Shown here: piece by piece, positions 1 through 64,000 of the stretch
How positions within the stretch are numbered: position 1 is the first letter of the stretch
Layout: each line of letters opens with the position of its first letter
Position numbers and translations under genes: made by a program
The notes under the pieces: model-generated
What the model was told of the DNA's origin: nothing
Databases searched by the model: none
The model's input: the letters and a program-made list of their open reading frames with translations, nothing else
Assembly: GCF_014224355.1 (NCBI RefSeq)
Contig: NZ_VNWP01000003.1
Location: 62,001 to 126,000, forward strand
From: Synechococcus sp. BSA11S
GTDB lineage: Bacteria; Cyanobacteriota; Cyanobacteriia; PCC-6307; Cyanobiaceae
DNA length: 64,000 nt
Reading direction: 5' to 3'

Positions 1-290
1 AAACTGCTCCACCACTGTCTTCTGCAAGGTTTCAAGGGATCCTCCTGCCACCCCCCGACGAACCGTGACCGTGACCTGCGCCCCTCGCTTGACCAGAAGA
101 CCTTCATCAAGCGCGACGAATCCTTCCTGGCCATCGAGATCTTGGTAGGAGAGGATCCCTGGGACCAGGGTGCTCACCAGAGCGGCATGGTGTGGCAGCA
201 GAGCGAAGCAACCACTTTGGCTTTCCGCGAGCACCTTCACGACATCGACATGCAGGATCTCCTCAAAGGGCAGCAGAACCTTCAGCTCCA

Positions 291-291
<1 letters not shown>
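1..291 (-). CDS. atpC: N-ATPase epsilon subunit (AtpC), 3' end beyond window
   Basis: Reading leftwards from the ATG at 291 gives 97 codons open to the window edge, beginning MELKVLLPFEEILHVDVVKV and containing FALLPHHAALVSTLVPGILSY, which matches the N-terminal beta-sandwich of F-type ATPase epsilon subunits (the LPxHxxxxxxL pattern). Its start codon shares one base with the atpD stop (TGATG), so the two are translationally coupled. The order atpD then atpC is how N-ATPase operons begin, so atpQ, R, B, E, F, A and G are predicted to lie beyond position 1. Partial: the C-terminus is cut by the window. Confidence 0.85.
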
Positions 292-1685
<1,394 letters not shown>

Positions 1686-1770
1686 CTACTTCCCTGGCGG
1701 ACGCCAGGATCTGTGGACAACCATTCTCCTTCTTTCTAGCTTTCAGGTGTGGGCTCCTGCCCTGAAGCAC

Positions 1771-2625
1771 ATGCACCTGATCAAGAGCCTCCTGGCGGTC
1801 CTGCTTGGGTCCAACATCTGGATGCTTCCTGCTGAAGCCGCTGTCCTCGTCGACCTGGATCAGGATCTGGTCCGATGGAGCAATGACGGCAAGCCCGCGG
1901 TCCAGGTGCGTCTTCAGGGGGAGATCAGGCTGGTTGCCGAGGCAGCGCCCTATGCGTTCCCCATTGGACCCGATCGAAGCCTGCGCTTCATTCCCTGCCT
2001 GCCTCCTGCCGGTGCCTCACCACCAGGATGCGAGATCCCTTCCGCACCGGCGGGCGCAGCCGGGCTGGTGGTCAGCGCTCCACTCGTCGAGTCGATGCGC
2101 ATGGTCTATCAACAGGCCTGGCGGCGAGGAGTCACGCCAAACAGCCCGGAGGAGGACCTGCTCGCTATCGCCATGATCCAGACGGCAACCCGACTTCGTG
2201 ACAAGGGGGAGCAAAAACTCAATCTGCGGCAGACCAGCACAGCCTTTCAAAACGTTTTAGCGGCGCTGTCGAAAGCCAAGCAGGCAGGCAGTGCGGCGCC
2301 GATCACCAGGCGGGCGGAACGGGTGGCAAGAATGTTTGCCGTGTTCAGAGATCTGTGGCAAGAGAAGAACACGTCCGCGTCTCGCGATCTGAGCATGCCC
2401 TGCACTCTGCTCGAGGCGAAGGCTGAGGCCTTCAACACAGCCGCCGGCGCTGATCTCGTCCAGGTGGAGAGGCGGAGTCCGCGAGGGATCTGTTTCTTCT
2501 GCAGGAACATCTGCACCCTGGAATCAGCTGACGCCCTACTTCATTCCATGAAGCAGGCGGTGGCCGATGAGCTGAGGGAGGCCACTCAATCACCGGTGCA
2601 ATCTGGTGCAGGAGCACCTGGCTGA
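1771..2625 (+). CDS. Secreted protein of unknown function
   Basis: 284 residues from the ATG at 1771, chosen because it opens a typical signal peptide (MHLIKSLLAVLLGSN, then an AEA-AV cleavage-like site). The longer in-frame start would run antisense into atpD. The mature part is mixed alpha/beta with no family I recognise. The C-terminal region holds a short cysteine cluster (CFFCRNIC) that could form disulphides after export. It is divergent from the N-ATPase operon, sharing a 100 bp spacer that must hold both promoters. Coding status rests on the signal peptide and protein-like composition. Confidence 0.6.
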   Translation: MHLIKSLLAVLLGSNIWMLPAEAAVLVDLDQDLVRWSNDGKPAVQVRLQGEIRLVAEAAPYAFPIGPDRSLRFIPCLPPAGASPPGCEIPSAPAGAAGLVVSAPLVESMRMVYQQAWRRGVTPNSPEEDLLAIAMIQTATRLRDKGEQKLNLRQTSTAFQNVLAALSKAKQAGSAAPITRRAERVARMFAVFRDLWQEKNTSASRDLSMPCTLLEAKAEAFNTAAGADLVQVERRSPRGICFFCRNICTLESADALLHSMKQAVADELREATQSPVQSGAGAPG

Positions 2626-2681
2626 TACTCCTGTTGATCGTCTACCGCCTGGCGGGTTGCAGCCAAGGCCTCCCGCCCGGG

Positions 2682-3311
2682 TCACTTCAGGGTCTTGATC
2701 GAGCGCATCCACTCCCGCAGCTGCTCGGAGGCCACCTCCCTGCCGCCCAGGCCGAAGGCCACCGCCACCGCCACAGCGATCGAGCCGAACAGCAGACCGA
2801 AAGCGATCGAGACGATCATGGGCGCCACGCCGATCTGCTGCAGGGCCATGGCACCGGCAAAGGCGATGATCGCCAGCCTGGTGATGGTGGAGAGCAGGGG
2901 GGCGAGCGGGCCCGCCGAAGCGGCGACCACCTGGCTGGCCAGATTGGCCAGGTAGAGCCCGATCGCAAACACCACCAGCCCCGCAAGGATCTGGCTGAAC
3001 ACCAGGAGCATCACCTTGAGCACGTCGGTGAGCGCCGGCAGGGCCAGCACATTCGAGGCGGCGATGCAGGAGAAGAGAAGGATGGCCAGGAAGGCCACCA
3101 CACCCACCAGCTCCGACGGCGAGCGCATTCCATCGCCGGCCTCGGCATTCGCGGCCTTGCCGTACTCGGGCAGGCCGATCCACTGGAACAGACGGTTGAA
3201 GCCCACCCCGGCCAGCACCCGCTCCACCAGACCGGCCACGAAACGGCCCACCACCACGCCCACCACCACGATCAGCAGGGCCGTGAAGATCTGGGGCAGG
3301 CTCACCAGCAC
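2682..3311 (-). CDS. TM-helix channel-like protein, C-terminal part after in-frame TAG
   Basis: 209 codons that continue exactly in frame after the TAG stop at 3312-3314 of the preceding gene. The first codon is GTG (VLVSLPQIF). It encodes several hydrophobic segments with the repeated pattern seen upstream (LPQIFTALLIVVVGVVVGRF resembles LPRLVKALVIAAIGWLIAKT), typical of the conserved TM-helix repeat family related to small mechanosensitive channels, and ends GLGGREVASEQLREWM. Either this is the 3' half of a gene broken by a nonsense mutation, or it is translated by reinitiation at the adjacent GTG. The TAG is one base from CAG (Gln). Confidence 0.7.
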   Translation of the reverse strand: MLVSLPQIFTALLIVVVGVVVGRFVAGLVERVLAGVGFNRLFQWIGLPEYGKAANAEAGDGMRSPSELVGVVAFLAILLFSCIAASNVLALPALTDVLKVMLLVFSQILAGLVVFAIGLYLANLASQVVAASAGPLAPLLSTITRLAIIAFAGAMALQQIGVAPMIVSIAFGLLFGSIAVAVAVAFGLGGREVASEQLREWMRSIKTLK

Positions 3312-4253
3312 CTAGGCAAGCATGGCGGTGGCCGGACCCGACAGCGCCGGAATCGCCAGGGCATCAAGGGCCGCGGTGGCTGTGGGGATCAGCACCAGCA
3401 CGTACACCAGCATTCCGGCGATCCAGGAGAGCCGCTGGCCGCCCTTCTCCGGGTTGAGGCCGAAATCGGCGCCGGCCTTGTCGAGGCCGCTGGCAGCCAC
3501 CAGGTTGGAGACCACGCCCCGCAGGGTCTTGGCGATCAGCCAGCCGATCGCCGCTATCACAAGAGCTTTGACCAGCCGCGGCAAGGCGCCGATCAGATCC
3601 TCGAACAGGCCGACCACCGGGGTGATCTGGGCGCCGAGGTTGAGGGCACCGAGCACCAGCGGCACGAAGAACAGGATGATCAACCAGAACGCCAGATTGG
3701 CGACGGCCTCGCCGATCAGCATCCCTGCCGGGGCGTCGTCCTCCTTGCTGTCGAACAGCTTTTCGTCCAGCTCCAGTTTGGAAGTGGACCCGCGCACGAT
3801 CGATCGTGCCACCGTGGCCAGCACGAAGGCCACGGTGGCCAGGATGGCAGCCGAGAGCAGCTTCGGCAGGTAGGCGAAGATCTGATTGACCAGCTCACTG
3901 AACGGCTGGGACACCGTGCGCAGATCGAGCGTGTCGAGCGCCGCCAGCACAGCCAGCACGATCACCAGCCAGAACACCCCGGTGGAGATCCAGCGGCTCA
4001 GCCGCATTGGCTTGGTGTCTTCGCCCCCGTCCGACAGGGTGCGGGAGAGCCGCTCATCCACCGACAGCCGCCGCAGCACCGAGCGGCAGATCTTGGAGAG
4101 CACTCCGGCCACCAGCCAGCCCAGCAGCAGGATCGCCAGGGCCCCAAGCAGACTGAGAACCATCGGCAGCACTTCAGCGCTGAGAGCCGTGAGGTCGACC
4201 CCGGCAGGTGAAGGCGTGGCGGCGGCGGTGATCGGAACGATGGGATGCATCAA
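3312..4253 (-). CDS. TM-helix channel-like protein, N-terminal part, ends at in-frame TAG
   Basis: 313-residue membrane protein with about five to six hydrophobic helices. It has repeated LPxL/IxxAxLxxxVAxxLA units (FAYLPKLLSAAILATVAFVL; ALPRLVKALVIAAIGWLIAK) as in cyanobacterial TM-helix repeat proteins of the MscS-related group, which are usually about 500 residues. The reading frame stops at TAG (3312-3314) in the middle of a repeat, immediately before another LPQIF repeat in the same frame. Together with the downstream piece it would be about 524 residues, the expected family length. Probably a pseudogene, a sequencing error, or a two-piece protein. The predicted location is the cytoplasmic membrane. 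Confidence 0.75.
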   Translation of the reverse strand: MMHPIVPITAAATPSPAGVDLTALSAEVLPMVLSLLGALAILLLGWLVAGVLSKICRSVLRRLSVDERLSRTLSDGGEDTKPMRLSRWISTGVFWLVIVLAVLAALDTLDLRTVSQPFSELVNQIFAYLPKLLSAAILATVAFVLATVARSIVRGSTSKLELDEKLFDSKEDDAPAGMLIGEAVANLAFWLIILFFVPLVLGALNLGAQITPVVGLFEDLIGALPRLVKALVIAAIGWLIAKTLRGVVSNLVAASGLDKAGADFGLNPEKGGQRLSWIAGMLVYVLVLIPTATAALDALAIPALSGPATAMLA

Positions 4254-4710
4254 AGGTTGAAGCAGAAACCGGGCCCGGCAGGGGCTGTCCTGATCAGGTT
4301 CGACACGGCGGCCTCAAGCGTCAACAAAATGAAGGAATACGGAGGAAACCCGTCGCTGGCTGCGGGCCACGAGGCTTCCCATCACCCTCTCGTGGCATCA
4401 CGCAGGGGCTTCGATCCCGGGGTGGGATCCTCTTTCAACAAAACCGGTCAGCAGCTCAATCCCGACGGCGTTGCGGCCCTGGCAAAGGATTGGATCCAGG
4501 CACTGGCGCTGCCAATGCACTCATCCATTGGGCCACGATGATGACGAGGTGTTGCAGGCTTCCAGCTGTCACGCTGTGACCGGTTCGATGGGTTTTCCCT
4601 TTCCCCAGGGCCTCTCACCCTTCCTGTCCGGTAGCCTGGCGTTCTGCGGCAAGCTGAAGCCGGGCCGGACTGCCTGAGCTGGACGAAGGGCCTGCAGGAG
4701 TGGTGAGTCA
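4254..4710. other. About 460 bp gap without a supported gene
   Basis: Neither strand has a protein-like reading frame; the longest minus-strand frame (4448-5119) is Arg/His/Ser-rich and antisense to the next gene. The stretch contains a perfect 8 bp inverted repeat, GCCACGAG at 4366-4373 and CTCGTGGC at 4389-4396, with a 15 nt loop and no following T-run. It also contains a shorter GATCCC/GGGATC repeat near 4415. No tRNA T-arm motif was found. It may be decayed coding DNA or hold the promoter of the split channel gene. Confidence 0.4.
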
Positions 4711-4753
4711 ATGCACCGATCTGACTACCATGTCCCCAGCCTGGACCTGACTG

Positions 4754-5248
4754 ATGGTGCCTGAGATCTACCTGTTCGGGCTTTACCCAAGCGACACCGT
4801 CGTCTGGTCCTGGCAGTACCGAAGCCTCGATGGGGAGGTGGATCCCGTCACGGCTGGCGGGCTGCTGCTGAGCGACCCGGACCTTGACGGCGATGGCTGG
4901 TTCGACATCGATGGCATCATCGGCCGGCGCAACGGAGTGAGAATCTCTGGGCTGTTTCCTGCGGGAGAGGGCATTCCGGGAAATGTGAATCCCGACGATG
5001 GCGTTCCCTACACGGGAGACAACCAGGTGCGGCAGGCCGGACTGGCTGACGACCCTCAGCTCACAACCAGTGGCTTGCAGTTTGCCCTCACGGATGGCAG
5101 CTATTCCAATGTGTTCCACGCCTCCTTCCTCTCACCGCCCACTGACCTTGATTTTCATTCAGTGTCGCCATTCCCCGATGGGCCGATCTCGCCCAACAGC
5201 GAGCCCGCGGTGAGTTTCTCCGCCGAGATCATCGCCACTGTGGTGTAG
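4754..5248 (+). CDS. Small acidic protein with DxDxDG motif, N-terminus uncertain
   Basis: 164 residues, rich in Asp, Pro, Ser and Gly, with SDPDLDGDGWFDIDGI, a calcium-binding-loop-like (DxDxDG) motif near residue 42, and no signal peptide or membrane segment from this start. The ATG at 4754 has no Shine-Dalgarno. An ATG at 4711, ten bases after AGGAG, opens another frame (MHRSDYHVPSLDLTDGA) that stops at 4762-4764, inside the first codons of this frame. This suggests a one-base frameshift in an originally longer protein. The 3' end overlaps the antisense amylase tail by 90 bp. Function unknown. Confidence 0.5.
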   Translation: MVPEIYLFGLYPSDTVVWSWQYRSLDGEVDPVTAGGLLLSDPDLDGDGWFDIDGIIGRRNGVRISGLFPAGEGIPGNVNPDDGVPYTGDNQVRQAGLADDPQLTTSGLQFALTDGSYSNVFHASFLSPPTDLDFHSVSPFPDGPISPNSEPAVSFSAEIIATVV

Positions 5249-6763
5249 GGATGTGCTGGATCCGACCGCATACCACATCCTGGCGCTGCGGGCTGGCAGG
5301 TGAAACGTGTAGCTGGGCCCCTTGATTTCAGGAAGCAAGGTGTCCGTGAGCATGTCGCGGTAAGGGTGGTTCCACCTGAACTTGAAACGGGTGTCCACCG
5401 TGATCGAGCGTTGCTCCCCGCATTTGTTGATGGCCACGATCCCGTCCTCCTGGCGACGCCAGAGCAGGGTGCAGGCATCAGCGGCCATGACCTCCATCGG
5501 CTTGCCCTGCATGCGGTTGTGGAAGGCAATCATGCGCCCCATGCGATCGCTGTTCCACACATCGCGCCACCGGCTGTTGTTGGAGCGGCCATCCGACTGA
5601 TCGTCAAAGACCAGGGGGGTCCCACCGTCTCGACCCATGATGTACACATAGGCCAGATCTTCATCGACAGAGGACTCTGCATCCTGATCAAAAATCAGTG
5701 ATCTGAATACTTCATTGTAAGGAATGTCGTGCGTGACCACCACGGTGACGGCACGGCTGTTGGCCAGGGCATCGCCGCTGGAGTATGGGAAAGCGACATC
5801 CGAGAGGGGGCGAGAGAACGAGAAGGCCTGCCTGAGTGCATTGAACAGCGGGAAATCGTAGGCACCAAACTCCGATGGAAGTTCCCGGAGGTACGGCTCC
5901 AGATACTGCTGATAATCGCTTGAGGTGGCCCCACCTGAGGTGATGATCTCCGCAAAGACATGGGAATTTCTGGCCACCTCCTCTGGCACAAATGACCTGA
6001 TGGCACCATTCGGCATATGCTTGGCGGCATCGATACGAAATCCCCGGATGCCAAGGTCGTAGAGAGCCTGAACATACCGCTTGCGCTGGTCCTGCACCCA
6101 GGTCCTGGTGGGATCGGTGTCGATCAGATCGGGCAGGCCTGGATCAGGGTCAGGACCGCAGATACGATCACGTATCACCGAAAAACGGTTGCCGTAGTCC
6201 CGAATACAGGCTCGAGGGTGAAAGTCCTGTGGCCCGAACAGCCCATCGGGGGTGCCATCATCAGGAAGATACCCATTATCAAGGATCCCGTCACCATTGC
6301 TGTCCCCGTAGAGAATCTGCCTGCTCCAGTACGGCTTGTCTTCAGAATAGGCGCGCAGGATCTCCTCACCAGGGAAACTGGTTGCTGCCATCCTCTCGTT
6401 CGCCATGTGATTGACCACCACGTCCGCGTAAGTCTTCACGCCTCGCAAATCGAGTGCCTGAATCGCCTGAACGAGGGACTCCCTGTTGCCATCACAATGA
6501 TCAATCACGCGGAAATCCTGAGGCTGATACCGCAACCACCACTCACAGCTCGTTGTTTTCGGTGATTTCAACGGTGGCGTGACCAGCACCGCCTTGTATC
6601 CCACCGCCGCAATCGCTTCTGCCCGCTCGGCTATGTCTGCGTAGGACCAGTCAAAGGCGTGCAGGATCACATCGGCCCGGCTCTCTGCGGGAAGAGAAAG
6701 CAGCAGGCCTGCGATCGAGAAGGCAAGAGAGGCACGGCGGGCAACAGGAGATCTCCTCGTCAT
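5159..6763 (-). CDS. Exported alpha-amylase family (GH13) protein
   Basis: 534 residues with an N-terminal signal peptide (RRASLAFSIAGLLLSL, cleavage near residue 30). All four GH13 motifs are visible: DVVVNH at 114-119, GFRIDAAKH at 241-249 with the nucleophile Asp245, HVFAEII with the general acid Glu272, and THD at 344-346 with Asp346. A short DSNGDGILD segment near 154-162 could bind calcium. Predicted to hydrolyse alpha-glucans such as glycogen or starch in the periplasm or outside the cell. Recognisable sequence ends near YTFHLPARSARMWYAVG; the last 30 or so residues overlap the converging gene and look like read-through. Confidence 0.88.
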   Translation of the reverse strand: MTRRSPVARRASLAFSIAGLLLSLPAESRADVILHAFDWSYADIAERAEAIAAVGYKAVLVTPPLKSPKTTSCEWWLRYQPQDFRVIDHCDGNRESLVQAIQALDLRGVKTYADVVVNHMANERMAATSFPGEEILRAYSEDKPYWSRQILYGDSNGDGILDNGYLPDDGTPDGLFGPQDFHPRACIRDYGNRFSVIRDRICGPDPDPGLPDLIDTDPTRTWVQDQRKRYVQALYDLGIRGFRIDAAKHMPNGAIRSFVPEEVARNSHVFAEIITSGGATSSDYQQYLEPYLRELPSEFGAYDFPLFNALRQAFSFSRPLSDVAFPYSSGDALANSRAVTVVVTHDIPYNEVFRSLIFDQDAESSVDEDLAYVYIMGRDGGTPLVFDDQSDGRSNNSRWRDVWNSDRMGRMIAFHNRMQGKPMEVMAADACTLLWRRQEDGIVAINKCGEQRSITVDTRFKFRWNHPYRDMLTDTLLPEIKGPSYTFHLPARSARMWYAVGSSTSLHHSGDDLGGETHRGLAVGRDRPIGEWRH

Positions 6764-6872
6764 TCCCCATGGACGCTGGGTTGTCCTTCAAGGTTCACAA
6801 GGGCCCTTGGGGAGATCGGTAGCAGCAGTCACACCTGCAAGACCCGGGCTGGATCAGCACCCTGCCGTCCGA

Positions 6873-8705
6873 TCATGGCTTCTGAAGAGCCTTGAGTTCA
6901 GGGATGTAGGCAAGCCGGATCTGTTCCTGCTGGAGGCCCTGCACCAGGCGACGCAGCAGCTCCCGCTCTGCCCTCCACTGCTCCATGGTTCGGGTCACGA
7001 GCAGGGCGCTGATGGTGATTCCCAGGGGCGAAACCTGCGTGACACCGCGCAGCAGTGGCGGCTGCATCAGCAGGGACTTCCATTCGGGATCAGCCGAGAA
7101 GTCCATGATCACCCGGTGGGCCACCGCCAGCACCCGCTCAATCGAGGCCGTGTTCGGGGCCACCACCCAGGTGACCTCCACGCCGGAGCGCAGCTTGGTG
7201 TGATTGATCACCCTCTGGAAGGAGCTGTTCGCTGCCACCAGCAGCCTCTGATCGAGACAACGCACGGTGGTGTTGAGCATTCCCACGTCTTCCACCACGC
7301 CCTCATCCCCATCGATCTCCACCCAGTCGCCGATGGCGTAGTGATCCTCCAGGGCCACCACGATGCCGGCCAGGAAATCACGCAGCACGCTCTGAAAGCC
7401 CAGGGCCAGCGCACCCAGCAGAGCGCCCCCCACCAGGAGAACCTCTGCCGAAAAGCTGCGGACCCCGGGAATCCCGAACAGGATCCAGAGGCCCACCAGC
7501 GCCAGACAGAAGCAATTGATCAATCGGTGGCTGCCCTTCAGCAGGCTGCGAAAGCGCTGCTCACGCCGGCACTGTTCTTCGGCTGGAACGGCCAGATTCG
7601 CGGACCACTGGAAGAGCAGAAAGCTGGCAAGGGAACGCAGCACGATCGCCAGCCCACCGATCACGATGACCTTGGCGGCCGCCTCAGCTGGAACCACCAG
7701 CAGTTCGAGGCCCAGGGGGATCTGACCCGGGACGGCCATCACCAAGAGGCTCAGGATCAGCACGAGGCCGATCACGACCAGCACCAGTAGCAGCCGAGAG
7801 AGCCCGAAGTTCACCTGCACGAGCAACAGGCTGGTGGTGCAGGGATTCTCCCGGGCCTGGCGGTGCAGGCGGACTGTGCGACTGCGAACGCGTTGCCAGA
7901 GCCAGATGATCCCTGCTTCCGCCAACACCACGATCAGAATCATCACCGCGGTGAGACCCAGACGGCTGAGCAGGGCCGAGGGGCTCGTGACCGCCCGGGC
8001 ATAGCGCAGCCTGGCCTGAAGCACTGAGCGCCAGGATTCAGCCAGCTCCCAGGGAGTGGTGCCGAAGAACTGGGCATCGGCCTCCGTCACCGTGAGCAGA
8101 GTGAAGGGAGTCCTGCGCCCGGGCAGCAGGGCTTCGATCACCGCCAGGCCAGAGGGCAGGGATCGGGCGCGGAGAACCAGGGAATCCGGCTCGTTCTGCT
8201 TCCAGCCCTTGAGGGAACACAGATCGCTCCTCTCGGCCTTGATCCATCGGCGGATCAGCCCATCGGCCAGGCGTTCGCCAAGGCTGCACACCTGCACGGG
8301 CTGATACAGGAGCATGAGATTTCCCTCGATCACCCGGGCCCGGCGGCGGGCATCGATCGATTCCGATCCAGCACCGACAGTGCGGGAGGTGACCTGAATC
8401 ACCGGCACGCCAAGGATCCTGACCGGTGCCAGCACGAAACTGCCCACATCGATCAGCGTGGCGAAGTCCGACGGAGGGGACGGGCTGGGAGAAACCACCT
8501 GGGGCTCACTGGCCCCAGAGGACACTCCGCTGGGGCGGCCATTGAGACCAGGTGCGGCCAGGGAAGGACCGAACCCGATGCAGGAGCCGACGGCCAGAAG
8601 CAGGCCAAGCAGAAGCGGGATCCATTGCATCATTCCGCGCCTCAAGCGGCTGCGGAGCGGCATGGCAGGGATCCGTCGCGGAGACCGGATGGATTCCGGC
8701 GTCAT
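6873..8705 (-). CDS. MscS-family mechanosensitive channel with N-terminal periplasmic domain
   Basis: 610 residues. The C-terminal third is a clear MscS module: a pore-helix region (GGALLGALALGFQSVLRDFL), then the beta domain (AIGDWVEIDGDEGVVEDVGM, TTVRCLDQRLLVAANSSF). Upstream are a hydrophobic N-terminal segment, a soluble region of about 200 residues that carries Cys residues, and several membrane helices. Its ATG overlaps the DUF362 stop by 4 bp (ATGA), indicating co-translation. Likely role: release of solutes under hypo-osmotic stress, in the cytoplasmic membrane. The long N-terminal domain is typical of larger MscS relatives; its ligand, if any, is unknown. Confidence 0.88.
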   Translation of the reverse strand: MTPESIRSPRRIPAMPLRSRLRRGMMQWIPLLLGLLLAVGSCIGFGPSLAAPGLNGRPSGVSSGASEPQVVSPSPSPPSDFATLIDVGSFVLAPVRILGVPVIQVTSRTVGAGSESIDARRRARVIEGNLMLLYQPVQVCSLGERLADGLIRRWIKAERSDLCSLKGWKQNEPDSLVLRARSLPSGLAVIEALLPGRRTPFTLLTVTEADAQFFGTTPWELAESWRSVLQARLRYARAVTSPSALLSRLGLTAVMILIVVLAEAGIIWLWQRVRSRTVRLHRQARENPCTTSLLLVQVNFGLSRLLLVLVVIGLVLILSLLVMAVPGQIPLGLELLVVPAEAAAKVIVIGGLAIVLRSLASFLLFQWSANLAVPAEEQCRREQRFRSLLKGSHRLINCFCLALVGLWILFGIPGVRSFSAEVLLVGGALLGALALGFQSVLRDFLAGIVVALEDHYAIGDWVEIDGDEGVVEDVGMLNTTVRCLDQRLLVAANSSFQRVINHTKLRSGVEVTWVVAPNTASIERVLAVAHRVIMDFSADPEWKSLLMQPPLLRGVTQVSPLGITISALLVTRTMEQWRAERELLRRLVQGLQQEQIRLAYIPELKALQKP

Positions 8706-9796
8706 GCTGATCCCGATGTCATGAGCCTGCGGATCTGATCGGCCATCGCCCGGCCCGGCGCATCGGCTGTGACGATTTCGATCTTCTCCGCACGGTCGAC
8801 CCCCAGATTCAGCTCCACCGCCCGTTGAATCTGCTCCAGCTCCCAGATGGATCCACGGGCGACCGCGGAGGTGGTGCCCAACAGGCGCAGAAGAGCAATC
8901 CCCACCACATCCACGGCCACCCGGTCCGTGCCGGCGAGGATGACGTTCGGCCTGGCGACCTTCCCCCGGTCCGGGCCCCCATTGACGAACGCTTCCACCC
9001 CGTCGAGAAGCACCAGGGCAGGACTGTAGGCCTGGTTCACTTCGGCGATCATCCGCCGCTGATGGGGAGAGGAATGGAGATCGCCCATGTAGTTGTGGGA
9101 CTCTCCAGGCAGGGTTTTCGCCACCAGTCCCACCGTGTTCTTCAGCGAGAGGGTGAACTGCCCGCCGAAGCGATGGGTCTTCAGGCAGCAGGTGCTCACC
9201 ACAGCGCCGGCGTCGAGGGCGGGCCGGGCGAAGGCATAACCCTGGGGCCAGTGGGTGCCTTCAGCAGGAACATGCAACCACTGGTCCCGCTCCAGTTCAT
9301 CGAGCACCAGCGCACGCAGGCCGAGGCGATCCGCCAGCCGGAACACCCCCTTGCTCTCCATCGCACGTCGGGAGTCGGCCATGCCGGAGCGATCGCCGAT
9401 CGTGATCGCTCCGGCGGAGCTGTTCTGCAGATCCCGCACCAGGGCCTCCAGCAGGGCCGGATCGGTGGCTGCGGGGGCTGGATCAGCCGTGTTGAAATTC
9501 GGCTTGAGGAACACACTGTTCCCCTCGAGGCCCGTGGGCTGGAGCAGGTCGATGGCCTGATGGGTGCCAGCCGCACGATCCTCCTGGCGAATCAGAACAA
9601 CCCGGGTCACCCCTGTACTGGGCGTTTCTGCCGGGCCAACCTGGACCTGCGAAGAGCCGCTGACGCGCGCACTTGCCGATTCGGAGGAGGAGCCGGCCTT
9701 GCAGGCCACCGAGAATGCCGCACTGCCGGTGGCCAGCCCAGCCAGCTTCAGCAGTCGGCGTCGGCTCCAGTTCTGCAGAGGATCATTGGAGGGCAT
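8702..9796 (-). CDS. DUF362 protein with Tat/lipoprotein signal
   Basis: 364 residues. The N-terminus has a twin-arginine motif (SRRRLLKLAG), a hydrophobic core and a lipobox-like FSVAC, so export through Tat and lipid attachment at Cys32 are likely. The body matches the DUF362 fold (VFLKPNFNT, TIGDRSG, CLKTHRFGGQFTLSLKN, LLDGVEAFVNGGP). Members are often tied to iron-sulphur or metal handling, but no ferredoxin-like Cys motif is present here and the function is not known. It is the first gene of a pair with the MscS channel. A 15 bp tandem repeat lies about 50 bp upstream. Confidence 0.85.
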   Translation of the reverse strand: MPSNDPLQNWSRRRLLKLAGLATGSAAFSVACKAGSSSESASARVSGSSQVQVGPAETPSTGVTRVVLIRQEDRAAGTHQAIDLLQPTGLEGNSVFLKPNFNTADPAPAATDPALLEALVRDLQNSSAGAITIGDRSGMADSRRAMESKGVFRLADRLGLRALVLDELERDQWLHVPAEGTHWPQGYAFARPALDAGAVVSTCCLKTHRFGGQFTLSLKNTVGLVAKTLPGESHNYMGDLHSSPHQRRMIAEVNQAYSPALVLLDGVEAFVNGGPDRGKVARPNVILAGTDRVAVDVVGIALLRLLGTTSAVARGSIWELEQIQRAVELNLGVDRAEKIEIVTADAPGRAMADQIRRLMTSGSA

Positions 9797-9842
9797 GGCC
9801 TTGCGCGCAGGGCCGGATCCATCGCCCGCCGGCCTCCTTTTT

Positions 9843-9872
9843 TCAGTATGACGCCGGTCAGTATGGCGCCGG
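9843..9872. repeat. 15 bp tandem direct repeat upstream of DUF362 gene
   Basis: Two adjacent copies of TCAGTATGACGCCGG (9843-9857) and TCAGTATGGCGCCGG (9858-9872), one mismatch. On the minus strand each copy carries CATACT, which resembles a -10 element, 47-76 bp upstream of the DUF362 start. It may be a duplicated promoter or operator, or a simple slippage duplication. Confidence 0.6.
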
Positions 9873-9923
9873 TCGTGCTGAGGTCTTCGCTGTTGTGATC
9901 ACCGCTGCGATGGAGAGATGGAC

Positions 9924-10589
9924 CTACCAGGGCAACTCCTGGCCGTTGGCGTGCCAGAAGGTGCCGGAGGTCTCGAGGGTGAGGGCGTCGATGCGCTCCA
10001 GCAGGCCACGAACCGACTGCTCCGGCGTGATCCCGTGGGCTGTGAAGCCGGTCATGCGGGTGCTCACCAGACCGGGGTGAAGGAGGGCCACGGCGATGGC
10101 GCGGGGCCTGAGGTCGATGGCCAACGACTTGCCGGCCATGCAGAGCGCCACCTTCGACATCCTGTAGCCGTAGGAGCCGCCTGAGCTGTTGTCATCGATC
10201 GAGCCCATGCGGCTGGTCATCAGAATCACCTTCGCTCCTGGGTGGAGATGATCCAACAGGGCACGGGTGAGCCGCAAAGGGCCGATGGCATTCACCTCGA
10301 ACTGGCGGCGCAGGCTCTGCGCATCGAGAGTCTCCAGGCTGGTGGCTTCATAGAGGCCGGCGTTGTGAATCAACCCATCGATCGCCAGATCCCCCAGACG
10401 CTCCACCAGGGAGGCAATGGCTGCCTCGGAGGTGATGTCGACCCCCGCCTCGATGCGCACGCCCAGTTCCTCCAGCTCCGGAGATGGGGTGCGGCAGACG
10501 GCCACCACCGTCTCGCCCCGTGCCTGCAGTTGCCTGCAGTATTCGTAGCCGATTCCGCGGTTCGCGCCTGTGATCAGGTAGGTGGCCAT
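9924..10589 (-). CDS. Short-chain dehydrogenase/reductase
   Basis: 221 residues from the ATG at 10589 (MATYLITG), preferred over an upstream in-frame start because the Rossmann motif then sits at the N-terminus. TGANRGIGYE is the NAD(P)-binding TGxxxGxG, NAG follows near residue 73, and SYGYRMSKVAL contains the catalytic YxxxK. The layout resembles the sniffer/CsgA-like group of carbonyl reductases. Substrate unknown; cytoplasmic. It stands alone between the DUF362 operon and a lipoprotein gene on the same strand. Confidence 0.87.
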   Translation of the reverse strand: MATYLITGANRGIGYEYCRQLQARGETVVAVCRTPSPELEELGVRIEAGVDITSEAAIASLVERLGDLAIDGLIHNAGLYEATSLETLDAQSLRRQFEVNAIGPLRLTRALLDHLHPGAKVILMTSRMGSIDDNSSGGSYGYRMSKVALCMAGKSLAIDLRPRAIAVALLHPGLVSTRMTGFTAHGITPEQSVRGLLERIDALTLETSGTFWHANGQELPW

Positions 10590-10661
10590 GGAAGAACTGA
10601 GCAGACATGGAAGGGTGCCTGGATCGTATGGGGGCAGCATCGCTGCAATCCCTTGAGGCCA

Positions 10662-11399
10662 TCAGCCGCCGAGCACCACTGCATCAGGGATCTCGTAGCG
10701 CTCCTTGCCCACCCGGATCAGGTTCAGATCTGCCTCCCGCTTCAACGTGAAGGGGCCCGAAGCATCGGCTTCGCTGCTGTCAGCGCCGATCGCCCGACCC
10801 ATCCGGAAGTAGATCGCCCGCGTGCCGCCTTCCGGTCGGGTGATCAGAACGGTGGCGTAGCCGCCACCGGCCCTGGCGACGGCGAACGGACACGACCCCA
10901 TCGGCTGACCGGGTTGCTGGGCGCAGGGGACCGATCCCCTGGCATCGAAGTCACCCTGGCCGGCGCGAAGGGCGGAATCATCAGAACCTCTGGCCACGCT
11001 GCCATCGGGGGAAACGGCAGGCTTCAGGCTGCCGGCGGGGACGAAACCCCTCGGCCCACCTCCCAGCTGCTGCACATCGCACCAGACACCGGCGTCGCCG
11101 GGTTGACAACCGAGGTTGTCGAGAATCGTCTCAGCTTCGTAGGTGGCGAGCAGCTTTGAACCTGCTGAGGCACTCTCCCGCAGCGACAAGGGCGCGCTGC
11201 TGCCGGGAACCTGCCAGTTGCGGGGGCCTCCCTGTTCCGGCGAGGCCGGAACAGCGGCGGCTGGAGTGGTCTCCGAAGGGGCCGAGGCGGCCGGCTTGGA
11301 CGGCTCGGCAGGAGGCGGCGGTGACCCGCAGGCCCCGAGCAGGGCAAGCAAGCCCAGGGCAGGAAGAAGGGACCATCGACACAACTCCCGATGACGCAT
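10662..11399 (-). CDS. Lipoprotein with SH3-like domain
   Basis: 245 residues. A type II signal peptide is plain (LLPALGLLALLGAC with the lipid-modified Cys at about 25), followed by a Pro/Ala/Ser-rich linker and an SH3-like segment (APLSLRESASAGSKLLATYE, GVWCDVQQLGGGPRGFVPAGSL). The C-terminal half (MGSCPFAVARAGGGYATVLI, RAIYFRMGRAIG) is a domain common in cyanobacterial and proteobacterial lipoproteins of unknown role. Probably anchored to a membrane facing the periplasm, perhaps contacting peptidoglycan. About 160 bp to the next gene upstream with no clear promoter. Confidence 0.75.
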   Translation of the reverse strand: MRHRELCRWSLLPALGLLALLGACGSPPPPAEPSKPAASAPSETTPAAAVPASPEQGGPRNWQVPGSSAPLSLRESASAGSKLLATYEAETILDNLGCQPGDAGVWCDVQQLGGGPRGFVPAGSLKPAVSPDGSVARGSDDSALRAGQGDFDARGSVPCAQQPGQPMGSCPFAVARAGGGYATVLITRPEGGTRAIYFRMGRAIGADSSEADASGPFTLKREADLNLIRVGKERYEIPDAVVLGG

Positions 11400-11563
11400 G
11401 CGTCCCTCGCTGTTCCGATCAGCGTAGACAGGGGCTCAGCAGCGGATCACACGGCATGCTCAGGAACGCTGGGGACATCTTTCGAATTCTGGGAGTATGC
11501 TGAAAAACTGTGCTCGATCACCTGCTTGCAGCAGAAGCAGAATCAGAAGCCAGGCCTCTGCCC

Positions 11564-11812
11564 TCAAACAACTTTATGCCGGCGCACCTGGATTCGCTCA
11601 TCGATCTTGATTTCTTTGTTGTGAAGATCTAATCCCTTTACAGCCGCCACTTCACCCTGAATTCCCTGGGCCGCCAGCTGCTCAACCAGCTGTTTCATCA
11701 GTTCATCTTCTACCTTGTTCTGATCAAAACCACTGGGGGTGAGATCAGCCAGAAAGCGACCGATGCGTGTGGCAACCACTGAAGACGAGTTGGTTACGTT
11801 GATCACAATCAT
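11564..11812 (-). CDS. Small conserved hypothetical protein
   Basis: 82 residues beginning MIVINVTNSSSVVATRIGRF. It looks like a compact folded protein: an N-terminal beta strand, a helix (QNKVEDELMKQLVEQLAAQG), then strands ending in basic residues. I believe it belongs to a small family in picocyanobacteria, from memory of similar sequences only. No catalytic motif or signal peptide. It stands alone with about 140-165 bp of non-coding DNA on either side. Confidence 0.65.
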   Translation of the reverse strand: MIVINVTNSSSVVATRIGRFLADLTPSGFDQNKVEDELMKQLVEQLAAQGIQGEVAAVKGLDLHNKEIKIDERIQVRRHKVV

Positions 11813-11954
11813 GGCCGATCAGGCATCATTCAACGGGATTGTATCGCAGCTTGTGATTCCTGCGTGATAGGCCGAAAAGGCCTGCCGCACAGAGGTCTGC
11901 AGGATCAATGACCACGTCCAGCCGAGTGCAACAAACCGAGGTTGATGGTCATCC

Positions 11955-12701
11955 TCAGCGGTAGGTGGAGATGGTCGAGAGCCGCTGAAAGGAGGGATCG
12001 GCCATGCCATCCACCCGGAAGGACGTCCAGGTGGCATTGAATGAGGGATGCTCAGTCAGACGGGGAAACTCGATCCGGCGGCGTTGGTAGGTGAGTCCGA
12101 CACAGCTGAGGTTCTCGTCGTCGGCCATCAACGACCAGAGCAGACGCAGCTCACCCCTGTCATAGGAATAAGGATCTGTCTGGGTGACCGCTTCGGCCAG
12201 CACCCCCGGGGCGAAGCGAACGTCGCGGCAGGATTCCGACGCGAGGTAATGGCCATCCTCGGTGGGATAAAACCAGCAGGTCTCGTTACACAGCTGCTGG
12301 AGGGGAACAGCATCGAGACGTTGCCACTGGCCTGGAGTCTGGTCACGCAACTGCCCCGCCTCGTACTGGAGCCAGTGCACCTGCAGCCACAGCCTGGTGG
12401 GCTCGAAGCGCGGGATCACGGCATCGCAGAGCAGCCGCTGGGATGGGGCAGGGAAGCTGGGATCGCAGGCAAAAGGATCTTCACAGGCAGCAGTGGCCAG
12501 GCCATTCTGTACAAGCTCATCCAGACTGCCGCTCCACGCCGGTGGACAGCGCAGGATACGCAGGGCCAGGGCAGAGCTGAGTGCCTTCTGATGCTCGGCA
12601 ACCAGATCAGACCACAACAAAGGCTCCTCTCCGTTCCGGGGAGGAGCCAGGCTGAACGTGAACGCCAGGGAAGATGTCATGGGCGGAGGTGAACCCGTCA
12701 T
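11955..12701 (-). CDS. Hypothetical protein, 248 residues
   Basis: No family recognised. Soluble, rich in Trp, Leu and acidic residues, with several Cys in the first half and middle (CEDPFACD, CNETCWF) and a well-structured C-terminal half (DRGELRLLWSLMADDENLSC, YQRRRIEFPRL). The shape (hydrophobic beta strands, late YSYDRGELRLLW segment) loosely recalls lipocalin-like phycobiliprotein lyases, but I see no diagnostic motif. A second ATG at 12680 (MTSSLAFTF) is equally plausible. It follows the hli gene on the same strand with a 32 bp gap. Confidence 0.65.
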   Translation of the reverse strand: MTGSPPPMTSSLAFTFSLAPPRNGEEPLLWSDLVAEHQKALSSALALRILRCPPAWSGSLDELVQNGLATAACEDPFACDPSFPAPSQRLLCDAVIPRFEPTRLWLQVHWLQYEAGQLRDQTPGQWQRLDAVPLQQLCNETCWFYPTEDGHYLASESCRDVRFAPGVLAEAVTQTDPYSYDRGELRLLWSLMADDENLSCVGLTYQRRRIEFPRLTEHPSFNATWTSFRVDGMADPSFQRLSTISTYR

Positions 12702-12733
12702 GACGGGAAGAATGGCGCGCCGGAGCGAGGCGA

Positions 12734-12883
12734 TCAGCCCAGGCCGATCTGGCGGAGGATGCCCTGGCCGGTGAGCAGCTCGGTGGCCAGCCCGATCACG
12801 AAACCAAGCATGGCGAGGCGGCCATTCCAGGTTTCAGCGAAGGCAACGAAACCGAAGCGGGGGGTGGAGGTGGAGTCAGCCAT
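12734..12883 (-). CDS. hli: High-light-inducible protein (HLI/SCP)
   Basis: 49 residues, too short for most gene callers. It carries the chlorophyll a/b-binding motif in its single helix: FAETWNGRLAMLGFVIGLAT, with the ExxNxRxAM chlorophyll-ligand pattern. HLI proteins sit in the thylakoid membrane and protect photosystem II and chlorophyll precursors under high light. The upstream region contains TTACGAT on the minus strand (12909-12916 on plus), resembling one half of an HLR1 element bound by the NblS/RpaB system; the second half-site is poor. Confidence 0.88.
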   Translation of the reverse strand: MADSTSTPRFGFVAFAETWNGRLAMLGFVIGLATELLTGQGILRQIGLG

Positions 12884-12952
12884 GGGGCCAGAACAAAGTG
12901 CTTTGCAAATCGTAACACGAATCTTTCAGCATTGTTAAGGGCCGCGCCGGAC

Positions 12953-13228
12953 TCATGCCTCGTCCTCGCCTGTGTCCCGGCTGACATCCACTCCGAAGGG
13001 AGCGAAGAGAAACACCATTTCCCCCAATCGCTCCTGCTGGCCATCGAGGGCAAACACGCCTCCAGAGACGAAATCAGCGGAACGCTGGGCCTCTTCCGGT
13101 GGCATCGCGCCGAAGTTCAGCACAACGGTCTTGCGCTCACGGACCGCCTGTACCGCATGGAGGACATCCTCGAAGCGGTGCGGCTCCATCAGGACCACTT
13201 CGGGAGGCAAGTCGGAAAACCGATCCAT
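12953..13228 (-). CDS. Short SepF-domain protein
   Basis: 91 residues from the ATG at 13228 (103 if the TTG at 13264 is used). The whole protein is one SepF domain: VVLMEPHRFEDVLHAVQAVR, TVVLNFGAMPPEEAQRSADF, VSGGVFALDGQQERLGEMVF, as in the DUF552 core that polymerises and binds FtsZ. Canonical cyanobacterial SepF is nearly twice this length, with an N-terminal membrane-binding helix absent here, and is usually found near proC. This is therefore more likely a paralogue or a divergent SepF than the main division protein. It is 54 bp after the fibrillin gene on the same strand. Confidence 0.8.
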   Translation of the reverse strand: MDRFSDLPPEVVLMEPHRFEDVLHAVQAVRERKTVVLNFGAMPPEEAQRSADFVSGGVFALDGQQERLGEMVFLFAPFGVDVSRDTGEDEA

Positions 13229-13282
13229 GCCTTCACGGTGCCATGGGCAGACCAGTGGCGCCAACCGAAGTGTCTGACAGGG

Positions 13283-13840
13283 TCAGCACGGCTGCACCGT
13301 TCCCGCCAGGGCGAACAGATCGTCAGGACTCAGCTCCTGACGCCGACGCAAGGCAAACAGTGTGCCGGCCTGGCCCCGACAGAGGCGCAACTCCTCATCC
13401 AGAACGGTGATATCAAGCCAGGCTGGATAGCTCTGGCTCACACGCCGCAACCAACGCAACCGAGTGCCCCCCAGCGGTGGGCCGATCCAGCCTCCCCTCT
13501 CGAAGTTCACCGCCACCCGCTGCACTCCCTCGATCTCGATCCTCGCCAGCACGGCGATGCCACCCAGGGCGGCGAAAGCACCGCTTGGTCGCAGCAGGTT
13601 CATGGCTCGCCCACCAGCCGGGTCCAGAACCTGAAGGTTGTCGATCCAGGGCGTCACCCGCAGATAGGGAGCACGACTGCTGCTCCAGCGCAACTCCCAG
13701 ACCCCCTTGAGCGGTTCAGGTCGCTGGAGGAGATCAGCGGGGCAGTCCCTCTCCAGCGTTTCGATCAGGCCGCGCATCCTCTGGTCTCCCACCGAGGCGG
13801 GGTCCCGCAACGCATCGAGCAACTGATCGCGAACAGACAT
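13283..13840 (-). CDS. PAP/fibrillin family protein
   Basis: 185 residues with the lipocalin-like features of plastid lipid-associated proteins: an N-terminal helix (SVRDQLLDALRDP), then GVWELRWSSSRAPYLR, NLQVLDPAGGRAMN, RVAVNFERGG and a late YPAWLDITVLDEELRLCRG strand. Fibrillins bind lipids or quinones at thylakoids and help photoprotection. A short SepF-domain gene follows after a small gap, so the two are probably co-transcribed. Confidence 0.82.
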   Translation of the reverse strand: MSVRDQLLDALRDPASVGDQRMRGLIETLERDCPADLLQRPEPLKGVWELRWSSSRAPYLRVTPWIDNLQVLDPAGGRAMNLLRPSGAFAALGGIAVLARIEIEGVQRVAVNFERGGWIGPPLGGTRLRWLRRVSQSYPAWLDITVLDEELRLCRGQAGTLFALRRRQELSPDDLFALAGTVQPC

Positions 13841-13972
13841 GGCGCCGGTGGGGGGAGGAGGAACGGACTTGATGGACCGGTGGCGTGTGTAGAGTGAGGG
13901 TTGATTTCTCGATCACTGGTGAGAGCAACACTTCCAGCCGTCGACAGATCGGTTCAAGTTATTTAACGTTAC

Positions 13973-14302
13973 ATGACAATCTACGTAGGCAACCTCTCGT
14001 TCGATGCCGAGCAAGAGGATCTCCGTGACCTTTTCAGTCAATACGGAGAAGTGCGCCAGTGCAGCCTGCCCCTTGATCGGGAAACTGGACGCAAGCGCGG
14101 TTTCGCCTTTGTCGAACTCGCGAACGACACCGAAGAGCAGAAGGCCATCGACGATCTCCAGAACGTCGAATGGATGAACCGGATGATCCGGGTCAACAAA
14201 GCCGAACCACGTGGCGGCGGCGGTGGCAACCGTGGCGGCGGCGGTGGCTATGGCGGCGGTGGCGGTGGCTACGGCGGTGGTGGCGGTCGCAGCCGCTACT
14301 GA
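13973..14302 (+). CDS. rbp: RRM RNA-binding protein with glycine-rich tail
   Basis: 109 residues. One RNA-recognition motif fills residues 1-80: RNP2 is IYVGNL (3-8) and RNP1 is KRGFAFVEL (about 42-50). The tail is Gly-rich with Arg and Tyr (GGGGYGGGGGGYG) and ends RSRY. Cyanobacterial Rbp proteins of this type are cold- or stress-induced RNA chaperones. There is no Shine-Dalgarno before the ATG; the leader is AT-rich just upstream (AGTTATTTAACGTTAC), a pattern seen in cyanobacterial rbp genes. A strong terminator follows at 14367-14390. Confidence 0.93.
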   Translation: MTIYVGNLSFDAEQEDLRDLFSQYGEVRQCSLPLDRETGRKRGFAFVELANDTEEQKAIDDLQNVEWMNRMIRVNKAEPRGGGGGNRGGGGGYGGGGGGYGGGGGRSRY

Positions 14303-14366
14303 GTCGCCGTCAACGGCGCACCAAAACTGACCTGAAATCAGGTTCGTTTCAACCAGGTTTGTGATC

Positions 14367-14390
14367 AACCCCGCCACGGCGGGGTTTTTT
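14367..14390 (+). terminator. Rho-independent terminator of rbp
   Basis: AACCCCGCC then GGCGGGGTT form an 8-9 bp GC-rich stem with a tight loop, followed by TTTTTT at 14385-14390. It lies 64 bp after the rbp stop. Confidence 0.9.
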
Positions 14391-14393
14391 GTT

Positions 14394-14423
14394 GGGTGCC
14401 GAGGCTCTGGGGTCTCGGCACCC
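14394..14423. repeat. 10 bp inverted repeat between convergent rbp and cyAbrB genes
   Basis: GGGTGCCGAG (14394-14403) and CTCGGCACCC (14414-14423) are perfectly complementary with a 10 nt loop. There is no T-run on either side, but it lies 28 bp beyond the cyAbrB stop. It may act as that gene's terminator or as a 3' stabilising structure. Confidence 0.6.
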
Positions 14424-14450
14424 TGGTCCTTCAGGCAGATCGACGGGGAA

Positions 14451-14825
14451 TCACTCCTCCCCTTCGTCCTCGGCGCCCACGGGGACCAGGCGAATCTGCT
14501 TGCGACCGATCTTCAACTCGAACTCATCACCGGGCTTGAGGTCGAGCAGGGCCGTGTAGGCCTTGCCCACCAGCAGATTGCCGTTGCCCTGAACCGTGGC
14601 GATGTAGCTGAGTTTGCGCCCACCCTTGCCGGCGGCCTGACCGCCACCTGTGGAGCCGAGGTTGACGCCCTTGGCCTCCAGCAGCGCCTCGTAGAACGCT
14701 GTGAAATTCAATCGTTCACTGCCGTCCTTCTTGGTGCTGACATAGCCAGCGGAACGCACCAGCTCTGATTTGCTTACCTCACCCAGCTCCTTGACCTTCG
14801 CAAGCAGATCGGCACCCGTCAACAT
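14451..14825 (-). CDS. cyAbrB family transcriptional regulator
   Basis: 124 residues from ATG 14825 (MLTGADLLAKVKELG), the usual start of this family. The conserved N-terminal part (KSELVRSAGYVSTKKDGSER, LNFTAFYEALLEAKGVNLG) precedes an AbrB-like swapped-hairpin DNA-binding domain (YTALLDLKPGDEFELKIG). CyAbrB proteins control nitrogen, carbon and hydrogenase genes and bind DNA fairly non-specifically. It is convergent with rbp. An in-frame upstream extension lacks conservation and was not used. Confidence 0.9.
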   Translation of the reverse strand: MLTGADLLAKVKELGEVSKSELVRSAGYVSTKKDGSERLNFTAFYEALLEAKGVNLGSTGGGQAAGKGGRKLSYIATVQGNGNLLVGKAYTALLDLKPGDEFELKIGRKQIRLVPVGAEDEGEE

Positions 14826-15036
14826 GGCAAGCATTGAGAACATCACAGCCAACATACTGAATGGTGTGGGTTCGTCGAGGCTGATCGAACAAGCCCCCAA
14901 CCTCAGGCCATTCAGCTCCCGCGAAGATCCAGGGCCTCGCCCATTCCCGGTCAGGACATCCTGATTCAGATCAGAGGAGCCTTGGGGGCGAAGTTGCGCC
15001 AGATCCACTCTGCGCCGGCCGGTGCTTCCCTGCGGC

Positions 15037-16503
15037 TCAGTGGGAACGGCCCGAGCGAGGGCGGCGATACCAGAAACACCCAGCTCCCCCGAGCAGAATC
15101 ATCAGGATCAGAGGCGCTTCGCCCCAGATTTGATAGCTCGTGGCACGGCTCAGCAGCTCCAGTTCGAACACCCCCAGCTCTGACTGCTCCGGGGGTAAAG
15201 CGTTTCGGATCAGCCCCTGCCCATCGATCACCAGGCTGGGGCCGGTGTTGGCAGCACTCACCAGCCAGCGGCCCGTTTCGATCGCACGCACCTGGGCCAG
15301 AGCCGTGAACTGATCGCGCAGCAAGGCCGGATAGGGGTCGAGATTGGCACTGGCCATCAACCAACCGGCGCCTGCCGCGCTGGCCTTCCTCAAGGCCACA
15401 CCATCGGCCAGCTCGTAGCAGATCGCCACCGCCGGATCGGCACCCGAACGCATCAGCAGGCGCGAAGGGGGGCCAGGCTCCACACCCCCCACGGCCGAGA
15501 GTCCGCTCCAGCGCCAGAGCCGCGCCAGGGGAACCCATTCACCGAGGGGGACCACCCTTGACTTGTCGACCCAACCCGAGGCCTGGGCCTGGCCGGGCAG
15601 GAAACGCAGCACACTGCTGCGCAGCTCCTCCCCCTCGAGGCGGAAGCCTCCGCTGAGCACTTCCGCGTCGGCCTCGGGCATGGCCTGACCCAGCACCAGC
15701 GTTCCTTCTGGCAGCAGCAGGGGTACCCCCAGAGCGGCCGCCTGCGAGCGGGCAGCGGCGATCTGGACCAGCAGACCCCGCTGGCGCTCAGGCTCGAACT
15801 TCTCCCGGGTCGGCAGGGCCGGTTGCAGCACCAGCACCCGAAAGGGGGCGCCCCGCTCCGCCTGGTCCGCCCGCAGCTGACTCCAGCCGAGGCCATGGCT
15901 GAGCAGCAGCACCGCCACCAGGCCCAGCCCCCAGCCCCGCCGGCTGGCTCCCGAGGCCACCAGGGCGTGCCAGCAGAACCAGCTGATCAGAAGTTGAACC
16001 GCCGCCACCAGGCCAGCGCCGCCCAGCGCCGCCAGCCCGGCCAGGGGCCGGTCGGCCGGCAACGGAGAGGTGCCCAGGCCGATCCAGAACAGGGGACCGG
16101 TGGCCAGCAAAACTTCCGTCAGACCCCAGAGCCCGCAGGCCACCAGCGCCGTGGCGAAGTGACGGGGGCCGAGACAACGCACCAGAGCGCTCCAGGTCGC
16201 GACCAGCAGCCCCCCGGCCAGACCGCAGCCCAGCCACAACAGCAGGCAGATCGGCAGGCTGAGGGGGCCGGGGACGCCGATCCAGTCGAGAGGGTGCAGC
16301 CAGAGCAGCCAGCGGTGGCTCACCAGCACTGCTGCGGCACCCCAGAGACCAGCGGCCGCGGGGCCGCAGCTCCAGAGGGGCACCAGGGCCAACCACAGCA
16401 GTGGGGCCAGGCCCAGGGGGGCCAGCGAGAGACCCGCCAGGGCTCCGGCAAGGGCGGTGACCCCCACCAGGCGCCGGTCATCTCCCATGGCCTGCACCGG
16501 CAT
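15037..16503 (-). CDS. lnt: Apolipoprotein N-acyltransferase
   Basis: 488 residues. The first half has about six to seven membrane helices; the second half is a nitrilase-like domain with the catalytic triad visible as LLPEGT (Glu), DKSRVVPLGE (Lys) and AICYE (Cys). It ends with a last membrane helix (APLILMILLGGAGCFWY) and a basic tail. It transfers the third acyl chain to the N-terminal Cys of lipoproteins in the cytoplasmic membrane. At least two probable lipoproteins lie nearby in this window. It diverges from the phasin-like gene, with 35 bp between starts. Confidence 0.93.
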   Translation of the reverse strand: MPVQAMGDDRRLVGVTALAGALAGLSLAPLGLAPLLWLALVPLWSCGPAAAGLWGAAAVLVSHRWLLWLHPLDWIGVPGPLSLPICLLLWLGCGLAGGLLVATWSALVRCLGPRHFATALVACGLWGLTEVLLATGPLFWIGLGTSPLPADRPLAGLAALGGAGLVAAVQLLISWFCWHALVASGASRRGWGLGLVAVLLLSHGLGWSQLRADQAERGAPFRVLVLQPALPTREKFEPERQRGLLVQIAAARSQAAALGVPLLLPEGTLVLGQAMPEADAEVLSGGFRLEGEELRSSVLRFLPGQAQASGWVDKSRVVPLGEWVPLARLWRWSGLSAVGGVEPGPPSRLLMRSGADPAVAICYELADGVALRKASAAGAGWLMASANLDPYPALLRDQFTALAQVRAIETGRWLVSAANTGPSLVIDGQGLIRNALPPEQSELGVFELELLSRATSYQIWGEAPLILMILLGGAGCFWYRRPRSGRSH

Positions 16504-16538
16504 GCAACGACATCATCAGGAGGTCAGCGCTTGCCGCC

Positions 16539-16880
16539 ATGGAACGGGACAATCTGCTCCAACAACTGATCCTGCGGGGTCTGGGCACCAGTTCGCTGGT
16601 GGCCGACCGCCTTCGCAGCGTCACCCAGGCCTGGGTCACCAGTGGCCGCCTGGATCCCGGGGAAGCCACCGTGCTTGTCGACGACGTGATGCGCTCGTTG
16701 CGGGGGGAGAACCCTGAGCTGGAAAAGCAGGCGGAACGCACCATGGAGCGCAACATCGATCATTTTCTCCAGGACCTGGGGCTGTCCCGCCAGCGGGAGG
16801 TGGATGAGCTGCGGGGGCGCATCGACCGCCTTGAGCAACAGCTGCGCAGCCGTCGGGAGGGCACGGAAGTTCCCGACTGA
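16539..16880 (+). CDS. Phasin-like coiled-coil protein
   Basis: 113 residues, all helical. An N-terminal helix pair ([40 protein letters not shown]) precedes a charged C-terminal coiled coil ([20 protein letters not shown]). The pattern of a helical domain, then a xxDVMRSL segment and a terminal DELRxRIxxLE coil, resembles short PhaF/phasin-superfamily proteins. The link to storage granules is not established for this protein. Followed by an exported FKBP gene after 88 bp on the same strand. Confidence 0.75.
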
Positions 16881-16968
16881 GAGTGAAAGCCCTCCAAGGG
16901 GGTCCGCTCGTCCTGCGCTGTCAGAATCACCTTCAGCTCGTTTCGGCCCGGCCGTCATTTCCCGACCC

Positions 16969-17625
16969 ATGCGTGACATCCTGATCAGCACCGGCGTCTG
17001 CGCCGCCTGTCTGCTGCTGGCCCTTGCCAGTCAGCTGATCTCCCCCAGCACGGTGGAGGCCAGCAACGACGGGGCTGCCGCCACTTCCATGGCTGCGGTG
17101 ACCAGGGCGGCCAGCCCTGCACCGGCCGCCCTCAGCGGCCGGATCGAACTGGACCCCGACGATCCGAACCCTTCGCTGTTCACCATGGCTGCTGACACTC
17201 CTTCCGATCCCAGCTCCCTTGCTGACAGCACCGTGACCCAGGCGGGAGAAGCCGCTGGCCTCGGCGGAGAAATGGTGGCCGCCAAGGAAGTGGTCACCCC
17301 CAGTGGCCTGCGCATCACCGATCTTCTGGTCGGAGATGGCGCTGAAGCCGTGAACGGCCAATCGGTTCAGGTCAATTACAGCGGCACCCTCGCCAATGGC
17401 AAGGAGTTCGACAGCAGCTACGGACGCGGTCCGTTCTCCTTCCCCCTGGGCGCCGGCCGGGTGATCAAGGGCTGGGATGAAGGCGTGGCGGGCATGAAGG
17501 TGGGTGGCAAGCGCAAGCTCGTGATTCCCCCGGATCTTGCCTACGGAGAGAGAGGAGCCGGTGGCGTCATCCCCCCCAACGCCACCCTCACCTTCGTGGT
17601 GGAACTGCTTGGTGTCGGGGGCTGA
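16969..17625 (+). CDS. Exported FKBP-type peptidyl-prolyl isomerase
   Basis: 218 residues from the ATG at 16969, which begins a hydrophobic signal or anchor sequence ([20 protein letters not shown]). A low-complexity Ala/Ser/Pro linker follows, then one FKBP domain from about residue 110 to the end: [60 protein letters not shown]. It should catalyse proline isomerisation in the periplasm or thylakoid lumen. The domain lies at the very C-terminus, as in FkpA/Mip-like and lumenal FKBPs. Confidence 0.92.
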
Positions 17626-17668
17626 ACCCTCCCTCACGACTGGAAACGGTCACCCCTCGTTAGGATGA

Positions 17669-17693
17669 CCCCACCGGTGGACCGCCGGTGGGG
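17669..17693 (+). repeat. 9 bp hairpin between FKBP gene and sodB
   Basis: CCCCACCGG (17669-17677) and CCGGTGGGG (17685-17693) form a perfect 9 bp GC-rich stem with a 7 nt loop. No T-run follows. It could be a weak terminator for the FKBP gene or a structure in the sodB leader, whose start codon is 148 bp further on. Confidence 0.55.
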
Positions 17694-17840
17694 CTGTCCC
17701 TGGTCGGGTTTGTGTCAGACCCGGGTCGCCTGCCACGACCAGCGCCGCCGGAGCCCAGCAGGTTGCCCATGTCGTGCCGCTGGACATGGCGGTCCTCCAA
17801 GGGCTTTGCCCGCTTTTTCACCCTTCGTTTCACCGTTTTC

Positions 17841-18440
17841 ATGGCTCACACGCTGCCCGCTCTCCCCTACGACATCAACGCGCTCGAGCCCCACATCTCC
17901 AAGACCACCCTCGAGTTTCACCACGGCAAGCACCACGCCGCCTACGTCGCCAACCTCAACAAACTGGTGGAAGGCAGTGATCTCGACAGCAAGAGCCTTG
18001 AAGACGTCATCACCAGCGTGGCGGGCGATGCCTCCAAGGCCGGGGTGTTCAACAACGCCGCCCAGGTCTGGAATCACAGCTTCTACTGGCAGTGCATGAA
18101 GCCCGGTGGCGGCGGCCAGCCCAGCGGTGCCCTCGCCGAGAAGATCAACGCCGATTTCGGCAGCTTTGAAGCCTTCGTTGAGCAGTTCAAGACCGCCGGT
18201 GCCACCCAGTTCGGCAGCGGCTGGGCCTGGCTGGTGCTCGATGGAGGAACCCTGAAGGTCACCAAGACCGCCAACGCCGATCTGCCCCTGGCCCATGGTC
18301 AGAAGGCTCTGCTCACCATGGATGTCTGGGAGCACGCCTACTACCTCGATTACCAGAACAAGCGTCCGGATTACATGGCCACCTTCCTGGACAAGCTGGT
18401 GAACTGGGATTTCGTGGCCGCCAATCTGGCTGCCGCCTGA
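17841..18440 (+). CDS. sodB: Iron superoxide dismutase
   Basis: 199 residues from [20 protein letters not shown], the classic SodB start. Metal ligands are visible: His27 (EFHHGKHH), the WNHSFYW His, and DVWEHAYY (Asp and His). The [11 protein letters not shown] and GATQFGSGW contexts are those of Fe-SOD rather than Mn-SOD. It is a cytosolic enzyme without signal peptide, removing superoxide from photosynthetic electron flow. The 5' region of about 215 bp is long for this genome and holds a hairpin. Confidence 0.95.
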
Positions 18441-18455
18441 TCGGCCCAGGCCCAT

Positions 18456-18483
18456 GGGCGGCCGTCGAAGACGGCGGCCGCCC
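18456..18483. terminator. Bidirectional hairpin between convergent sodB and queA
   Basis: GGGCGGCCG (18456-18464) and CGGCCGCCC (18475-18483) are complementary, with an alternative inner stem CCGTC-GAA-GACGG. It sits in the 51 bp between the two stop codons. There is no T-run, so termination strength is uncertain. Confidence 0.5.
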
Positions 18484-18491
18484 CCGAGGGC

Positions 18492-19667
18492 TCAGGGGCG
18501 CGCCGCCTCCAGCACCGCCTCCGGTGGAATCCACATGGCATCGCCATAGGAGAAGAAGCGGTACCCTTCCCGCTTGGCCTCTTCATAGAGCTCCAGCAGG
18601 CGCCGGCGCCCGATCAGCGCACTGACCAGCAGCAGCAACGAACTGCGGGGCAGGTGGAAGTTCGTGAGCAGTCCCTGCACCACCTGAAAACGGAAACCGG
18701 GCTGGATGACCAGGTTCACCGGCCCGCGGAACGGCACCAACGCTCCGCCATTCAGCGCCGCCACTCCTTCCAGGCTGCGGACGCTGGTGGTTCCGATGGC
18801 GATCACCCGACCACCCCTCCGGCGGCAGGCAGCCACCGCCTCCACCAGCGCCTGGCTGATCTCCACCCACTCACTGTGCAGATTCAGTCCGGTGAGGTCT
18901 TCGTCCTCCAGAGGTCGAAAGGTGCCGATTCCCACGTGCAGGGTGGCGCTGGCGATCGCCACGCCCCTGGCCTCCATGGCCTCCAGCAGATCATCACTGA
19001 GGTGCAGGCCCGCCGTCGGTGCAGCCACCGCGCCAGGTCGGGCCGCGTAGCGGGTCTGGTAGCGGCTGTCCTCCTGGGGATCATGCCGCTGGATGTACGG
19101 GGGCAAGGGCATCGCCCCGTACTGCTGCAGCAGCGCTTCGATCGCAGCCGCATCGTTGCAACCGGGAGGGAAGCGGATCACCCGCCCCCCCGTGGACCCA
19201 TCGACGGCCACCACCTCCAGGGGCAGAGACGGCTGGCCGATGGCCTCCAGCTGAAGGATCTCCCCCGGCCGCACCCGCTTGCCAGGCCTCACCAGGCAGA
19301 TCCAGCAACTGTCGCTGGCCTCCACGGCCGCCTCCTGGGGAGTGGCGCTGTCGTAGGGCTGAAGCACCAGCAACTCAACGGCACCCCCGCTGGAGCGGCG
19401 GGCCTGCAGCCGGGCCTTCAGCACCCGGGTGTCGTTGACCACGAGCAGATCACCCTGGTGCAGCTCGGCCTGAAGATCCCAGACACGCAGATGCCGGATC
19501 TGTTCAGGACCTGAGCCACCCGAAGCGCCAAGGGCCAGCAGGTGGGCCGAGTGGCGCGGCTCAGCTGGCGTCTGAGCAATGAAGGACGGCGGCAGGACGT
19601 AGTCGTAGCTGGAGAGCCGCAGATCGGCGGGGGGTTCGCTCAGGGGTGCAGGGGCCTGTGGGGCCAA
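18492..19667 (-). CDS. queA: tRNA preQ1(34) S-adenosylmethionine ribosyltransferase-isomerase
   Basis: 391 residues. It adds the epoxycyclopentane ring to preQ1 in tRNA anticodons, the penultimate step of queuosine synthesis. Typical segments: SSYDYVLPPSFIAQTP near the N-terminus, DLLVVNDTRVLKARL, AAPTAGLHLSDDLLEAM, THVGIGTF-like ATLHVGIGTFRPL, GTTSVRSLEG and NFHLPRSSLLLLVSALIGR. Last gene of a minus-strand run, 14 bp after the pyruvate dehydrogenase E2 gene. A YhhQ-type transporter gene elsewhere in this window points to the same pathway. Confidence 0.95.
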   Translation of the reverse strand: MAPQAPAPLSEPPADLRLSSYDYVLPPSFIAQTPAEPRHSAHLLALGASGGSGPEQIRHLRVWDLQAELHQGDLLVVNDTRVLKARLQARRSSGGAVELLVLQPYDSATPQEAAVEASDSCWICLVRPGKRVRPGEILQLEAIGQPSLPLEVVAVDGSTGGRVIRFPPGCNDAAAIEALLQQYGAMPLPPYIQRHDPQEDSRYQTRYAARPGAVAAPTAGLHLSDDLLEAMEARGVAIASATLHVGIGTFRPLEDEDLTGLNLHSEWVEISQALVEAVAACRRRGGRVIAIGTTSVRSLEGVAALNGGALVPFRGPVNLVIQPGFRFQVVQGLLTNFHLPRSSLLLLVSALIGRRRLLELYEEAKREGYRFFSYGDAMWIPPEAVLEAARP

Positions 19668-19681
19668 CGAAACGAAGGAAG

Positions 19682-21052
19682 TCAGAGGGCCAGGCTTTCG
19701 GGTGCCGTCTCGATCAGCTGGGCCAGGTCCTTGAGGAAGGCTGCGGCGTGGGTGCCGTAGATGACCCGGTGATCCGCCGTGAGGTTCACCTGCATCTGTC
19801 GCTTGACGGCGATCGAACCATCCTTGCCGGCCACCACCGCAGGGCGGGAGGCCGCCACCGCCAGGATCGCTCCGGTTCCGGGAGGGAGGATCGCATCGAA
19901 ACGGTCGACCCCGAACATGCCAAGGTTGGAGAGAGTGAAGGTGCCTGTGCTGTACTCCTCCGGCTTGAGCTGCTTGGAGCGGGAACGGGCCACCAGGTCG
20001 GCCCAGGTGCGCGAGAGGCTGTAGAGGTCGGTGCGATCGGCCGTGGGCAGCACGGGTGTGATCAGGCCGCCGTCATCCATGGCGACCGCCACAGCCACAT
20101 TGATCGTTGGGGGATACACCATTCCTGCCTCACTGAAGGAGGCATTGACCTGGGGATGACGGGCCAGCACCACACCCACGGCCTTGGCGAGCAGGGCGGT
20201 CATGGTGACGCCCTTGCTCTTCACCGACTTGGCGAAGGCATCAAGCCGGTCGGTGGTGATCGTGTAGCCCACGTGGAAGCAGGGCACCGCCAGGCTGGCC
20301 ACCATGTTGCGGTTGACCGCCGCCTGCAGGGTGTTGAAGGCGACTGTGTCGCCAGGGTTGCCGAAGCACTGGCCGGCGGGTGCCGCCGCCGCTGAGCCAT
20401 TGCCGGATGCCACGGCACCGGCCGCAGCGGAAACTGCCGGGGCAGAGCCCTCAGCCACCCGCGGCACGCTGGCGGCCTGTCCGGCGGCCCGCTCCACATC
20501 GTCGGCCTGGATACGACCACGGGGCCCACTGCCTCGCAGGCTCTCAAGGGCCACACCCAGCTGACCGGCGAGCTTTCGGGCGCGGGGTGTGGCCACCAGG
20601 CGTCCGTCTGCGGCCACGGGCATCGGGGTGGCGACGGGCGCCGGTACGGGAGGCGCAGGTGCCGCCACTGGTGCCGGGGCCGGAGGAGCCACCGAAGCCG
20701 CGGCGGGCGCAGCGGAAGCCGTGGCGACTGCGGGCGCGGGCGCCGGCTCGGCCGCTGGAGCAGCCGCAGGGGCGGCCGGCGCTGAAGCCTGGGCCGCCGC
20801 GATCTCCGCTTCGGTTTCAACGATCAGACCGATGGTTTCACCCACAGGGGCTGTGCCGCCAGAAGGAAGCAACACCGAGGCCAGAAAGCCTTCCTGGAAC
20901 GCCTCGACGTCCATGTCGGCCTTGTCGGACTCCACCACCAGCACCGACTCGCCCCGCTCGACGCGGTCCCCGGGCTTCTTCAGCCACTCCACGATCTTGC
21001 CCTCCGTCATCGTGGAGCTCAGGGCGGGCATGAAGATTTCGTGGGTCGCCAA
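19682..21052 (-). CDS. pdhC: Pyruvate dehydrogenase E2 (dihydrolipoyl acetyltransferase)
   Basis: 456 residues using TTG at 21052, which gives MATHEIFMPALSSTMTEGK, the family's normal start; AGGA lies just upstream. Domains: a lipoyl domain with Lys44 in ESDKADM; a long Ala/Pro linker; a peripheral subunit-binding domain (ATPRARKLAGQLGVALESLR, GPRGRIQADDV); and a catalytic domain ending with the active-site DHRVIYG. It transfers acetyl groups to CoA. It shares a strand and probable transcript with lipB, which supplies its lipoyl group. Confidence 0.94.
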   Translation of the reverse strand: MATHEIFMPALSSTMTEGKIVEWLKKPGDRVERGESVLVVESDKADMDVEAFQEGFLASVLLPSGGTAPVGETIGLIVETEAEIAAAQASAPAAPAAAPAAEPAPAPAVATASAAPAAASVAPPAPAPVAAPAPPVPAPVATPMPVAADGRLVATPRARKLAGQLGVALESLRGSGPRGRIQADDVERAAGQAASVPRVAEGSAPAVSAAAGAVASGNGSAAAAPAGQCFGNPGDTVAFNTLQAAVNRNMVASLAVPCFHVGYTITTDRLDAFAKSVKSKGVTMTALLAKAVGVVLARHPQVNASFSEAGMVYPPTINVAVAVAMDDGGLITPVLPTADRTDLYSLSRTWADLVARSRSKQLKPEEYSTGTFTLSNLGMFGVDRFDAILPPGTGAILAVAASRPAVVAGKDGSIAVKRQMQVNLTADHRVIYGTHAAAFLKDLAQLIETAPESLAL

Positions 21053-21119
21053 AGTCCTGATCCCAAATGCAGGCTGCGTGCGGATTTTACGTGCGACCCC
21101 TCCCGCTGCGCCGGGAGCC

Positions 21120-21563
21120 TCAGCCCCCTTCGATGGCCTGCACGACGCCGTCGCGCACCAGGACGGCCACCTGCAGCTTCTCCACCAGATTGTCGCCCAC
21201 CTTGACCTTGCAGGTGCCCTCGATCTGGCCCTGGTCGACGATCTGATCAAACTCAAGATCACGCACCTGGCGCTGCTGCTCGATCAGGGTGCGTTTCTGC
21301 TCCTCGAATTCGGCCCGCTTGGCCGCCACCTGCTGCTGCACCGAAGCCACCTGCTCCTGCACCCGGGGATCGAGCGGATTGAGGCTTTGGCGGCGGATCT
21401 CATCCACCAGTTGCTGACCCTCCTGCTCCAGCTGGGCCAGCTGCTGGTCGCTGTTGCTGACCGCCGCGCTCAGCTCCCGCTCGGCGTCCTCCTTCCAGCG
21501 GGGGGTGACCACGGCCCGCACGGTGATCGTGCGCTTGATGGTGAGCGTGTGGCCTTCGGTCAT
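21120..21563 (-). CDS. YlqD family protein
   Basis: 147 residues. Short beta-strand ends (LTIKRTITVRAVVTPRWKE at the N-terminus; VKVGDNLVEKLQVAVLVRDG at the C-terminus) flank a long helical coiled-coil region rich in Glu and Gln (QQLAQLEQEGQQLVDEIRRQ onwards). This matches YlqD, a conserved bacterial family whose biological role is unknown to me. It lies between the acyl-CoA synthetase gene and pdhC, with about 70 bp on each side. Confidence 0.85.
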   Translation of the reverse strand: MTEGHTLTIKRTITVRAVVTPRWKEDAERELSAAVSNSDQQLAQLEQEGQQLVDEIRRQSLNPLDPRVQEQVASVQQQVAAKRAEFEEQKRTLIEQQRQVRDLEFDQIVDQGQIEGTCKVKVGDNLVEKLQVAVLVRDGVVQAIEGG

Positions 21564-21641
21564 GGGAGAGCGGTCGCAGCGACCAGGCTCTCAGCCCGCA
21601 GCCCAGCGGTCAACCAACGGGGCAGGGGAGTGGCTGAGGGC

Positions 21642-23642
21642 TCAGCCCCGGTAGATCGCCTCGATCGCCGCCCCGTCGCGATCGGTGATGCGATCCCGGC
21701 GCTGCTTGAGGGTCTGGGTCAGCAAACCATTGTCGATCGAGAAGGGCTCCACCAGGGCCACCCCCGCCAGTCGTTCGTCGGGGCGCGAGCCCGGCCGGGC
21801 CGCCAGCAGCCGGTTGAACTCTCCGCTGAGGGCCTTGAGGAGGGCCCGGTCAGTACCGGTTCCACCGCTCTGCGGGGCGGGCAAGTCCCTGGCCCTGGCA
21901 AAGGCAGCCAGGGGTTCGGCGCGTGGCACCAGCAGGGCCGCAAGCTGACGGCGGTCCTGACCCACCAGCATCACCTGCTCCACCAGGGGATGGGCCACCA
22001 GAGCCTCTTCCAGGGGACCCGGCTCGATGTTCTCGCCACTGCTGAGCACGATCGTGTCCTTGGCCCGGCCTGTGAGCACCAGGGTTCCATCGGGCAGAAG
22101 CTGCCCCAGATCACCCGTGTCGAACCAGCCGGCCCCATCCAGCACCGCAGCGGTGGCCTCGGGCCTGCCGAAGTATCCGGCCATCACCTGGGGGCCTCGG
22201 GCGAGCACGCGTCCCCGCTGCCGCCAGCCCAGCAGCTCCCCGCTTTCGGGATCGACGATGCGCAGTTCCGTTGCCGGCAGCGGTTGCCCGGCACTGCCGC
22301 GCCGGTTCCGCCAGGGACGACGGCAGGCCAGCACCGGGCTGGTTTCGGTGAGGCCGTAGCCCACCAGCAGCTCGATGCCGATCGCCTCGAAAAAGCCATC
22401 CACGTGCAGGGCCAGGGCCCCACCGCCACTGATGGCGGTGCGCAGGGCCCCTCCCGAAAGCTGCTGGCGCACTTTGGGCCAGAGCAGGGCGGAGGCCAGC
22501 CCATGGCCGGGCCAGCTCAGCAGCCAACCCAGGCCTGCGGCCAGGCGGCGAGGCAGCGATTCGTGCTCAAGGGTGAGATCGAGGGCGCGACGGCGCGACA
22601 GCCCATGCCAGCGGCTCAGCCGCAGGGCCTGGCTGATCAGACCCTTGCGGGAGGGGGGCATGGCCTCGAGGGCGTCCTCAAAGCCCGCCAGCAGGGCCTC
22701 CCACAGCCTCGGCACGCTGATCATGTACTGGGGCCGGACGCGCTGCAGATCGGGGCGCAGGTGCTTGAGGGTGGTGTAGCTCTGGCGGCACCCGCAGGAG
22801 AGCAGGAAATACTCGGCGGTGCGCTCGTAGGCATGCCAGATCGGCAGCACGCTGAGCACCCGATCAGCCGGCCGTGGAGCCACCGCCACCCCGAGGGTGC
22901 GCAGCTGATGCAGCAGGTTGGCGTGGCTGAGGGCGACCCCCTTCGGGCGCCCCGTGGTGCCCGAGGTGTACAGCAAGGTGGCCAGCCGCTCGGGACCGGC
23001 GCTGGGAGGAGCGGCAGCCGGCTCACCTCGGCCGAGGGCCTGGAAGGTCTGCCAGCTCAGCCGCCGTGGCCCGGGGACCTGGGGACTGTCCTCCCCGGCA
23101 TGAGGCCCATCCTCCAGCAGCACCACGAAGCGCAGCCGGCTCAGGACGTCGCTCTGAAGGGCCAGCCGCTCCAGCAGGCCAGCGGTTTCCACCACGAGGC
23201 CCACCGCAGCGGAGTCGTCGAGGATGTAGCGCAGTTCCTCGGGTGGGGCGCTGCTGCCACGTACGGCGTCGGCAGCTCCGCGGCGCATGATTCCCTGATC
23301 CGCCACCAGCCAGCGGGGGCTGTTCTCCGCGAACAGCGCCACCACGTCACCCTCCCTGAGGCCGAGGGCCGCGAAGGCTGCCGCTGCCGCCTGGATGCGG
23401 GCGTCGAGCTCCTGGAACGACACCTGCTCGGGCGGATGGGCGTGGGGAGCGTCGAGAGCGATGGCCTCACCGTGCCGCCGGGCCAGGATCGGCCAGAGTC
23501 CCTCCAGCCCCTGCAGCTCGCTCCAGTCGTCGCGTTCCGCCAGGGCCCGTTGATCGAGTCGGTCCCCCTCCCAGAGCATCGAGGCCTTGCCGTCTGGGAG
23601 TTTGCCGCCTGAAAGCGTCCCGTCAGAGGCCTTGGCGTCCAT
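21642..23642 (-). CDS. AMP-dependent long-chain acyl-CoA/acyl-ACP synthetase
   Basis: 666 residues. It is a member of the adenylate-forming family: P-loop-like LLYTSGTTGRPKGVALSHAN, LLVGYGLTETSPVLACRR, WFDTGDLGQLLPDG, TGRAKDTIVLSSGENIEPGP. The length and the last motif fit FadD/Aas-type enzymes. Cyanobacteria use them as acyl-ACP synthetases to recycle free fatty acids from membrane lipids, since they lack beta-oxidation. Possible membrane association. It follows lipB by 30 bp. The substrate is inferred from the family. Confidence 0.9.
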   Translation of the reverse strand: MDAKASDGTLSGGKLPDGKASMLWEGDRLDQRALAERDDWSELQGLEGLWPILARRHGEAIALDAPHAHPPEQVSFQELDARIQAAAAAFAALGLREGDVVALFAENSPRWLVADQGIMRRGAADAVRGSSAPPEELRYILDDSAAVGLVVETAGLLERLALQSDVLSRLRFVVLLEDGPHAGEDSPQVPGPRRLSWQTFQALGRGEPAAAPPSAGPERLATLLYTSGTTGRPKGVALSHANLLHQLRTLGVAVAPRPADRVLSVLPIWHAYERTAEYFLLSCGCRQSYTTLKHLRPDLQRVRPQYMISVPRLWEALLAGFEDALEAMPPSRKGLISQALRLSRWHGLSRRRALDLTLEHESLPRRLAAGLGWLLSWPGHGLASALLWPKVRQQLSGGALRTAISGGGALALHVDGFFEAIGIELLVGYGLTETSPVLACRRPWRNRRGSAGQPLPATELRIVDPESGELLGWRQRGRVLARGPQVMAGYFGRPEATAAVLDGAGWFDTGDLGQLLPDGTLVLTGRAKDTIVLSSGENIEPGPLEEALVAHPLVEQVMLVGQDRRQLAALLVPRAEPLAAFARARDLPAPQSGGTGTDRALLKALSGEFNRLLAARPGSRPDERLAGVALVEPFSIDNGLLTQTLKQRRDRITDRDGAAIEAIYRG

Positions 23643-23672
23643 CGTCCAGTCCCGAAGCGCGGCTCAGGCTTA

Positions 23673-24350
23673 TCACTGCCAGGTCACTTCCGAGGGATTC
23701 GGTGGGCGGAATCGCAACCCGAACCGCCGCGCCAGGGCCTGGCGCAGCAGGGGCTGCACCTGGGCGGTGGTCAGGCCCGGGCACCAGTCGCTCAGGCGCG
23801 TCACCCCATGACCGCTGAGGCCGCAGGGAACAATGGCGCCGAAACCCTCCAGGGGACAGTTCACGTTGAGGGCGAGGCCGTGCTGGCTGATCCAGCGACG
23901 GGCACCCACCCCGATCGCCGCCACCTTGCGCCCTTCCAGCCAGACCCCTGTGAGACCCGCCTTCCGCTCCCCCTTCAGCCCGACGGCCTGGAGCACATCG
24001 AGCACGGCGCCCTCCAGCTCTCGAAGGTAGAGATGGAGGTCTCCGCCGTGGCGCTGCAGGGCCAGCACCGGATAGGCCACCAGTTGGCCGGGGAGGTGAT
24101 GGGTCACCTCCCCACCGCGGTCGATGCGGAACAGCGGGGCAGGGGGATCGGCGGGATCGAAGCGCAGGAACCGCTCGCTGCCCCCCCGGCCCAGGGTGTA
24201 GCAGGGGGGATGCTGAAGCAGCAGCAGAGCCTCAGGCCCGTCGGGATCGCTCAGCAGCCGGGCCTGCAGGCCCCGTTGCCAGGCCCAGGCCGTGGCGAAG
24301 GCCACGGGCTGGGGGGGTTCAACAAGGATTGCGTCGAGGCAGGGAATCAT
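23673..24350 (-). CDS. lipB: Octanoyltransferase (lipoate biosynthesis)
   Basis: 225 residues. It moves octanoyl from acyl carrier protein to the target lysine of lipoyl domains. Family motifs: [48 protein letters not shown] with the catalytic Lys, and [14 protein letters not shown] with the catalytic Cys. First gene of the run lipB, acyl-CoA synthetase, ylqD, pdhC, queA. Its location next to pdhC suits its role. Diverges from lrtA with 53 bp between start codons. Confidence 0.95.
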
Positions 24351-24403
24351 GCGCTGGTCGCTTCCTACAGTTGATGCAGAACGACCACCGAGGGGACTGT
24401 TCG

Positions 24404-24991
24404 ATGAAGCTGTTGATCCACGGCCGCAATCTCGACGTCACACCGGCGATCCGTGATTACACGGAAGCCAAACTCGGTAAAGCCATCAATCATTACGAGG
24501 GGCTGGTCAAAGAAGCTGATGTTCATCTCTCTGTGGCTCGCAACCCCAGGGTGGCGCAACAAACCGCCGAGGTCACGGTGTATGCCAATGGGCTGGTGAT
24601 CCGTGCCCAGGAAAGGAGTGAGAACCTCTACGCCAGCATCGACATGGTGGCCGGCAAGCTCGGCAGACAGCTGCGCCGCTACAAGGATCGCCTCAGTGAT
24701 CACCACGGAACCGGCCCAGCACCTGACCGCGGCGACGATACCGAGCAGGCCAGCCTCGAGGGCATCCTTCCCGACGATCTGATCGGCAACCGGGAGCCGG
24801 CCCTGCCTGTTCCAGCCGTCCGGCGGAAGTACTTCTCGATGCCTGCGATGACCCTGGAGGAGGCGTTGCACCAACTGGAGCTGATCGATCACGATTTCTA
24901 CGTGTTCAGGGAGGCCTCCAGCGGCGGACTGCAGGTGGTCTATCGCCGCAACCACGGCGGGGTCGGTGTGATCCAACCCCAGGAATCCTGA
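24404..24991 (+). CDS. lrtA: Ribosome hibernation factor, long form (LrtA)
   Basis: 195 residues from ATG 24404 ([20 protein letters not shown]). The N-terminal S30AE/HPF domain (about 1-100) binds the small ribosomal subunit; the C-terminal domain ([40 protein letters not shown]) mediates 100S dimer formation in the long type. In cyanobacteria lrtA is the light-repressed transcript, raised in the dark. The two domains are joined by a disordered acidic linker. It is followed 27 bp on by deoC. Confidence 0.94.
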
Positions 24992-25018
24992 CTCACCCTC
25001 CCTTCTCCAGCCCCGGTG

Positions 25019-25699
25019 ATGCGTGACTCAAGGTCCAGGGGGCCCCTGCCCGATCTGGCTCCGCTGATCGAGCAGGCCCTGCTGGATCCCCACCACGGCC
25101 TGGAGGCCGTGCACCAGGCCTGTGATCAGGCGCGGCACTTCGGTTTCGCCGGCGTGTGCGTCTCCTCCCGCTGGGTGGCCGCAGCCCGTGAGCGGCTGGG
25201 TCGTTCCGGCCGGGTCAAGCTGGTGGCCGTGGTGGCCTTCCCTTTCGGTGCTGTAACGGCGGCGATCAAGCTGGCCGAAGCGGAAGCCGCCGCCAGCGCC
25301 GGTGCCGATGAACTCGATGTGGTGCCCGATTTCGGGGCTCTCGCCGATGGGGATGGCAGCGCGATCTACCAGGAACTGGGCGCAGTCGTGGAGCTCGGCT
25401 TGCCGGTGAAGGTGATTCAGGAGGTTGGACGGCTGGATCCCGCCGCCCTGGAGCTGCTGGTGGAGGCCTCGATCGATGCGGGCGCCGCCTACCTCAAGAC
25501 CGGCAGTGGCTTCGGCCCGGCCGTCAGCCCGGAGCAGGTGGCCCAGCTGCGCGAACTGGCCAGGGGCCGGGCGGCAATCAAGGCCTCAGGCGGCATCGCC
25601 GAGCTGGAGCAGGCCTTCGACCTGGTGGCCGCCGGGGCCACGCGTCTCGGAACAAGCCGGGGCGTGGCCCTGATCGAGGCCATGCGCGCCCCTGCCTGA
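25019..25699 (+). CDS. deoC: Deoxyribose-phosphate aldolase
   Basis: 226 residues from ATG 25019; a GTG directly before it (25016) would add one residue. TIM-barrel aldolase of class I: AGVCVSSRWV, VAVVAFPFGAVT, ADELDVVPDFGAL, YLKTGSGFGPAV with the Schiff-base Lys, and AIKASGGI with the second Lys. It converts deoxyribose 5-phosphate to acetaldehyde and glyceraldehyde 3-phosphate in nucleoside salvage. Its stop overlaps the recO start (TGATG), so the two are translationally coupled. Confidence 0.93.
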   Translation: MRDSRSRGPLPDLAPLIEQALLDPHHGLEAVHQACDQARHFGFAGVCVSSRWVAAARERLGRSGRVKLVAVVAFPFGAVTAAIKLAEAEAAASAGADELDVVPDFGALADGDGSAIYQELGAVVELGLPVKVIQEVGRLDPAALELLVEASIDAGAAYLKTGSGFGPAVSPEQVAQLRELARGRAAIKASGGIAELEQAFDLVAAGATRLGTSRGVALIEAMRAPA

Positions 25700-26526
25700 T
25701 GCCTGAAGAGTCTCTGGAGGGTCTCTCGCTGAAATGCGGGCCCCTGGGGGAACACGACCGGCTGCTGACCCTGCTCAGCGATGGCGCCGGCCTCAGCCGC
25801 CTGGCGGTGCCCGGCGCCCGGCGCCCCCGCAGCAGCCTGGCTGCTGCGGTTCCCCTGTCCCAGCTGCGGCTGCAGGTCGGCGGTGGCCGCGGCCTGCGGC
25901 GGGTGCGCCAGCTGCGGGTGATCCACAGCTTCGGTCAGCTGGGACAGCGTCTCGAGACCCTCGCCGCCGCCCAGTCGCTGGCGGAGCTCTGCCTGCGCCT
26001 TGTGCCCGATGGGGATGGCGTGGCTGGCGCCCTCGACGACCTGACCCTGCAGCTGCGCCGCCTGGAGGCGGTGGTCACCGAGCGACAGGAGAACCTGGAG
26101 GCCCTGGCGATCGCCGCGCAGGGGCATGTGCACCTGCTGGCGCTGGGGGGGTATGGGCTGCCGCTGCAGCACTGCGCCCGCACGGGGGAACCGCTGGCCC
26201 CTCCCCTGGGCAACCGGCAGTGGCGCTGCAGTCTGTTGCCCCGAGAGGGGCTGGTGATCGGCGCCGTGCCCGGAGCGATGCTGGTGCTGAACGCCTCCGA
26301 ACTGGCTCTGTTGCAACGGCTGCCGCGGCCGGGTCTCCCACGCTGCCGCGATGGTGCGCTGATGGGCCCCGCCTGGGTCTGGCTGCGGCTGCTGGAGCTG
26401 CTGCAGGTGTGGTGCCAGGAGCACCTGGGCCGCCGGGGTCGGGCCCTGCGCCTGCTGCAGGGCTGCTTCAGCGCCGAAGCTCAGGGGCACCGGGGCGCTG
26501 CGCCATCATTGCCGCCGAACGACTGA
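25699..26526 (+). CDS. recO: DNA repair protein RecO
   Basis: 275 residues. It has an N-terminal OB-like domain (LKCGPLGEHDRLLTLLSDGA, LSRLAVPGARRPRSSLAAAV) then a helical domain, with a short Cys-containing segment (QHCARTGEPL, RQWRCSLLPREGLV) corresponding to the zinc region of RecO. RecO loads RecA onto SSB-coated DNA in the RecFOR pathway. The identity is helped by its fusion-like overlap with deoC, a common neighbour in cyanobacteria. Confidence 0.88.
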   Translation: MPEESLEGLSLKCGPLGEHDRLLTLLSDGAGLSRLAVPGARRPRSSLAAAVPLSQLRLQVGGGRGLRRVRQLRVIHSFGQLGQRLETLAAAQSLAELCLRLVPDGDGVAGALDDLTLQLRRLEAVVTERQENLEALAIAAQGHVHLLALGGYGLPLQHCARTGEPLAPPLGNRQWRCSLLPREGLVIGAVPGAMLVLNASELALLQRLPRPGLPRCRDGALMGPAWVWLRLLELLQVWCQEHLGRRGRALRLLQGCFSAEAQGHRGAAPSLPPND

Positions 26527-26530
26527 CACC

Positions 26531-27922
26531 TTGAGCGGATCGTCCCGGCCAACCGCCACGCCCCCCCCGGAGCCGTCCGAGGGCAGCAGCGCCGGCTCAC
26601 GCACCGATGGCCTGCAGGCGGTGCTCACCCTGCCGGACTTCCGAAAACTCTGGCTGGGACAGATCTTCTCCCAGCTGGCCGACAAGTTCTACATCGTGCT
26701 GATGGTGTTCCTGATCGCCCAGTACTGGGTGACGGACACCCCCCAGAACAACATGGTGCTGGCCGAGGCCGCCGCCAGCCTGCGGCTCGATCTGGAAACC
26801 CGCGCCCAGATGATCACCCTGCTGGCCACGGGGATCTATGTGGCGAACACCGTGCCGGCGATGGTGCTGGGCACCGTGGCCGGGGTGTGGGCGGATCGCT
26901 GGCCCAAGCGCCAGGTGATGGTGGCCTCCAACGGCCTGCGGGCCGGCCTCACCCTGCTGGCTCCTCTGGCGCTGATGCCCGGGCCCCAGTGGCTGGGGTT
27001 GAGCTGGGGCTACTGGGGCCTGGTGGCCATGACCTTCCTGGAGTCGGTGCTCACCCAGTTCTTCGCACCGGCCGAGCAGGCAGCGATCCCGCTGCTGGTC
27101 CCCAGGCCGCGCATGCTCGCGGCCATGTCGCTGTATCAGGCCACCAGCATGGGGGCCACGATCGTCGGCTTCGCCCTGGGAGACCCCGTGCTGAGGCTGC
27201 TCCGCTCCAGCCTCAAGGAGATCGGCATCGGGGGTGGTGAATTCGTGCTGCTCCCCCTCTGCTACGGGCTGGCAGCCCTGTGCATCAGCACGATCAAGAT
27301 GGAGGAGCCTGAACGGGTGGAGCGCGGCACCAGCGTCTGGAGTGAGATCGCCGAGGGGCTCCAGGTGCTGCGGGAGCGGGCCAGCGTCCGCGGCGCGCTG
27401 CTCCAGCTGGTGCTCCTGTACAGCATTCTGGCGGCGCTCTATGTGCTGGCCATCAGCCTGGCGTCGGCGATCGAGGGGCTGGGACCCACCCGTTTCGGCA
27501 CCCTGCTGGCCATGAGTGGGGTGGGCATGGCCTGCGGCGCCCTGGGGGTGGCCCAGCTGGGCCAGGGGCTCAACCGCCGCCGGATGGCCTCCACGGGGCT
27601 GGCGCTGATCGCCTTCAGCCTGGTGTTGCTCGGCCAGGGACGGGGCCAGCTGCTGATCACCCTCGGCCTCTGCGGTCTGCTCGGCATCGGCGCCGCGCTG
27701 GTGGCGATTCCCTCCCAGACCACCATCCAGGACGACACCCCCGAAGCGATGCGCGGCAAGGTCTTCGGCCTTCAGAACAACCTGATCAACGTGGCGCTGA
27801 GCCTGCCCCTGGTGCTGGCCGGAGCCGTGGTGAGCCGCTATGGGCTGATGCCCGTGCTCTGGGGACTGGCGGCGATCACCCTGCTGGCCATCCTGATCGA
27901 GAAGCCCTGGCAGCGCTGCTAG
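26531..27922 (+). CDS. MFS transporter
   Basis: 463 residues starting at TTG 26531, four bases after the recO stop. About twelve hydrophobic helices and the MFS loop signature VAGVWADRWPKRQVMVASNG between helices 2 and 3. The N-terminal 25 residues are polar. Segments such as FRKLWLGQIFSQLADKFYIV and IPSQTTIQDDTPEAMRGKVF resemble the permease group related to macrolide/enterobactin exporters. Substrate unknown. Conserved downstream of recO in this type of cyanobacterium, as far as I recall. Confidence 0.88.
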   Translation: MSGSSRPTATPPPEPSEGSSAGSRTDGLQAVLTLPDFRKLWLGQIFSQLADKFYIVLMVFLIAQYWVTDTPQNNMVLAEAAASLRLDLETRAQMITLLATGIYVANTVPAMVLGTVAGVWADRWPKRQVMVASNGLRAGLTLLAPLALMPGPQWLGLSWGYWGLVAMTFLESVLTQFFAPAEQAAIPLLVPRPRMLAAMSLYQATSMGATIVGFALGDPVLRLLRSSLKEIGIGGGEFVLLPLCYGLAALCISTIKMEEPERVERGTSVWSEIAEGLQVLRERASVRGALLQLVLLYSILAALYVLAISLASAIEGLGPTRFGTLLAMSGVGMACGALGVAQLGQGLNRRRMASTGLALIAFSLVLLGQGRGQLLITLGLCGLLGIGAALVAIPSQTTIQDDTPEAMRGKVFGLQNNLINVALSLPLVLAGAVVSRYGLMPVLWGLAAITLLAILIEKPWQRC

Positions 27923-27949
27923 CGTTCTCCCAGCACGAGGCCTGAAGCG

Positions 27950-29119
27950 TTGGCCCACATCGCGTGGCTGGGCAAGAAATCACCCTTCTGCGGGAACGTC
28001 ACCTACAGCCTCTCCACCACCGAGCAGCTCCGGAAGCACGGCCACCAGATCAGCTTCATTCATTTCGACACCCCCGCTGGCGGCCTGGCCCCGAACGAGG
28101 GTGTCGGTGGCGGCAACGGAGAGGTGGCTCTGTCGTACCTGGTGAAATCCCAGGTGTATACGATTCCCTCTCCAGGAGCCCAGCGGGAGCTGCGGGAATC
28201 CCTGGAGCGTCTGCGCCCCGACCTGGTGCACGCCAGCCTCACCCTCTCCCCGCTGGATTTCCGCCTGCCGGATCTCTGCCAGCACCTGGGGGTGCCGCTG
28301 GTGGCCACGTTCCACCCTGCCTTCGACGCCAGCCTGCGCAACATCACCGCCGGCACCCAGCAGCTCACCTACCAGCTCTACGCCCCGGCCCTGGCCCGCT
28401 TCGATCGGGTGATCGTCTTCTCTGAACTTCAGGCTGAGCTGCTGGCCCGGCTGGGGGTGCGCCAGGAGCGGCTGGCGGTGATCCCCAACGGGGTCGATCC
28501 CGGTCTGTGGTGCCCTCCCGACCCTGTGGCTCCCTCGAGGGAGCTGGCCAGCCTCCGGAGCCGCCTGGGCCGGCGGCGCCTCTTCCTCTACATGGGACGG
28601 CTGTCGACGGAGAAGAACGTGGAGGCGCTGCTCCGGGCCTGGCGGCTGGTCCGACCACGGGAATGCCTGCTGGTGATCGTCGGCGATGGCCCCCTGCGCC
28701 AGGCCCTGCAGGGCAACAGCGAGGAGCATGACGTGCTCTGGTGGGGCTATGAAGCGAATCTGCACCAGCGGGTGGCCCTGCTGCAGGCGGCCGATGTCTT
28801 CCTGCTGCCCTCCCTGGTGGAGGGACTCTCCCTGGCCCTGCTGGAGGCGATGGCCAGCGGCACCGCCTGTGTGGCCACCGATGCCGGCGCCGATGGGGAA
28901 GTGCTGGAGGGAGGGGCCGGCATCGTGATCAGCACGCAGGGGGTGACCACCCAGCTGCGCACGCTGTTGCCGGTGCTTCGGGATCAACCGGTGCTCACGG
29001 CCGAGCTGGGCCGGCGGGCCCGGGAGCGGGTCCTGCAGCGTTACACCCTGGCCCACAACATCGAGCAGCTGGAGCGGCTCTATGCCGAGCTGGTGCCCCA
29101 GGGCAGCCTCGCCGCCTGA
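27950..29119 (+). CDS. GT4 family glycosyltransferase
   Basis: 389 residues from TTG 27950 (MAHIAWLGKKSPFCGNVTYS). Two Rossmann-like halves: the N-terminal part includes PDLVHASLTLSPLD and a VVATFHPAF-like loop, and the C-terminal nucleotide-sugar domain includes VIPNGVDPGLW, FLYMGRLSTEKNVEALL, VGDGPLRQAL and the EX7E-type EGLSLALLEAMASG. Retaining GT-B enzyme; probable glycolipid or polysaccharide synthesis at the cytoplasmic membrane. Last of the plus-strand run lrtA to GT4, 27 bp after the MFS gene. Confidence 0.9.
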   Translation: MAHIAWLGKKSPFCGNVTYSLSTTEQLRKHGHQISFIHFDTPAGGLAPNEGVGGGNGEVALSYLVKSQVYTIPSPGAQRELRESLERLRPDLVHASLTLSPLDFRLPDLCQHLGVPLVATFHPAFDASLRNITAGTQQLTYQLYAPALARFDRVIVFSELQAELLARLGVRQERLAVIPNGVDPGLWCPPDPVAPSRELASLRSRLGRRRLFLYMGRLSTEKNVEALLRAWRLVRPRECLLVIVGDGPLRQALQGNSEEHDVLWWGYEANLHQRVALLQAADVFLLPSLVEGLSLALLEAMASGTACVATDAGADGEVLEGGAGIVISTQGVTTQLRTLLPVLRDQPVLTAELGRRARERVLQRYTLAHNIEQLERLYAELVPQGSLAA

Positions 29120-29122
29120 AGC

Positions 29123-30502
29123 TCAACCGATCCCGGCCTCCAGCCGCTCGCGCAGATCGGCGGTGAGCCGCTCGACCGCACCGCGGCGATCAAGGCGATA
29201 CCCCTCGCAGCGAACCCCCACATCGAGGGGCTCCCCCACCGCCATGCGCACCAGCCAGGGGCCCAGGGCCGCAGGGGGCTCCTCGCCGCAACCGCGGATC
29301 CAGGTGATCGCCCGCCAGAGGATCATCAGCACCTCCCCATAGCGGTCAATGCTGGGCTTCTCGGCCACATAGGAGCCACTCACCGTGGAGAAGTGCTCCA
29401 CGAGGCGCATGTGCCCCATGCGGATGTCCGCCTCCCGAGCCGACCAGTCAGCCAGGCTGCGCTCCACCGGGGAGAGCTCGTCGAGATCCTTCCGGTAGAT
29501 GCAGGCCCAGCCCGCCTGCTCGATTCGGCGGCAGCGCTCGCTGACCGTTCCCCTGGCGGAAAGCTGGAAGTGGGCCTCGGCCTCCGCCAGTGCCCGCTCC
29601 CGCAGCCGTGCCAGCCGCTCCAGGAAGTCGATCGACGCGGGATCCTCCACGGCAGGTCCTGGGGCCGCCCCGTCGCTGCGCTGATAGAAGGTTTCCAGCA
29701 GGGAGAGCAGCCGCTCCGAGAGGGCTATGAGCCGTTCATAGCGGTGCTCGAGGGCCCGGGGGGAGTCGGCTGGCGCGGCGGGGGTGCTGACGACGGCGTC
29801 AGGAAGCCCCCCCAGCAGGGCCTCCATCCGTCCGAGCAGACGATCGATCGGTCCCCAGTCGTGGCTGATCGACAGGTACTGAAGTCCGATCGGCACGATC
29901 AGCACCCGCTCCTGGCGCCCGGCCGCCGCCAGGTCCTCGCAACACCAGAAGGCCATCTGGGCCAGGCCGGGCTCCAGGGGACTGAGCAGCTCGCCGTGGT
30001 TGTTGGTGGCTCCCTCCGGGGCGATCGCCAGGGGGAAGGGGCCGTCGGCGAAGAGGTGGCGGGCCGTCTTGAGGGCGAGGCGGTCCAGCTTGCCCCGCTG
30101 GATCGGGATGCCGCCCAGCTTGGAGAGCATCCAGCCGGCGGCCTCCCCGGCCCAGAGGGGAATGCCGCGGTCGTAGAGAAACTGGCTGTGGACCGGCGGC
30201 TTCAGACGCAGCCCATCGCGCCTCGCCGCCCGGGGAACCTCCCGCCAGAGCAGCTGGGCCATCACCAGGGGGTCGGTGGTACTGGGATGGCGGAAGGCGA
30301 TCAGCAAGCGGCTGCGTCCGCTCTGGGCCTCGGCGAAGAGACGGGCGAGCCTGTCAGTGCCGCTGGCCTCGAAGCGCACCAGACCGCGGTAACGCAGCAG
30401 CAGCGGCAACAAGCCACGGCAAAGCCTGTAAAGCCAGCGGGTGTAATCCGGTGGGATGAAAGAAAGGGCCGGCTGGGCGGCCTGGATCCCTGCGCGGGGC
30501 AT
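29123..30502 (-). CDS. PlsC-like acyltransferase family protein
   Basis: 459 residues. The acyltransferase core is in the first half: AFRHPSTTDPL (HxxxxD-type catalytic motif), then WMLSKLGGIPIQRGK and FPLAIAPEGATNNHGE (the EGxxN block). The C-terminal half is helical with charged regions and no recognised domain, about 200 residues longer than a minimal PlsC. Likely attached to the membrane and acting on lysophosphatidate or a related lipid; exact substrate unknown. It ends convergent with GT4, 3 bp apart, and follows sodA by 6 bp. Confidence 0.85.
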   Translation of the reverse strand: MPRAGIQAAQPALSFIPPDYTRWLYRLCRGLLPLLLRYRGLVRFEASGTDRLARLFAEAQSGRSRLLIAFRHPSTTDPLVMAQLLWREVPRAARRDGLRLKPPVHSQFLYDRGIPLWAGEAAGWMLSKLGGIPIQRGKLDRLALKTARHLFADGPFPLAIAPEGATNNHGELLSPLEPGLAQMAFWCCEDLAAAGRQERVLIVPIGLQYLSISHDWGPIDRLLGRMEALLGGLPDAVVSTPAAPADSPRALEHRYERLIALSERLLSLLETFYQRSDGAAPGPAVEDPASIDFLERLARLRERALAEAEAHFQLSARGTVSERCRRIEQAGWACIYRKDLDELSPVERSLADWSAREADIRMGHMRLVEHFSTVSGSYVAEKPSIDRYGEVLMILWRAITWIRGCGEEPPAALGPWLVRMAVGEPLDVGVRCEGYRLDRRGAVERLTADLRERLEAGIG

Positions 30503-30508
30503 GGGCGG

Positions 30509-31204
30509 TCAGCGGGCGGCGTAACGATCGGACACCACCGACCAATCAACCAGAGACCACCAGGCGTCGAGGTAATCGGCGCGTCGATTCTGGTAACGCA
30601 GGTAGTAGGCGTGTTCCCAGACGTCATTGCCCAGCAACGGTGTGCCGCCCACGGGGGCCAGGTCCATCAGGGGGTTGTCCTGGTTGGGGGTGGAGAGCAC
30701 CTGCAGCGTCCCCCCCGGATCAGTGACCAGCCACACCCACCCGGAGCCGAAGCGGGCCAGGCCGGCGGCGCGAAAAGCGGCTTGGAACTGCTGGAGGGAG
30801 CCGAAGTCGCGCACCAGGGCTGCCTCCAGCGCAGCGCTGGGTTCTCCCCCCTGCTCAGGGCGGCTGAGGGAGGTCCAGAAGAATGAATGGTTCCAGTGAC
30901 CGCCGGCGTTGTTGCGAACGGCCGCCGGCACCTGGGAGGCACGCGCCAGCAGGTCTTCGAGGCTGAGGCCCCTCAGGGCCGGATCCCTGGCCACGGCGGC
31001 GTTGAGGTTGTCCACGTAGGCCTGGTGATGGCGATCGTGGTGGATCGTCATCGTGGTGGCATCGATCGCCGGCTCCAGGGCCTCGGCGGGATACGGAAGG
31101 GCAGGGAGGGTGAACGCCGGCGCCGCTGCCCAGGCCCCCTGGCCTGGGCAGAGCAGCAGCACCAGCAGCGGCAGAACCACCAGGGCGGCAAGGATCCGTC
31201 GCAT
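30509..31204 (-). CDS. sodA: Exported superoxide dismutase, Mn type
   Basis: 231 residues with a signal peptide (MRRILAALVVLPLLVLLLCP, cleavage near AWA-AA). Mature enzyme: metal ligands in TIHHDRHHQAYV, GGHWNHSFFW and [22 protein letters not shown] fits Mn-SOD, in contrast to the cytosolic Fe enzyme elsewhere in this window. It would protect the periplasm or thylakoid lumen. Positioned between pyrF and the acyltransferase, with gaps of 17 and 6 bp, so co-transcribed. Metal choice is from motifs only. Confidence 0.92.
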   Translation of the reverse strand: MRRILAALVVLPLLVLLLCPGQGAWAAAPAFTLPALPYPAEALEPAIDATTMTIHHDRHHQAYVDNLNAAVARDPALRGLSLEDLLARASQVPAAVRNNAGGHWNHSFFWTSLSRPEQGGEPSAALEAALVRDFGSLQQFQAAFRAAGLARFGSGWVWLVTDPGGTLQVLSTPNQDNPLMDLAPVGGTPLLGNDVWEHAYYLRYQNRRADYLDAWWSLVDWSVVSDRYAAR

Positions 31205-31221
31205 CGTTTCGGCCCGGGAGA

Positions 31222-31977
31222 TCAGGAGCCAAGTATGGATAGCCCTGCGCAGCAGGCGGCGAAAGCAGCGGCCGGATCGTCAGCGGCACTGATCGGCCGA
31301 CCGATCACCAGCCGGCTGGCGCCTGCGGCCATGGCGGCCGCCGGGGTCATCACCCGCCGCTGATCGCCCACCGGTGCACCGGCAGGGCGGATGCCGGGGG
31401 TGACCAGGGCGAAGGGCTCGGGGTAGGCCTGACGCAGGGCCGCCACCTCCTCAGGAGAGCAGACCGCCCCGGTGAGACCGGCCGTCGCCGCCAGGGCCGC
31501 CAGGCGCGGGACATAGACCTCGGGTGTTTCCTCAAGCGCCAGCTCGGCCCTGAAGCGCTCGGCCTCCCAGCTGGTGAGCACGGTCACCGCCAGCAGGGTG
31601 GGGGGCGGCAGCTCCGCCTGGGCCGCCCCTTCAAGGGCTCCGGCCTGGGCAGCCGCAAGGGCCTCGCTGCCGGCACAGGCATGAACGGTGATCAGCTCCG
31701 CCCCGAGCCGGGCCGCACTGCGGCAGGCCCCGGCCATGGTGACAGGGATGTCGTGGAATTTGAGATCAAGGAACACCCGCAGGCCCCGGCGGCGCAGCTG
31801 ATGCACCACATCGGGACCGCTGGAGCAGAACAGCTCGAGCCCCACCTTCACCCAGCGCAGAGTGGGAATCGAGTCGGCCAGGGCCAGGGCCGAGGCGGTG
31901 TCCCGGCGATCAAGCGCCAGGATGATGCGCTCCTGTGGAGCCTGGCTGCCGTGAGAGCCTGGCATCGAAGCGCTCAT
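31222..31977 (-). CDS. pyrF: Orotidine 5'-phosphate decarboxylase
   Basis: 251 residues, a TIM barrel with the catalytic [11 protein letters not shown] motif (Asp-Lys-Asp network), an N-terminal [20 protein letters not shown] and a phosphate-binding VTPGIRPAG near the C-terminus followed by LVIGRPIS. It makes UMP in pyrimidine synthesis. Its start overlaps the tyrS stop by 4 bp (ATGA). Confidence 0.95.
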
Positions 31978-33236
31978 GCCACCAGGCGCAGGAAGGTCTT
32001 CTTGCCCAGTTGCAGGACCCGGCCCTCCAGCTCGGAGGCGGCGCTGAAGTCCTGGTTCACGTCGCTGAGCTTCTCGCCATCGAGACGCACCCCACCACCC
32101 TGGATCCGGCGCCGGGCCTCACTGCTGCTGGCGCACAGACCGAGAGCGCTGAGCAGATGGAAGGCCTTGGAGGGGAAAGTCACCCCCGAAAGGGAGACCT
32201 CCGGAACCGTTCTGGCCGCCATCTCTCCCGCCACCAGATTGGCGGCATCGGCCTGGGCGGCACTGGCGGCGTCCTGGCCATGGCGCCCAGCCGTGATCGC
32301 CAGGGCCAGGGCTTTCTGACGCTCGCGCGGGCTCCCGGGCCAGTGGGCAGGATCCAGGTCGGTGAGCAGGGTCAGGTACTGATCGGCCACCGCATCGGGC
32401 ACCTTCTCGAGCTTGGAGTACATCTCCAGCGGCCCCTCGTTGAGCCCCACGGTGTTGCCAAGGCTTTTGCTCATTTTCTGCACACCGTCGAGCCCCGGCA
32501 GGATCGGCAGCAACAGACCGAACTGGGGCCGCTGGCCGAAGTGGCGCTGCAGATCGCGGCCCATGGCCACGTTGAACTTCTGGTCGGTTCCCCCCAGTTC
32601 CAGGTCAGAGCGGACGGCCACCGAGTCGTAGCCCTGCAGCAACGGATAAAGAAACTCGTGCAGGGAGATGGGGGTGCCTGAGCCGTAGCGGTTGGCGAAC
32701 TCCTCCTTGGCCAGCATCTGTCCCACGGTGGTGGTCCCCAGCAGCTCGATCACCTGGGGCAGATCAAGGCCAGCCAGCCACTCGCTGTTGCGACGCACCT
32801 CCAGGCGACCCGGGGTGACGAAATCCAGCAGAGCCCGCTCCGGGGGGTGCCCCAGGCCCAGTTGCGCCAGATAGGTGTCGGCATTGGCCTCCACCTCGGC
32901 GGCACTGAGCTGCACACGGGTGATGCTCTTGCCGGTGGGATCCCCGATGCGGGCCGTGAAGTCGCCGATGATCAGCACCGCCGTATGCCCTGCGTCCTGA
33001 AAAGCCCGCAACTTGCGAAACAGGATCGAGTGCCCCAGGTGGATGTCGGTGCCGGTGGGGTCGATGCCGAGCTTGATGCGCAGGGGACGGCCCTTCCGAT
33101 CGGCCTCGGCCAGCCGTGCGGCCAACTGCTGATCGGGATCGTCGGGTGTGCCGTTCGGGAACAGATCTGCGAGCCCACGCCGGAGCCAGGGGGGCAGGGT
33201 TGGTGGGGGGGCCTCAGCCATCAGCGACGGAACCAT
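31974..33236 (-). CDS. tyrS: Tyrosyl-tRNA synthetase
   Basis: 420 residues. Class I motifs are HLGH at 66-69 ([13 protein letters not shown]) and KMSKSLGN; a C-terminal S4-like RNA-binding region ([20 protein letters not shown]). The KMSKS form and spacing fit the TyrZ-like branch common in cyanobacteria. Attaches Tyr to its tRNA. It lies 31 bp after the DUF1825 gene and overlaps pyrF. A later ATG six codons in is also possible. Confidence 0.95.
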
Positions 33237-33267
33237 CGGCGCGGATCGTAGGCAGAGGCCTGCGGGC

Positions 33268-33591
33268 TCAGGCGCTGGCCTCGAGTTCGCCCTTCATGCG
33301 CTCCAGGGTCTGGTGCATCTGGGTGAACATCTGCTCGGGGGTCATGCCGAACTGCCCCAGCTGGGTGCGCAGCTGCTCCACGGTGAGCTTCGCCTGGAAA
33401 TCCTCGGAGAGCTCGAAGCGCTTCATGAACACCTGGTAGCGATTCATCAGTCCTTCCATCTGCTCGATGAACAGCTTCTTGCCTTCCCGGTCGAACTTGC
33501 CGTAGTCGCCCCCCAGCTGAGTCATCTGCTGGTAATCGGTGAACAGGCGTTTGGCTTCGTCCTGAACGATCTCGGATTCGAAGAAGGCCAT
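33268..33591 (-). CDS. DUF1825 family protein
   Basis: 107 residues from ATG 33591 ([20 protein letters not shown]). All helical, with charged amphipathic segments ([40 protein letters not shown]). This family is confined to cyanobacteria and plants as far as I know, and no function is assigned. First in the run DUF1825, tyrS, pyrF, sodA, acyltransferase. An upstream in-frame extension to 33639 has no support. Confidence 0.85.
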
Positions 33592-33722
33592 GGGGCGTGC
33601 CAGGCATGAGGCAATGGAGTCGATTCTGGGGGCCTCCATGGCCGGAGGCCAGTACGGATTGGCGTAACCCCGGCCCTGCTGCCGCTAACTTCGCCCCAGT
33701 TGCGCGGAGCTGGGGTACCGCC

Positions 33723-34409
33723 ATGGCCAAGGGGCACTGGTTGGATCCCCTCGCCCGCAGCCTGCTGGAGGCCACGGGTCAGATCCGGCGCGAACCCAGG
33801 CAGCGCGGGGCCGAACTCCCGGAGTCCTCCAAGGCCGGCGACGAGAGCGTCGAGCGGGATCTGCTGGCTCTGAAGCTGGCACAGAATCCTGGCCTGAGGC
33901 TGCGCAGCGCCGAGGAGGTGCGCCACGCCGCGGCCCTGGGCTGGCGGCTGGATGTGAACCGCGCCACCGCCGCCGACTGGCTGCGCCTGCCGGGCTGCAG
34001 CCCCAGCCAGGTGGATCTGCTGCTGCGGCTGCAGAGCCGCGGTGTGCAGCTGAGCGGACCGGAGGATCTCCAGCAGCTGCTCGATCTCGACGAAGCGGTG
34101 ATCCGCCGCTGGCAGCCCTTGCTGGTGTTCCGCTGGTATGGCGATGCCCCGAAGGCACGCCCGGCACCGCTTGATCTGAACCGCTGCACAGCCGAGCAGC
34201 TCAGGGCCCAGCTGCCCCTGGAGGAGGCCCGCCTGCGGCACCTGCTGCAGGAGCGCAGCCGCCTCCCCTTCCGCGACCTGGCCGATCTCCAGGACCGGCT
34301 GGACCTGCCTGCGGATCTTGTCGAGGCCCTGATCGGGCGGGTCAGCTTCGGGCAGGGCCCCAGCGGACCGGAGTTGCCGAGGCCGCCCAGGCCGGCGTCA
34401 TCCCGTTGA
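33723..34409 (+). CDS. Helix-hairpin-helix DNA-binding protein (ComEA-like)
   Basis: 228 residues from ATG 33723. Two HhH blocks are visible: LDVNRATAADWLRLPGCSPS (about 80-100) and LDLNRCTAEQLRAQLPLEEA (about 150-170), the second followed by RLPFRDLADLQDRLDLPADL, as in ComEA-type repeats. No signal peptide, so unlike competence ComEA it is probably cytoplasmic. The next gene encodes a GIY-YIG nuclease-like protein and begins 3 bp after this stop; the pair could act together on DNA. Function inferred from domains only. Confidence 0.82.
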   Translation: MAKGHWLDPLARSLLEATGQIRREPRQRGAELPESSKAGDESVERDLLALKLAQNPGLRLRSAEEVRHAAALGWRLDVNRATAADWLRLPGCSPSQVDLLLRLQSRGVQLSGPEDLQQLLDLDEAVIRRWQPLLVFRWYGDAPKARPAPLDLNRCTAEQLRAQLPLEEARLRHLLQERSRLPFRDLADLQDRLDLPADLVEALIGRVSFGQGPSGPELPRPPRPASSR

Positions 34410-34411
34410 GC

Positions 34412-35029
34412 ATGGCCAGCGGACGCCAGCAGGAGCTGTTCCGGAGTGGCGCTCTCCATGGGGCGAGCAGCCCTCAGCCAGCGTCGCCGCCCCTGCTGCG
34501 CGAGCACCTGCTCAACTGGCAGCAGCACCTGGCGGACTTCCAGGGCCCCCTGTTCGAGCGCAACGCCAGCGAACTTCTACAGGGCAGCCTCTTCAGCGCT
34601 GACCCCTGCGGAAGCGGCGAGGATCCCCAGACACTTGCCGCCTGCTTCGATCCCCTGGCCTTTGAGGCCCAGAATCTGCAGTTCTGGCGCTGGCCCGAGT
34701 CCCCCCAGCAGGGCCCCGCCCTGTACCTGGTGATGGACCGGCCACAGCAGTTGCGCAGCCCTCTGCTGCTGTATGTGGGAGAAACCGGCCAGGCAGATCG
34801 GCGCTGGAAAGGCGAGCACGACTGCAAGGCCTACCTGGCGGCCTACGGCGAGGCCATGGGCCGAGCAGGCCTGGAGACCCGCTGCAGCATCCGCTTCTGC
34901 TGTGACGTCCCCGCCCGGGTGCGCCCCAGGCGGGCCCTGGAGCAGGCCCTGATCCGCCGCTGGCAGCCGCCCTTCAACAAGGAGACCCGTCAGCGCTGGA
35001 GCACCCCCTTCACCAGTGATCCCGTCTGA
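34412..35029 (+). CDS. GIY-YIG nuclease-like protein
   Basis: 205 residues from ATG 34412; a TTG at 34406 overlapping the HhH stop is possible. The N-terminal 95 residues are uncharacterised. The C-terminal part shows the GIY-YIG pattern in divergent form: PALYLVM for GIY, LLLYVGETGQ for YIG, then RRWKGEHDC (Arg and His), LEQALIRRW (catalytic Glu) and PPFNKE (Asn). It could be a structure-specific endonuclease. Metal-ligand Glu and Arg are kept, so activity is plausible. Confidence 0.8.
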   Translation: MASGRQQELFRSGALHGASSPQPASPPLLREHLLNWQQHLADFQGPLFERNASELLQGSLFSADPCGSGEDPQTLAACFDPLAFEAQNLQFWRWPESPQQGPALYLVMDRPQQLRSPLLLYVGETGQADRRWKGEHDCKAYLAAYGEAMGRAGLETRCSIRFCCDVPARVRPRRALEQALIRRWQPPFNKETRQRWSTPFTSDPV

Positions 35030-35070
35030 GCGGCGTCGCTACGATCGCGACCCGATGACCGCCACACCCC

Positions 35071-36546
35071 ATGGAGTTCAGCTGCCCCACCACCCCGCTG
35101 AGCGACTGGAGCGGCGACACCCTCGGTGTCGGTCTGTTCGAGGGCGAGGCGGGGGAACGTCTCGAAGCCCTCGAGGCCCGCTTCGGGCCAGGATTGCAGG
35201 CGTTGCTGGAGCGCCGGTCCTTCAAAGGAAAACCGGGAGAGTGCATCAGCCTCACCCTGCTCCGGCCCAGCCCCCTGCAGCTCGTGCTGGTGGGGCTGGG
35301 GGAACCGGGCCGCTTTGATCTCGAGGCCCTCCGCCGTGGTGTGGCCGCCATCGCCAGAGCCGCGGGCCCAGGCCCGGAACTTGGCCTGGTTCTGCCCACA
35401 GAGGGGCTCGAGCCCCGCTCCGCGGCACGGGCCATGGCGGAGGCCGTGCGTCTCAGCCTCTACGTCGACGAGCGCTTCCGCAGTGAGACCGACCCCAAAC
35501 CCATCCCCCTGGCCGTGCACCTGCTGGGGCTGGCCGATGGGGCCGCCGCCGGTCTCGAGGGGGTTGGCGCCACCTGCGCGGGCGTGGAGCTGGCACGGCA
35601 GCTGGTGGCGGCCCCACCGAACGTGGTCACCCCCCAGGCCCTGGCCGACACCGCCACGGCGATCTCCCGGGACTTCGGCCTGGAGCTGAAGGTGCTGGAG
35701 CGTGCCGACTGCGAAGCCCTGGGCATGGGCGCTTACCTGGGGGTGTCCCGTGGCTCGAGCCTGCCCCCCAAATTCATTCACCTCACCTACCGCCCTGCGG
35801 CTGGCGCCAGCCGCCGGCTGGTGCTGATCGGCAAGGGACTCACCTTCGATTCCGGCGGCTACAACCTCAAGACCGGCGGCTCGCAGATCGAGATGATGAA
35901 GTACGACATGGGAGGCAGCGCAGCGGTGCTGGGGGCCGCCAGGGCCATTGCTGAACTGAGGCCGGCCGGCGTGGAGGTCCATGTGATCGTGGCCGCCTGC
36001 GAAAACATGATCAGCGGAGAGGCGATTCACCCCGGCGACATCCTCACCGCCTCCAACGGCAAGACGATCGAGGTCAACAACACCGACGCCGAGGGCCGCC
36101 TCACCCTGGCCGACGCCCTCGTCTATGCCGCCAGGCTCGAGCCCGATGCCGTGGTGGATCTGGCCACCCTCACCGGGGCCTGCGTGATCGCCCTGGGCGA
36201 AGAGATCGCCGGATTGTGGTCCCCCAGCGACACACTGGCGGAGGCGTTGCTGGAGGCCGGCCACAGCCGTGGGGAGGCCTTCTGGCGCATGCCGTTGCAG
36301 GCCTCCTACAAGAAAGGACTCAAGAGCCCGGTGGCCGACATGAAGAACACCGGTCCCCGTCCGGGCGGCGCCATCACCGCCGCACTTTTCCTGCAGGACT
36401 TCGTGCCGGCCGGTCTGGCCTGGGCCCACCTGGACATCGCTGGCACGGTCTGGAGTGACAAGGGGCGGGGCCTGGATCCAGCGGGCGCCACCGGGTTCGG
36501 CGTGCGCACCCTGGTGGACTGGGTGAGCCGAGGGGGCGCGGCTTAG
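35071..36546 (+). CDS. pepA: Leucyl aminopeptidase (M17)
   Basis: 491 residues. C-terminal catalytic domain with two-metal site: LIGKGLTFDSGGYNLK (metal Lys and Asp), MKYDMGGSA (Asp), and the signature NTDAEGRL, followed by the LATLTGACVIALG segment. The N-terminal domain is the typical alpha/beta M17 lid. Cleaves N-terminal residues from peptides in the cytoplasm; also hexameric and DNA-binding in E. coli. Followed by a small membrane protein gene. Confidence 0.95.
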   Translation: MEFSCPTTPLSDWSGDTLGVGLFEGEAGERLEALEARFGPGLQALLERRSFKGKPGECISLTLLRPSPLQLVLVGLGEPGRFDLEALRRGVAAIARAAGPGPELGLVLPTEGLEPRSAARAMAEAVRLSLYVDERFRSETDPKPIPLAVHLLGLADGAAAGLEGVGATCAGVELARQLVAAPPNVVTPQALADTATAISRDFGLELKVLERADCEALGMGAYLGVSRGSSLPPKFIHLTYRPAAGASRRLVLIGKGLTFDSGGYNLKTGGSQIEMMKYDMGGSAAVLGAARAIAELRPAGVEVHVIVAACENMISGEAIHPGDILTASNGKTIEVNNTDAEGRLTLADALVYAARLEPDAVVDLATLTGACVIALGEEIAGLWSPSDTLAEALLEAGHSRGEAFWRMPLQASYKKGLKSPVADMKNTGPRPGGAITAALFLQDFVPAGLAWAHLDIAGTVWSDKGRGLDPAGATGFGVRTLVDWVSRGGAA

Positions 36547-36578
36547 GGTTGGCTCCGCTGACGCCGGACCCCGACGCC

Positions 36579-36848
36579 ATGGCTGCGCAGAAGATCCGCT
36601 GGTACATCCGCGCTCAGCTGGGGGTCCTGCTCCTGCCGCTGGGCATCTGCCTGGTCGGAGAGGCCATCACCCGCCGCACACTTCAGCTGGCCGCGCTGAG
36701 CCAGCAGGTGGCCGCGCCGGGACCCTGGTTCTGGTACGGAACTCTCGGGCTGATCTGCGTGACCGCCGGGGTGGGACTGATGGTGGAAAGCGGCCTGCTT
36801 CGGGGCTATCCCCGAGGTGGGCGCCAAGGGGCCGGCACTCCCAGCTGA
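36579..36848 (+). CDS. Small membrane protein of unknown function
   Basis: 89 residues from ATG 36579, 32 bp after pepA. Two hydrophobic helices (LGVLLLPLGICLVGEAI and WYGTLGLICVTAGVGLMVES) separated by a short polar loop, with basic ends (KIRWYIRAQ; RGYPRGGRQG). This looks like an integral membrane hairpin. No family recognised. A TTG at 36549 would extend it by ten residues but lacks support. Confidence 0.7.
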   Translation: MAAQKIRWYIRAQLGVLLLPLGICLVGEAITRRTLQLAALSQQVAAPGPWFWYGTLGLICVTAGVGLMVESGLLRGYPRGGRQGAGTPS

Positions 36849-36854
36849 GCCACC

Positions 36855-37079
36855 TCAGGCGGCGACGGGGCTCGACGCCAAGGAGCGATCATCCCGATCT
36901 TTGGCCAGCCCTGGGTTCTCCAGCAACATGGCGGGCTCCTCCAGTTCATGGATCTGCCAGCGGGCCCGCTCACCGAATGAGGCCAGCAGGCGGTCGAGAT
37001 CGTCGACGGCCTGCTTGGGACTGGCATAGGGACCGATGTGACGTGTGACCAGTCCGTCCCGGATCGTCAGCAGATACAT
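36855..37079 (-). CDS. Small conserved hypothetical protein
   Basis: 74 residues from ATG 37079 (MYLLTIRDGLVTRHIGPYAS). Compact alpha/beta pattern with a strand-turn-helix (SPKQAVDDLDRLLASFGER) and a second strand (RWQIHELEEPAML). Related short proteins are, I believe, common in marine picocyanobacteria; no function is known to me. Converges on the small membrane protein gene with 6 bp between stops. Confidence 0.65.
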   Translation of the reverse strand: MYLLTIRDGLVTRHIGPYASPKQAVDDLDRLLASFGERARWQIHELEEPAMLLENPGLAKDRDDRSLASSPVAA

Positions 37080-37175
37080 ACAACCCACACGTCCCAAACT
37101 CCGCATCGATTTAGAGTAGGCGGATTTTGCGGATCTGGAAAGGGCCGGAGCCCCCCCCCTGCTGGGCGGCTGTCT

Positions 37176-37895
37176 TCACTTGACCGGCCCGCCCAGCCAC
37201 GGCAGTGATTTCCGGGCCCTCTCCCCCCAGACCCGATCGAGCCTGCGGTCGCGGCCACAGGACCAACGGTAGTAGTTGTACTGGACCTTGTTGCGCTCCG
37301 CATAGTTCTGGTGATAGGCCTCGGCGGGCCAGAACGCCTTGAGATCCCGCAGTTCAACCTTGATCGCCCGGGGAGTGATCCCCAGCTCCCTGGCGGCCGA
37401 GGTCAGACTGGCCTTGGCCTGATCCCGCTGAGACGTCCCGCGGGTGAAGATCACGGGACGGTACGAGTCACCTCGATCGCAGAACTGGCCCCCTCCATCG
37501 AGGGGGTCCACATTCCGCCAGTACGCCCGAAGGAGTGTGGAGAGGCTGATCCGAGCGGAGTCGAAACGAACCCGCACGCTCTCGATGTGGCCGGTTCCTC
37601 CAGCGGTCACCTGGCGGTAGGTGGGGTTGCTGACGCTGCCTCCGCTGAAGCCGCTGATCGCCTCCACCACCCCCGGGAGGGTTTCCAGATCGTGCTCGAG
37701 GCACCAGAAGCAACCACCGGCGAGAACGGCCTCCTCCAGGGCAGCCTGCGCCGGTGCCGCAGGAAGCAGCAGCAGGGCCAGCAGCAGAGAGGTCAGCAGC
37801 CCCATCGACAACCCCTGCAAGGGGGACTCACGCCTGGGTCTGGATCGCCGGTCCGGGGACCTGAGGCCGCCCTGGCGCCCATCAGCCTGGTTCAC
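37176..37895 (-). CDS. msrA: Exported methionine sulfoxide reductase A
   Basis: 239 residues from GTG 37895, which overlaps the lpxB stop (GTGA); an ATG at 37805 would start just before the signal peptide ([20 protein letters not shown]). Active site [13 protein letters not shown], with the catalytic Cys in GCFW, then [20 protein letters not shown] and [15 protein letters not shown]. The exported form would repair oxidised Met in periplasmic or lumenal proteins. It is the last gene of the envelope operon starting at omp85. The basic 30-residue n-region is unusual if the GTG is used. Confidence 0.92.
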
Positions 37896-39079
37896 GCCTG
37901 CGCCCCCGCCATCTGATCGAGGATCTCACAGGCGGCTCGGGTGGTCACACCAGGCTCACCGAGCAGGCCGCGCAACCTGTCGTAACCCGCCAGCATCCGG
38001 TCGCGCTCAGGACTCTGCTCCAGCAGGGGCAGCGCCATGGCTTCGATCCCCTCGGGAGTCAGGTCGTCCTGGAGCAGCTCCGGCACCAGCCGCTCACCCA
38101 GCACCAGGTTCACCGGAGAGATGTGGGGCACGTTGAAGCCCAGCAGTCGCTGGGCCACGAAGGCGGTGACGCGGCTGAGGCGGTAGCCCACCACCTGGGG
38201 AACCCCACGGAGGGCCAGCTCCAGGTTCGCTGTTCCCGATTTGGTCAGAGCCAGATCAGCGGCGGCGCAAAGGACCGGCTTGATGGCATCGGAGCGATCC
38301 GCAGGGATCACCGTGGCCTCCACACCTGCCATCTCCAGTTGCTCCGCCAGGGGGGCCTCGAAGCTGGCCAGACCAGCCGGCACCATCACCCGCAGCCCCG
38401 GCCGGCGCCGCTGCAGCTTGGCCGCGGCCGCCACCAGGGTGGGCATCATGTAGCGCATCTCCTGGGGGCGGGAGGCGGGCAGCAGCAACAGCAGCTGCTG
38501 GGATGGGGTCAGTCCCAGCTCCAGGCGGGCCTGCTCCCGTGAGGGCAGGGATCCGAGGGTGTCGATCAGGGGATGGCCGACCCAGGTGACCCTTGCCCCG
38601 CGGGAGGCGTAGAACCTGGCTTCTTCCGGGAAGATCGCCAGGATGCGGTCGGTGAAGCCGATCAGACGGGTCGTTCCACCCTCCCCCAGCCGAAAGGCCC
38701 ATTCCTGGGGAGCGATGTAGTAGGTGATCGGGATCCCGGGGAAGCGGCGGCGAATGCGGCGGCCCAGGCTCACGTTCGCCCCCATGTAGTCGATCAGCAC
38801 CACGCCGTCGGGAGGGAAGCGGGAGAGCCAGGTGCCCACCCGCCGCTGCAGGCGCAGGGTGGGCAGCACCAGAGGCAGCGCTTCCCACAGACCGACCGCA
38901 CCCATCGGGGCGGTGTTGGCCAGCAGATGGGAGCCGGCGCTGCGCATCCGTTCTCCACCGAGGCAATCGATCTGCAGATGCAGGCCGCGCCGCCTGGCTT
39001 CCGCATGGAGGGCCTGGATCAGCAGGCCACCCTGAAGATCGCCGGACACCTCACCGGTGCTGATCAGCAGACGCACCAT
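37892..39079 (-). CDS. lpxB: Lipid-A-disaccharide synthase
   Basis: 395 residues from ATG 39079 ([20 protein letters not shown]); the ATG shares one base with the lpxA stop. GT-B fold: [65 protein letters not shown] and [17 protein letters not shown]. It condenses UDP-2,3-diacyl-glucosamine with lipid X to make the lipid A disaccharide in the cytoplasm. Downstream msrA is overlapped by 4 bp. Confidence 0.95.
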
Positions 39080-39900
39080 CAGCGCTGGTGGGGAAGCGGG
39101 CCCCGGCGCCCTGGGGCGATCGAGGCCTCGAGAAAGCTGCAGAGTTCTTCGGAGGCAGGCAGGAGTGTTTCGGCGCGGATGTGAGCCAGCGCCTCCGCCA
39201 GCACCTCCTGGCTGCGGTAGAGCCGATTCCACACCGCCAGGAGCTGCTTCATCTCGGCACCGCCCTCTCGGTCAGCCAGACCGTTGCGCTTGAGCCCGAT
39301 CCGGTTGAGACCGCGCAGACGACCGGGATGGCCCTCCACGATCGCGAAGGGGGGCACGTCGCGGTCGATGCGGCTCATGCCGCCGACCATCGCCAGCTGT
39401 CCGATGTGCACGAACTGGTGGATGCCGAGCACCCCGCCGATCACAGCCCGGTCGCCGATCACCACATGGCCGGCGATCGCCACGCTGTTGGCCACCACGA
39501 TGCGGTTGCTGAGGTGGCAGTTGTGCCCCACATGGCTGTAAGCCATCAGCAGGTTGCCGCTCCCCAGGCGGGTCTGCTCCCCATCGGCGGTGGCGCGGTT
39601 GATGGTGACGCATTCGCGGATCGTGTTGTCGTCCCCCAGCACCACCTCGGTGGGGGCGCCTCCGTATTTGAGATCCTGGGGTTCGAGGCCGATGCAGGCC
39701 CCTGGAAAGATCCGGTTCCCGGACCCCATCGTGACCCGGCCATCGATCACCACGTGGGGACCGATCTGGCAGCCGGGGCCGATCCGCACGTCGGGGCCGA
39801 TCACCGCGAAAGGGCCGATCTGGACTCCCTGGGCCAGCTCGGCCCGGCTGTCGACCACCGCGGTGGGGTGAATCGTGGTTTCCACGGCAGTGCTGGTCAT
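39079..39900 (-). CDS. lpxA: UDP-N-acetylglucosamine acyltransferase
   Basis: 273 residues from ATG 39900, 4 bp after the fabZ stop. Left-handed beta-helix hexapeptide repeats fill the first 190 residues ([36 protein letters not shown]), with the catalytic region [18 protein letters not shown] (His) and [15 protein letters not shown] helical C-terminal tail follows. First acylation of lipid A synthesis. A TTG at 39912 would overlap fabZ and was not preferred. Confidence 0.95.
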
Positions 39901-39904
39901 CGCC

Positions 39905-40360
39905 TCAGTCAACCAGGGAGAACATCAGCTCCCCGGAACACACCAGGTCGCCCTCGACGGTGGCTTCAGCCCTCACTTTGCCGAAACGCTTGCGTTTCAG
40001 ACTCAGCAATTCGCAGCTGATGAGCAACTGATCACCGGGGACCACCGGCCGGCGGAAGCGCACCCCATCGATGCCGGCAAACACGAACAGCCCCTTGGGC
40101 AGCTCCGGCATCTGGGTGACGATCAGACCGCCCACCTGGGCCATGGCCTCCACGATCAGCACACCGGGCATCAGGGGACGTCCGGGGAAATGCCCCTGGA
40201 ACTGGGGCTCGTTGAGCGTGACGTTCTTGAGGGCGACCGCCCGCTTTCCCTGCTCGTACTCGATCACCCGGTCGACCAGGGCGAAGGGATAGCGATGGGG
40301 CAGCAGGTTGAGGATCTGCTCGGACGTGAGCAGGGGGGTGCCAGCGGGAGAAACGGACAA
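39905..40360 (-). CDS. fabZ: 3-hydroxyacyl-ACP dehydratase
   Basis: 151 residues, hotdog fold: [20 protein letters not shown] with the catalytic His, and [20 protein letters not shown] with the catalytic Glu. It dehydrates 3-hydroxyacyl-ACP in fatty acid elongation. It sits between lpxC and lpxA, where the same 3-hydroxyacyl substrates are shared between membrane lipids and lipid A; this order is common in bacteria. Only 6 bp separate it from lpxC. Confidence 0.95.
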
Positions 40361-40366
40361 CGGGCT

Positions 40367-41218
40367 TCAGGTCGAGCGGGACGGAGCGGCCAGGGCCGCC
40401 GCCAGGGCAGTGTGCAGCCCGTGGGATCCACGGAAGGCGAAGACCTGGGCCTGGGGCAAGCCCACCAGCGCCAGATCCCCCAGCAGGTCCAAGAGCTTAT
40501 GGCGCACCGGTTCCTCGGGGAAACGCAGGGGCGGATTCAGCCAGTGATCCCCATCACAGACCAGGGCATTCTCAAGGTCGCCACCCCGAATCAGACCGGC
40601 GGCCTGGAGCTGCTCGATCTGCTCGCGGAAGCCGAAGGTGCGAGCCGGTGCGATCTGCTCCACGAAGGCTGCTGGAGTGAGCTCCAGTGAGTAGAGCTGC
40701 CGGCCGATCGCACCCTGGGGAAACTCGATCGCGGCCCCGATCCTGGGCCTCTCGCTGGGCAGGGCGGTGGCGAAGCTCTGGCCCTGCTGCAGGGTGATCG
40801 GAGCGTTCAGGGGCTGGAGAGACTCCCGCTGGCCGAGAGACCACAGGCCGGCTTCAGCGATCGCCTCCACCCAGGGCAGCGCGGAACCATCCAGGAGGGG
40901 GACTTCCTCCCCCTCCACCATCAGCTCCAGGTGGGAGAGGCCCGTTCCCACCAGGGCCGCCAGCAGGTGCTCCACCGTGGCGAGGCGGCGCTGGTCGAGG
41001 CGCAGGGCCGTGCACAGCCGGGTATCACTCACCTGGGAGGGGTGGAGCAGCACCGGCGTCAGCTCAGGCGCATCGAGCCAGCCCACCCGGTAACCGGGGC
41101 TCTCGGAAGGCTGCAGCCGCACGCGGCAGGGGCTTCCGCTGTGCAGACCCACGCCCGAGCGCTCCACCGCCGTTGCCAGGGTCCAGGCCCGGCTGTAATC
41201 CTCAGGCCAGTGGGTCAC
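40367..41218 (-). CDS. lpxC: UDP-3-O-acyl-N-acetylglucosamine deacetylase
   Basis: 283 residues from GTG 41218, which overlaps the omp85 stop by one base (TAGTG). Zinc ligands are visible in LATVEHLLAALVGTG (His), VRHKLLDLLGDLAL (His and Asp), and the catalytic His region is FRGSHGLHTALA, where E. coli has SGHALN, so the Asn after the catalytic His is replaced by His. It commits the pathway to lipid A. Part of omp85-lpxC-fabZ-lpxA-lpxB-msrA. Confidence 0.94.
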   Translation of the reverse strand: MTHWPEDYSRAWTLATAVERSGVGLHSGSPCRVRLQPSESPGYRVGWLDAPELTPVLLHPSQVSDTRLCTALRLDQRRLATVEHLLAALVGTGLSHLELMVEGEEVPLLDGSALPWVEAIAEAGLWSLGQRESLQPLNAPITLQQGQSFATALPSERPRIGAAIEFPQGAIGRQLYSLELTPAAFVEQIAPARTFGFREQIEQLQAAGLIRGGDLENALVCDGDHWLNPPLRFPEEPVRHKLLDLLGDLALVGLPQAQVFAFRGSHGLHTALAAALAAPSRST

Positions 41219-43653
41219 TAGAACTTCCAGCCCACTCCGAGGTTGAAGCGCCAGTCACCGGTGAAACCCTCGCTGGCGACCTCGAGGCGCAGAGGGCCGA
41301 CCGGAGTCGTCACGATCAGACCGGTTCCCACGGAGAAGCCGCTGCCGGGCTTGTCGAGCAGGGTTCCCGGATTTCCGGGCACTGCCGACTGGGTTCCGAA
41401 CGCCGTGCCCCCATCGACGAACAGCTCACCACTGACGATGCTGAACAGCGGGAAGCGGTATTCGATCGTGGCTTCCCCGAAGCTGCGTCCCACCCCCAGG
41501 TCGCAGTCGGCGTAGCCGCGCACGGAGTTGGACCCCCCCAGACAGAAGGCCTCGTAAGGCGGCAGGTCACCGATGTTGGTGCCCGCCGAGAACTGGAAGG
41601 CCAGGGTCTGCTTGCAGTCGGGGGTCTCACCGGGCTTGGGACGGCAGCCCTTGTAGAACTTCAGCCAGTTGACGGGAATGAAATAGCTGTAGCTGGCCCG
41701 CAGGCGGTTGAAGGTGGGGGAATCGGGGCCGACGGAGACGTACTGCTCAGTGCCGACGCTGAGGAAGGATCCGGAGGTGGGGTTGCGGGGATCGTCGAGG
41801 CTGTTGCGGGTGGCCGCCAGCCGCAATGCAAGCAACTGGTTGGTGCGGGCGCAGTTGAAGGCGATGCAGATCACATCGTCGATCGGGGCTTCCGCGCCAT
41901 TGAAGTCGTTGGTGCTGGCGCCGAAGGGCCGGCTGGAGCCGGCGAAGTTCATCGGCGTGACCTCCTGGGCGGTGACGCCGAGGACCGCGGTCCAGAGCGC
42001 GCGCTTGAAGGGATTGCCGCCGTTGAGGGGCCGCACGAACTGGATGTTGCCGCCAGCGCGCTGGATGGCGACGGAGTTGCCTTCGTAATCGAACCAGCTG
42101 TTGTTCGGAGACTGAGACTCGGCTTCTGAGACCGAGCGGAAGGTTCTGCTCTCGGGGTTGTTGCTGTTGTTGATGTTGAAGGCCACGGGGGTGCCGGGGG
42201 CTTCGTAGAAGTCGGACACCGTGTTGATGTTGCCGTTGTCCTGGCTCTGGAAGATCTGGGGAACGTCGCGGCTCAGGAACAGGCGGGCACGGAAGGCGGT
42301 GCGGTAGGCATCGCCCTTGATCCAGGGATCGGTGAAGGAGATGTCGGCGAGGCCACCGAACTGGCCATAGGTGAAGTTGAGGCCGAGATCCCAGGCCCGG
42401 CCCAGAAGATTGCTGTCCTGGAGCTGGATCTGACCGAACACACCCTGGCTCTGGCTGTAGCCGAGGCCGCCGGAGAGGGAGCCGGACGACTGCTCGACGA
42501 TGCCGAGCACGATCACCACCTCGCCGGGTTTGGCCGGTACGGGCCGCAGGGTCACCTTGATGTCACCGAAGAGGCCGGTGGCGTAGAGGCGCTTGATGTC
42601 GTCCTCGAGGTTGCGGCGGTTGAAGGTCTCGCCGGGCTTGATCGAGATCTCACGGCTGACCACCCAGGGTTTGGTCTTGCCCCGGATCGGCTCCCCGTCC
42701 TCGTTGGTGGCCGAACCTTCCTTGTTGAGGAACTGAACCTCCACCCCCTCGACAGTGCCTTCCCGCACCGTGAGCAGCACCGTGCCATCCGGACTCACCC
42801 GGTTGGGACCGGTGACCCGCGCCAGGGAATAGCCCTGATCGGCATACCACTTCTGCAGGTCCTGCATCCGGGATTGCAGGGTGTTGAGGTTGAGGGTCCT
42901 GCCGAAATCAGCGGCGAAGGTGTCCGCCAGCACCGTTGGTGGCAGCTTGATCTCTTCGGCGTCGAACTCGACCTTCTCCAGCACCGGATTGGGGGTGGTG
43001 ATCACCACCACCTGCACACCAAGGGGGCCGTCCACCGGCTGGATGCGCACATCCGAGAACCAGCCGGTGGCGTAGATGGCGGAGAGGTCGGTCTGCAGCT
43101 CGCTGCGGGTGACCCGGCTGCCGGGCCTGACCACCATGGCGTCATAGGCGGCGAGCTCCAGGCGCTCCCGCTCGGGGTGCCCTTCCAGCCCCTGAATCAC
43201 CACCTCACTGACCAGGACCCGCGGTTCGTCGGACTTCTCAGGAGCGAGGCTTCCAGGGCTGATCGAGCCTGGTGGGCCGCTGGGGAGTGGGGTGGCGGGC
43301 TCCTCGGCAGGGGCCTGGTCAGTCTCCAGAACCTCGGGTCGAGGGGTCGCAGGGTCCTCATCCTCAGTGGCCGCCTCCTCGGGGGTTGGAGCTGTGGTCT
43401 CCGGTGTGACGGCTTCCGGTGAGGTTGTCTCCGGCGCAGCAGGTTCAGGCTCCGTCGGGGTCTGATCCGGTGCGGAGGGAGCGGTTTCGGCCGCCTGGGC
43501 CACTTCGGCAGCCGGTTCGCTCCGGGCGGCTGCGGCCTGGGGAGTCAGCAGCGCCAGCAGACCCAGCATGGGCAGGCCAAGGGCCAGCGACAGAGGCCTC
43601 GGCATCGCTTCGGAGATGGCAGCAGTGGTGCGGGCGTTGGGGATGACACCCAT
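41218..43653 (-). CDS. Omp85/BamA-type outer membrane assembly protein
   Basis: 811 residues from ATG 43653, which has GGAGA five bases upstream; a TTG at 43668 is possible. Signal peptide (PRPLSLALGLPMLGLLALLT, cleavage near AAA-AR), a Pro/Glu/Thr-rich linker of about 90 residues, then three POTRA-like repeats (RVLVSEVVIQGLEGH; VVITTPNPVLEKVEFDA; VREGTVEGVEVQFLN and others) and a 16-strand barrel with the GGSNSVRGYADCDLG motif and C-terminal FNLGVGWKF. Inserts outer-membrane proteins; homologue of chloroplast Toc75. Located at the head of the lipid A operon. Confidence 0.93.
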   Translation of the reverse strand: MGVIPNARTTAAISEAMPRPLSLALGLPMLGLLALLTPQAAAARSEPAAEVAQAAETAPSAPDQTPTEPEPAAPETTSPEAVTPETTAPTPEEAATEDEDPATPRPEVLETDQAPAEEPATPLPSGPPGSISPGSLAPEKSDEPRVLVSEVVIQGLEGHPERERLELAAYDAMVVRPGSRVTRSELQTDLSAIYATGWFSDVRIQPVDGPLGVQVVVITTPNPVLEKVEFDAEEIKLPPTVLADTFAADFGRTLNLNTLQSRMQDLQKWYADQGYSLARVTGPNRVSPDGTVLLTVREGTVEGVEVQFLNKEGSATNEDGEPIRGKTKPWVVSREISIKPGETFNRRNLEDDIKRLYATGLFGDIKVTLRPVPAKPGEVVIVLGIVEQSSGSLSGGLGYSQSQGVFGQIQLQDSNLLGRAWDLGLNFTYGQFGGLADISFTDPWIKGDAYRTAFRARLFLSRDVPQIFQSQDNGNINTVSDFYEAPGTPVAFNINNSNNPESRTFRSVSEAESQSPNNSWFDYEGNSVAIQRAGGNIQFVRPLNGGNPFKRALWTAVLGVTAQEVTPMNFAGSSRPFGASTNDFNGAEAPIDDVICIAFNCARTNQLLALRLAATRNSLDDPRNPTSGSFLSVGTEQYVSVGPDSPTFNRLRASYSYFIPVNWLKFYKGCRPKPGETPDCKQTLAFQFSAGTNIGDLPPYEAFCLGGSNSVRGYADCDLGVGRSFGEATIEYRFPLFSIVSGELFVDGGTAFGTQSAVPGNPGTLLDKPGSGFSVGTGLIVTTPVGPLRLEVASEGFTGDWRFNLGVGWKF

Positions 43654-43696
43654 GGTTCTCCGAGTCAAAGCGGCGGCGCCGCAAATTGCCGTGACC

Positions 43697-44452
43697 TTAC
43701 CCGTAGAGGCTGGGGCCGTGGATCACCCCTTGGACCCGTTTGAGGACCTCCCCATAGGCTTCGATCACCCCGCCGAGATCCTGGCGGAATCGGTCCTTGT
43801 CGAGAATCCTCTCCTGGGCATCGACCACGTCGAGGTCCCAGAGACGGCAGGTGTCGGGGCTGATTTCATCGGCCACCACCAGAGCCCCGTCGGCCGTGAA
43901 GCCCAGCTCAAGCTTGAAGTCGACCAGCTGCAGACCGAGACCGCTGAACAAATCCAGCAGCACCGTGTTCACCCGGCGGGCCAGCACTTCCAGCTCCCGG
44001 CGCTGTTCGCCGTTCACCAGGGACAGCCGCTCCAGCCGTGCCTCGCTCAGCAGGGGGTCTCCATAGGCGTCGTCCTTGTAATAGAGGTCGAGGAGCGGTG
44101 GATCGAGCGGTGTGCCGGCGGCGATCGGCATCTGCCTGCACAACGATCCCGCCGCCACGTTGCGGATCACCACCTCGATCGGGATCACCCGCACCGGGCG
44201 CACCAGCATCCAGTGGTGGCCCTGCACCCCCAGGTAGTGGGTGGGCACACCCGCGCGCTGAAGATGCTCGAACAGCAGGGCGGAGATCCTGCAGTTGAGG
44301 GCGCCCTTGCCCTTCAGTTCGGCCTTCTTCAGGGCGTTGAAGGCGGTGGCGTCGTCCTTGAACTCCACCGCCACCAGGTCGGGCTGGTCGGTCTGGAAGA
44401 TCCGCTTGGCCTTGCCTTCGTACAGGAGCGGACCCAGCTGATAGGACGTCAT
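43697..44452 (-). CDS. purC: SAICAR synthetase
   Basis: 251 residues. [16 protein letters not shown] at the N-terminus, [28 protein letters not shown] and [14 protein letters not shown] are purC signatures. It joins aspartate to CAIR in purine synthesis. Its start overlaps the stop of the upstream secreted-protein gene (ATGA), and it is followed by omp85 after 43 bp. purD lies on the opposite strand just beyond. Confidence 0.95.
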
Positions 44453-45564
44453 GGGGTGGTGGGCTCGGCGGAGTTTGCAGGGACGGCGGGAGAGGGTGCG
44501 GCAGGCTCCATCGGCAACGATTCGGGCCCCTCCCCGGCAGCATGGCCGCCCGGCTCACGCGGGGAGCGCAGGCGCTGCTCCAGCACCTGGTTCCGCTCCG
44601 CCTGGGAGGGATCATCGCGCCGCAGCAGCCACTCGGCGTAAGCGTCATCGATGCGGCGGCTGAGCCGCAGACGGCGTTGCCGGGCCGGATCCGGATCGCC
44701 ACCCTCGAGCCGCTGCAGGGCCTGCTGGTCATCCAGCAACTGGGCCGCCAGGCCCCAGGCCCCGCCCGCGGCGGCCTGATCCAGGGCCATCTCGAGGAGA
44801 GCATTGCGCTGGGCCAGGGGAAGGTCGCTGAGCAGCGCCACGGCCCGCTTGAGGCGCTCGGCCGCCACCTGACCAGGCAGGCGACCGGCCAGCAACACGT
44901 CTGCCGCTTCCCGCCGGCGGCCCATGGCCGCGAGATGGGAAGCGAGCACGTCAAGGGCCGAACGGGTGTCCAGGTTGCCGTCGTCACGCAGCCGCACCGG
45001 CAGGGCCACGGCCTCCAGAGAGCTGCGCTCCCCGCGGCCGAGCCGTCGCAGGGCCTCGGCGGCTCGGCGGTGATTCAGGCCGGCATCCGCCGCCCGCCAC
45101 TGCAGGGTCAGCCATTGCTGACGCTCCAGCCCGGGGCCGGGCCCGTAGCGGTCGAGCACAGAGAGGGCAGCCTCCGGCGCCAGGCAAGTGATCAGGGCAT
45201 TGGCATTGGAGAGGACCACTGGCAGGGGCTGGGGGGCAGGCCGCAGAGCGACCAGCCGGTCCTTGAGTTGACGGAGCCGCCCGGGCAGATCGAAGCGGGC
45301 GGCGTCCTGACAGGCCTCCGCCAGCACCGGCAGCTGATCGGAGGCCAGGGCCGCGAGGAAGGCCTGCTCGTCCATGGGCAAGGACAGCACTGGGGGACCC
45401 GGGGGGCCGCTCTGGGGGAGCGGGAGTGGATCCGGCAGGGGCTGGGCCAGGCTGCGGCCGGGGAGGCTGCAGCTGAGCAGGAGCAGTGTGAGCAGGCCCG
45501 CCAGCCGTGCCCGCGGGATGGCCTGGACACGGCGATTGAGCGGTGCACCGGGAACCGCAGGCAT
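44449..45564 (-). CDS. Secreted helical repeat-like protein, unknown
   Basis: 371 residues from ATG 45564, which starts a signal peptide ([20 protein letters not shown], cleavage near SLA-QP). The mature protein is almost wholly helical, with repeated Ala/Leu/Arg-rich helices of about 35 residues suggesting a TPR-like solenoid ([20 protein letters not shown]). It ends in a Pro/Ser/Glu-rich tail. Function unknown; the overlap with purC and closeness to omp85 hint at an envelope role, but that is inference. Cys residues (SCSL) could suggest a lipobox, though the context is weak. Confidence 0.72.
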
Positions 45565-45646
45565 GTAAAGAAGGAACGACACGGCTGGCGGTCCACCGGG
45601 GGTCAACCTAAGGGAACCGATCCACCACCTCTGCCGCTGCGGCCCC

Positions 45647-46972
45647 ATGACAGATCCGGTCCAGTCCAGTCCCCCTTCCACCCGCGAGCCCGGCGTGCAG
45701 CGACTGCTGGTGGTGGGCTCCGGCGGCCGGGAGAACGCCCTGGCCTGGGCCCTGGCCCGTTGCCCGGGGGTGGAGCGGGTCTGGGTGGCTCCAGGCAATG
45801 GCGGAACCGCCCAGCTGGAGGGCTGCGAGGCCCTGGCCATCCACGACGCCGACCAGGAGGGCCTGCTCCAGGCGACCCTCGATCTGGGGGTGACCCTGGT
45901 GGTGGTCGGGCCGGAAGGGCCGCTCGCCGACGGCCTGGCCGACACCCTGCGGGCGGGTGGGATCGCCGTGTTCGGACCAGGAGCCGACGGGGCGCAGCTG
46001 GAGGCCAGCAAACAGTGGGCCAAGGCCCTGATGCTGGAGGCGGGTGTACCCACCGCCGGCTACTGGGCGGCCTCCAGCCGCGAGGAAGCCCTGGCAGTGC
46101 TGGAGCGGGAGGGAAGGCCCCTGGTGGTCAAGGCCGATGGCCTGGCGGCAGGGAAGGGGGTCACCGTGGCCGAGAGCGTCGAGGAGACCCGCGCCGCGAT
46201 CGAGCAGATCTTCGCGGGACGATTCGGTGAGGCCGGCCAGAGCCTTGTGCTCGAGGAGCGGCTGAGCGGCCCTGAGGTGTCGGTGTTCGCCCTCAGCGAT
46301 GGCCGGGCGATGGTGCTCCTGCCACCGGCCCAGGATCACAAACGGATCGGAGAAGGTGACACCGGCCCCAACACCGGCGGCATGGGGGCTTACGCCCCGG
46401 CCCCCCTGCTCGATGCCGCGGCCCTCGAGCAGGTTCGAGCGCAGGTGCTCGAACCCACCCTCAACGCCCTGCGCCGGCGGGGCATCGACTACCGGGGCGT
46501 GATCTACGCGGGGCTGATGCTCAGTGAGGACGGCATCCGGGTGATCGAATTCAACTGCCGCTTCGGGGATCCCGAATGCCAGACCCTGATGCCTCTGCTG
46601 GGCGGGGAGCTGGCCGCGGTGCTGCTGGCCTGCGCCCGCGGGGCGCTGGATGAAGCACCGACCCTCTCGATCGCGCCGGGTTGCAGCGCCTGTGTGGTGG
46701 CAGCGGCCGCAGGCTATCCCGGGGATGTGCGCCGGGGGGATGCGATCCACACCGGGCAGGTGGCCATCCCCGGGCGGCAGCTCTTCCATGCCGGCAGCCG
46801 GCAGGAAGAGTCCGGTGCCTGCGTGACAGCCGGAGGCCGGGTGCTGGCGGTGGTCGCCCAGGCCGGGAATTTCGATGCGGCCTTCGCCAGCGCCTACGAC
46901 GGCCTTGCTCAGGTGCGTTACGAAGGCATCACCTTCCGCCGCGACATCGGTCACCAGGTCCGGCGCACCTAG
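45647..46972 (+). CDS. purD: Phosphoribosylamine-glycine ligase
   Basis: 441 residues with an N-terminal Rossmann part (LLVVGSGGRENALAWALARC), ATP-grasp motifs (GRPLVVKADGLAAGKGVTVA, LVLEERLSGPEVSVFALSDG, KRIGEGDTGPNTGGMGAYAP) and a C-terminal domain. Makes GAR in purine synthesis. Divergent from the secreted-protein/purC operon with 82 bp between starts. Followed by nblS after 27 bp on the same strand. Confidence 0.95.
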   Translation: MTDPVQSSPPSTREPGVQRLLVVGSGGRENALAWALARCPGVERVWVAPGNGGTAQLEGCEALAIHDADQEGLLQATLDLGVTLVVVGPEGPLADGLADTLRAGGIAVFGPGADGAQLEASKQWAKALMLEAGVPTAGYWAASSREEALAVLEREGRPLVVKADGLAAGKGVTVAESVEETRAAIEQIFAGRFGEAGQSLVLEERLSGPEVSVFALSDGRAMVLLPPAQDHKRIGEGDTGPNTGGMGAYAPAPLLDAAALEQVRAQVLEPTLNALRRRGIDYRGVIYAGLMLSEDGIRVIEFNCRFGDPECQTLMPLLGGELAAVLLACARGALDEAPTLSIAPGCSACVVAAAAGYPGDVRRGDAIHTGQVAIPGRQLFHAGSRQEESGACVTAGGRVLAVVAQAGNFDAAFASAYDGLAQVRYEGITFRRDIGHQVRRT

Positions 46973-46999
46973 GGTGCCAGGACACCTCCGGTCCCGGGC

Positions 47000-49060
47000 G
47001 TGAGCGACGCCTTGCCTTCCTCCACCCCCAGCCCCGACTGCGCGGGCGGCACGCCGTTGCCCCTGAGCTGGTGGGAGCAACTCAGCCTCTGGTGGGCGGA
47101 ATTCAGCCTCCAGACCAAGTTGCTGGCTGTGGCCACCCTCGTGGTGAGCCTGATGATGACCGGCATCACCTTCTTTGCGCTCAATGGCATCCAGATGGAT
47201 GCACGCATGAGCGACACCCGTTTCGCCCGGGATCTGGGTCTGTTGCTCTCAGCGAATGTGACCCCGCTGGTGGCGGAGGGGAATGACCGGGAGCTGGCGG
47301 CGGTGGCCGAACGCTTCTGGCGTTCCAGCCGAAGCCTCCGCTACATCTTCTTTGCCGATCCCGAAGGGGTGATCTACCTCGGGATTCCGATCAGCTCCAC
47401 CAACGGCGGCAGCGAACTGCTGCTCAGACGCCGCCTGGAACTGCCGGCGGAGCTCCAGCGCCGGCCCCAGAACCCGCTGATCCGGCAGCACCTCAGTCCC
47501 GATGGCCAGGTGACTGATGTCTTCGTGCCGATGGTGAGCGAGGGGCGCTACCTCGGGGTGCTGGCCCTCGGCATCAACCCGAACGAAGCGGTGCTCGCCA
47601 GCGCGGCCCTCACCCGCGAGGTGACCGTGGCGGTGTTCATCTCGATCTGGGTGCTGGTGATCCTCGGGGCGGTCTTCAATGCCCTCACGATCACCCGCCC
47701 GGTGAAGGAATTGCTGCGAGGTGTGCGGGCGATCGCCGGGGGTGATTTCGAAGCCCGCATCGCCCTGCCCGTGGGCGGGGAACTGGGTGAATTGCTGAAT
47801 GGCTTCAACGACATGGCCTCCCAGCTGGAGGTCTACGACGCCGCCAACATCGAGGAGCTCACGGCCGCCCAGGTGAAACAACAGAGCCTGATCGCCACGA
47901 TGGCCGATGGCGCAGCCCTGCTCGATGGAGAGGGGCGGATCGTGCTGGTCAATCCCACGGCACGGCGCCTGTTTCGCTGGGAGGGCCGCAACCTCGAAGG
48001 CCAGGACCTGGGCAGTGAACTGCCTGATGTGCTGGCCATGGAGCTTCAGGGGCCTCTCGATGCCCTGGTGAATGGGGAGAGGGACAGTGCCGACGTGCGC
48101 AGCAGCTTCGGGGAGCCGCCACGAACCCTGCGCATCGTGTTGCAGACAGTCAAGGATGCTTCGGGGGAAAGCCTGAAGGGCATCGCCATGACCGTTCAGG
48201 ATCTCACCCGGGAAGTGGAACTCAATGCCGCCCAGAGCCGCTTCATCAGCAATGTGTCCCATGAATTGCGCACGCCCCTGTTCAACATCAAGAGCTACGT
48301 CGAAACGCTGCATGATCTGCGTGATCAGCTGAGCGAGGAAGAAACCCAGGAATTCCTGGCGATCGCCAACGCCGAGACCGACCGCCTCACCCGGCTCGTG
48401 AACGACGTGCTCGATCTCTCGAGGCTCGAATCCGATCGCACCTGGACCCTCGAGCCGATGGAAATCCGTCCGGCCATGGAGCAGACCCTGCGCAACTACC
48501 GCCTCAATGCCGAGGAGAAAGGCGTACAGCTGGTGCTGGAGATGGATGCTCAGCTGCCCTCGGTGCGCGGCAACTGGGACCTGCTGCTGCAGGTGCTCGA
48601 CAACCTCGTGGGCAATGGGCTCAAATTCACCCCGGCCGGTGGCCGGCTGATGCTGAGGGCCTACCCCTGGCCCGATTCCTGTCACCTCGATCCTGCCAAC
48701 CTGCCGGCCCATGGGGTCCCCAGCTGCGAGCTCAGTTCACCCCTGCCGAGGCTTCGGGTGGAGATCGCCGATTCGGGCGCAGGCATCTCCAGGGAGGATC
48801 AACAACGGATTTTCGAGCGCTTCTACCGGGTGGAGAACGCCGTGCATACCGAAGTGGGCACGGGTCTTGGGCTCTCGATCGTGCGGGGCATCCTCGAGAA
48901 GCACGGCACCGCGATTCAGATGGCCAGTGAGCCAGGGGTGGGCACCACCTTCTGGTTCGATCTCCCCCTGGAGCAGGCGGACAGCGATGAATTGCTGGTG
49001 GAAGGGGAGAGGCGCTCCCATCAGGCCCGGCTGGGGGAACCGAAACTGGCGGAGGTCTGA
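47000..49060 (+). CDS. nblS: NblS-type sensor histidine kinase
   Basis: 686 residues from GTG 47000. Layout: TM1 about 39-62, periplasmic sensor region, TM2 about 207-230, HAMP about 231-283, PAS about 295-405, HisKA with the phosphorylated His421 (NVSHELRTPLFNI), and a HATPase with DNLVGNGLKFTPAGG and GTGLGLSIVRG. This is the domain order of NblS/Hik33 (DspA), which with RpaB controls phycobilisome breakdown and high-light genes including hli genes (one lies in this window). Follows purD; ends 19 bp before the convergent kaiC. Confidence 0.9.
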   Translation: MSDALPSSTPSPDCAGGTPLPLSWWEQLSLWWAEFSLQTKLLAVATLVVSLMMTGITFFALNGIQMDARMSDTRFARDLGLLLSANVTPLVAEGNDRELAAVAERFWRSSRSLRYIFFADPEGVIYLGIPISSTNGGSELLLRRRLELPAELQRRPQNPLIRQHLSPDGQVTDVFVPMVSEGRYLGVLALGINPNEAVLASAALTREVTVAVFISIWVLVILGAVFNALTITRPVKELLRGVRAIAGGDFEARIALPVGGELGELLNGFNDMASQLEVYDAANIEELTAAQVKQQSLIATMADGAALLDGEGRIVLVNPTARRLFRWEGRNLEGQDLGSELPDVLAMELQGPLDALVNGERDSADVRSSFGEPPRTLRIVLQTVKDASGESLKGIAMTVQDLTREVELNAAQSRFISNVSHELRTPLFNIKSYVETLHDLRDQLSEEETQEFLAIANAETDRLTRLVNDVLDLSRLESDRTWTLEPMEIRPAMEQTLRNYRLNAEEKGVQLVLEMDAQLPSVRGNWDLLLQVLDNLVGNGLKFTPAGGRLMLRAYPWPDSCHLDPANLPAHGVPSCELSSPLPRLRVEIADSGAGISREDQQRIFERFYRVENAVHTEVGTGLGLSIVRGILEKHGTAIQMASEPGVGTTFWFDLPLEQADSDELLVEGERRSHQARLGEPKLAEV

Positions 49061-49079
49061 CGATGTTGTTAGACCAGAT

Positions 49080-50624
49080 CTAAAAGGGCTCCTCACCATC
49101 GATGCCACGGGCAATCCGGGAGAGCTCCACCCGTTCGTCTGTGGTGACGCGATGGGGAACGCCACTGATGATGCGCTCAAAATTGGAGAAGGAATCCTTG
49201 ATTTCCGGACCTTGACTGGTGATCACGAACTCGCGGATGCCTTTGTCGTGCCAGGAGCCACGCATCTTGAACACATTGATGGCGCGGGCCATCTCACCAC
49301 GGATTTCCACGTACTGAAGCAGCAGGATGGTATCTGTGATCGTGGAGATATGGGAATCGGTGATGGAGTGACTCCCCATGAACTCCTCTGATGTATTTGT
49401 GAAGAATCCAGCGATCTCTTCCTGCTTGGCATAGCCGGTGACGCCGATCACGAATTGCCGGAAGGCGTTGTGGCTGACACCTCTCGAGAGTGCCGAGAGC
49501 GAATCGATTGCCATCCGTGCTGGCTTGAATCTGGCAATCTCCGTCTTGATGATCTGAAGATGATCTTCCAGTCCGGTTGATTCGGGGTAAGCGCAGATGA
49601 TCTTGAGCAGGCCATCCTGCTCCATTTTCTCGAAATCGATCCCCCAGCTGGTGGCATTGCGCAGGAGCTGCGCGCGCGACTCCTCATAGGCAAACAGAAT
49701 TGCACGCTCCTTGTTGTTGTAAGCATCTTCCACGAATTTGCTTACCAGCAGGGTTTTACCGGTGCCGGTGGCGCCGGTGGCGAGGATGATGGAATCCTTG
49801 AAGAAACCACCACCACACATCGTATCCAGCCTGGGCACGCCAGAGCTGAGGCGCACATTTGAAGACCGCTGAGTGAGCCTCATGGCCCCGAGCGGGAAGA
49901 TCGCCACACCGTGGGCTCCCATGGTGAAGGGAAATTCCCCCTTCATGTGAGTCGTGCCCCGCAGTTTCAGGATCTCCACGGTGCGTCGACGACGTTCTCC
50001 CTCCAGCACATTGCGGAGGATAATCACATTATCTGACACAAACTCTTCAACGCCATAGCGAGCAATCGGGCCATATTCATCAATCCTCTCGGTGGTCATG
50101 ACGGTGGTGACACCAATCTCTTTGAGCCTGGCGATGAGGCGAAAGATCTCCCGCCGCACCACTGACACAGCGTCGTACTGCTGAAAGACAGCGGTGATGG
50201 AATCAATAGCTACGCGCTTTGCTTTGTACTTGCGAATGGCATAATTGATTCGCTCGATCAACCCAGAGAGATCAAAGTTGCCAGCCACGTCCTGGCCGTC
50301 AGGGTCGGGGGATGCATCGAGGATAAAAAGCTTGTCCTGGGCAACCAGCTCCTGAAGATTCCAGCCGAAACTGGCAGCATTTCGGATGATGTCGAGCGGA
50401 GACTCCTCAAATGTTACGAAGATTCCAGGCTCGTCGAAATCACGGATGCCGTTATGGAGAAAATGAAGAGAAAAAACTGTCTTGCCCGTCCCAGAGGTTC
50501 CGCTGATCAGCGTGGATCGCCCAATCGGAAGACCTCCCTGACAGATGTCATCAAGGCCTTCCACTCCCGTGGGCAGTTTCTGCAGCTTCATGCTGGGGTG
50601 GCTAACGGCATTGTGATCCTGCAT
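49080..50624 (-). CDS. kaiC: Circadian clock ATPase/kinase KaiC
   Basis: 514 residues, two RecA-like domains. CI has Walker A GTSGTGKT and catalytic Glu73/74 (FEES); CII has GATGTGKT and Glu314/315 (YEES). Phosphosites are Ser427 and Thr428 in DSHISTITDT, equivalent to S431/T432 in S. elongatus; all residues around them are kept. The C-terminal A-loop (SFSNFERIISGVPHR) that binds KaiA is present. A 76 bp pyrimidine-rich spacer separates it from kaiB. AAGGA precedes the ATG. Autophosphorylation cycles set the daily rhythm. Confidence 0.97.
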   Translation of the reverse strand: MQDHNAVSHPSMKLQKLPTGVEGLDDICQGGLPIGRSTLISGTSGTGKTVFSLHFLHNGIRDFDEPGIFVTFEESPLDIIRNAASFGWNLQELVAQDKLFILDASPDPDGQDVAGNFDLSGLIERINYAIRKYKAKRVAIDSITAVFQQYDAVSVVRREIFRLIARLKEIGVTTVMTTERIDEYGPIARYGVEEFVSDNVIILRNVLEGERRRRTVEILKLRGTTHMKGEFPFTMGAHGVAIFPLGAMRLTQRSSNVRLSSGVPRLDTMCGGGFFKDSIILATGATGTGKTLLVSKFVEDAYNNKERAILFAYEESRAQLLRNATSWGIDFEKMEQDGLLKIICAYPESTGLEDHLQIIKTEIARFKPARMAIDSLSALSRGVSHNAFRQFVIGVTGYAKQEEIAGFFTNTSEEFMGSHSITDSHISTITDTILLLQYVEIRGEMARAINVFKMRGSWHDKGIREFVITSQGPEIKDSFSNFERIISGVPHRVTTDERVELSRIARGIDGEEPF

Positions 50625-50700
50625 GGGTCCTTGGTCCTATGGACAGAATCTAAGACCGGCCATCGGGGGGAGGGGGAAAGACAGGGGGCATCGAAAGAAT

Positions 50701-51039
50701 TCAGGACTCATCGGTATCGTCGATCATCTCCTCGGCAATCTGGAGATCGGTGAGCTCGTCATAGAGCAGATCGAGGCCGATCAAGACCCGCTCACGATCG
50801 GAGAGATCACCGATGATGCGCCGAACCGGGGGCGGCAGAATCTTGGCCAGGGTGGGGGTGGCAAGAATCTTATCCTCTTCCGCGAGCCTGGGATTCTTGA
50901 GCACGTCGATCACCTTGAGGGCATACACACCCTTGAACTCCTTCTCGAGGATCTGGCGCAATGTCTTGAGAGCCCGCATCGAGTTGGGGGTGTTGCCTGC
51001 AACATAGAGCTTGAGGATGTAGGTTTTTTGTGGATTCAT
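50701..51039 (-). CDS. kaiB: Circadian clock protein KaiB
   Basis: 112 residues. The thioredoxin-like start ([20 protein letters not shown]), [20 protein letters not shown] and [20 protein letters not shown] are full KaiB features; the segment that switches fold to bind KaiC is intact. An acidic C-terminal tail ([10 protein letters not shown]) exceeds the 102 residues of S. elongatus KaiB. Its start overlaps the kaiA stop by 4 bp, so it is translated with kaiA. Confidence 0.96.
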
Positions 51040-51935
51040 GATTGCACCTGCGAAGCCATGATCACTTTGGGAACCATCGATTCATCACCCTCACCAGCCG
51101 TCATAGAAGGCACCTCCGGAGGGAGGGAGCGACGATACATTTCACAGAGATGGGCCATGACGTCCAGCAACGCCAGACGATAGTCCTTGAGGAAATCCTG
51201 CTTGTGACCCTCCAATTGCAGTTTCTTCCAGAAGTCGTCGATCATATTCACGTGAATCTCAACTGTCTTTGTGATTGGCAGGTCAATGAAGAAAGCAGTA
51301 TTGACAAAGCTTTCGATTGCCTGGTTGGCCGCAGCCGGGTCACGGAAGTAACTGATCAACAGATCTCTGTAGGTGCGCTGTAATGAACGCAGCAACACAT
51401 TCCGCTCTGCCGCTGGCAGATTTCGCAGAAAGCGTGAAGAATCACGCTTGTAGAATACTCCCAGATACCCCAGACGCTCCTGGAGCCGATGGGGCAACCG
51501 CCAGTTTGGCTGCTCACCGACCTCCTCCTGGCCGTCGCCGCCCGCCAGATGATCGCTGGAGGGCCGAGAGCTTCTCCGGCGCAGGCACCGGGAGATCGCT
51601 GCATCGAGGCTGTAGCTGAGCTGCTCCATCTGGTCAGGAGGCAGGCGGATTTCATCCTGGAAGTACTCCATCTGACCACTGATCTGACCCACCACCACAG
51701 CCGGCAGAACCATGCCCTGGGCGCGCAGCCGCTGAAAGGTCTCGTTCGAGAGCACCCCAGGCTCGAGCAGGACCGCATCGATCTGATCCCAACATCGCTC
51801 CAGCTCGGCGGAAGGATCCTGCCGAAGTCCCAGTTCCAGCACCTCATAACGCCCCTCCGGCAACCAGGTGGCACAGGCCTTGCGCAGCGGCTGGTCGCGA
51901 ATCAGCGAAGCCACGGTGAGCGCCGGCTGGGTCAT
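51036..51935 (-). CDS. kaiA: Circadian clock protein KaiA
   Basis: 299 residues from ATG 51935; a TTG at 51965 would add ten. The N-terminal pseudo-receiver domain spans about 1-135 ([32 protein letters not shown]), then a variable linker, then the four-helix C-terminal domain that stimulates KaiC phosphorylation ([40 protein letters not shown]). Full length, unlike Prochlorococcus, which lost kaiA. Diverges from rplU. Confidence 0.95.
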
Positions 51936-51974
51936 GGGCGAGGGGACAACGACGGCGTTCGACAAACCTTAGTG

Positions 51975-52004
51975 TTGACGAGCCGGCAGGCAACAGGGGA
52001 TGAT
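51975..52004 (+). promoter_or_regulatory. Candidate sigma70-type promoter for rplU
   Basis: TTGACG at 51975-51980 is a good -35; 18 bp later GATGAT (51999-52004) is a moderate -10. It lies 108 bp before the rplU start in the 176 bp kaiA-rplU divergent region. Judged by eye only; no kaiA promoter is obvious on the other strand. Confidence 0.4.
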
Positions 52005-52111
52005 CTTTGCTTGTCCACGCATTGGATGTGCGACAGGCCTGAACAGTGGTGAGCTGCTGGCGGTGAAGACCGTCACCAACCACCGCTTGCCTGTCCACGC
52101 CCCAGGAGCCC

Positions 52112-52510
52112 ATGAGCCAAGCCACAGCCACCCCAGCACCTGCACCCGAGACCTCAGCGTCCACGGCAGGCGCATCCGATCTCTACGCGATCGCCGAGGC
52201 TTCAGGGCAGCAGTTCTGGTTCCAGCCCAACCGTTACTACGACCTTGACCGCCTCCCCGCCGAGGTGGACGACACCGTGACGCTGGAGAACGTGCTTCTG
52301 GTGCGCGACGGCCAGGGAACCAACCTGGGTCACCCCTACGTGAGCGGTGCCACGATCGAGCTGAAGGTGCTGGCCCATCGCCGTGGACCCAAGATTCTGG
52401 TGTACAAGATGCGCCCGAAGAAGAAAACCCGCCGCAAGAACGGTCACCGCCAGGAACTCACCCGGGTGATGGTCCAGTCGATCAGCGTCAACGGCAAGGC
52501 GATCGCCTGA
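52112..52510 (+). CDS. rplU: 50S ribosomal protein L21
   Basis: 132 residues; Ala/Pro/Thr-rich leader of about 25 residues, then [40 protein letters not shown] and [20 protein letters not shown], which are L21 signatures. AGGAG precedes the ATG. The ribosomal pair rplU-rpmA is divergent from the kai operon, an arrangement I recall in marine Synechococcus and Prochlorococcus. Confidence 0.96.
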
Positions 52511-52560
52511 GCGGCGGCGCTTCAACCCTCCTCTGTTTCCTCCCACCAGGTCTTCACCCC

Positions 52561-52827
52561 ATGGCCCACAAGAAAGGCACAGGCTCCACACGCAACGGTC
52601 GCGATTCCAATTCCAAGCGGCTCGGGGTCAAGCGCTACGGCGGTGAAACCGTCACGGCCGGCTCCATCCTGGTGCGCCAGCGCGGCACCTCCGTGATGCC
52701 TGGTGTCAACGTCGGTCGCGGCTCCGACGACACCCTCTTCGCCCTGGTGCCGGGGGTGGTGAGCTTCGAGTCGATCAAACGTGGCCTGCGCGCCCGCAAG
52801 CGGATCCACGTCGCCGAAGCTGGCTGA
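52561..52827 (+). CDS. rpmA: 50S ribosomal protein L27
   Basis: 88 residues. [20 protein letters not shown] at the N-terminus reaches the peptidyl transferase centre; [20 protein letters not shown] follows. It lies 50 bp after rplU. Ends next to a tandem duplication that also covers the end of the convergent methyltransferase gene. Confidence 0.97.
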
Positions 52828-52854
52828 ACGACGGCCGCGAAGGCCTTGCCCCCT

Positions 52855-52890
52855 CCTCAACCCAACAGCCGACCTCAACCCAACAGCCGA
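52855..52890. repeat. 18 bp perfect tandem duplication
   Basis: CCTCAACCCAACAGCCGA occurs twice end to end (52855-52872 and 52873-52890). The right copy encodes the final codons and stop of the methyltransferase gene; the left copy is non-coding beyond it. Looks like a recent replication slippage. Confidence 0.85.
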
Positions 52891-53687
52891 TAGGCCCGGG
52901 TGGTGATCAGGAAGGGGTGGAAGGCCTCTAGGAATCTGGTCTGCAGGGTGCGGAAGAAGCGCTCCACCAGGGCTGGATCATCGAAGTGAAAGGGGTACTC
53001 CCCGGAGAAACCCTGGAAGAAATACCAGTTCAGCAGGGCAGTGGACTCACGGTCCATCCTCTCGGCGAAGAGCTCCAGCTGGCCGGAGGGATCGCTGAGA
53101 TGTTCCAGTACATCCAGGCAGACCACCGTGTCGAAACTGCGGGGAAGTCGTGGATCCTCCAGATCACGGCAGACGCTCAGGCGATCGCTGAGGCCGAATC
53201 CAGCGGCCCTCTCGGCCACGAAAGCGCGGTTGTGGGGATTGAGATCCACGAACCAGACCCGCTCCACCCCCGGCAGCGAGGCGGCAGCCAGGGCATGGGT
53301 GCCGATGCCACCCCCGAAATCAAGCACCGTTCCGCGGGCGAAGCGGGCCTGCAGGCGCAGAGTGTCGGCGATGTAATCGGCACTTCCCAGGTGCCAGGCC
53401 GCGAGCTCCAGCAGATGCCCGGTCCCCACCGTCTGCTCATAGAAGGCTTCCACCCGCTGTGGATCGAAGCCCACAGCACCGGGATGGAGTGAGGCCAGAT
53501 CCTCGCGACTGCGAGGCAGGCGCTCATCGAGCTGCTCGATGCTGAGCCCCAGGTAGGAGGCCAGCTGCCTGCGCAGGGCAAAGCCGTCGGCCAGGAAGCG
53601 CTCCAGATCAAGTCCCCCCTGACCCACCCCGGTGCCGTCAAGCCTGGCGGCCACGGAGCAGGGCAAAGGACTCACGGATTCAGCCAA
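52875..53687 (-). CDS. Class I SAM-dependent methyltransferase
   Basis: 270 residues. SAM-binding motif I is VLDFGGGIGTHALAAAS at about 119-135 and motif II is VWFVDLNPHN; DTVVCLDVLEHLSDP is motif IV. The N-terminal 90 residues are helical and uncharacterised. Substrate unknown. The gene converges on rpmA, 47 bp apart, and its final codons lie in the 18 bp tandem duplication. Upstream is the YhhQ-type transporter on the same strand. Confidence 0.85.
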   Translation of the reverse strand: MAESVSPLPCSVAARLDGTGVGQGGLDLERFLADGFALRRQLASYLGLSIEQLDERLPRSREDLASLHPGAVGFDPQRVEAFYEQTVGTGHLLELAAWHLGSADYIADTLRLQARFARGTVLDFGGGIGTHALAAASLPGVERVWFVDLNPHNRAFVAERAAGFGLSDRLSVCRDLEDPRLPRSFDTVVCLDVLEHLSDPSGQLELFAERMDRESTALLNWYFFQGFSGEYPFHFDDPALVERFFRTLQTRFLEAFHPFLITTRAYRLLG

Positions 53688-53716
53688 ACCTGCGAGCTGC
53701 TGAAACAGTCGACACG

Positions 53717-54505
53717 CTACGGCCCGCCCATCCCCAGCGGCTCATCGCCCACGGCACAACCCAGATCCCCCAGCTCCGCGCCAGCACCTGGCACCTCCAG
53801 CCAGCGGCGCAGCCAGGCCACCAGCAGGTAGAAGGGCAGGGTGTCGAACAGGGCCGCCACCAGCTTGAACAGGTAGCCGCTGGCGATGAAACGCCCCAGC
53901 TGGGGCAGTACCGCCTCCTCGGCCCGGATCGGCAGCACATGGGCCGCGTAGTGGCTGATCAGCACCACGGCCGTGGTGTCCACCAGCTGACTGATCAGGG
54001 TGGACCCGTTGTTGCGCAACCAGAGCGCCTTGCCAGCGGTGAGGCGCTTCCAGAAATGGAACAACCGCACATCGGTGAACTGGGCAGCCAGATAGGCCAC
54101 CATCGAGGCCCCCACGGCCCCGAAGGCCAGTGTTCGCATCTCGTAGAACAGCGGCAGTCGCCCCCCCGCCGCAGCAAGCGGCAGACCGGCCCTGCCCCCA
54201 TGGCCATCGAGACCCGGCAGGATCCCCCCCAGCCAGAGAATCAGGACGATCCAGCCGTTGAGCAACAGCCCCACCCACACCAGCTGGCTGGCCTGACGCT
54301 CCCCCCAGATCTCACTGATCAGGTCGGTGCAGAGGAAGGTGACCGGGTAGGGCAGGGCCCCCACCGCCACCACGATCGGCCAGCCCGCAATCGAGCCCAG
54401 GGTGAGGAAGCGAGTGAGGCCAAGGATGTTGAGCATGCCCATGGTGCCCAGAAACAGGCCGGCCAGCACAAGGAAGGCCAGATCACGGCGCTGCTGCAGG
54501 GTCAC
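53717..54505 (-). CDS. yhhQ: YhhQ-type queuosine precursor transporter
   Basis: 262 residues from GTG 54505; a TTG at 54562 would add a 19-residue polar extension and leave only 11 bp to the truB ATG. About six membrane helices with the conserved LPYPVTFLCTDLISEIWGER loop and WLRNNGSTLISQLVDTTAVV. These are features of the DUF165/VUT family, which imports preQ0/preQ1. Together with queA, it supports queuosine modification in this organism. Start codon uncertain. Confidence 0.85.
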   Translation of the reverse strand: MTLQQRRDLAFLVLAGLFLGTMGMLNILGLTRFLTLGSIAGWPIVVAVGALPYPVTFLCTDLISEIWGERQASQLVWVGLLLNGWIVLILWLGGILPGLDGHGGRAGLPLAAAGGRLPLFYEMRTLAFGAVGASMVAYLAAQFTDVRLFHFWKRLTAGKALWLRNNGSTLISQLVDTTAVVLISHYAAHVLPIRAEEAVLPQLGRFIASGYLFKLVAALFDTLPFYLLVAWLRRWLEVPGAGAELGDLGCAVGDEPLGMGGP

Positions 54506-54573
54506 GGGGGGGTGGGAGAACGGGCGTTCACCCCAGCCTGCAGGCTGGGGGCCTGGATGCAACAGTGCCTGCC

Positions 54574-55494
54574 ATGACCTCCCCCGGCAGTGCCCCAGGC
54601 GCCCCCCAGCCCCAAGGCTCCTGCGGGTTCATCATTCTCGACAAGCCGGCGGGCCTCCCCTCCCATGACTGCGTGGCGAGGATTCGCCGCCGCTATGGCC
54701 TCAAGCGCGTCGGCCATGGCGGCACCCTCGATCCCGCCGTGACGGGCGTTCTTCCCCTGGCGCTGGGATCCGCCACCCGACTGCTGCCCTATCTCAACGG
54801 CACGAAGGCGTACCGGGGGGTGGTCCAGCTCGGCCTGCGCACCGACAGCGACGATCTGGGCGGCAGCGTCCTGGAGCGTCGGCCCCTGCCGCCGCTGAGC
54901 CTGCATGCCCTGGAGACGGCCCTGAACGCCTTCCGCGGCCCGATCCTGCAACGGCCACCGCAGGTGTCGGCGGTGCACGTGCAGGGGGAGCGGGCCTACG
55001 CCAGAGCGCGCCGGGGTGAGCTCTCGGATCTGAAGGAGCGGGAGGTCACGATCGAGCGGCTGGAGCTGCTCGGCTGGGACGCCGGCCAGGGGCTGCTGGA
55101 GCTGGAGGTGCGCTGCGGCGCCGGTACCTACATCCGGTCCCTGGCCAGGGACCTCGGTGACGCCCTCGGCTGCGGTGGGGCCCTGGCCAAGCTGCGTCGC
55201 ACCGAAGCCCTGGGCTTTGATCTCAGCGCAGCCGTGAGCCTTGAGGATCTCGAGGCGGAACCGCCGCCACCACCGCTCGCCCCCCTCCGGGCCCTGGGGC
55301 AGTACCCAACTCTCATGCTGGAGCCAGCCGAACTGGTGGGCTGGCGCTGCGGCAGGCGCCTGGCAGGCCCCCCCGACCTCCATGAGGGCCAGGTGGTGGT
55401 GGTGCTGAAGCCGGATGGCAACCTGGCAGGGATGGCCAGGGCTGTCGCTGAAGGCTGGCTCCAGCCCCGGCTGGTGCTCGAGGCCAAGGGCTGA
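54574..55494 (+). CDS. truB: tRNA pseudouridine-55 synthase
   Basis: 306 residues from ATG 54574; a GTG at 54565 would add three. GFIILDKPAGLPSHDCVARI, then VGHGGTLDPAVTGVLPLALG with the catalytic Asp, and RCGAGTYIRSLARDLG. The enzyme makes pseudouridine 55 in the T-loop of tRNAs. Divergent from yhhQ and followed after 66 bp by yebC. Confidence 0.95.
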   Translation: MTSPGSAPGAPQPQGSCGFIILDKPAGLPSHDCVARIRRRYGLKRVGHGGTLDPAVTGVLPLALGSATRLLPYLNGTKAYRGVVQLGLRTDSDDLGGSVLERRPLPPLSLHALETALNAFRGPILQRPPQVSAVHVQGERAYARARRGELSDLKEREVTIERLELLGWDAGQGLLELEVRCGAGTYIRSLARDLGDALGCGGALAKLRRTEALGFDLSAAVSLEDLEAEPPPPPLAPLRALGQYPTLMLEPAELVGWRCGRRLAGPPDLHEGQVVVVLKPDGNLAGMARAVAEGWLQPRLVLEAKG

Positions 55495-55560
55495 GACCTG
55501 CGGTCTTGCCCTGTTGCCCGGAGCCACGTCTCCTTCGTTTCTCTACGTTTTCGATCCGTC

Positions 55561-56334
55561 ATGGCCGGCCACAGCAAGTGGGCCCAGATCAAACGCCAGA
55601 AAGCCGTGGTCGACGCCAGGCGCGGGGTGGTGTTCACCCGCCTCGGGCGGGAGATCACCGTGGCGGCCCGGAACGGGGCCGACCCGGCCGGAAACTTCCA
55701 GCTGCGCACCGCCATCGAGAAGGCCAAGGCGGCCGGCATGCCCAGCTCCAACATCGAGCGAGCCATCGCCAAGGGCTCAGGCCAGGGCGGCGGGGAAGCT
55801 GACCAGTTCGAAGCGATCCGCTACGAGGGCTACGGCCCCGGTGGGGTCGCCGTGCTGGTGGAGTGCTTCACCGACAACCGCAACCGCACCGCCGCCGACC
55901 TGCGCCTGGCCTTCAGCAAACAGGGGGGCAACCTGGGGGAAAGCGGCTGTGTGGGCTACCTGTTCGAGCAGCAGGGGGTGGTGAGGCTGGAGCCGCCGCT
56001 GCCCTCCGAAGACAACCTGCTCGAGGGCCTGCTGACCCTGGAGGATCAAGGTGGGCCGCCGGTGCTGGGGTACAGCCTCGAGGGGGAGAGCGCGGAGGTG
56101 TTCTGCGCCTTCACCGACCTTGAGGCCCTTCAGCACGGCCTGCGGCAGCTGGGCTGGCCCGTGCGTGACTGGGAATCCCGCTGGGTGTCGGCCACTCCCT
56201 GCCGACTCGAAGGCGACGACCATCTGCGCCGCTGCCTGCGCATGCTCGACGCCCTTGAGGAGCTGGATGACGTGCGCAGCGTCACCTCCAACCTGGAGGC
56301 GGATGAGGAGCTGATGGAGGCTGTGATGGGCTGA
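55561..56334 (+). CDS. YebC/PmpR family protein
   Basis: 257 residues. [20 protein letters not shown] is the unmistakable start; [20 protein letters not shown] and [20 protein letters not shown] follow. Members are transcription factors in some bacteria and, in recent work, translation factors that relieve proline stalling. Follows truB after 66 bp. Confidence 0.95.
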
Positions 56335-56341
56335 ACCCCGC

Positions 56342-57142
56342 TCACCCCCCCAGGGCTGCCCGATCCACGATCAGATGCAGGCCCGGATGCCCCTGCAGCC
56401 AGCTGGCCGGCAGCGACGGTCCCGGGGGCTCCCTCAGCAGCCTGGCCAGAATGCCCGCCTTGGCCGAACCGCTCACCACCAGCAGGATGCGCTCGGCCCC
56501 AAGAATCTGCTCAAGGCCGAGGGTGATCGCGCCAGCCGGCACTCGGGAGGGGTTGCCCGCGAAGGCCACCGCGTTGTGGCTGCGGGTGGCGGCGCTGAGC
56601 TCCACGCTGCGGCAGGGCGCCTCCGGGCCACATGGGGGCTCATTGAAGCCCACATGGCCATTGCTGCCCAGGCCCAGCAGCTGCAGCCCGATACCCCCCG
56701 CAGCCCTGACGGCTGCGGCGTAGCGAGAGGCCTCAGCTGACGGATCCTCGGCCAGACCATCGGGCAAGCGGACACAGCCAGGCTCAAGTCCGAGGGGACG
56801 GACCAGCTGGCGGGACATCTCCAGGGCGAAGGAACCTGAATCGGTGGGCCCAAGCCCGATGTACTCATCCAGGTTGAAACTGCGCCAGCCCACTTGAAGG
56901 GCCTTCAGCCGCTGCGGCGACAGGGCCAGGAGCCGCTTCACCAGGGCGTCGTAGACAGGCTCCATGGTGCGGCCCGTGGCCAGACCCAGGGGGCGCGCCG
57001 GGGCGGCGGTGAGTTCCTGCTCCAGCAGCTCAGCGACGCGCTCGGCCAGGCGGGACGGTCGCTCGAAGCACTCGAAGCGATCGGCCAACCAGGCGGGAGG
57101 GGCAAGCGATGGCACCGGAGGGAGGCGGAGAGAGCAGCCCAT
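56342..57142 (-). CDS. nagB: Glucosamine-6-phosphate deaminase
   Basis: 266 residues. LGLATGRTMEPVYDALVKRL at the sugar-phosphate site, SFNLDEYIGLGPTDSGSF with the catalytic Asp, and LLGLGSNGHVGFNEP. NagB rather than 6-phosphogluconolactonase because of NLDEY and GHVGFNEP. It links amino sugars to glycolysis. It begins 27 bp after the SpoIID/LytB gene and converges on yebC. Confidence 0.9.
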   Translation of the reverse strand: MGCSLRLPPVPSLAPPAWLADRFECFERPSRLAERVAELLEQELTAAPARPLGLATGRTMEPVYDALVKRLLALSPQRLKALQVGWRSFNLDEYIGLGPTDSGSFALEMSRQLVRPLGLEPGCVRLPDGLAEDPSAEASRYAAAVRAAGGIGLQLLGLGSNGHVGFNEPPCGPEAPCRSVELSAATRSHNAVAFAGNPSRVPAGAITLGLEQILGAERILLVVSGSAKAGILARLLREPPGPSLPASWLQGHPGLHLIVDRAALGG

Positions 57143-57169
57143 CCACTGCTGCGGCTGCTGGAAACGAGC

Positions 57170-58612
57170 TTAAGAGCCTCGCCCAGCAGCCGTGCCGGAG
57201 GCCAGGGGTCCGGATCCAGCGCGCAACGGTTGCACCTCCACCCCGCGGTAGTAGTGCTGCAGGATCTGCTCAAACCTCTTGCCCTGCTGGGCCAGCGCAA
57301 AGGCCCCCCACTGACTCATGCCCACTCCGTGGCCGAAGCCCCGACCCACGGCGATGATCACCGGCGAGGGCGGTGCCAGGGGACGGGGAGGTGGTGAAGC
57401 AGGCAGCGAGCCCAGGCCAGGATTCACCTGGGTTGTCAGTGCGATCGGTCGGGGCTGGCTCCTGCCGGCCAGGGACGGGCCGGAGAAGGTGAAGGGGGCC
57501 GCCTTGAAGCGCACCAGCGTGCTGCGCAACCCGAGCCGTTTGCGCAACTGGGCACCGCTGAGCACCAGCGCTCCGGAGGGCCCGATCACCCGGGCCTGAC
57601 GCACCCGGCCGCTGCCCGTGGTGGAGAGGACATCGATGCGGCGGGCGCCGCCGATCTCGGCAAAGGCCCGGGCCAGCTGCTGCGGGGAGAGGGTTTTCTC
57701 CCAGCGGGCCACGGGGCTGGAGTCGTCGTAGTCGGGGACGCTCACCAGATAGGGCAACTGGCGCGACCAGAGATCACCGCTGTTCTCGGTGCTGCCGCCG
57801 CTGCTGCTGTGAAAAACAGCGTTGATCAGGCTGTTGCCGTGCATCAGCACCAGACCCTGCGTGCTGCGCACGGCCTCCCTGGTGGAGGTGGTTTCCGCCT
57901 CGAGGCCCTTGTAGGCCTGGCTCGTGACCGTGGCGTGAAGATCGAACGGCGCCGAGGGCTTGCGGTGGCGCAGGGCGTAGGTGCGCGCCGCCACCGCCTG
58001 GGCCCGCAGGGCCTCCAGGGGCCAGCTGGCTGGCATTTCACTGCCCACCACACTGGGCAGATAGGTTTCGAGGGGGATGACATTGATGGCGCGCAGCTTC
58101 GAGGCGTTCGCTCTCACCTGAAGCCGGCCCCTGTAGCGACGCTTCTCGATCTGAAGACTGGCCGAGCCACCCGAACCTGGCAGTGGCTCCAGCCAGAGTT
58201 CGCTGAGGGTGAGGCGGCCGGAGCGGCCCTTGGCCACAGCCGAGGGTCGGGCCTCGATCCGGCCCCCGACCTGGCGGAGGGTCAGGGTGGCCCAGGCGGG
58301 CATCTGCAGCAGCTCCCTTCCCCTGGCATCGCGCAGGCGCAGACCGCTGTTGCCCGCCACCCGGATCGCCGGCTGATCGAGCAGCAGCACCCGCAGCTGG
58401 GGATTGGTGGCCCGGCTGGCCATCAGGGGCTCGAGGGCGTCAAGGGTCGCCACGTTCTGCGCCCCGGCCGGAGCACCGGCCAGCCCCTCCGGCCCCGCCA
58501 GCAGCACCTGCGGCAGCAGGGCCGCAGCCAGGAGCAGGGATCGAACGGCCCTGGGACCACGGGCGATAAGCCCGATGGGGCAATGGATCCGACCGATCTT
58601 GGAAACAGCCAT
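57170..58612 (-). CDS. SpoIID/LytB domain protein
   Basis: 480 residues with a hydrophobic N-terminal segment (SLLLAAALLPQVLLAG), then a beta-rich region, then the SpoIID domain: SEMPASWPLEALRAQAVAAR, TYALRHRKPS, FHSSSGGSTENS and VGRGFGHGVGMSQWGAFALA. Bacillus SpoIID is a lytic transglycosylase; cyanobacterial members are probably cell-wall hydrolases in the periplasm. Followed by nagB, which handles amino sugar phosphates, so a link to peptidoglycan turnover is possible but inferred. Confidence 0.9.
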   Translation of the reverse strand: MAVSKIGRIHCPIGLIARGPRAVRSLLLAAALLPQVLLAGPEGLAGAPAGAQNVATLDALEPLMASRATNPQLRVLLLDQPAIRVAGNSGLRLRDARGRELLQMPAWATLTLRQVGGRIEARPSAVAKGRSGRLTLSELWLEPLPGSGGSASLQIEKRRYRGRLQVRANASKLRAINVIPLETYLPSVVGSEMPASWPLEALRAQAVAARTYALRHRKPSAPFDLHATVTSQAYKGLEAETTSTREAVRSTQGLVLMHGNSLINAVFHSSSGGSTENSGDLWSRQLPYLVSVPDYDDSSPVARWEKTLSPQQLARAFAEIGGARRIDVLSTTGSGRVRQARVIGPSGALVLSGAQLRKRLGLRSTLVRFKAAPFTFSGPSLAGRSQPRPIALTTQVNPGLGSLPASPPPRPLAPPSPVIIAVGRGFGHGVGMSQWGAFALAQQGKRFEQILQHYYRGVEVQPLRAGSGPLASGTAAGRGS

Positions 58613-58725
58613 CAGTGCCGGCAGCCATGCAACGTGCGCGCCATTGTGACCAGCGCATGCCGGTCACGCCAGAGCCGTCCCGGACAGAGCGTGACGTGGC
58701 AGCATGCGCCAAAGGGTCAGCCTGA

Positions 58726-59709
58726 GTGCAAGTCACCTTTCTGGGCACCAGTTCGGGTGTGCCCACCCGTTCCAGGAATGTCTCGGCCGTGGCCCTGCGC
58801 CTGCCGCAACGGGCCGAGCTCTGGCTGTTCGACTGCGGCGAGGGAACCCAGCATCAGTTCCTGCGCAGTGAACTGAGGGTGTCGCAGCTGCGGCGCATCT
58901 TCATCACCCACATGCACGGCGACCATGTCTTCGGGCTGCCGGGGCTCCTGGCCAGCCTCGGACTGGCGGGCGCCTGCAGCGGCGTCGATCTCTACGGTCC
59001 TGACCCCCTGCGCGACTACCTCGAGGGAGTGCTGCGCACCTCCTCGACCCGGATCGGATATCCCCTGCGCACCCACCGGGTGCACAGGGCCGCCCACGCC
59101 GGAGCGGTGCTGCTCGATGACGACGACCTGGTGGTGACCTGCGCCCCGCTCACCCACCGGGTCCCCGCCTACGCCTACCGGGTGGAGCAGAAACCCCGCG
59201 CCGGTCGCTTCGATGTCCAGAAGGCCCGGGAGCTGGGGATTCCGCCTGGACCGATCTACGCCGAGCTCAAGGCCGGGCGGGAGGTCTGCCTGGATGACGG
59301 GCGGGTCATCCGGGGAGAGACCCTCTGCGGACCCGACCGACCGGGCTCGAGTGTGGTGTACTGCACCGACACGGTGTTCAGCGAAGCGGCCGTGGAGCTG
59401 GCCCGGGGCGCGGACCTGCTGATCCATGAATCCACCTTCGCCCACAGCGAGGCGGAGATGGCCTTCCAGCGCCAGCACTCCACCAGCACCATGGCCGCCC
59501 AGACGGCGGCGCTGGCGGGGGTCAGGCAACTGGTGCTCACCCACCTCAGTCCCCGTTATGTGGCCGGCAACGCCTTCACCCCCGAAGACCTGGTGAACGA
59601 GGCCCGGTCGATCTTCCCGAACACCCTTGTGGCCAAGGACTTCCTCCGCCTCGACGTGAACCCCGCAGGCGACGACGAGGCCCTCTCAAAGGCCCTCGAT
59701 CAACGGTGA
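58726..59709 (+). CDS. rnz: Ribonuclease Z
   Basis: 327 residues from GTG 58726. Metallo-beta-lactamase fold with [15 protein letters not shown] (HxHxDH zinc ligands), [13 protein letters not shown] (Asp), [10 protein letters not shown] and LTHLSPRY (His). It cuts the 3' trailer from tRNA precursors. Divergent from the SpoIID/LytB gene, with 113 bp between starts. Confidence 0.95.
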
Positions 59710-59805
59710 TCGCTGCAACAGTTCTTGATTCCAGGCCGGGGGGCCCTTCCCCCGTGATACAAGGTCTCAGGTGCGGTGCCCACCGCCTTTTCGCCGGCTC
59801 CCTTC

Positions 59806-60327
59806 ATGGCCTCTTTTGTTCCCACTGCCCTTCGGGCGGTTGCCCGGACCCTGCTGGTTCTGCCCCTGGCGCTTCTGCTCAGTCTTGGTTTCTGCGTGAC
59901 TGCTGCCCAGGCCGCCCAATGGGACACCGCCACCCTGACGGTGCCGGGTGACCCGGACGGCAACCTGGTCACCTTCAGCGAAGCGGAGATCAAGACCGGC
60001 CGCAAACTGTTCAACGACAGCTGTGGCACCTGCCATGCCGGCGGGGTCACCAAGACCAACTACAACGTGGGGCTCGATCCCGAAACCCTCTCCCTGGCCA
60101 CCCCCGCCCGCGACTCGGTTGAGTCCCTGGTCGACTTCATCAAAGATCCAACGTCCTATGACGGGGAGTACAGCATCGCCGATGTGCACCCCAGCCTGCG
60201 CAGCAGCGACGTGTTCGTGAAGATGCGCGATCTCGACGATGACGACCTGCGCGTGATTGCCGGCTACATCCTGGTGGCCCCGAAGGTGAGCGGAACCCAG
60301 TGGGGCGGCGGCAAGGTCTACTTCTGA
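59806..60327 (+). CDS. psbV: Photosystem II cytochrome c550
   Basis: 173 residues from ATG 59806. Signal peptide to about residue 36 (VLPLALLLSLGFC, then AQA-AQ) sends it to the thylakoid lumen. Heme c attaches at Cys73 and Cys76 with His77 as ligand (CGTCHAGG); His128 in SIADVHPSLRSS is the second axial ligand. An extrinsic subunit that stabilises the oxygen-evolving cluster. It has its own strong terminator and no co-oriented neighbours within 90 bp. Confidence 0.95.
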   Translation: MASFVPTALRAVARTLLVLPLALLLSLGFCVTAAQAAQWDTATLTVPGDPDGNLVTFSEAEIKTGRKLFNDSCGTCHAGGVTKTNYNVGLDPETLSLATPARDSVESLVDFIKDPTSYDGEYSIADVHPSLRSSDVFVKMRDLDDDDLRVIAGYILVAPKVSGTQWGGGKVYF

Positions 60328-60347
60328 GCCGGCCTTCCCTTGCTTCG

Positions 60348-60376
60348 CCGTGGTCCTCAGGGCCACGGTTTTTTTT
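60348..60376 (+). terminator. Rho-independent terminator of psbV
   Basis: CCGTGGTCC and GGGCCACGG (60348-60356, 60360-60368) form a nine-pair stem with one G-T pair and a TCA loop, followed by eight T residues (60369-60376). It begins 21 bp after the psbV stop. Confidence 0.92.
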
Positions 60377-60409
60377 ATGGGCCCCTCGGGCGCATTCCCA
60401 GGTCGTGCT

Positions 60410-60793
60410 TCAGGCCACCTCGGCCAGATCGGGTGGGCTCACATTGGCGGCATCCATGGACCCTGGCTGCTTGCTGTACCACCACTCCTGCAGGGCGGGG
60501 GCCAGCCGCTGGGGGAAGAGGGTGAGGACGGTACAGGTGGGCCTGGCGCCCGGCTGGAGCAGCTCCACGGCGTAGGAGGGGCAACGCCTGGAGGCCAGAT
60601 CGGCCACGAAGCGCCGGCCGATGCGGCGCCAGCTGGGTTCCTTGCTGCGCCAGGCCAGGCGGCAGCAGGGCCATGGCAGCTCTTCGCGGTCGAAGAGACG
60701 ACAGCAGGGGCCCAGCACCCGGAAGCTGTACTGACCACCAGGGCTGCAGTGCTCGCTGCCCGGCTCCATCAGGGTGTCCACCTGCACGGCCAT
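60410..60793 (-). CDS. Cysteine-rich hypothetical protein
   Basis: 127 residues from ATG 60793. Cys, Trp and Arg are enriched (GPCCRLFDREELPWPCCRLA, RRCPSYAVELLQPGARPTC), no signal peptide or membrane segment. No family recognised. The preceding petF terminator ends two bases before this ATG, so it would need its own promoter or read-through; an ATG at 60769 is an alternative start. Antisense frames here look less protein-like. Confidence 0.5.
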   Translation of the reverse strand: MAVQVDTLMEPGSEHCSPGGQYSFRVLGPCCRLFDREELPWPCCRLAWRSKEPSWRRIGRRFVADLASRRCPSYAVELLQPGARPTCTVLTLFPQRLAPALQEWWYSKQPGSMDAANVSPPDLAEVA

Positions 60794-60794
60794 G

Positions 60795-60817
60795 AAAAAG
60801 CCACCCAGAAGGGTGGC
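60795..60817 (-). terminator. Rho-independent terminator of petF
   Basis: On the minus strand GCCACCC-TTCT-GGGTGGC forms a perfect 7 bp stem with a 4 nt loop, followed by five T residues. On the plus strand the stem is at 60800-60806 and 60811-60817 with A residues at 60795-60799. It lies 41 bp beyond the petF stop. Confidence 0.88.
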
Positions 60818-60857
60818 AGAGAAGGGGTCTGGATTCAAGCCAAGCCAGGCCAGGAGC

Positions 60858-61157
60858 TCAGTAGAGCTCTTCTTCCGCGTGGGTCTTGATGGTGCAGTCG
60901 GAGGTGGGGTAAGCCACGCAGGTCAGCACGAAGCCGGCTTCGATCTGGTCGTCGTCGAGGAAGCTCTGGTCCGACTGGTCGACGGTGCCGGTGCTGAGCT
61001 TGCCGGCGCAGGTGGAGCAGGCGCCAGCACGGCAGGAGTAGGGCAGATCGATGCCCTGCTCCTCGGCGGCATCGAGGATGTACTGATCGTCGGGAACCTC
61101 GATGGTCTTGTTGAGTCCCTCGCTCTCGTTGATGAGGGTGACCTTGTAGGAAGCCAT
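60858..61157 (-). CDS. petF: Plant-type [2Fe-2S] ferredoxin
   Basis: 99 residues. Cys42, Cys47, Cys50 and Cys80 ligate the cluster ([10 protein letters not shown] and FVLTCVAYP), with the normal acidic surface and C-terminus (HAEEELY). The main electron carrier from photosystem I to FNR and other reductases. No Shine-Dalgarno is visible. The leader holds two adjacent inverted repeats, and a terminator follows the gene; it is thus monocistronic. Confidence 0.95.
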
Positions 61158-61181
61158 GGAAAGGATTGGGGCTCACAGACT

Positions 61182-61220
61182 CCTGAACGTTCAGGGCCTG
61201 TAGGACCGCACCGTCCTACA
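61182..61220 (-). promoter_or_regulatory. Two adjacent inverted repeats upstream of petF
   Basis: CCTGAACGTTCAGG (61182-61195) is a perfect 14 bp palindrome. Four bases further, TGTAGGAC (61199-61206) and GTCCTACA (61213-61220) form an 8 bp inverted repeat with a 6 nt spacer. Both lie 25-63 bp before the petF ATG and could be operator sites or hairpins in the mRNA leader. No binding protein is known for them from this sequence. Confidence 0.6.
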
Positions 61221-61299
61221 TCGGACCGGGGCATTGACGGCGCTCCTGGCGGCGCAGCCCGGGAAGCCCAATCAAAGGGTGGGCATGCATAAGCGTGAT

Positions 61300-62241
61300 T
61301 TATGCGACATCAGTGGGGATCACAGCGCGGCACCACTGGATCTCCAGCAGTCCCCAGCCCCCCTGGGAAGCCACCAGATCGGCACTCCAGCCATGGAGGG
61401 CGAGCAGTCGGCGCAGCTCCTCGGCCTGATCCACCAGCAGGCCGCTGAGCAGGCCGCGCCCGCCCGGGGCCAGCAGCGCGTGGAAGTGCCCTGCCAGCTC
61501 CGCGATCACCGGCGCGAGGATGTTGCAGAGCAACAGATCGGCCTGACCTCCCTCACCCAACAGGCCCGCCAGCTCCTGCACCGATCCTTCGACCACCTGC
61601 AGCGCTCCCCCGGCAACCACTGGATAGCCGTTGAGGGCTCCGTTGCTGCCCGTGGCGCGCACGGCCAGAGGATCCGTGTCGGCCGCAGCCACACTGCGCG
61701 CTCCAAGCCTCAGGGCGCCGAGGCCAAGGATGCCGCTGCCGCAGCCGAGATCAGCCACCCGCTGGTCAATCGGCTCAAGCCGCTCGATCGCCTCCAGGCA
61801 GAGGCGGGTGGTGGGGTGACTGCCGGTGCCGAAGGCGCTGCCCGGATCGATCCGGATCACAGCCCGGCCGGCATGCTCCCGGGGCGGCTCCAGCCAGGCG
61901 GGAAGAATGAGCAGCCGTTCGCCCACCGGGTCGGGCTGCCAGTGGCGCTTCCAGCTGAGGCTCCAGTCCTCCTCGTCCTGAAGCCGCCAGCCCAGGGGCG
62001 GAAGTGTGAGCCCGAATGGCTCGGCGAGGCGCTCGAGCTGCTGGGCCAGCCGGCGGTGTTCCTGCTCCGGCCAGTCGGCTTCCGGCAGCCAGGCCACCAG
62101 TTGGTGGTCACTGGGTTGATCGGGGCTGAACTGGATGGCCACCCGACGGATGCCGAGGGATGGCAGCTTCCAGAGCAGGGATTCCTCCAGCTCTGGGGGC
62201 GCCTCCATCTCCAGACGCCACCAGCGGGGAGTCGTGGGCAT
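61300..62241 (-). CDS. prmA: Ribosomal protein L11 methyltransferase
   Basis: 313 residues from ATG 62241 (MPTTPRWWRLEMEAPPELEE), 10 bp after the serA stop. The N-terminal domain recognises L11; the SAM domain has VADLGCGSGILGLGALRLGA, AADTDPLAVRA and LLLCNILAPVIAEL. It trimethylates L11. An upstream in-frame start (62295) would overlap serA and was rejected. Confidence 0.93.
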   Translation of the reverse strand: MPTTPRWWRLEMEAPPELEESLLWKLPSLGIRRVAIQFSPDQPSDHQLVAWLPEADWPEQEHRRLAQQLERLAEPFGLTLPPLGWRLQDEEDWSLSWKRHWQPDPVGERLLILPAWLEPPREHAGRAVIRIDPGSAFGTGSHPTTRLCLEAIERLEPIDQRVADLGCGSGILGLGALRLGARSVAAADTDPLAVRATGSNGALNGYPVVAGGALQVVEGSVQELAGLLGEGGQADLLLCNILAPVIAELAGHFHALLAPGGRGLLSGLLVDQAEELRRLLALHGWSADLVASQGGWGLLEIQWCRAVIPTDVA

Positions 62242-62251
62242 GGCGGGTGGG

Positions 62252-63838
62252 TCAGAGCGTGACGGGATGAGCTTCCTGGATCCCGTTGATCCCATGGATC
62301 GAGGCCAGCAGGCTGGGGGGGATCGGATCGTCGAGGCTGAGCACCATCACCGCGTCGCCACGAACAATGCGGCGCCCCACCTGCATCGAGGCGATGTTGA
62401 CGTTGTGCTCGCCCAGCAGCGAGCCGATGTTGCCGATGATACCGGGCATGTCGCGGTGGCGGGTGATCAGCATGTGCCGGGTCGGCATCACATTGACGGG
62501 AAACTCATCAATGGTGGTGATGCGCAGATCGCCATCGGCGAAGACTGCCCCGGTCACGCTGTGGCTGCCCTGGCCGCCGCGGCAGGTGAGCTGGAGGGAG
62601 CCGCCCGCGAAGTCGCGGCTGGCGTCGTCCTTGACCTCCAGCACGTGGATGCCGCGGCTACGGGCTTCGATGGCGGCGTTCACATAGTTGATGCGATCAC
62701 CGAGGGCACTGGAGAGCAGACCCTTGAGGGCGGCCACCACCAGCGGCTGCGAGGGATGATTGGCGAATTCGCCCTGAAGCCTCACCTCGAGATCCTGGAT
62801 CGAACCACCGGCCAGCTGACTGAGCAGCAGGCCGAGGGTTTCCGCCAGCTGAAGGTGGGGCTTGAGCCGCTCCATCACCTCCGGGGTCAGGCCGGGGATG
62901 TTCACGGCACTGCGGGCGGGGAGCCCGAGCAGCACGTCGCGGATCTGCTCAGCCACATCGACCGAGACGTTCTCCTGGGCTTCCTCCGTGGAGGCACCGA
63001 GATGGGGCGTGAGGATCAGCCGGTCGTCCACCTGGCGCAGTGGGGAGCCGGCCTCAAGGGGTTCGTTGCCGTAGACGTCGAGGGCGGCACCGGCGATGGT
63101 GCCGGAGCTCACGGCCTCGGCCAGGGCTTTCTCATCGACAATGCCGCCCCGGGCGCAGTTCACCAGACGAGCCGTGGGCTTCATCGTGGCCAGCAACTCC
63201 GCATTGACCAGGTTTTCGGTGTCGGGAGTGCGCGGCAGGTGCAGGCTGACGAAGTCAGCTTCGGCGAAGAGGGGACCGATCGCCATCAGACGCACCTGAA
63301 GCAGCTGGGCGCGCTCGGCGGAGATGTAGGGGTCATAGGCCAGCACCTCCATGCCCATGGCCTTGGCGACGCGGGCCACGTGAGAGCCGATCTTGCCCAG
63401 TCCGACCACCCCCAGCTTCTTCTTGTAGAGCTCGTTACCGACGTATTTCTTGCGGTCCCAGCCACCGGCCATGGTGCTGACATGGGCCTGGGGCACATGG
63501 CGGGAGAGAGCCAGCATCATCGCCAGGGCATGCTCGGCGGCGGCGATCGTGTTGCCCTCCGGAGAGTTCACCACAAGCACCCCCCGCTGGGTGGCGGCTT
63601 CCACATCGACGTTGTCGACGCCGACGCCGGCACGCCCGATGATCTTCAGCCGACCGGCGGCCTCGATGATGGCTGCTGTCACCTGAGTGCCTGAGCGGAT
63701 CATCAGGGCGTCGTAGTCGCCGATGATCTGCTGCAACTGTTCCGGTGGCAAGCCAGTGCGAACATCCACCTGGGCCACCTGGGAGAGGATGTCGATCCCC
63801 GTCTGGTCGATGGGATCGGAAACCAGAACCTTTGTCAT
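62252..63838 (-). CDS. serA: D-3-phosphoglycerate dehydrogenase
   Basis: 528 residues, the long form. NAD domain VVGLGKIGSHVARVAKAMGM, the catalytic pair in NCARGGIVDEKAL and ILTPHLGASTEEAQ (His), a central regulatory-type domain and a C-terminal ACT domain (MLITRHRDMPGIIGNIGSLL). First step of serine synthesis from 3-phosphoglycerate; the ACT domain suggests allosteric control by serine. Followed by prmA, probably co-transcribed. Confidence 0.96.
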   Translation of the reverse strand: MTKVLVSDPIDQTGIDILSQVAQVDVRTGLPPEQLQQIIGDYDALMIRSGTQVTAAIIEAAGRLKIIGRAGVGVDNVDVEAATQRGVLVVNSPEGNTIAAAEHALAMMLALSRHVPQAHVSTMAGGWDRKKYVGNELYKKKLGVVGLGKIGSHVARVAKAMGMEVLAYDPYISAERAQLLQVRLMAIGPLFAEADFVSLHLPRTPDTENLVNAELLATMKPTARLVNCARGGIVDEKALAEAVSSGTIAGAALDVYGNEPLEAGSPLRQVDDRLILTPHLGASTEEAQENVSVDVAEQIRDVLLGLPARSAVNIPGLTPEVMERLKPHLQLAETLGLLLSQLAGGSIQDLEVRLQGEFANHPSQPLVVAALKGLLSSALGDRINYVNAAIEARSRGIHVLEVKDDASRDFAGGSLQLTCRGGQGSHSVTGAVFADGDLRITTIDEFPVNVMPTRHMLITRHRDMPGIIGNIGSLLGEHNVNIASMQVGRRIVRGDAVMVLSLDDPIPPSLLASIHGINGIQEAHPVTL

Positions 63839-64000
63839 GACCAGGGGAGAAGAACGTGGGGGGCCTGGAGAACGCCAGACACTACCGGGGGTGAAGTGTA
63901 GTGAGCGGTGGCCACGGCACCCTTCGCCAACGCCGAGAATCGGGCCTTTGGGTGCACGGTCTTGGGACTGTCGGTGGTGGTGGTGATGAAGGACCGGCGC
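63839..64000. other. Right-edge intergenic stretch, no supported gene
   Basis: The last 162 bp upstream of serA. A plus-strand frame from GTG 63911 stays open to the edge (about 30 codons, hydrophobic toward the end), but is too short to judge. It may be the start of a divergent gene that continues outside the window. The serA promoter is probably here; no clear -10/-35 was seen. Confidence 0.3.

Follow-up and report, generated by a model that had tools for sequence, protein, structure and literature searches.

The window analysed here, a stretch of 64 kb from the picocyanobacterium Synechococcus sp. BSA11S (genus of Synechococcus WH 5701 and CS-1329), carries near its beginning a membrane channel gene that is interrupted by one in-frame TAG (Table 1). 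The initial annotation had described two consecutive frames of 313 and 209 codons, lying in the same frame with the TAG alone between them, and had left the strand unnamed. Both frames are present on the minus strand, at 3312-4253 (stop included) and 2682-3311. The count of 313 codons holds if translation starts at a TTG; the adjoining ATG is the likelier start and leaves 312 codons before the TAG. Besides codon 313 there is no second stop in the channel frame, and no other lesion was seen in it.

Table 1. Features of the interrupted channel gene and of its surroundings (positions refer to the window).
Feature	Position	Strand	Remarks
msc-type membrane channel gene (NF033912 / PF05552 repeats)	2682-4250	minus	523 codons, both the in-frame TAG and the terminal TGA counted; ATG 4248-4250, TGA 2682-2684; homologues of similar length in relatives
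N-terminal open part	3315-4250	minus	312 codons counted from ATG; covers three helix-pair repeats and the opening turns of long helix 4 (PF05552 stretches, predicted helices)
In-frame TAG, codon 313	3312-3314	minus	CAG in CS-1329, SynAce01 and bin.51, the closest relatives found
GTG directly after TAG	3309-3311	minus	encodes Val in the intact gene; not preceded by a Shine-Dalgarno-like sequence
C-terminal part beyond TAG	2682-3311	minus	209 codons and TGA; conserved; holds the remainder of repeat 4, all of repeat 5 and the Gly/Ala-rich helix at the C-terminus, presumed to be the pore helix
F1 beta subunit of alternate F1F0 ATPase	291-1670	minus	TIGR03305 above cut-off
Frame of 329 codons without Pfam match	1636-2625	plus	next to the F1 beta subunit gene
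Alpha-amylase-like gene	5159-6763	minus	534 codons; PF00128, E 5.5e-10, only 81 residues match the profile
MscS beta-domain (PF00924) gene	6873-8705	minus	610 codons; separated from the interrupted gene by about 2.6 kb

With a coding-composition filter, seven pairs of same-frame neighbours with a single stop between them were detected across the window. The remaining six pairs are separately complete genes of different families and the channel pair alone splits one family, so that a chance arrangement of same-frame neighbours was ruled out. One of the six is the pair of LpxC and FabZ, which is fused in other bacteria (NF009667); in the window each half exceeds the cut-off that its respective single-gene model sets.

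Both parts of the channel gene are recognised by the NF033912 model 'mechanosensitive ion channel' (cut-off 100), with 168.1 bits for the first and 139.8 bits for the second part, and by PF05552 (cut-off 22), with 117.6 and 42.2 bits, respectively. The best stretch of the first part corresponds to positions 33-176 of the 365 positions of NF033912 and that of the second part to positions 180-365. Because they cover consecutive positions of one model, the frames on the two sides of the TAG are pieces of one gene, and this coverage, together with homologues that read through, rules out two separate genes. The repeated membrane motif that had been noticed in both frames was recovered as passing PF05552 stretches, three in the first part and two in the second. 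By its sequence, the gene belongs to the MscS-related family "mechanosensitive ion channel, conserved TM helix", where channel activity is given by the name of the family model. It resembles the NF033912 msc subfamily in that both parts pass the cut-off and contain PF05552, and intact homologues are 89-90% identical. It differs in that the single uninterrupted frame of the NF033912/PF05552 family, intact in relatives, is broken here by the TAG, and in that the intact protein, with about five repeats, exceeds the model in length.

Classical MscS has the beta-domain PF00924 (MS_channel_2nd) after the pore helix, whereas neither part of the channel gene contains this domain at E <= 0.1; it is present in the neighbouring gene at 6873-8705. 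A sequence comparison with solved structures gave no match (best E 0.51), and nothing on this gene was found in the open-access literature, searched mostly at the level of titles and abstract openings. CmpX (PA1775) of Pseudomonas aeruginosa is a protein of the PF05552 type. An excerpt of PMC10965496 terms CmpX an MscS homologue, and its likeness to the channel gene is one of type and description.

An AlphaFold2 model from 51 aligned sequences (50 relatives out of the 89 described below) reached a pLDDT of 81.8 and a pTM of 0.58. It predicts long helices at residues 20-61, 111-158, 207-254, 301-349 and 405-444, with a shorter helix after each, and C-terminal helices at 477-500 and 503-521. Codon 313 lies 12 residues into the predicted membrane helix 301-349. 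The top structural rows were four MscS entries (PDB 7onj, 5aji, 6pwn and 2oau) with Z of 8.7-9.8 over 115-133 aligned residues, followed by a row with 6.1, where values below about 13 are not decisive for helical repeats. This likeness to MscS has to be seen against the pTM of the model and a Foldseek search with it, which gave no match at E <= 0.001. We presume that the Gly/Ala-rich C-terminal helix is a pore helix as in MscS. Judged from the model, a protein ending at residue 312 would form no channel, and such a truncated protein is probably unstable or inactive.

For the comparison of the stop position we used tblastn (E <= 1e-8), which delivered 115 loci, including two of the window itself. 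From the other loci came 97 distinct frames, 89 of which, with at least 500 codons, were aligned. Left out were the WH 5701 remnant described below, a C-terminal piece (L047), three frames at contig ends (L052, L097, L113), two frame-shifted ones (L055, L102) and a short member of 241 codons (L023); L115 was retained though a contig end cuts it after query residue 439, and L048, in genome G181, fell below the threshold. L055 and L102 are two further cyanobacterial records in which the family gene lies in pieces across frames, owing either to genuine frameshifts or to errors of assembly.

A C to T change from CAG had been suggested as the origin of the stop. In agreement with this, codon 313 is CAG in all three closest relatives found, CS-1329, SynAce01 and the MAG Cyanobacteria bacterium bin.51, and the flanking stretch is otherwise near-identical. 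The glutamine expected there was also observed in 41 of the 89 aligned homologues; the others have R (16), T (14), D (8), S (3) or one of seven further residues, each once. Neither a stop nor a gap occurs at this position in any of the 89, which are at least 500 residues long, and none of them ends or starts there, contrary to the idea of homologues that naturally end at this point. As in a nonsense pseudogene, the premature stop is thus absent from the orthologues.

Homology to the CS-1329 gene is gapless from residue 2 to 523, and dN/dS between the two is 0.17 before the TAG and 0.07 after it. Similar values were obtained among stop-free relatives, with 0.09-0.19 before and 0.085-0.12 after the stop position. 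Among the four close sequences, the changes private to the window gene amount to 32 synonymous and 5 nonsynonymous ones, 23 before the TAG (19 synonymous, 4 not) and 14 after it (13 and 1). All 57 near-invariant residues (columns at least 97% invariant in the 89 homologues), 27 before the TAG and 30 after it, are kept, which is not unusual by itself, since CS-1329, SynAce01 and bin.51 each depart at only one of 58. The relaxed selection and further lesions expected of a nonsense pseudogene were not found in this gene, and therefore it can be at most a very recent one. Until very recently the gene was fully constrained, and the stop is either young or an error. None of this shows that the protein is still produced. 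For a stop private to one genome, the selection behind a low dN/dS preceded the stop.

The channel locus is the sole match to the protein in the host genome (2.88 Mb, 42 contigs, 99.99% complete). Within the genus, three of nine genomes gave a match, namely the window's own, one intact copy (CS-1329, 90% identity) and one remnant (WH 5701), and six gave none. In the family sample there were matches in 18 of 400 genomes, comprising the own gene, 14 full or near-full copies without internal stop and three pieces (G005, G210 and G181), and none in the other 382. The copies of SynAce01 and bin.51, which belong to another genus, show 88-89% identity. The named-genome scan was queried with the C-terminal part only, so that it covers relatives that have this part. 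In WH 5701 a remnant of 96 codons (residues 259-354, about 76% identity) is kept within an otherwise unrelated frame of 175 codons, with small deletions and altered conserved residues. This remnant (L032:7968-8492) adjoins a gene with a beta-lactamase fold. Of the protein, G210 has residues 342-520 only, and G181 retains a piece around 454-520 that is spread over two frames; these short C-terminal pieces look like remnants as well. Because most genomes of genus and family gave no match and only remnants are left in WH 5701, G210 and G181, the gene looks dispensable in the genus and accessory.

When the first 9 kb of the window were compared with CS-1329, SynAce01, bin.51 and another relative, DNA similarity was limited to the channel gene, in CS-1329 together with about 100 bases upstream, and the neighbours of the gene differ between these relatives. 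The synonymous divergence of the channel gene is 0.40 to CS-1329 and 0.44 to both SynAce01 and bin.51; for purD the corresponding values are 0.42, 0.94 and 0.86. Since the channel gene is much closer to the other genus than purD, the single reference gene, this comparison suggests, short of proof, a transfer between the two genera. A virus-borne copy was also considered, and a scan of viral contigs found none. According to excerpts of two studies, 24 MscS types vary in presence and absence between picocyanobacteria (PMC9361551), and sets of mechanosensitive channels are linked with low salinity (PMC9948718).

Taken as a whole, we regard the TAG as a likely case of a very recent nonsense mutation, CAG to TAG, in an accessory channel gene. 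Among the readings offered by the initial annotation, a recent pseudogene agrees best with the CAG of the relatives and with one profile spanning the stop. In this reading, the gene formerly encoded a complete MscS-related membrane channel built of repeats and acquired the change at codon 313 very recently; translation would end there, giving a protein of 312 residues with about three helix-pair repeats. The product would lack the latter part of long helix 4, all of repeat 5 and the pore-like C-terminal helix. We infer that the chromosome truly carries the stop, that the shortened protein has no function and that the loss is tolerated, the last in view of the accessory nature of the gene and of the many other MscS-type genes in the genome. 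PF00924 is matched 14 times in the genome, including once by the gene at 6873-8705, and such genes could buffer the loss of the channel.

A lone amber codon is by itself no proof of lost function, and the lack of relaxed selection fits equally a one-base consensus error or a stop that is read through. The main rival is that the gene of the strain is intact and that the TAG is one wrong base in the assembly, which we consider rather unlikely. The TAG is known from one assembly of one genome of the species, a draft in 42 contigs, and a lone substitution in a gene otherwise perfectly conserved, with neither decay nor a second lesion, is what such an error would look like. However, broken frames show no general excess in the genes sampled, as none of the 45 ABC_tran matches above cut-off and none of the 14 MS_channel_2nd matches has an internal stop, and the affected gene is one that close relatives carry only patchily or in decayed form, which a real loss would predict; both arguments weigh little. 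Two further ABC_tran rows fell under the cut-off, one of them with an internal TGA. Improbable, in our view, is a real but leaky stop, with some readthrough to little full-length channel, perhaps as a means of regulation. Purifying selection after the TAG is at least as strong as before it, and an excerpt of PMC7918605 reports bacterial in-frame stops with dN/dS below 1, for which readthrough was proposed. Against this, the TAG occurs in no relative, so that the selection is explained by the history preceding the stop, and such stops tend to persist only briefly according to the same excerpt. Moreover, release factor 1 (prfA) was found above cut-off in the genome, and the 43 tRNA genes detected there, all typed with ARAGORN, include none with the anticodon CTA. 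On these grounds, and within what the two tRNA programs recognise, an alternative code or an amber suppressor was rejected. With no internal stop in the ABC_tran and MS_channel_2nd matches counted above either, there is no sign of a changed genetic code, and the standard code appears to apply.

It is highly improbable that the gene has become a functional split, in which two polypeptides, the second made from the GTG after the TAG or from a later one, assemble into a channel. The cut is near a repeat boundary, with the helix of repeat 4 starting at residue 301, and the two-repeat member of 241 codons in another cyanobacterium (L023) indicates that short proteins of the family are possible. On the other hand, the cut falls inside a long helix and not between helices, no aligned homologue is split at codon 313, and the short C-terminal pieces of G210 and G181 resemble remnants. 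Reinitiation at the next GTG, as had been suggested, does not agree with these homologues nor with the GTG itself, which is simply the codon for valine in the uninterrupted gene (GTT in CS-1329, GTG in SynAce01 and bin.51) and lacks a Shine-Dalgarno-like sequence. Its anti-Shine-Dalgarno pairing is +1.7 kcal/mol, compared with a mean of -3.5 kcal/mol for 500 random sites. The missing Shine-Dalgarno sequence is only weak evidence, because the gene's own ATG also pairs poorly (-1.1 kcal/mol) and some later in-frame GTGs pair moderately better (about -5 to -6 kcal/mol). It is likewise very doubtful that the TAG is both real and used, so that mostly a short three-repeat protein is made beside a little full-length protein or a second, pore-bearing piece, and termination tunes the amount of channel.

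The nonsense mutation that we favour has its counterpart in the bacterial nonsense pseudogenes and in-frame stops with low dN/dS of PMC7918605, which it resembles by a TAG against the CAG of the orthologues and a dN/dS well below 1. That study focused on stops common to two or more species, whereas the TAG described here is private to one genome. The loss of a dispensable gene by a single stop is otherwise ordinary. If the TAG were used, a picocyanobacterium would keep a repeat channel of the MscS type under an in-frame amber stop. If the nonsense mutation is real, the locus would capture the first step of gene loss, in a channel gene that is strongly selected elsewhere, lost or decayed in close relatives and seemingly exchanged between genera, within a lineage whose sets of mechanosensitive channels vary, as the excerpt of PMC9361551 describes.
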